A DNA stretch of 21,558 bases from a virus, in the IMG/VR virus record IMGVR_UViG_3300042402_007160, positions 1 to 21,558 of that record; one strand, written 5' to 3'. Under the pieces are notes generated by a model, which saw only the letters and a program-made list of their open reading frames with translations, ran no database searches and was not told where the DNA came from. Made by a program: the position numbers and the translations under genes. Positions within the stretch are counted from its first letter, which is position 1. Every line of letters starts with the position of its first letter. Below are positions 1 to 21,558 of the stretch, in pieces.

Positions 1-40
1 TTTCTCTTGTTGATAAAGCGGAACTAATGTTAAGTGACAT
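1..40 (-). CDS. Start of an unidentified leftward gene (partial, runs off window)
   Basis: An ATG at 38-40 (minus strand) opens a frame reading MSLNISSALSTRE before the window ends. A clear AAGGAG Shine-Dalgarno sequence lies at 52-57, about 11 bases upstream of the ATG. Only 13 codons are visible, so no family can be named. It follows the Rossmann-2OG fusion gene and is separated from it by 87 bases that contain a candidate -10 element, so it may have its own promoter. Confidence 0.6.
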   Translation of the reverse strand, partial: MSLNISSALSTRE

Positions 41-85
41 GGCGTTGTGTCTCCTTAGATTTGTAGGTACTTGACATAACGCCCA

Positions 86-91
86 ATTATA
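86..91 (-). promoter_or_regulatory. Candidate -10 element ahead of the partial leftward gene
   Basis: The minus strand reads TATAAT, a perfect sigma70 -10 hexamer, about 45 bases upstream of the ATG at 40. The region upstream is an A-run followed by tctcta-like sequence at the expected distance, so no convincing -35 box is seen. This 41-127 gap is one of the few non-coding stretches in an otherwise tightly coupled gene series, which favours a real internal promoter, but the motif is short and could be chance. Confidence 0.35.
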
Positions 92-127
92 CTCTTTTTT
101 TGATACTTAGAGATATCACTGCCATTC

Positions 128-1339
128 CTATATTGGCTTTACATGCCCCGATCGGTCTCCTTGTCCAACAAACTCAAGGTAAGAAATCCTTGTCCCAGAT
201 TCAATGTTATTAACTGCATGTGCCCCAAGGAAACCTGATGGATAAATGATGAGATTCCCCTTTACTGGAGCTATTTCTACATTCGGATGTTTAAAAACCA
301 ACTCTCCGCCAGTGCATCTATCGGACAAGATTAGCGATATCGACAATACGTTGAACACTGGATTTTCATTTTCTCCCGCCCCTCCTATAGCGTTGTCATG
401 ATGCATACCCATTCCCGAGCCTTCAGGGTACTCAGCAATATGAGCATCACTTCTCCAGCGCAGACAGTCAACTATTTCCGGGAAAATTCCTTTATATGCG
501 TTTAAGGACTTACCTATAGCTGTCTCTATTTCTGAATGAAACTTAACTTCATCGTCGGTAGCCTCACTAGGTAGTAAATTGAGGAATCTCCTAGGAGCAT
601 TTTCTATTTGGTCTGGCGTAAACCTGTATCCTCCGCGATTAACATAAAAACCATCATCGTCGATGTAGTAATCACTTGGCTCTGTCAATTTACGACGCTC
701 CATGTACCTGTCTACAAACGCATCCCCCATGTCTGCCATTACGTTGTGGAACTCCACAACCCCATACCCGTAATTAGTGAATGGCGCACAGTCTGATCTG
801 TCCGATATCTCTCGAGATCTCTTTATTTCCTTGGCAGATTCTTTTTCTGATACCAAACATTCAAATATCGCTCCAGTGAAACAGTCGGATACGGTCAACG
901 CGTCGAAGTTGTCTTCCCCGTCGCAGGACAAATACATTGTCCTTTCTGCATCGGGATTCGGCTCATGAGGGTATGGCCACCCGTATATGGATGCCTCAAC
1001 GTATCTGACGCCACCATTTTTCAGTGTTGAAGCAAGATGTTTTTCGGATGACGGATCACCAACATGATTTGCGTCAACGTAAATTCCATTAAATCCATAA
1101 TCAACAATCATTTTTGCATTTGGAAAAACCCCGGCGCCCATGCAGATTGAAACGATTACGTCAACTTCCTTACACATTTGCTCAACGGTGACCAAATCTT
1201 TGATGGCCCAGCTATTAGCGCGACCAGCTGTTTCTTGCGACCTATTGGAAGAAGCCCAAAATACCTCATGGCCATTTCTTAGCCCTGCGACAGCTAGTGA
1301 TAAACCCATTTTCCCTGGGTTTAGTATTCCTATTTTCAT
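128..1339 (-). CDS. Fusion of NAD(P)-binding Rossmann domain and 2OG-Fe(II) oxygenase
   Basis: This 403-aa protein joins two enzyme folds. Residues 1 to about 155 look like the NAD-binding domain of the 6-phosphogluconate/3-hydroxyisobutyrate dehydrogenase family: GILNPGKMG glycine loop at 3-12, VDANHVGDPSSEKHLASTL at 88-106 and VEASIYGWPYP at 114-124. The helical catalytic domain that normally follows in that family is absent. Residues about 290-391 are a prolyl-hydroxylase-like jelly roll: H313-x-D315 in GMHHDN, GGELVF at 344-349, distal H374 in LGAHAV and R384 in GTRISYLEF as the 2OG-binding residue. All iron ligands are present. Residues 160-290 are unassigned. The start ATG overlaps the stop of the preceding gene as TAATG, with AAGGAAAAA in front, so the two are translationally coupled. 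Substrate is unknown; a two-step redox reaction on one substrate is possible but inferred. Confidence 0.85.
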   Translation of the reverse strand: MKIGILNPGKMGLSLAVAGLRNGHEVFWASSNRSQETAGRANSWAIKDLVTVEQMCKEVDVIVSICMGAGVFPNAKMIVDYGFNGIYVDANHVGDPSSEKHLASTLKNGGVRYVEASIYGWPYPHEPNPDAERTMYLSCDGEDNFDALTVSDCFTGAIFECLVSEKESAKEIKRSREISDRSDCAPFTNYGYGVVEFHNVMADMGDAFVDRYMERRKLTEPSDYYIDDDGFYVNRGGYRFTPDQIENAPRRFLNLLPSEATDDEVKFHSEIETAIGKSLNAYKGIFPEIVDCLRWRSDAHIAEYPEGSGMGMHHDNAIGGAGENENPVFNVLSISLILSDRCTGGELVFKHPNVEIAPVKGNLIIYPSGFLGAHAVNNIESGTRISYLEFVGQGDRSGHVKPI

Positions 1340-2148
1340 TATTTTTCCTTAGCTCTGTAGCCACTTGGCATATATATATTTGAAGAAATTCTTGCTGCCT
1401 GTGGCTGACTAATTGGGTCTACAACATTCTCCAACACGGAAGGGTTAGGCGTTCCCTGACAGTACCACCCAAGATACGAATACCTCGAACCGGAAATAAT
1501 GGGCTGAACCTCATGTGCCGCCACATAGTTTGACGGAAATAAAATGATTGTTCCTTTTTTTGGCTTTACTGTTATGTCTAGATAATTAAAATAATGAAGG
1601 CCGCCAGTAAAGTTTGTCCCATCCACCTCGTCTTCACTGTCTACGCAGTCATTCAGATAAGCAACAACAGAGACAACATTTCGAGTGGCTAACTGATCTT
1701 TAGGGTGAGGTTTGCCGTATTCGTATTCCGTCTGAATATCGGCATGTAGTCCTAAAAAAGATCCAGGCGGGTAGGCGACTATGTGTCCACGAATTCTCCA
1801 CCATATGCACTTTCCAGCTAATGGAAATTTTTCCAAATAGTCCTGAAGGCAATCGTCTTTTGCATTCTCTATGTAGTCAATTGTTTCTTGTACTCTCGGA
1901 ACAGAGCTTTGGTGAATCAGACTTCCTCTCCATGGCATACATTCCAAAGAGTCTCTCTTGAAGAAGTAATTACTTTTATTTATGTATCCATCTTCACCGG
2001 TTATTGGATCAATTCCTGGAGTGTACATCGATTCGCGTTCTGCCGTTAGCGTTTCATGACAGAAGCTGCGCACCCATTCCCAGTCGAGGCTAAATGCATC
2101 TTCGTAAAGTACTACCCCGCCCCCTAGATGCTTACCTATCGGATTCAT
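1339..2148 (-). CDS. 2OG-Fe(II) oxygenase, prolyl-4-hydroxylase-like
   Basis: This 269-aa protein belongs to the 2-oxoglutarate/Fe(II) dioxygenases, which couple decarboxylation of 2-oxoglutarate to hydroxylation of a substrate. The iron triad is visible: H135 and D137 in GLHAD, and H212 in AAHEV. R222 in SGSRYSYLGWY should bind 2-oxoglutarate. TGGLHYFNY at 181-189 matches the usual GGE-type strand. The N-terminus (GKHLGGGVVLYEDAF) resembles the starts of the oxygenases at 4433 and 5142, which suggests paralogues. I chose ATG at 2148 over a TTG at 2157. The gene overlaps the preceding one by 17 bases, and its stop overlaps the next ATG as TAATG. Substrate unknown. Confidence 0.85.
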   Translation of the reverse strand: MNPIGKHLGGGVVLYEDAFSLDWEWVRSFCHETLTAERESMYTPGIDPITGEDGYINKSNYFFKRDSLECMPWRGSLIHQSSVPRVQETIDYIENAKDDCLQDYLEKFPLAGKCIWWRIRGHIVAYPPGSFLGLHADIQTEYEYGKPHPKDQLATRNVVSVVAYLNDCVDSEDEVDGTNFTGGLHYFNYLDITVKPKKGTIILFPSNYVAAHEVQPIISGSRYSYLGWYCQGTPNPSVLENVVDPISQPQAARISSNIYMPSGYRAKEK

Positions 2149-3709
2149 GCTCGCCAAGTTCTATCATGTATTGCATATAGTCAATTACTGCTTCAATTAA
2201 TTTTTTTCTTTCATCATTCACCGAAATATGATTAAAACAACCGTAAACAGTATCTACTGCAAATTGAACTAAAAAATCAAAAGGAGGAGGGCCCCCGTTA
2301 AACTGCTCATATTCAAAAAAAGACAAGTTGTGCCAATCCCATGGTCTAAATTTTAGATTTCTTTGGTGCGGAAACCAGCACGGATAGTGCCAGGCGTGGC
2401 CAGCATGTCTCATATCGGGATGAAGCTCCACCAATGTACCTATAAGTTCCACCGGGCATGGGCGACCGTCTTCGTAAGGTTCTTTTCTAAACAAATCATC
2501 ACTGTTTGAAAATGCTCGTTCGAGATCGCCATTTTTGGTAAATAAAAACTTTTGGCCAATTAGGGGTTCATTTAATAAATAGTGATTTGAAAATCTATAC
2601 ATTGAGTCGTATTTTTTATTTTCATCTCTTAGCGGCTCAACTCCGACAACATTAAAATCACTATTACCTACTAACTTTTGAAATTCCAAAACATCATCCG
2701 GGATATTGCCATCGTAACAATAAACAAACATTGTAACTTTTTGAAACAAATCGGAATACTCCGGAATGGCGTAAATGCCTTTTGTGAAGACCAAAGGAAT
2801 ATGATCCGGATTTGGCCCAGTAGTTTCATCTTTCGCTACACCCTCTTTTCTCCACGTGTCGCCAAAATCATCACTAACGATACTTTTGTGTTCTTCATTG
2901 AAAAAAGGTTTTTCATTACCTACTTCACAACGGGTAAATATTCTTTGATCATGCTCCCACCCTGGTGAAAAGGAATGCAAAACTGATCTGTTATCCCAAA
3001 TTACAACATCTCCCTGGTTCCATGACCAGCTGTATCTCAACTCAGGAGAAAGCAATTGATTCTGCATGTATCTATTGAGCCTTTGGAACCACTCCGGATT
3101 TGTTCCATCGGCCATGCGCATGTCGTGTCCTGACCAAAGTAACATTGTTTCTCCGGTTACTGGGTGAGTACGTAAAGCTGGATGCGCTCCGGACCCCCCT
3201 GGACCATTTCTTGTCAGACCAGTTTCGTTAATAAACTCTGTTGTTTTCAGCAATTCTTTTATGTCTTCGGGGCAATCTCTATAAGCATTTACGAGACTAT
3301 AAAAATGGGTTTGCCCAAAATTCGGAGAGCAGGTGAATGTGTCCATCCTCAGGGCAGTATATGAAGGGATAAGCTCAAAAAATGGATTATCCATATGCCA
3401 TTGAGAATTGATGAACCACTCAACCTCTTCTGTCGTAGTGTTCTGATTTCCTGCATGTGTCTGATCGAACAAAAACCCTGGGCGTAATTCTTCCGGTTTA
3501 TTACCTCCCCTGTATATTCTCCGCATTATTTCTGAAAACTCTTCATCGGATGGGTTTAGCCCTATGAACCCGATCATTTTGTTTCTGACAAGTATCTCAG
3601 CAAAATAATCTGCATCTTCTATGACCTGCATGGGAGCAAGTCCGCGCATCTTAAAACCAAGGTTGCCAAGCCTTAACCCAGCGGCAATCCCTCCTTTTAT
3701 ATTTTTCAT
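2132..3709 (-). CDS. TauD/TfdA-type dioxygenase with a large unknown C-terminal domain
   Basis: The first ~265 of 525 residues form a TauD/TfdA-family 2OG-Fe(II) oxygenase. H105 and D107 sit in NSQWHMDNPFF. ALRTHPVTGETML is the conserved middle block (179-190). The C-terminal block GDVVIWDNRSVLH places distal H245, with R256 and R260 at the same spacing as the 2OG- and substrate-binding arginines of E. coli TauD (R266, R270). The catalytic set is therefore complete. Known TauD proteins are about 280-300 aa; here about 240 further residues follow that I cannot assign. They are rich in aromatic residues and His (HAGHAWHYPCWFPH near 435-448) and may be a binding domain. The start overlaps the DUF6065 stop by four bases (ATGA). 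Unlike its neighbours this enzyme class usually acts on small molecules such as sulfonates, amino acids or phosphonates; the substrate here is unknown. Confidence 0.82.
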   Translation of the reverse strand: MKNIKGGIAAGLRLGNLGFKMRGLAPMQVIEDADYFAEILVRNKMIGFIGLNPSDEEFSEIMRRIYRGGNKPEELRPGFLFDQTHAGNQNTTTEEVEWFINSQWHMDNPFFELIPSYTALRMDTFTCSPNFGQTHFYSLVNAYRDCPEDIKELLKTTEFINETGLTRNGPGGSGAHPALRTHPVTGETMLLWSGHDMRMADGTNPEWFQRLNRYMQNQLLSPELRYSWSWNQGDVVIWDNRSVLHSFSPGWEHDQRIFTRCEVGNEKPFFNEEHKSIVSDDFGDTWRKEGVAKDETTGPNPDHIPLVFTKGIYAIPEYSDLFQKVTMFVYCYDGNIPDDVLEFQKLVGNSDFNVVGVEPLRDENKKYDSMYRFSNHYLLNEPLIGQKFLFTKNGDLERAFSNSDDLFRKEPYEDGRPCPVELIGTLVELHPDMRHAGHAWHYPCWFPHQRNLKFRPWDWHNLSFFEYEQFNGGPPPFDFLVQFAVDTVYGCFNHISVNDERKKLIEAVIDYMQYMIELGEHESDR

Positions 3710-4431
3710 AGAATTGGTTCGTCCAATTTCATATGGCCGTCATGGCGTGGTCCTATTTGATTACCATTTTCATCAAGGCCAGTGCGGATCCCGCCCATCC
3801 ACGTCCAGGGTTCTTCTCTGAGTTTCTTCATTTTTGCTTCTCCGTAGGCAGCTCTTGAATTCATTAAGTTTGGCTTATCCCAGTAATTTTCTACTGAAAA
3901 TTTAACGGACGGCATTGTGTCAACGTTGTAAAACTGAAAAAACATAAACGGCATTCCTTTTGGAAAAATGACAGGCTTTCCGATTGTTGTAATTTTCCAG
4001 TTCATATTGAATTCGTCTGGCCACCAATCACTTGGAATATTTGCAGTAAGTGGGACAGCTCCATCAACAAAATAATTTGGAGCTCCCGACACCCAAGTGT
4101 GAACTCCTGGTGGAGTACTGATAGTCCAGCCTGTAGTGAATGACATTATCCCCACTATGCTTGGCATAACGATAGCTTTTTCGTAGGTCTCTCCATCGAT
4201 GCTAAATGTTGCCATTTCGCCGGAGAGCACCCGTGGAACAGAGAGCCCACCGTCCCACTGCAAAACAACTTCCTCTTGCAGGATCATTTCCCATCCAGCA
4301 GTATTTGCCTCAGTCAACGGCAAGCACTTGTAGGCATGTTTATTATACGTATCGTCCATCCAGTCGCGACGGACTTGAGATTGCCTAATTAGCGGTGGAT
4401 TCTGATGAGTGCGAGTTAATTTTATATCCAC
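3706..4431 (-). CDS. DUF6065 family protein
   Basis: The 241-aa product matches my memory of the DUF6065 family: DWMDDTYNKHAYKCLPLT near the start, ANTAGWEM, then FTTGWTISTPPGVHTWVSG, NWKITTIGKPVIFPKG and a FMFFQFY strand. Pro, Trp and Gly are frequent and no signal peptide or membrane segment is visible. Function of the family is not known to me; it has been seen beside oxygenase and peptide-modification genes, so a role in recognising or processing an oxygenase substrate is only a guess. The start is GTG at 4431, one base after the preceding stop (TAA-A-GTG), and the stop overlaps the TauD-like start. It is thus embedded within the oxygenase operon and is the only member of that block that is not itself an oxygenase. 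Confidence 0.75.
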   Translation of the reverse strand: MDIKLTRTHQNPPLIRQSQVRRDWMDDTYNKHAYKCLPLTEANTAGWEMILQEEVVLQWDGGLSVPRVLSGEMATFSIDGETYEKAIVMPSIVGIMSFTTGWTISTPPGVHTWVSGAPNYFVDGAVPLTANIPSDWWPDEFNMNWKITTIGKPVIFPKGMPFMFFQFYNVDTMPSVKFSVENYWDKPNLMNSRAAYGEAKMKKLREEPWTWMGGIRTGLDENGNQIGPRHDGHMKLDEPIL

Positions 4432-4432
4432 T

Positions 4433-5140
4433 TTAACCCCATTTTACAGACGAAACCTGTTTATTCTCTACTGCGGGCAACTCATTTTTTGATGAGCTGA
4501 CATTTTCTCCGTATCCGCTCGATTTATGGTTGCGGTCATTGTAGTCATACATGGTCACAACTGAATACTTTGTCCCTTTCGACACGGGCAAAGATGAGTG
4601 AGCATAAATGAAGTCAGATGGATGCATAATTAAGTCACCTTTTTCTGGGGTGAACTTTATATCCTGATAAGGCATCAGATATTCGCCACCTTCGTAGTCA
4701 TCGTTTATGTATCCGATAGTAGATACAGCACAGCTATAGGAGAAGCCAGAATCAGCATGAACGGAAAAGTGCTGCCCTTCGTTGTATTTTACAAAATTCG
4801 TTGCTTCTTCATATTCGAGACTCAAATTGTACAACCCGGAATAATGAGAAACGCATTCCCTTACCCCCATAATTACTTCTTTGTAAATCAACTCAAGATC
4901 TGCGAATTGCTCACTTTCGATCGGCATATCACCTTGACGTAGCTTGAAGTCAAAGCAATCTCTATAGTCCTTCATTATTGATTGATCGCCGACCATCGCT
5001 TGATTCCACTTGTAACGGGCATTATCGCTGTGCTCTAATATTTTTTCAAGACGCTCTACAAATTGAGAATTTTGTGGCCAAACATTTTTATAAAGAACAA
5101 TTCCTGCGTTGGCGTGACCAATGTATCCTGCTATATCCAT
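4433..5140 (-). CDS. 2OG-Fe(II) oxygenase with Lys as 2OG-binding residue
   Basis: The 235-aa protein has a full prolyl-hydroxylase-like core: H128 and D130 in FSVHADSG, GGEYLMPYQDIKF at 151-163, KGDLIMHPS, distal H181 in YAHSSLPV and K191 in GTKYSVVTMY. Most bacterial relatives have Arg at the last position; Lys there is typical of collagen-type prolyl 4-hydroxylases, where it binds the C5 carboxylate of 2-oxoglutarate. This makes peptidyl proline or a similar residue a plausible target, though that is inference. The ~35 C-terminal residues are polar and probably disordered. It begins with ATG after a strong GGGAG Shine-Dalgarno sequence, one base past the previous stop. Confidence 0.85.
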   Translation of the reverse strand: MDIAGYIGHANAGIVLYKNVWPQNSQFVERLEKILEHSDNARYKWNQAMVGDQSIMKDYRDCFDFKLRQGDMPIESEQFADLELIYKEVIMGVRECVSHYSGLYNLSLEYEEATNFVKYNEGQHFSVHADSGFSYSCAVSTIGYINDDYEGGEYLMPYQDIKFTPEKGDLIMHPSDFIYAHSSLPVSKGTKYSVVTMYDYNDRNHKSSGYGENVSSSKNELPAVENKQVSSVKWG

Positions 5141-5153
5141 TTTAATTTCTCCC
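5141..5153 (-). promoter_or_regulatory. Strong ribosome binding site shared with a neighbour gene
   Basis: On the minus strand the leader reads GGGAGAAATTAAA directly before the ATG at 5140. Nearly the same leader, GGAGAAAATTAAA, precedes the oxygenase gene starting at 6637. It decides the start at 5140 and suggests both leaders derive from one ancestral gene copy or are tuned for strong translation. Confidence 0.7.
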
Positions 5154-5768
5154 TACTTTTGTGATTGTATAAAAAGATGGCGTTGTCCATCTAACGCCTG
5201 ATTGTATTTCTCGGACCCCATGGAGGTAATTAACATCTCCTGGGTGGGCGACCGCAATGCCAGCAGAAATCGGTATTTCGAAATTATACTCCGGGTAATA
5301 TATCTGCCCACCAACAAAATCTTCATTCCAATAAATGATTGAATTTAGATCATAGGTTGGGAATGGGTTTGGGTCTCCGTTGTTTAATTGCTTATCAGCG
5401 TGAGGAGACTGCGAGTTTCCGGGAAGCCAACGTATCAATACTGGGGGCCTACACGAAACTTCAACATTGTATTTTCCGGAAATAGCATCTGCCATTTTGA
5501 GAATATATTTATTTATGATAGCAAAAATATCGGGGGCAATTCTCTGTAGAATATCGCCGCTGCACATTCTGTCCCGCCAGTATGACGAATCGTATATGCA
5601 TATCCCATCTTCGTTGAATTCATCATCTTTTCCATTTTCCCATTGATCTATGGTAGGGAAAAAATTATTCATTGTCTCTAAATCTTGTTTTTCTATAAAT
5701 TCTTTAATAATTAATATATTATTTAGAGTTTTCCCAAAATGTCCGTAGCCGACTAGTGACTGCTCCAT
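5142..5768 (-). CDS. 2OG-Fe(II) oxygenase
   Basis: With the ATG at 5768 the protein is 208 aa. It carries H123 and D125 in QSPHADKQ, GGQIYYPEYNFEIP at 153-166, distal H183 in NYLHGVREI and R193 in SGVRWTTPSFY, so all iron and 2OG ligands are present. The loop after the HxD motif (LNNGDPNPFPTYDLN) is longer than in the neighbours and may shape substrate choice. The frame is open back to a TTG at 5810, and another ATG lies at 5792. I prefer 5768 because an AGGA sequence lies about 10 bases upstream and because the GYGHFGKTLNNILII segment then aligns with the N-termini of the paralogues at 2148 and 5140. Substrate unknown. Confidence 0.8.
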   Translation of the reverse strand: MEQSLVGYGHFGKTLNNILIIKEFIEKQDLETMNNFFPTIDQWENGKDDEFNEDGICIYDSSYWRDRMCSGDILQRIAPDIFAIINKYILKMADAISGKYNVEVSCRPPVLIRWLPGNSQSPHADKQLNNGDPNPFPTYDLNSIIYWNEDFVGGQIYYPEYNFEIPISAGIAVAHPGDVNYLHGVREIQSGVRWTTPSFYTITKVGRN

Positions 5769-5854
5769 GTCTGACGTATCCTGGTGTTTCATACTGCATG
5801 ATGTTATCAAACCACCAGCGGAGGCGCTCCCTGTTCACGATAAAGTTGAATGTA

Positions 5855-6637
5855 TTAAAAATCTTCCGTAGATGATACTGGGGGCAAGAATCGTGGATTA
5901 ATTTTGTTGATCGACTCCTCCGGGAGTAGCCGCCAAATCTTTTCCGGATTAGCAACCCGCAACCACCAGTCTGGATATATTTCATTAACAAGAGTCAAGG
6001 CCACCGACCTTGCGCTGACCCAAAAAGATGTCATAGTCAGACGCTCGCCACTTATTAATTTAGTGACCCCATGACGATAAAGATGGCTTGCGGGAAAAAT
6101 AACCGCCGACCCAGCCTTGACCTTCAGCCTAGTACGTTGCTTGTCAAAGAATATTTCCCCGCCCTCATACTCGTCCGTTAGATAAACTACTGCGCCGACA
6201 TCATTTAAGTGTTCTGAAACTCCAACAGGTGGAGGTTCGTGACCGCGTTTCTCGAGTATCAACTCGCCGTCAGATTTGCCGCTGTCGTTATGCATTCCAA
6301 GAGAGTCACCAATCATCCATCTATTGAAAGACATATTTAGTGGAAGAAGAAAAAGCTGTCCAAAAGATTTTTCAATTTCTATTAATAATCTTTCTTTTAT
6401 AAGTCTATCTGCGATGATGAGGGACGCATCTGCGGAACCAGCGAGAGTGTAGTGCTGCCTCGAGTCATTATCTTCCCTGCCGGGGTGAACGACCCAAGCG
6501 CTCTTGTTGAGAAGCCGATCCACCAGATCTATGCGTTCACTCTCCGATAATATGTTTTCTATTACGTACATCGGTGGAATAGGAAGATTATTGAACTGAC
6601 TTATGTCTATATCTGGAATATTGTTAAACTCGGTCAT
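5855..6637 (-). CDS. 2OG-Fe(II) oxygenase
   Basis: This 260-aa protein has H116 and D118 in LGMHNDSG, GGEIFFDKQRTRLKVKAG at 159-176, distal H189 in YRHGVTKL and R199 in GERLTMTSFW. It therefore looks catalytically intact. It is the first oxygenase gene met by a polymerase reading leftward and the most divergent: its N-terminus lacks the GxxxxGxVLY start seen in three others, and about 50 extra residues follow the core (WWLRVANPEKIWRLLPEE). The region upstream (6638-6729) is non-coding and holds a TGGAG ribosome site directly before the ATG. Substrate unknown. Confidence 0.83.
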   Translation of the reverse strand: MTEFNNIPDIDISQFNNLPIPPMYVIENILSESERIDLVDRLLNKSAWVVHPGREDNDSRQHYTLAGSADASLIIADRLIKERLLIEIEKSFGQLFLLPLNMSFNRWMIGDSLGMHNDSGKSDGELILEKRGHEPPPVGVSEHLNDVGAVVYLTDEYEGGEIFFDKQRTRLKVKAGSAVIFPASHLYRHGVTKLISGERLTMTSFWVSARSVALTLVNEIYPDWWLRVANPEKIWRLLPEESINKINPRFLPPVSSTEDF

Positions 6638-6651
6638 TTTAATTTTCTCCA
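6638..6651 (-). promoter_or_regulatory. Ribosome binding site of the first oxygenase gene
   Basis: The minus strand reads TGGAGAAAATTAAA immediately before the ATG at 6637. It matches the leader of the gene starting at 5140 almost base for base. The remainder of the 6638-6729 gap is AT-rich with no convincing promoter or small ORF. Confidence 0.65.
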
Positions 6652-6729
6652 GAGCGTAATGATAACTTAATTTGACTATCTATCCATAAACACTTTGTCG
6701 ATGCGGAACGCTTACCGTAATACGCTGAT

Positions 6730-7812
6730 TTAAAGTGATCGAAGTAAATCGTTGGTCACTTCTACGTTAGTAAAAAACTCAGCAAAGTGTATATGGTCAT
6801 GAACGCCGGGATGCCCAAGGTCGCTACCTATGTCCCATAACTCATTTTGTTCATCGGACTGAGGTTCATGCCTGCAAAAAAGTTCATTATCAAGGCCGAA
6901 TTGCTCGAATGGCCGTGCGCCGTGTTGGCGAAAATCCCGAATCCACTGGTATGTCTCTCTTGCCCTTGATCCTGTGCTTACAATATATCCATCTCTGCCC
7001 CTAGGTAGCTGATCCTTGTAGCATTCGTAGTTCAGGTTGCGGAATACCTCCTGGCCTCCCCCTTGCCACGTACTGAACACAAACTCTATATCGGCAAGTT
7101 TTAAGCCAGCCACAAGTGCGTCAAGTAACAGAAAATTTTGCCATGCTGCTGTTTCCGCAGCCAATTCGTAGGAACGGCCGTTCAGGTCGGTAATTTTGTA
7201 TGTCACATATTCGTTTCCTGGTGACCACATCTTGTACTCCCCTTCGGAGAACGGGATATCCCATGGACTTAAACCAATACTTCCGTCAATGTTGGAAACT
7301 GGCCCAAAGTATCGATACATTTCTGGAAATAGACCATAGACAATTTTTGGTCGACTTTCCTTCTTAATGTTACTTAGAAGAAACAGTAAATGAGACGCAC
7401 TGTATGACGTTGCCGCGCCAGGCATCCCCGCATTAAGAACCTTCATTCCGGTGGATTTTTTAATAATATTTGGCCATGCAAACTTATTGGGTACGCCACT
7501 TCCGTATGTAAAAGAACACCCTATCGCAATTGCATCATGGGAGCCATTCTGGACTTCCAAAATAGGGTCAATGTGTTCCGAGTGTTCACGCAGTCCAGCC
7601 TCATCTCTTTTATCCCAAAATTCTTTACTTGGCGTATTTCTCTTATAGAAAGACCGATGCCGTGGAAGGGCAGCTAATGACTCCTGGTAACCACCAGATG
7701 GCAGGGGGTGTACACGAAGTGTGGGTGGCTGCGGATGCTCGTCTTGCCCGAGCACATAACGACCCTTAATTTCTGGTTTGTCCGCTATGTTTGCTGCAGG
7801 ATTATTTATCAT
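6730..7812 (-). CDS. SGNH/GDSL-type hydrolase-like protein
   Basis: The 360-aa product shows the blocks of SGNH hydrolases, which cleave esters, often acetyl groups on sugars. Block I is IGCSFTYGSGV (97-107) with likely nucleophile S100. Block II glycine is in LNAGMPGAA (126-134). Block V is D331-LG-H334-PGVHDHIHF, giving the catalytic Asp and His. The block III GxND motif is not evident; GLFPEMYRYFG (160-170) occupies the expected region, so the oxyanion Asn may be missing or moved. The first ~90 residues are an unassigned, proline-rich extension and no signal peptide is seen. The ATG at 7812 has only a weak ribosome site. Located between tail genes and oxygenases, it might be a virion deacetylase that trims host surface glycans, or a modifier of the phage's own glycans; both are inference. 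Confidence 0.72.
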   Translation of the reverse strand: MINNPAANIADKPEIKGRYVLGQDEHPQPPTLRVHPLPSGGYQESLAALPRHRSFYKRNTPSKEFWDKRDEAGLREHSEHIDPILEVQNGSHDAIAIGCSFTYGSGVPNKFAWPNIIKKSTGMKVLNAGMPGAATSYSASHLLFLLSNIKKESRPKIVYGLFPEMYRYFGPVSNIDGSIGLSPWDIPFSEGEYKMWSPGNEYVTYKITDLNGRSYELAAETAAWQNFLLLDALVAGLKLADIEFVFSTWQGGGQEVFRNLNYECYKDQLPRGRDGYIVSTGSRARETYQWIRDFRQHGARPFEQFGLDNELFCRHEPQSDEQNELWDIGSDLGHPGVHDHIHFAEFFTNVEVTNDLLRSL

Positions 7813-7824
7813 AGGTCATCATAC

Positions 7825-7847
7825 TAACATTATTAAATTTAATGTTA
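7825..7847. other. AT-rich inverted repeat in intergenic gap
   Basis: TAACATTA (7825-7832) and TAATGTTA (7840-7847) form a perfect 8-bp inverted repeat around a 7-base TTAAATT loop. It sits in the short gap between the 45-aa gene and the SGNH gene. It has no GC-rich stem or T-tract, so it is not a classical terminator; it could be a protein-binding site or an RNA-processing hairpin. Confidence 0.4.
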
Positions 7848-7857
7848 TGCACTGAAT

Positions 7858-7995
7858 TTAATAGATAAAATCGTTAAACTCATCTTGATTGTCGCCAGTA
7901 CGTTTGCGTCTATATTTTTTTATCTGCCTCATACGGATACTTCCACGAATATAAACTTTAAACTTAAATAAAAGAATGCTAAACGGTTCTCTCAT
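7858..7995 (-). CDS. Small basic protein of 45 aa, unidentified
   Basis: An ATG overlaps the stop of the peroxidase-like gene as TAATG and opens a 45-codon frame ending in TAA at 7858. The protein begins MREPFSILLFKFKVYIRG, contains a strongly basic centre (RQIKKYRRKRTGD) and ends in acidic-aromatic EFNDFIY. Start-stop overlaps of the same kind are used by at least three confident genes in this operon, which supports it being translated. An internal Met at residue 22, preceded by no clear ribosome site, would give a 24-aa form. No family is recognised; the basic patch could bind nucleic acid or a membrane surface. It fills most of an otherwise 180-base gap. Confidence 0.5.
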   Translation of the reverse strand: MREPFSILLFKFKVYIRGSIRMRQIKKYRRKRTGDNQDEFNDFIY

Positions 7996-8912
7996 TAGTG
8001 CGACATGTTTAAGTACGCGTCAATATCTTTAGAAATGATATCAAGTGAAAGATCTATGCCGTAGCGTTGAGTTGGCGTTGGCCATGGAACGCCTTCCATG
8101 GGATGCGTTTTAGGTTTATGGTCTCGTTTGCCATTCTCAAGGTAATGCTCCTCAAGCCAAGGAAACATGTTATTGCTTGAATCTCTTTCTCCGAGCAAAA
8201 ATCCATTGGAGTATCTCTTAACTCGACGACCGGTCCTGTCAATTAAAAACTTTTCAAAGTTTCCTCGCAATGGGGGAAAGCCTATTTTGCCGGAAGGAAT
8301 TATGTTTCTTTCACTGGACCAAGACACTTCCTCTAGATGATATGGAACTCCATTTTCCTGAGTATCAGCTGCATATGCCCCCGTTAAGTATGACCAAAGC
8401 GGATGCTGTTCTTGCACTTTTTCTTTACCTGGAACATAATCAGCGTTATATTTATGTTTGTCGTGTCGTCCGTTTGTTAATTCGGAAAACTGATATGTTA
8501 CCCCAAAGTTATCACGGGCGTATTTTTCCGAGACTTGACCTGGGGTGATTTCCAAATTGTTTTCTTCAATATATTTATTTATTCCTTCTTGAAATTCTGG
8601 ATATCCATGACAAACGAAGTCATCAACCACAATTGCAATTATTTCAAAGTCTTCAACTTTTCGATAACGCTGATTTAACTCTTCGATTATTGAGTGTTGA
8701 GGTATATTCCCGCACCCAGCAGCAACATTAAATAACAGGGTTACTTTACCTTTTTGTTCAGAAAGAATAGATTTCTTTTGACCGTCGGCAGAGCGAATTT
8801 CAACGTCGTAGACGGAGACAGGGAGAAGGTGCTCGTCAGTTGAGCTTGAATGCGCTTCAAACCACTCTCTGCCCGTTTCTTCTAAATTAACTTCTGGGAT
8901 TGTCTGCGACAT
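7995..8912 (-). CDS. Glutathione-peroxidase-like thioredoxin-fold protein
   Basis: The 305-aa protein keeps the skeleton of glutathione peroxidases: VYDVEIRSADGQ at 34-45, KGKVTLLFNVAAGCG at 54-68 with the candidate peroxidatic Cys67, EELNQRYRKVEDFEIIAIVV, FGVTYQF at 136-142, HPLWSYL at 170-176 and GNFEKFLIDRTGRRVKRY at 217-234. N218 matches the catalytic Asn. The family's Gln (in NQFGGQ) and the Trp before Asn are not conserved (VVDDFV and RGN here), so peroxidase activity is uncertain. Usual members are about 160-180 aa; this one has an N-terminal extension, an insertion at about 177-210 and a C-terminal tail of about 60 residues. It could be a thiol redox or structural adaptation within the virion region, or protect against peroxide during infection. 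Confidence 0.75.
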   Translation of the reverse strand: MSQTIPEVNLEETGREWFEAHSSSTDEHLLPVSVYDVEIRSADGQKKSILSEQKGKVTLLFNVAAGCGNIPQHSIIEELNQRYRKVEDFEIIAIVVDDFVCHGYPEFQEGINKYIEENNLEITPGQVSEKYARDNFGVTYQFSELTNGRHDKHKYNADYVPGKEKVQEQHPLWSYLTGAYAADTQENGVPYHLEEVSWSSERNIIPSGKIGFPPLRGNFEKFLIDRTGRRVKRYSNGFLLGERDSSNNMFPWLEEHYLENGKRDHKPKTHPMEGVPWPTPTQRYGIDLSLDIISKDIDAYLNMSH

Positions 8913-8933
8913 TTTTATGTGTCTCTTTCTTTA

Positions 8934-9398
8934 TCACTTAAAAGATGGTGGGAAATGCGGTGGAAAATGAGGTGGAAAATGAGGCGGGAAAAACGGTGGG
9001 AAGAACGGTGGAAAATGAGGTGGAAAATGAGGCGGGAAAAACGGTGGGAAGAACGGAGGGAAGAACGGTGGGAAGAACGGAGGGAAAAATGGCGGGAAAT
9101 GAGGAGGGAAAAATGGAGGGAAAAATGGCGGAAAATACGGAGTGGAAACTACGTAGTCAATCACTTCACCGAGTGGCATTACCACTCCTGCGGTTTCGGT
9201 CTGTGATGTAACTTTATTTAAGTTTCCAGTACCAACAGAACCAGTTGGGTCATTTATTGGAGTGGTTGCAGAAGCAGAACCAATAAAACCTGCATTTGTT
9301 ACGCTGGTTTGAGCTGAAGCGGAACTAAGACCAATAAGGTTTGGAACGGACCCTTTTGGGGCATCTGGTTCTTTTTCTGAGTTCGCTCCGCCAGCCAT
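8934..9398 (-). CDS. PASTA-domain protein with (F/H)FPP repeat tail
   Basis: Of 154 residues, about 17-86 form one PASTA domain: VPNLIGLSSASAQTSVTNAG, then TSQTETAGVVMPLGEVIDYV. PASTA domains bind cell-wall or other surface glycans in Ser/Thr kinases and penicillin-binding proteins and occur in phage tail genes. From about residue 88 the chain is sixteen consecutive tetrapeptides [F/H/Y]FPP, ending SFK. In reading order the variable residue is Y F F H F F F F F H H F F H H H, so His is concentrated toward the C-terminus. Such a stretch is likely an extended, polyproline-like, aromatic-sticky tail; the His residues could bind metal or respond to pH. The start follows AAAGGAATTTAAA, 11 bases after the large fibre gene. 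The role is probably an attached virion adhesin. Some of its prolines are candidates for hydroxylation by the oxygenases encoded downstream (inference). Confidence 0.8.
   Translation of the reverse strand: MAGGANSEKEPDAPKGSVPNLIGLSSASAQTSVTNAGFIGSASATTPINDPTGSVGTGNLNKVTSQTETAGVVMPLGEVIDYVVSTPYFPPFFPPFFPPHFPPFFPPFFPPFFPPFFPPFFPPHFPPHFPPFFPPFFPPHFPPHFPPHFPPSFK
8947..9138 (-). repeat. Sixteen tandem 12-bp units coding (F/H)FPP
   Basis: The plus strand reads 16 in-frame units of 12 bp, for example GGTGGAAAATGA, GGCGGGAAAAAC and GGTGGGAAGAAC. A 48-bp block of four units at 8959-9006 is repeated exactly at 9007-9054, which indicates recent tandem duplication. The purine/pyrimidine strand bias is extreme: nearly all pyrimidine on the coding strand. 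Copy number should be prone to slippage in steps of four residues without breaking the frame. Confidence 0.95.
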
Positions 9399-9409
9399 TT
9401 TAAATTCCT

Positions 9410-12400
9410 TTAAACCTTAAGGTCGCCCGATAACAGCCACGTGTTCGCAGCTCTTTTCCGTAGTGTAGCAGTAGACCACTGCGCTCTCAAGCGAGTTCCC
9501 AAAGCATTATTTACGGTTGTCGTCCCTGGAGTGACTGCCGTTACCTGAACTTCACCTGCTCCGACCCTGATTATCTGTATTACGGTGCCGATTGGGAAGT
9601 TGTCAGAAGCGTCTGTTGGGACCGATATTACCGAAGTGCCAGCTGATGCTGTCATCTCCAGCGTTGCGTATCTGTGAGTTGTTGAGTTCAGCGTAACGCT
9701 AGATGAAACTGTGAGGTATTCCTCTGGAAAAAAAGTCTTTGATGGAAGGGTTACCGAAGCTGAGCTAAGAATTGCAACACTACTCGTTAGAATCGAAAAT
9801 GTTGTTTGAACACTTGCAGCCTTACTTGTTTGAAAAGTAAATCCGTCGTTCGAACCAAATTGCATTCCGGCTACAGATTGACCGTAGAGCGCTATGAACT
9901 GGTACCCAGTTGACCCAGACCTATTTTCTATGTAAGCCGTTCCGCCCACGTCGGCAACATAGGTTCGTAAAATATTCCCAGACGTTCCCCATACTGCGCC
10001 AGGGCTGCCTATAATCGAGTAAGTAGCTGATGCTCCCGCATCTCTGTATATGCTACCGAAAGTTCCTGTTGACGATGAGCATATTAGAGAGCCAACCTGA
10101 ACTGAAGCATTCGTACCAGAGAAAACTTCTGATGAATTTGTTGCACCAGTAAGAAACGTGAACATTTGGGTTGAGTCGTCATAACCCATAAATCCAACAG
10201 ATGCTGCTGTGCCAGAGTGGTATCTGAATTCAATACCGCGGTCTTTGTTGTCGTCCGAACCTGGAGCCGTGTCTCCACCAAGAGTAAATATTGGGTCATC
10301 TATTGTTACTGTAGTTGAGTTAACCGTTACTGTTGTTCCATTAACCGTTAGGTCTCCTGAAAGAACAAGTGACGTACCAGTGGCAGCACCTATATTTGGC
10401 GTTACGAGCGTTGGTGTGTTAGCAAATACAAGGGCTCCACTTCCGGTTTCATCTGAGATAATTCCCGCAAGTTCCGACGAAGAGGTTGCTGCAAAATCTG
10501 AAAGCTTGTTTGCTGTAAGTGCTACGGTTCCAGTGGCATCTGGCAGGGTGATAGTTCTATCTGCAGTTGGGTCTGTAACAGTCAGGAAAGTTTCAAAGTC
10601 ATCAGCAGTTGTGCCTTCGAAAACAATTATTCCATTTAAATTCACACCACCAAATGTGGGGACTGCTGATGACGATACATCTTGCCCAATCGCGATTGTT
10701 GCATTTGAGCCTTCTCCAGGAGTATGAGTAATCGTTATGCCAGTACCCTGCGTGAGGTCTGACATATAATTTCCTGTTGTATCTGTTCCAAGCGCAACGG
10801 AGTTTGCTGGGATTGTTGCAGTTATAGAAACGTCAGCTGAGCCAGAGAAAGAAACTGAACCAGTAACGTCGCCCGTAAGACTAATTGTACGTGCTGTTTG
10901 AAGTTGCGTTGCTGTATCGGCATTGCCAGTAACGCTTCCGGTTAGATTACCGGTCACATTTCCGCTAACGCTTCCGGTTAGATTACCGGTCACATTTCCG
11001 GTGAGTGGTGCGTTAACTGCTGCAAACGTTACTGATGAACTAGTTCCAACGGCTTGCCCGATTGAGACAGAACCACTTGAAACAGAGAAATGGTCAGAGT
11101 TAAACCGAGCAATGCCTTTTTGAGAAGTCCCTCCGTCTTGGACAGTGGCAGTTACTGTTCCGGTAATTCTTCCATAAGAATCAACCGAATGAGACTGAAC
11201 AAAGGAAGTACCATCAGACCCAGTTGTGTTGGTCTGAGTAACGGTAGCAAGGTCAATTGCGTGAGCAGATAAAACTATTCTGTCGGTAGATGCTGTACCG
11301 ACGCTTATTTCGTTTCCGTTTTGAGCTAAGCCATCTCCGACAACAAAAGCAGCTGTTCCTGTGAACTGAGTAAAGGCTACGTTGTCTGTACCGAATTCGT
11401 GAGCCCCCTCTGTTCCACTTCCGGTTGATGTAACAGTGAACCCTTGGCGGATGTTTACTGTTCCACCAGTAACAAATACGGCCTCACCACCAAATATCTC
11501 ATGGCCAGTATCGCCATCAAAATCTTCAGCTCTTGTTAGTACCCAGGGGACCGAAACGCTTCCCTGTTCGGTCACGTCGTACACGCCATTATGTGTTGCG
11601 TTAACTTGATTTTTTACCAATACTCTTGTTCCGGTGACAGCGTTTGCCCCATCAAGATTCAAACGTGCATTGGCTCCCGCAGTAAGAGTTGCTCCACTGC
11701 CGCTTGAGCCGTTGTCGTAAGTTGGCGTGTTTGGAAGAGCGGCAGCAGAGCCAAGAGCAACAGACTCGTGCCAATCGATTCCTGCGGCTACCTGGTCCAC
11801 ATATTGCTTTGTTGCGACAGTGTTCGATGCGTCAACAGGCCCGGTCATTGCTATGTGATAGAACTCAACTGAAGCGTTTGTTGCAACACTTTGACCAATG
11901 GCTATGGTTGGAGTTGCTGATTCTCCAGAGTTGTTGGTCAGCGTGATGCCAGTACCAGCAACAAGCGAAGACACGTAATTACCAGTCGTGTCAGTTCCGA
12001 GGTCTATCGCGTCATTAACCCATGCACTTCCATTCCATTTTAGGAAATCACCACTAGACGGAGAACTAACTGTTGTATTTGAAAGGTCGTCGAGGGTTGC
12101 ATTAAGCGAAACGGAAGCAGTCGAGCCCTCGCCTGGGGTATGGGATATGGATATTCCAGTTCCCTGAGCCAAATCCACAAGGTAGTTTCCGGTTGTGTCG
12201 GTTCCAAGCGTAACAGAGTTGGCTGCAATTGAAGCAACACCAGCGCCATCGATTGTTATATCTCCAGAGATAGTTGTCGCCGTAACTACACCAGTAGTCG
12301 TGGTTCCGAGCAATACCTGACCAGCGGTAGCGTTTGCTAGTTTCGAATGAGCAATAGCGGCAGCAGTATTGATATCGCCATCAACGATTGTGCTATCGGC

Positions 12401-12973
12401 AATCATCAAGCTTGTTACTGTTCCAGTATCGCCAGTTGTAACGACGGTTCCTGTTAAGTCAGGGAAAACGATTACTCGGTCACCTGTTGGGTCAGTAACG
12501 GCTATTATTGTTTCAAAATCGTTAGCGGTTGTGCCTTCAAAGGTGATGTTTCCATTTAGATTTAGTCCAGCAAACGTAGGGCTTACGGATGAAGATACAT
12601 CCTGACCAATGGCAATAGTTGGAGTTGTAGCCTCTCCGGAGTTGTTTGTTACAAATACGCCAGTACCAGCAACGAGTGATTCAACATAGGAGCCAACTGT
12701 GTCGGTTGAAAGGTTTACTGCATCGTTAATCCACGCACTGCCATTCCAGCGCAAGAAATCACCATTAGCGGCACTTGTGATTGTTACGTCGCCAATATCA
12801 TTTAGCGATATATTTGCTGACGAGTACCCTAAAGAGTTCCAAGCAGTTGCCCCATCACCAATTTTAAATTGGTCGGTGGTTGTGTTGATTCCAATTTCAC
12901 CCTCAGCTAGGACTGGGTTTACAGATGCCCAGTTTGCACCAGAGTCACGTCTTAATTGAATTTGTGAAGCCAT
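9410..12973 (-). CDS. Large tail fibre/adhesin with tropism-determinant-like N-terminus
   Basis: The 1187-aa protein begins like the N-terminal domain of the Bordetella phage major tropism determinant (Mtd): IQLRRDSGANWASVNPVL, AEGEIGINTTTDQFKIGDG, then TAWNSLGY. The body is built of repeated beta-rich modules: GDFLKWNGSAWVNDA, then LGTDTTGNYVSSLVAGTGI, HTPGEGSTASVSL or NNSGESATPTIAIGQ. A VATKQYVDQVAAGIDW block lies near residue 385 and a GNVTGNLTGSVT run near 660-685. The C-terminal ~90 residues (PIGTVIQIIRVGAGEVQV, RLRAQWSTATLRKRA) end in a compact domain common at tips or stalks of phage fibres. No C-type lectin variable region or intramolecular chaperone motif is visible. It should be a virion adhesin, probably trimeric. 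The ATG overlaps the preceding stop as TAATG. Confidence 0.88.
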   Translation of the reverse strand: MASQIQLRRDSGANWASVNPVLAEGEIGINTTTDQFKIGDGATAWNSLGYSSANISLNDIGDVTITSAANGDFLRWNGSAWINDAVNLSTDTVGSYVESLVAGTGVFVTNNSGEATTPTIAIGQDVSSSVSPTFAGLNLNGNITFEGTTANDFETIIAVTDPTGDRVIVFPDLTGTVVTTGDTGTVTSLMIADSTIVDGDINTAAAIAHSKLANATAGQVLLGTTTTGVVTATTISGDITIDGAGVASIAANSVTLGTDTTGNYLVDLAQGTGISISHTPGEGSTASVSLNATLDDLSNTTVSSPSSGDFLKWNGSAWVNDAIDLGTDTTGNYVSSLVAGTGITLTNNSGESATPTIAIGQSVATNASVEFYHIAMTGPVDASNTVATKQYVDQVAAGIDWHESVALGSAAALPNTPTYDNGSSGSGATLTAGANARLNLDGANAVTGTRVLVKNQVNATHNGVYDVTEQGSVSVPWVLTRAEDFDGDTGHEIFGGEAVFVTGGTVNIRQGFTVTSTGSGTEGAHEFGTDNVAFTQFTGTAAFVVGDGLAQNGNEISVGTASTDRIVLSAHAIDLATVTQTNTTGSDGTSFVQSHSVDSYGRITGTVTATVQDGGTSQKGIARFNSDHFSVSSGSVSIGQAVGTSSSVTFAAVNAPLTGNVTGNLTGSVSGNVTGNLTGSVTGNADTATQLQTARTISLTGDVTGSVSFSGSADVSITATIPANSVALGTDTTGNYMSDLTQGTGITITHTPGEGSNATIAIGQDVSSSAVPTFGGVNLNGIIVFEGTTADDFETFLTVTDPTADRTITLPDATGTVALTANKLSDFAATSSSELAGIISDETGSGALVFANTPTLVTPNIGAATGTSLVLSGDLTVNGTTVTVNSTTVTIDDPIFTLGGDTAPGSDDNKDRGIEFRYHSGTAASVGFMGYDDSTQMFTFLTGATNSSEVFSGTNASVQVGSLICSSSTGTFGSIYRDAGASATYSIIGSPGAVWGTSGNILRTYVADVGGTAYIENRSGSTGYQFIALYGQSVAGMQFGSNDGFTFQTSKAASVQTTFSILTSSVAILSSASVTLPSKTFFPEEYLTVSSSVTLNSTTHRYATLEMTASAGTSVISVPTDASDNFPIGTVIQIIRVGAGEVQVTAVTPGTTTVNNALGTRLRAQWSTATLRKRAANTWLLSGDLKV
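10527..12620 (-). repeat. Two copies of a ~170-bp NLNG/FEGTTA module in the large fibre gene
   Basis: Two similar segments at about 10527-10700 and 12449-12620 code for the same order of motifs: IGQDVSSS, PTF-G-NLNG, FEGTTA-DFET, VTDPT-DR and PD-TGTV. They sit about 1.9 kb apart at the two ends of the fibre body, so the protein contains an internal duplication with other modules between them. Confidence 0.8.
10930..11000 (-). repeat. Exact tandem 36-bp repeat (GNVTGNLTGSV)
   Basis: A 35-base stretch starting TAACGCTTCCGGTTAGATTA at 10930 recurs at 10966 with no mismatch. It codes two successive GNVTGNLTGSVS/T units of 12 residues, a glycine-threonine repeat often found in phage fibre shafts. 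Base identity even at third codon positions points to recent duplication or gene conversion. Confidence 0.9.
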
Positions 12974-13149
12974 TAGGCAAATCCTCCATCTATTGGTTCA
13001 GTGCCGCCATAGATAGAGGAAGCAAAACCTCCATCAATATTTATACTTGCATAAATAAGCACCCACTTTTCTCCGTCGTAGCGCCAAGAACGTCCGGAAA
13101 CCGTATGTGTCTGGTAAAGCGTTGGCGTATCTGGGAAATTAATAGCCAT
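12973..13149 (-). CDS. Small virion-region protein of 58 aa with GRSWRYDGEKWV motif
   Basis: An ATG at 13149 overlaps the stop of the 374-aa gene (TAATG) and runs 58 codons to a TAA at 12973-12975, which in turn overlaps the next ATG (TAATG). The protein begins MAINFPDTPTLYQTHTVSGR, continues SWRYDGEKWVLIYASINI and ends with paired GGFA motifs (DGGFASSIYGGTEPIDGGFA). The FPxxP...GRxWxYDGxKW pattern is familiar from short segments in phage tail-fibre and neck-adjacent proteins, where it forms a small beta unit. The double start-stop overlap is strong evidence of translation. A structural or connector role between the two flanking fibre proteins is likely; exact function unknown. Confidence 0.8.
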   Translation of the reverse strand: MAINFPDTPTLYQTHTVSGRSWRYDGEKWVLIYASINIDGGFASSIYGGTEPIDGGFA

Positions 13150-14273
13150 TATGCAGCCTCGTAGCTTCCCGAAATAGTGATGTTATCTGCGTCGCCCCAT
13201 GTGAATGGGCCACCGTTGCCGACTACCACCCAAGTAGCCGTGCTAGCACTTGGACTAGTTACATTCACTGCAAAACTTGTTGTTGACCCTGTGTAGTTTC
13301 CATTTCCTATTCCGCCATACCAAGCAACTCCGCTATCAAGAATTGATGCAGAGAAGGTAAAGTTTGAGCTATGCGCAGTTACAGGAAGACCGAAGTTCCA
13401 GTGACCGCTTCCAGGGCTTGTTGTTGAACCATAGACGAGCTTCGCATAGAAGAAAACAGTTTTTCCAATTTGTTTATAGCGGCCAGATACCACTCCGTTG
13501 CCTAAAGAAAACCCTCCCCCATCAGCTGTAATAGTTGGCGTATATGAAGTCCATTCAGTCGATTCAATTGAAATACTTGCAGTTGAGCCTTCACCAGGGG
13601 TGTGAGAGATAGCAATACCGCTACCAGCATGCAAACCAGACACATAGTTTCCGACGGTGTCTGTTCCAAGGTTTATTGGGTCATTCGTCCACACAGATGC
13701 AGAACTGTTGTATTTTAAGAAATCCCCATTTTCCAATGTTGAAAAAGCAACATCAGATAGTCCGACAAGTGAAGTAGGGGAGTCAGTTGACCCGCTGCTT
13801 CCTACTTCGACCCAGAACGAGTCATAATAAACAAAAGTCTTTGCGCTGTCAGACTCAAACCAAAGGTCTCCAGATGAAGGTTCAGCTGGCGGCGTGTCGC
13901 TAATAGTGAGAGATGCGTTCCCCTGCCCAGCCCCTGCAGCAATCCATTGATTGTTCGCTCTAAAGTAAAGAGAGTTGCTGCTGTTGTCAACAATGAGTGC
14001 GCCGTTGGGAAGAGAAACGGTTGGAGATGCGCTTACTACTGAAGTTTGTAGCCCTCCACTGGCAGAGAAGTAACCCGGCGTTGCTATTGCCCCGGAAGCA
14101 GCTCTAAAAAGATTAGTATCAGAACTTGCAGAACCGTCGCTCCATGAAATTTTTCCGCCAGCATCTATTTTGACTCTAGCGACGTCTTCTTGATCTACAA
14201 AAACAGTCAATGCATCTGAACCAGCGGATGCTAGTTGCTTGATTGTAATTGGAACTATAAATTTCTGAGCCAC
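13149..14273 (-). CDS. Tail fibre/receptor-binding-like protein, 374 aa
   Basis: The start is GTG (read as MAQKFIVPITIKQLASAG) with GAGGTC just upstream. Residues 1-110 form an N-terminal region shared in style with the 494-aa neighbour. A short FRANNQWIAAGAG and SSGDLWFESD segment (about 104-150) is a common fibre linker. Next comes the same GDFLKYNSSASVWTNDPIN, GTDTVGNYVSGLHAGSGI, HTPGEGSTASISI module as in the 1187-aa protein. From about residue 238 a C-terminal beta domain begins (WTSYTPTITADGGGFSLGNG, then GRYKQIGKTVFFYAKL, NFGLPVTAH), of a kind frequent at the ends of phage tail and receptor-binding proteins. It probably assembles with the 1187-aa protein; the 58-aa gene lies between them. 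Confidence 0.83.
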   Translation of the reverse strand: MAQKFIVPITIKQLASAGSDALTVFVDQEDVARVKIDAGGKISWSDGSASSDTNLFRAASGAIATPGYFSASGGLQTSVVSASPTVSLPNGALIVDNSSNSLYFRANNQWIAAGAGQGNASLTISDTPPAEPSSGDLWFESDSAKTFVYYDSFWVEVGSSGSTDSPTSLVGLSDVAFSTLENGDFLKYNSSASVWTNDPINLGTDTVGNYVSGLHAGSGIAISHTPGEGSTASISIESTEWTSYTPTITADGGGFSLGNGVVSGRYKQIGKTVFFYAKLVYGSTTSPGSGHWNFGLPVTAHSSNFTFSASILDSGVAWYGGIGNGNYTGSTTSFAVNVTSPSASTATWVVVGNGGPFTWGDADNITISGSYEAA

Positions 14274-14335
14274 GACCTCAATCGTTTCTTTATATTTGAG
14301 TAACCCCTCGAGATTACACTACTTTTTAACTTTAA

Positions 14336-15820
14336 TTAACCAGTCACTACAATAACGTAGTCGCCTGCTGTGATTGTTCCGGAAAGGGTTACCGTTACTG
14401 TGTCGGCATTTGTGCGAACCGTGTCGCCTATCACCGTTGCCCCACTTGAGACTTCATAAATCTGAACAATAACGTCAAGTGAGTTAAACAAGTGCGTGAC
14501 TACGGTTGTAGATGTACCTGCAGCACTCGCTGCGCAGGCCTGTTTTGCGATGCGCGCGAGAGCTGAAGTAGAAGTTGTTGCGGCCCCAGCAGAGGTTTTT
14601 GTACCAAGGTTTATGCGCGCATCTACTACCGTTGAGGCACTAGTGCCACCATTTGCAATTGGTAGTTGTCCAGTTACAGCAGCGCTCGACGATAGTGACA
14701 AAGCTCCAAACTCTGGCACACCACCAGAGCCAGCCTGCAAAACCTGATATTGCGTTCCAGCAGCAGTTACATCAAGGGCATTTGTTCCGTCACCATAAAC
14801 GATTCCGTTATCAGTAAAAGTTTCAACTCCCGTACCACCAGCAGTTACCGCAACGGTTGCTGCGTCCCATGTACCAGTGGTAATTGTTCCAAGGGTCGTG
14901 ATGGTTGATTGACCGGCATAGGTGGATGCAATGTCGACAGAATTGGCATTGACGGTAATGCGGTCTGCTGTCCCAACAACATCAAGAGTGTTTCCGCTCT
15001 TCGTAAGACCAGCACCAGCAATGACTTGACCAGCGCCCGAGAACTGAACAAAGGTTAGCCCTGTTGTTCCAAGGGTAATCGCGTCGTTTGTCGTAAGAAC
15101 AAAACCATTGTCTGCGTTTACTGTACCTTCAGAAACGAAGGTGAACATTCCTGTCGTAACTTTTGCTGACGTATTTGCATCATCCGCACGAGAAGCCGCA
15201 CCAGAAGCAACGGCTACATAGATACCGTTTTCCGATGCCGTACTCTGGTCTTTGAGGAGAACTCTGTCGCCAGCAACAAGCGTTACGCCGTCAATTACGT
15301 CTCCTGCTTCGAGAGCTGAAGCGATTGCCACCGGAGCAACGGAGGCAACTCTTACCGATGCCTTAACATCAAGACCTTGACGAGCAGCGTCTACATAACC
15401 TTTGGTGGCAATGTGGGCATTATCTGTTGGTTCGGCAACTTTTGCATTCCCATTAGCGTCACGCTTGACAAGTTTGCTGGCTGTCGCATCTGATGTTGCA
15501 TCTGTGAGCATTTGCCACATCGCTGCTGGCAATAGACCAGCGCTGTCTGTGTCGGCAACAGCGAGAGTAAGAGTAATTGTTCCATTTGATTCAGAAACCG
15601 TAAGGGCTTCAGCAATTCCTGCGCCACCACCAGAAACAATGGTGTGGGGAATGGAAACAAACGCAGCACCCGTGTACACCTTGATGGTGTCAGTCGCAGT
15701 GTTGTAGATGAGACGACCTTCAAAATTGCCTGATGCTGGGTCTGTAGCCAACTTTTCAAAAGTGGCATTCAGAATTTGGTTCTGATTTAGGTCAATGTTT
15801 GTTAGAAATTTTTGTGCCAT
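14336..15820 (-). CDS. Tail fibre-like protein, 494 aa
   Basis: The chain starts MAQKFLTNIDLNQNQILNAT, followed by NFEGRLIYNTATDTIKVYTG, a recurrent N-terminal module in phage fibres that attaches to the baseplate or preceding fibre. A HIATKGYVDAARQGLDVKAS block at about 135-155 and a RVLLKDQSTASENGIYV segment match the equivalent part of the 1187-aa protein, as do LTKSGNTLDV and TADRITVNANSVDI. The C-terminal ~60 residues (THLFNSLDVIVQIYEVSSG, VTVTLSGTITAGDYVIVV) form a small beta domain found at the ends of many fibre proteins. An AGAGGAAAA ribosome site precedes the ATG. The 62 bases after it (14274-14335) hold no gene. Confidence 0.85.
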   Translation of the reverse strand: MAQKFLTNIDLNQNQILNATFEKLATDPASGNFEGRLIYNTATDTIKVYTGAAFVSIPHTIVSGGGAGIAEALTVSESNGTITLTLAVADTDSAGLLPAAMWQMLTDATSDATASKLVKRDANGNAKVAEPTDNAHIATKGYVDAARQGLDVKASVRVASVAPVAIASALEAGDVIDGVTLVAGDRVLLKDQSTASENGIYVAVASGAASRADDANTSAKVTTGMFTFVSEGTVNADNGFVLTTNDAITLGTTGLTFVQFSGAGQVIAGAGLTKSGNTLDVVGTADRITVNANSVDIASTYAGQSTITTLGTITTGTWDAATVAVTAGGTGVETFTDNGIVYGDGTNALDVTAAGTQYQVLQAGSGGVPEFGALSLSSSAAVTGQLPIANGGTSASTVVDARINLGTKTSAGAATTSTSALARIAKQACAASAAGTSTTVVTHLFNSLDVIVQIYEVSSGATVIGDTVRTNADTVTVTLSGTITAGDYVIVVTG

Positions 15821-15832
15821 TTTTCCTCTACT

Positions 15833-16141
15833 TTACGTGAGATACGCGTACCCAGAAAACGCAGCAGAGAAAATCACCGTAATCTGAGTGTTGCTATTGT
15901 ATTGTACCTCACCAAATACATGCGTATCCGCAGAGTCCACAATGGTTACTGAAGGCTTTCCGCCAAGGCTATGATTTACAACCCACGTAGTTGATGCTTG
16001 ACTTTGAGTATGAACGTGCCTGCGTGTATTCCCTGAAGCGCCACCAAGCTGTACTAGTACCTGATTTGGAGCGTCTTGATCGACAAGTACCCTGTTTGCG
16101 GAATCTTCCGTAATAATTACATTGTTTGGAATGTTGGTCAC
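15833..16141 (-). CDS. Small virion protein with NHSLGGKPSVTIVDS beta domain
   Basis: The 102-aa protein starts with GTG overlapping the preceding stop (GTGA). After a charged N-terminal stretch (EDSANRVLVDQDAPNQVLVQ), residues about 50-102 form the domain TTWVVNHSLGGKPSVTIVDS, then GEVQYNSNTQITVIFSAAF ending in SGYAYLT. This small beta unit occurs as a free protein or fibre tip in many tailed phages; a related unit closes the 494-aa fibre downstream. It is probably a baseplate or fibre-associated component. Function beyond this is unknown. Confidence 0.8.
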   Translation of the reverse strand: MTNIPNNVIITEDSANRVLVDQDAPNQVLVQLGGASGNTRRHVHTQSQASTTWVVNHSLGGKPSVTIVDSADTHVFGEVQYNSNTQITVIFSAAFSGYAYLT

Positions 16142-16515
16142 CGCGTGACTCCTTTAGATACGTAGAAGTTCCCTTGGAGCACTCGAGAAACTTCTCCGTT
16201 GGGTGCTTCTATCTCCAAATCATACACGCCATTATTTTCGAGAGAAGCACTTACCGAAGCAGAAACAGATATTGCTATATCGTTTTGATCAACTCCGGAA
16301 GCAACGACCATTGCGCCATTTTCGGTAGTCAACTCAAGATAAAATGTACTAGCGTCAACTGTTCTGCGAACTTGCATTCTTGCTTTAAACCCAACAAGGT
16401 TGTAGGGTTCGTAAAGTTCATCCGTGGTGGGGCTGGCTATTGGGGCCTCTACGTAAATGTTTCTAGTAAAATTAGTGCCCTGCTCCAAATAAAAATTGTG
16501 ATTCCCTGCTCTCAT
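16138..16515 (-). CDS. Small virion/baseplate-associated protein, 125 aa
   Basis: It is the first gene of the leftward unit. The sequence (NHNFYLEQGTNFTRNIYVEA, NLVGFKARMQVRRTVDAS, LELTTENG, GVYDLEIEAPNGEVSRVLQG, VSKGVTR) fits a common phage protein type with two beta sheets: an ExGxxF start, a GY-ARMQIR strand, and a VYDLEL..G.V.RLL.G end. These proteins sit at the head of fibre operons and are often annotated as hypothetical or baseplate-related; the job is not proven. GGAG lies 10 bases before the ATG. The gene abuts the divergent promoter region. Confidence 0.78.
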   Translation of the reverse strand: MRAGNHNFYLEQGTNFTRNIYVEAPIASPTTDELYEPYNLVGFKARMQVRRTVDASTFYLELTTENGAMVVASGVDQNDIAISVSASVSASLENNGVYDLEIEAPNGEVSRVLQGNFYVSKGVTR

Positions 16516-16534
16516 TTTGCAAAAGCTCCATTGA

Positions 16535-16563
16535 TTGACCGCGGTTATTACTTATTGTAGATT
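16535..16563 (+). promoter_or_regulatory. Candidate sigma70-type promoter for the rightward cassette
   Basis: TTGACC at 16535-16540 (five of six to consensus) is followed after exactly 17 bases by TAGATT at 16558-16563 (four of six). It lies 55 bases upstream of the ATG at 16618 and points toward the glycosyltransferase cassette. The optimal spacing is the main support. Confidence 0.5.
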
Positions 16564-16566
16564 ATA
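16561..16566 (-). promoter_or_regulatory. Candidate -10 element for the leftward structural unit
   Basis: The minus strand reads TATAAT inside TAAATATAATC, about 45 bases before the ATG at 16515. No good -35 is visible at the normal distance, so activation by a phage factor is possible. It overlaps the -10 of the rightward promoter, so the two could interfere with each other. It does not exactly match the T4 late TATAAATA box. Confidence 0.4.
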
Positions 16567-16617
16567 TTTACCTTCACTATCTACAGTATCTATCCGTTTC
16601 CGGCTTTAAGGCAACTC

Positions 16618-17715
16618 ATGAAAAAGCGTCAAAAACCATCCATAGGATTTCTAACCACGGATTGGTCTTGGGGAACGGACCCGCTTCAGATGAATGGGTG
16701 CGCTTGGTATAGATGTAAATTACCCGGTGATCAACTTGTCAAACGCGGCTGGAAGTGCGCTGTCGGGATGCCTGGGTGGAATGAAAAACATGGATTTGGG
16801 ATGCTCGCCGAAAACAATACGGCAGTCCATGGCTGGGACATTGTTGTTTTTAAATTGATAATGCATAAAGATGCGCTTGACAATATTCTAAAAGCTAAAG
16901 AAATGAAGCAAAAAATCGTAGTAGACATTGACGACTGGTTCGTTGGCCTAGAGAAGACAAATAGGGCTTACGATGCAACAGATCCCGAAAAAAACCCCGA
17001 CCAGAACAGGGCCATATACGAACAAATCATAATGGAAGCTTTTGCTGTAATCTGTTCTACTGAGTTTTTATATAATTATTATTCAAAAATAAGAAAAAAT
17101 GTATTCCTGGTTAGAAATGGCATAGATCTCGAGCGGTGGAGGGTAAAGCCGTCAGTGCGACCTCACAAAAAAGTACGCGTGGGTTGGGTGGGGGCCACTC
17201 CATGGAGGTCAAACGATCTGGAACAGCTTAGAAATTTTTTCCCTGATTTTATTAAAAAAAACAATTTGTTGTTTCATCATTCAGGGCACACAATAAACGC
17301 GCCAAAAGCCAATGAATTACTCGGAGTGCCAGACGAAGTAACAAGGCTTACTCCGCTTGTCCCAATCCTTTCATATCCTGGTTTGCTTTTGCCAATAGAT
17401 ATAGGAATCATCCCATTAAACAACATTCAATTCAACCACGCAAAATCTTTTATCAAAGGCCTTGAGTACGCAGCTGCTGGAGTGCCATTTGTAGCCTCGG
17501 CCCTCCCTGAATATGAGCTCCTAGCTTCGCAAGGAATAGGGAGAATTGCAAGAACCGATGCGGAATGGGAAGCAAACCTAACAGACCTACTGGATTATCG
17601 GCTTAGGCGTGACGAGATGATAGTAAACAGAGAAGTTCTAGAACAGTTTTCTATGTCAGCGAGGGCTCCTGAATGGGAAACAACAATGCGGGAAATATTA
17701 GAGATGGAAATGTAA
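16618..17715 (+). CDS. GT-B glycosyltransferase
   Basis: The 365-aa protein resembles GT4-type glycosyltransferases of the GT-B fold, which move a sugar from a nucleotide donor to an acceptor. Residues 1-175 would be the acceptor half, with KIVVDIDDWF at 99-108 and VFLVRNGIDLERW at 162-174, the usual hinge to the donor half. The donor half contains VRVGWVGATPW at 187-196, PIDIGIIPL at 259-267 and HAKSFIKGLEYAAAGVPFVA at 274-293. In the last motif K277-S278 and E283 correspond to the donor-binding region, though the classical EX7E motif is altered. No membrane segment is seen. It opens the rightward cassette, and the next gene follows after six bases. The acceptor may be a phage or host glycan. 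Confidence 0.82.
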   Translation: MKKRQKPSIGFLTTDWSWGTDPLQMNGCAWYRCKLPGDQLVKRGWKCAVGMPGWNEKHGFGMLAENNTAVHGWDIVVFKLIMHKDALDNILKAKEMKQKIVVDIDDWFVGLEKTNRAYDATDPEKNPDQNRAIYEQIIMEAFAVICSTEFLYNYYSKIRKNVFLVRNGIDLERWRVKPSVRPHKKVRVGWVGATPWRSNDLEQLRNFFPDFIKKNNLLFHHSGHTINAPKANELLGVPDEVTRLTPLVPILSYPGLLLPIDIGIIPLNNIQFNHAKSFIKGLEYAAAGVPFVASALPEYELLASQGIGRIARTDAEWEANLTDLLDYRLRRDEMIVNREVLEQFSMSARAPEWETTMREILEMEM

Positions 17716-17721
17716 ATAGAA

Positions 17722-18378
17722 GTGGATATCAATTTTTCTTTCTGCATCGTTACTGGATACCAGGACACTGCCCGCCTTGAGCAAATTATAGAAAATATAA
17801 TTTCTTTGTCAATTCCACATTATGAAATATTAATTATTGGTGGGGAAAGAAAAGATTTTAGTCATCAAAACGAAAAAGTAATTTTTTTAGATTTTGACGA
17901 ATCAGTAAAACCTTTATGGATAACTAAGAAAAAAAACATTCTGTCACGGGCTGCCAAGTATGAAAATTTAGTGATAATGCACGATTATCATGTTTTTAAC
18001 GATGATTGGTATGAAGAATTCACAAAGTTTGGAACCGACTGGGATGTGTGTTCCTGCCCTCAGTATCTTATAAATGGCGCAAGAAACCCAATGGACTGGT
18101 CGTTGTGGGATAAGCCGGGACACGGTAGGGCATGGAGTCTTGACTATGACGACTGGTCACAAACTCAATATATGTATATATCTGGTGGATTCTTTATTGT
18201 CAAAAAACACGTAATGCTAGAAGAGCCGCTTGACGAATCTCGTGGATGGAACGAAGCAGAGGATGTTGAGTGGTCACTTCGTATTAGAGACAAGTACGTA
18301 ATGAAGTGCAACAAAAACAGTATTGTTCGCCACAATAAGTGGCACAGACATGCGGGGATAAACCCAGATGAAAAATAA
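17722..18378 (+). CDS. GT-A (family 2-like) glycosyltransferase
   Basis: The 218-aa protein starts with GTG. FSFCIVTGYQDTARLEQIIE at 5-24 and YEILIIGGERKD fit the nucleotide-binding beta-alpha start of GT-A enzymes. NLVIMHDYHVFNDDWYEEF at 82-100 carries the acidic motif (HDYH in place of DxD) expected to hold the metal and sugar nucleotide. ISGGFFIVKK at 153-162 and GWNEAEDVEWSLRIRDK at 175-191 supply the acceptor region with the catalytic-base ED pair, and H204 could be a metal ligand. No transmembrane segment is present. It overlaps the start of the next gene by 11 bases. Sugar specificity cannot be read from the sequence. Confidence 0.78.
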   Translation: MDINFSFCIVTGYQDTARLEQIIENIISLSIPHYEILIIGGERKDFSHQNEKVIFLDFDESVKPLWITKKKNILSRAAKYENLVIMHDYHVFNDDWYEEFTKFGTDWDVCSCPQYLINGARNPMDWSLWDKPGHGRAWSLDYDDWSQTQYMYISGGFFIVKKHVMLEEPLDESRGWNEAEDVEWSLRIRDKYVMKCNKNSIVRHNKWHRHAGINPDEK

Positions 18379-19741
18379 TTTTCTTGTTATTTTCGACCTT
18401 GACGGTGTACTAATAGAGTCAAGAGATGTGCATTTTGATTCTTTGAATATTGCCCTGAGTAGGGTAGACCCAAAATACGTTATTTCACAAGAAGAACATC
18501 TTTCCAAATATGACGGCCTGGGAACAACAACGAAGCTAAGAATGCTTACCGAAGAGAAAGGACTTTCCGGTTCTTTTCATCAACAGATATGGGAAGATAA
18601 ACAAAAAGCAACCCTTACAATACTTTCTGGCTTTCCTAAAAACTATGTTGCTATAGACATAATGCAAACCCTCAAAGAAAAGGGGTGGAAAATTGCTGTT
18701 GCATCAAACGCGATAAGGGAAACCGTTATCACAGCGCTCGATGCAATCGGCGTACTAAAGTATGTCAGCTACATCATGAGCAATGAAGACGTCAGGAACC
18801 ATAAGCCACATCCGGAGATGTATTGGCAATGCATGGTTTCATCGGACGCAAGCCCTGCAAATACCATAATTATTGAAGATTCACATATAGGCAGGGAGGG
18901 TGCGCTAAGTTCTGGAGCAAACCTGCACGCAATCAAGAATGCTAGCGATTTGAATAAAGAGCGATTAATGCGCTTTGTTGAAGAAATAGAAAACAGGGGC
19001 AAGAAACCTGTTGCATGGAGAAATGAAAAAATGAACGTTTTGATACCGATGGCTGGCGCTGGCTCTAGATTTGCACAGGCTGGATATACATTTCCAAAAC
19101 CATTAATTGAAGTCAATGGGAAGCCAATGATTCAGGTGGTTGTTGAGAATCTTAATGTTGATGCTCACTTTATTTTCTTGGTTCAAAAAGAACATTATGA
19201 GAAATATAATCTCAAACAAGTTCTTGGATTAATTAAGCCAGGGTGCGACATTGTCCTAGTTGACGGGATGACAGAGGGCGCTGCTTGTACGACTCTACTT
19301 GCATCTGGCTTGATAGATAACGACGAGCCATTGCTTATGGCAAACTCCGACCAGATAGTTGATTGGGACAGCAATGAGTGCCTTTACGCATTTGGGGCAG
19401 AAGGTGTTGATGGTGGAATCCTTACGTTCAAGGCAACTCATCCGAAATGGTCTTATGCGAAGCTTGGCGATGACGGATTGGTTAGTGAGGTAGCAGAAAA
19501 AAATCCAATCTCAGATAATGCCACTGTTGGCATTTACTACTGGAAACACGGTTCAGATTATGTCAAATATGCAAACCAGATGATAGAAAAAAATATTAGA
19601 ACCAATAATGAGTTTTATGTTTGCCCAGTGTTCAATGAAGCAATAAACGACCAGAAAAAGATTCGAATTAAAGAAGTGCCAAAAATGTGGGGAATAGGGA
19701 CCCCAGAAGACCTCAACTATTACTTGGAGAACAATAAATGA
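18368..19741 (+). CDS. Bifunctional HAD phosphatase-nucleotidyltransferase fusion
   Basis: The 457-aa protein combines two enzymes. Residues 1 to about 205 are a HAD hydrolase of the beta-phosphoglucomutase-like type: D10 and D12 in IFDLDGVLIES, S113 in VASNA, K146 in NHKPHPEMYW and E170-D171 in IIIEDSHIG, with a helical cap between. Residues about 222-457 are a sugar-1-phosphate-type nucleotidyltransferase: MAGAGSRFAQAG at 228-239, FPKPLIEVNGKPMI at 242-255, EGAACTTLLAS at 303-313 and LLMANSDQIVDWD at 322-334. Both active sites look complete. Together they could make an activated sugar or polyol for the two upstream glycosyltransferases. The base (CTP, GTP, UTP or dTTP) cannot be fixed. The 3' end overlaps the methyltransferase start by four bases (ATGA). 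Confidence 0.85.
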   Translation: MKNNFLVIFDLDGVLIESRDVHFDSLNIALSRVDPKYVISQEEHLSKYDGLGTTTKLRMLTEEKGLSGSFHQQIWEDKQKATLTILSGFPKNYVAIDIMQTLKEKGWKIAVASNAIRETVITALDAIGVLKYVSYIMSNEDVRNHKPHPEMYWQCMVSSDASPANTIIIEDSHIGREGALSSGANLHAIKNASDLNKERLMRFVEEIENRGKKPVAWRNEKMNVLIPMAGAGSRFAQAGYTFPKPLIEVNGKPMIQVVVENLNVDAHFIFLVQKEHYEKYNLKQVLGLIKPGCDIVLVDGMTEGAACTTLLASGLIDNDEPLLMANSDQIVDWDSNECLYAFGAEGVDGGILTFKATHPKWSYAKLGDDGLVSEVAEKNPISDNATVGIYYWKHGSDYVKYANQMIEKNIRTNNEFYVCPVFNEAINDQKKIRIKEVPKMWGIGTPEDLNYYLENNK

Positions 19742-20445
19742 GCAAAGACAAAAAAGACTATCTAGATATGCAGAACTCGTACTACGACGGATATGCAAGT
19801 CAGTGGACCTTAAATTTTAGAGACCCAGTTGTTGGTTCATATGATGCGCACAATAACTGGAGCGACTACGATAACTATTTATTTAAAGATTTTGAAACAA
19901 ATGGACTTTTAGCACTCGAATACGGTTGTGGTCCTGGAAGAAATTTAGTTAAGTTTTCCACGAGGTTTCAGCGTATTGATGGCATTGACATATCAAGTGT
20001 AAATATTGAAAAAGCAAAAATAAATCTTGAGCATAATGGGATCCGTGATTCACTTCTATTCACGACATCCGGAGATAATCTTTCTCAAGTTGAGTCAGAA
20101 TCTTATGATGTTGTTTTTGCTGTTATATGCTTTCAACACATATGTGTTCACGAAATACGATTAGCAATACTTGCTGATATCCATAGAGTTCTTAAAACAG
20201 GGGGGCGGCTTTGCTTTCAAATGGGCTATGGTGGTAAGGGAGAAATTCCAACTGCCTCATATTACGACAACAATTACGATGCTGGCAGCACGAATGGGCA
20301 CGCTGATGTCAGTATAAAAGATGAATCTGAGTTGATTGACGATCTAACAAACGTGCTTGGATATAAAAACTACAGGTCTGACATTAGGCAAACTGGCCCT
20401 GGGGATAACCATAAAAACTGGATATGGGTACAGGTTGAAAAATGA
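19738..20445 (+). CDS. Class I SAM-dependent methyltransferase
   Basis: The 235-aa product has the SAM-binding loop LLALEYGCGPGRNLVKF at 57-73, an acidic residue D84 in DGIDISSVNIEKAK that would hold the ribose, an ESYDVVFAVICFQHI motif at 121-135 and VLKTGGRLCFQMGYG at 151-165. The fold is of the Methyltransf_11/25 type, which methylates small molecules, lipids or sugars. An extra stretch after 165 (ASYYDNNYDAGSTNGHADVS) may cover the active site. It overlaps genes on both sides by four bases and is thus translated with the cassette. The likely role is methylation of the sugar or polyol made here, but the substrate is not shown by the sequence. Confidence 0.8.
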   Translation: MSKDKKDYLDMQNSYYDGYASQWTLNFRDPVVGSYDAHNNWSDYDNYLFKDFETNGLLALEYGCGPGRNLVKFSTRFQRIDGIDISSVNIEKAKINLEHNGIRDSLLFTTSGDNLSQVESESYDVVFAVICFQHICVHEIRLAILADIHRVLKTGGRLCFQMGYGGKGEIPTASYYDNNYDAGSTNGHADVSIKDESELIDDLTNVLGYKNYRSDIRQTGPGDNHKNWIWVQVEK

Positions 20446-20900
20446 GATTTATATCGCACAGGGGTAACCTGACTGGAATTAACAGAGAATTAGAAAATTC
20501 ACCAGAATATGTGGTTGATGCAATTAAAAAAGGTTTTGATGTTGAAATAGACCTCAGGACGCACTTGGGCAAAATGTACCTTGGGCACGATGAGCCGCAG
20601 TATAAAATAGAAGATAAATGGCTGCAAATGTATTCGAGCAGCTTATGGATCCATTGTAAAGATTTTGAATCATTAGACCACTCTATGAATATGGGTTATC
20701 ATTGCTTCTTTCATAACATTGACGCATACACGATAACGAGTCGCAGTTTTGTTTGGGCTTACCCTGGCAGTCAAATTGCTTCAAGGCTTTGTATATCTGT
20801 TCTTCCTGAAAGGGCAGAAGGCTTGATCGGCCTAAAAGCACACGACTATTACGGCGTATGTTCTGATTTTGTACAGGAACTGGAAGCTGCTTATGAGTGA
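20442..20900 (+). CDS. Compact glycerophosphodiester phosphodiesterase-like protein
   Basis: The 152-aa protein keeps the active-site pattern of glycerophosphodiester phosphodiesterases (GDPD): H6-R7-G8 in ISHRGN, E18-N19 in RELENSPEYV, E35 and D37 in GFDVEIDLRT and H49 in YLGHDEPQY. A lysine in WIHCKDF (K73) may correspond to the family's later conserved Lys. Usual GDPD proteins are about 240 aa, so the second half of the TIM barrel appears shortened and substrate binding may differ. It sits between two methyltransferases and after the nucleotidyltransferase, which suggests work on a phosphodiester-linked polyol or sugar rather than lipid turnover (inference). No signal peptide is visible. 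The ATG overlaps the preceding stop as ATGA. Confidence 0.7.
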   Translation: MRFISHRGNLTGINRELENSPEYVVDAIKKGFDVEIDLRTHLGKMYLGHDEPQYKIEDKWLQMYSSSLWIHCKDFESLDHSMNMGYHCFFHNIDAYTITSRSFVWAYPGSQIASRLCISVLPERAEGLIGLKAHDYYGVCSDFVQELEAAYE

Positions 20901-21507
20901 ATTATCACTGCATGAGATTGGGTTAAAAAATTCTACGGACAAGTCCACCTATCACGAGTATATGGATTTTTATCAAAGATATTTAGATAGAAATAAAATA
21001 TTAAAATTTTTAGAAATAGGCGTCCAGGGTGGTTCCTCAATCAAGACATGGCGCGAATGGTTGAGGAGCGAATGCGTTATTGAAGGCTGGGACATAGAGC
21101 AATGCGAACCAATTAAAAATTGCGAATTAAAAATTGTTGACCAGGCTAATCGCCAAATGGTAATTGATTCCATTACTGGAGAATACGATGTGATTCTTGA
21201 CGATGGAGCCCATACGCCAAGATCTATGGAAACATCTTTTTCCGTTCTGTTTCCATATTGCAAAATTTACATAATTGAGGACCTGCATGCTTGGTGGCTT
21301 GGATACAGGGAAGGTGAGGAAAAGTCGACTTTTGAACTACTTAAACAAATTGAAGACGACGGGTGGCTTTCTACCTATGCCACAAATGAAGAATCAGAAT
21401 ACATCTCAAGAAATGCTCAATTATTAGAAGTGTATCATCGTGGTGAATTAAGCAACCCACTCTCTATGTCAGCAGTAATTCTAAATAAAAGGAAATCAAA
21501 TGATTAA
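20893..21507 (+). CDS. SAM methyltransferase of the sugar O-methyltransferase/CmcI-like type
   Basis: With ATG at 20893 the protein has 204 residues. Motif I is KFLEIGVQGGSSIKTWREW at 38-56, with an acidic D67 in EGWDIEQ. DVILDDGAHTPRSM at 99-112 and IYIIEDLHAWW at 125-135 give acidic residues (D103, D104, E129, D130) at the positions that bind the metal in CmcI/MycE-like sugar O-methyltransferases. The frame is open back to a TTG at 20869, but the ATG has a GGAAG ribosome site 8 bases upstream and overlaps the preceding stop by 8 bases, so I prefer it. It fits the cassette as a second methyl transfer step, probably on a sugar hydroxyl. Substrate not known. Confidence 0.75.
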   Translation: MSELSLHEIGLKNSTDKSTYHEYMDFYQRYLDRNKILKFLEIGVQGGSSIKTWREWLRSECVIEGWDIEQCEPIKNCELKIVDQANRQMVIDSITGEYDVILDDGAHTPRSMETSFSVLFPYCKIYIIEDLHAWWLGYREGEEKSTFELLKQIEDDGWLSTYATNEESEYISRNAQLLEVYHRGELSNPLSMSAVILNKRKSND

Positions 21508-21558
21508 ACCAATTGACTATGAAAAACATTTTGTTATTGGGACTCCATTGGTCGGTTG
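21500..21558 (+). CDS. Start of an unidentified rightward gene (partial, runs off window)
   Basis: An ATG at 21500 overlaps the methyltransferase stop by 8 bases and follows AAAGGAAATCAA, a good ribosome site. The visible product reads MIKPIDYEKHFVIGTPLVG. Too short to assign; by position it belongs to the glycan cassette. The same 8-base overlap is used by the gene before it, which supports translation here. Confidence 0.6.
   Translation, partial: MIKPIDYEKHFVIGTPLVG

Follow-up and report, generated by a model that had tools for sequence, protein, structure and literature searches.

A conserved block of 2OG-Fe(II) oxygenases and DUF6065 in uncultured phages and its association with an aromatic-Phe-Pro-Pro tail repeat

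In the virus record IMGVR_UViG_3300042402_007160 (21,558 bases; the whole stretch was analyzed and is called the window below), six 2-oxoglutarate (2OG)-Fe(II) oxygenase genes and a DUF6065 gene lie in one operon with the gene for a small tail-region protein, g10, which carries a C-terminal array of aromatic-Phe-Pro-Pro units. The core of this block (two 2OG genes followed by DUF6065) recurs across uncultured phages, and the block is no random cargo. In dozens of uncultured phages, repeat and oxygenases occur together, a pairing that does not extend to other tail repeats and that makes this repeat the probable target of chemical modification by the enzymes. We therefore favor, as the probable function, a dedicated post-translational modification system that hydroxylates the repeat array of the tail protein. 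The purpose of phage 2OG-Fe(II) oxygenases has been unclear since the first cyanophage genomes, and the present data connect a large class of these enzymes with a short tail peptide as a candidate target. If confirmed, the system would show that a phage structural protein is hydroxylated enzymatically, would amount to a new proline-rich biomaterial, and would offer one reason why many phages retain several oxygenases.

Layout of the operon and its oxygenases

The minus strand encodes a single tail-end operon, which runs from the tail proteins g15 to g11 through g10, g09, g08, g07, g06, g05, g04, g03, and g02 to g01 and ends at position 128:

16515 to 9410, minus strand: g15 to g11, tail proteins
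8934 to 9398, minus strand: g10, small tail-region protein of 154 aa with a PASTA-like N terminus and a C-terminal repeat (candidate substrate)
7995 to 8912, minus strand: g09, glutathione-peroxidase (GPx)/redoxin-like protein (Pfam GSHPx, 30.8 bits; 60 to 62% identity in three relatives)
6730 to 7812, minus strand: g08, SGNH-hydrolase-like protein, assigned by eye from a block-I-like GCSFTYGSG motif
5855 to 6637, minus strand: g07, prolyl-hydroxylase-like (P4H-like) 2OG-Fe(II) oxygenase (PF13640, 36.3 bits; ligands kept)
5142 to 5810, minus strand: g06, P4H-like 2OG oxygenase, core gene (PHROG 2297 and AlphaFold model; no Pfam match)
4433 to 5140, minus strand: g05, P4H-like 2OG oxygenase with Lys as 2OG anchor, core gene (PF13640, 38.9 bits)
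3706 to 4431, minus strand: g04, DUF6065 protein, core gene (PF19541, 137.9 bits; cut-off, 26.6)
2132 to 3709, minus strand: g03, TauD-like 2OG oxygenase with a fused C-terminal domain (PF02668, 98.1 bits at residues 31 to 261; cut-off, 27)
1339 to 2157, minus strand: g02, P4H-like 2OG oxygenase (PF13640, 46.2 bits; 79 to 82% identity in relatives)
128 to 1339, minus strand: g01, fusion of a Rossmann (6PGDH-like NAD-binding) domain and a P4H-like 2OG domain (PF13640, 36.3 bits at residues 300 to 387)

The initial annotation had described five P4H-like 2OG-Fe(II) oxygenases, one TauD-like enzyme, and a DUF6065 gene in tight coupling, and this arrangement was confirmed at 128 to 6637, with intergenic gaps of 1, 1, -4, -26, and -1 bases from 5810 to 128. 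The true start of g06 is probably a later ATG, as in its relatives. The block had also been placed directly after the tail genes, which is incorrect: the SGNH-like and GPx-like genes (6730 to 8912) intervene, and the block is part of a larger cluster. The product of g08 found no family match in profile searches, and its copies in relatives share 23 to 31% identity.

All six oxygenases retain their iron ligands, as first noted. The ligand and 2OG-anchor sets of the five P4H-like proteins are, in order, H313/D315/H374/R384 (g01), H138/D140/H215/R225 (g02), H128/D130/H181/K191, H137/D139/H197/R207, and H116/D118/H189/R199; that of the TauD-like g03 is H105/D107/H245/R256. The 2OG anchor is Arg throughout, except for the Lys of g05. 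Since the alignments used (A9 and A10) had been preselected for the HxD...H motif, ligand conservation was recounted without that filter. The iron triad was intact in every full-length homologue examined, i.e., in 22/22, 47/47, 111/111 (g05), 104/104 (g06), and 9/9 distinct homologues of the five P4H-like families and in 22/22 of g03.

PF13640 (2OG-FeII_Oxy_3) was matched above its curated cut-off (27 bits) by four of the five P4H-like proteins, g06 being the exception. The AlphaFold model of g06 (pLDDT, 90.4) has a double-stranded beta-helix fold and matches prolyl hydroxylases; human prolyl 3-hydroxylase 1 (P3H1) is the nearest structure (VIA Z, 17.0), followed by a viral P4H (Z, 15.8) and PHD2. 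By profile, g06 matches P3H1 (E = 2.7e-7) and g05 the P4H of Bacillus anthracis (E = 8.7e-7), and the nearest solved sequences to the two profiles are B. anthracis P4H, P3H1, the collagen lysyl hydroxylase LH3, and the P4H of chlorella virus PBCV-1. This likeness is consistent with a putative hydroxylation of Pro-Pro peptides, a common fold being no proof of activity; similarity and the genomic linkage to a Pro-Pro repeat make the core enzymes candidate peptidyl-prolyl hydroxylases.

Two of the enzymes are composite. Residues 1 to 170 of g01 form a 6PGDH-like Rossmann domain (match to MTH1747, 1i36; E = 3.6e-6), and the two halves of g01 are separate genes in L018 and other phages. The C-terminal extension of g03 (~230 aa) shares homology with the tail half of a GPx-fused protein found in L039 and L042; homology to the GPx-like g09 of the window was considered and rejected. 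In other phages, the parts of g01 and g03 occur as separate genes adjoining each other. Small molecules are the usual substrates of TauD enzymes, and the nearest relatives of g03 are small-molecule dioxygenases. The TauD-like and Rossmann-fused enzymes could have other targets.

Conservation of the block in uncultured phages

A search with g03 recovered the same gene run in four other, independent contigs at 59 to 83% amino acid identity, a recurrence that argues against a chance gene order. With DUF6065 as the query, 131 viral loci were found, of which 80 were kept. Across these loci, g06, g05, and DUF6065 stay together and are followed by further 2OG genes, which in the window's own group are g03, g02, and g01. 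Synonymous change in the block is saturated and nonsynonymous change is low, indicating strong purifying selection. The block is thus not absent from close relatives, as it might have been if its genes were independent cargo.

Recent local duplication, which had been raised as a possible origin of the row, was rejected. The five P4H-like families (g01, g02, g05, g06, and g07) are each monophyletic on long stems, so that the block appears to be an old assembly rather than a fresh tandem duplication; tandem copies were seen only for g07 (in L011). Close relatives carry up to ten oxygenases within 16 kb. In four of them (L007, at 6442 to 7896; L008; L010; and L011), a Nol-like carbamoyltransferase gene lies between g07 and g06; it is absent from the window.

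Among 50,697 records of cultured phages, tblastn found no match for DUF6065 or g06. There was also none for g10, in a search that is blind to the array because the low-complexity filter masks the repeat. A contig of 155.9 kb (L097) with portal, sheath, and baseplate genes was recognized as that of a contractile-tail phage, a myovirus. A T4-like identity was dropped as a candidate: Gp23 had no match in 14 contigs, in a search run without a positive control.

The aromatic-Phe-Pro-Pro repeat and its linkage to oxygenases

The C-terminal array of g10 (8946 to 9137, minus strand) consists of 16 units of [F/H/Y]-F-P-P, giving 12 pattern matches where 0 were expected. No other protein of the window has more than three PP dipeptides; g10 has 16 of them. 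Its N-terminal PASTA match is weak (17.6 bits, below the Pfam cut-off). Among the 2,278 units of 162 distinct arrays, 98% have F, Y, H, or W at the first position. The Phe and Pro positions use all of their synonymous codons, so the repeat is kept at the protein level.

In the DUF6065 loci with flanking sequence, the module is accompanied by repeat proteins homologous or analogous to g10, also where gene orientation differs; homologues of g10 are encoded directly upstream of it. The N-terminal parts of these carriers vary (PASTA-like, fn3, and others), but the repeat persists, as does a final FK in most cases, and one of the fn3 carriers has a match to the central tail fiber J family. In the 155.9-kb contig, the single array is flanked by the tail genes on one side and by the module on the other.

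The linkage was assessed in the opposite direction by a scan of viral contigs in which the DNA of the repeat was the sole criterion, irrespective of the enzymes; loci followed by 5 kb or more of downstream sequence were regarded as testable (n = 48). A 2OG oxygenase was present within 6 kb in 43 of the 48, and three or more were present in 40. Clustering at 80% nucleotide identity left 29 positives among 32 repeat clusters. The corresponding counts were 3/79 for Mtd_N tail-fiber loci without the repeat, 3/52 for collagen-like (GPX)6 tail loci, and 0/35 for random stretches. Fisher tests gave P values of about 5e-20 for the comparison with the Mtd_N loci and about 7e-16 for that with the collagen-like loci. 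These values exaggerate independence, the phages being related, and the linkage may partly be inherited synteny.

Nine repeat contigs with no adjacent 2OG gene or with an incomplete flank were searched over their whole length, and six of them carry 1 to 11 PF13640 genes elsewhere. The other three (L129, L206, and L108; 9, 51, and 37 kb), which are possibly incomplete, contain no PF13640 gene. L129 has, in addition, a gene for a collagen-like GPA repeat protein. In the window, no Gly-X-Y stretch of the form (GXY)6 was found.

The TauD-like g03 occurred only in contigs with His-containing arrays (31/57, versus 0/129). A His-specific action of g03 was considered on this basis; it stays a hint, since the pattern follows phylogeny and some all-His arrays occur without g03.

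Possible functions of the block

The initial annotation had suggested a dedicated modification system, for instance for virion protein side chains or a small molecule. Such a system acting on a virion protein is the best-supported reading, now with g10 as the candidate substrate. In such a system, g05 and g06, together with DUF6065, would act on the (aromatic-Phe-Pro-Pro)n array of g10 before or during tail or virion assembly. The two core oxygenases would hydroxylate prolines of the array, which would thereby become a hydroxyproline-rich rod or adhesive, and the lineage-specific g07, g02, g03, and g01 (with the carbamoyltransferase in relatives) would extend the pattern by oxidizing or capping other positions. 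Any effect on the virion is a matter of speculation, with stiffness, adhesion, and protection as conceivable benefits. Extending this reading beyond the window, we tentatively propose a widespread, hitherto undescribed class of phage tail proteins in which (aromatic-F-P-P)n arrays are densely oxidized by a multienzyme 2OG machine with a DUF6065 partner, yielding a modified adhesive or protective appendage by a chemistry new to prokaryotic viruses.

Plant extensins, mussel foot proteins, and collagen are repetitive proline-rich substrates of P4H enzymes. These hydroxyproline-rich proteins, to which a putatively modified array would be analogous, differ from it in their unit, which here is aromatic-Phe-Pro-Pro, and in their setting, which here is a phage tail. 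B. anthracis P4H and P3H1 act on collagen-like or EF-Tu substrates, as partly given in PDB titles. These two peptidyl-prolyl hydroxylases (3itq and 8k0m), the nearest solved relatives of g05 and g06, share 12 to 15% identity with them and have no DUF6065 partner. The vCPH of PBCV-1 (5c5t), a virus-encoded enzyme of the P4H fold and the second-best structural family for g06, is a single enzyme of a eukaryotic virus, whereas several families share one tail operon with an X-F-P-P repeat here.

The claim that a row of such genes beside tail genes is exceptional in itself was too strong, as cyanophages are already known to have 2OG genes clustered near tail genes. S-SCSM1 has 24 2OG genes (PMC9602691), four of which lie in a row before tail-fiber genes, and S-SSM7 and S-MbCM7 likewise carry many PF13640 genes, partly in rows beside tail-fiber genes as in the window. 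No X-F-P-P array was present in the stretches of these three genomes that were read (80 kb of S-SCSM1 lie outside them), which sets the present system apart as a distinct set and indicates that such genes have other targets, too. The pairing of repeat and enzymes appears to be undescribed: no article in the open-access PMC literature, a set outside which most subscription journals fall, names DUF6065 or FPPFFPP.

Alternatively, the oxygenases might modify a surface glycan or another component of the virion or host envelope, the repeat protein merely belonging to the same host-interaction module. SGNH-like proteins often act on sugars, and close relatives insert such proteins as well as the Nol-like carbamoyltransferase; in the window, glycosyltransferase and nucleotidyltransferase-like genes lie on the plus strand. 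We consider this reading unlikely: the carbamoyltransferase is confined to one clade, the closest relatives of the core enzymes are peptidyl hydroxylases, and ordinary and collagen-like tail loci occur without the 2OG genes. The plus-strand genes (16618 to 21507) encode a TuaH-like glycosyltransferase, a HAD-nucleotidyltransferase fusion, methyltransferases, and further proteins of sugar type. None of these genes has a homologue in any of the 80+ module loci, and they are therefore not part of the system.

Production or tailoring of a small molecule released in infection (with TauD, 2OG oxygenases, dehydrogenase, peroxidase, and halogenase as the enzymes of the block) would fit the affinities of g03, the Rossmann-2OG fusion, and the presence, in one contig, of a tryptophan-halogenase-like gene close to the module. 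This function is quite improbable, however, as no scaffold-building enzyme (synthetase, cyclase, or ACP) was seen in the window, the block sits in a tail operon, and most repeat phages retain the P4H-like core but have no TauD and Rossmann parts. The halogenase-like gene lies a few kilobases after the module in the 155.9-kb contig (L097, 4413 to 5897); L206 and L129 encode a similar FAD-dependent protein, with a GGGTAGW motif, close to their arrays.

Cyanophage 2OG oxygenases have been read as metabolic genes (PMC3037559), and many marine phages carry several. We think it very unlikely that the present genes are likewise independent auxiliary metabolic genes altering the 2-oxoglutarate or nitrogen status of the host, given their conserved order, their distinct and anciently diverged families, and their strong link to one tail repeat as opposed to other tail loci. 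DNA hypermodification by TET/JBP-like oxygenases is scarcely credible: carbamoyltransferases do occur in some phage DNA modification pathways, but the Tet_JBP (PF12851) match of g07 (17.6 bits) falls far below the cut-off of 34.9 bits, the same stretch fits PF13640, and the gene lies in a tail operon.

DUF6065 is also found in bacteria, with a match in 19 of 299 Pseudomonadota genomes. A role as a bacterial 2OG partner was rejected, the bacterial copies standing alone within about 10 kb (L350 to L355, without oxygenases or repeats). The AlphaFold model of g04 (pLDDT, 85.9) suggests a dUTPase-like beta fold (Foldseek E = 1.1e-4); the superposition with dUTPase, a comparison of folds only, aligned about 120 residues with a VIA Z of about 10.9, an rmsd of 5 Å, and 10 to 18% identity.
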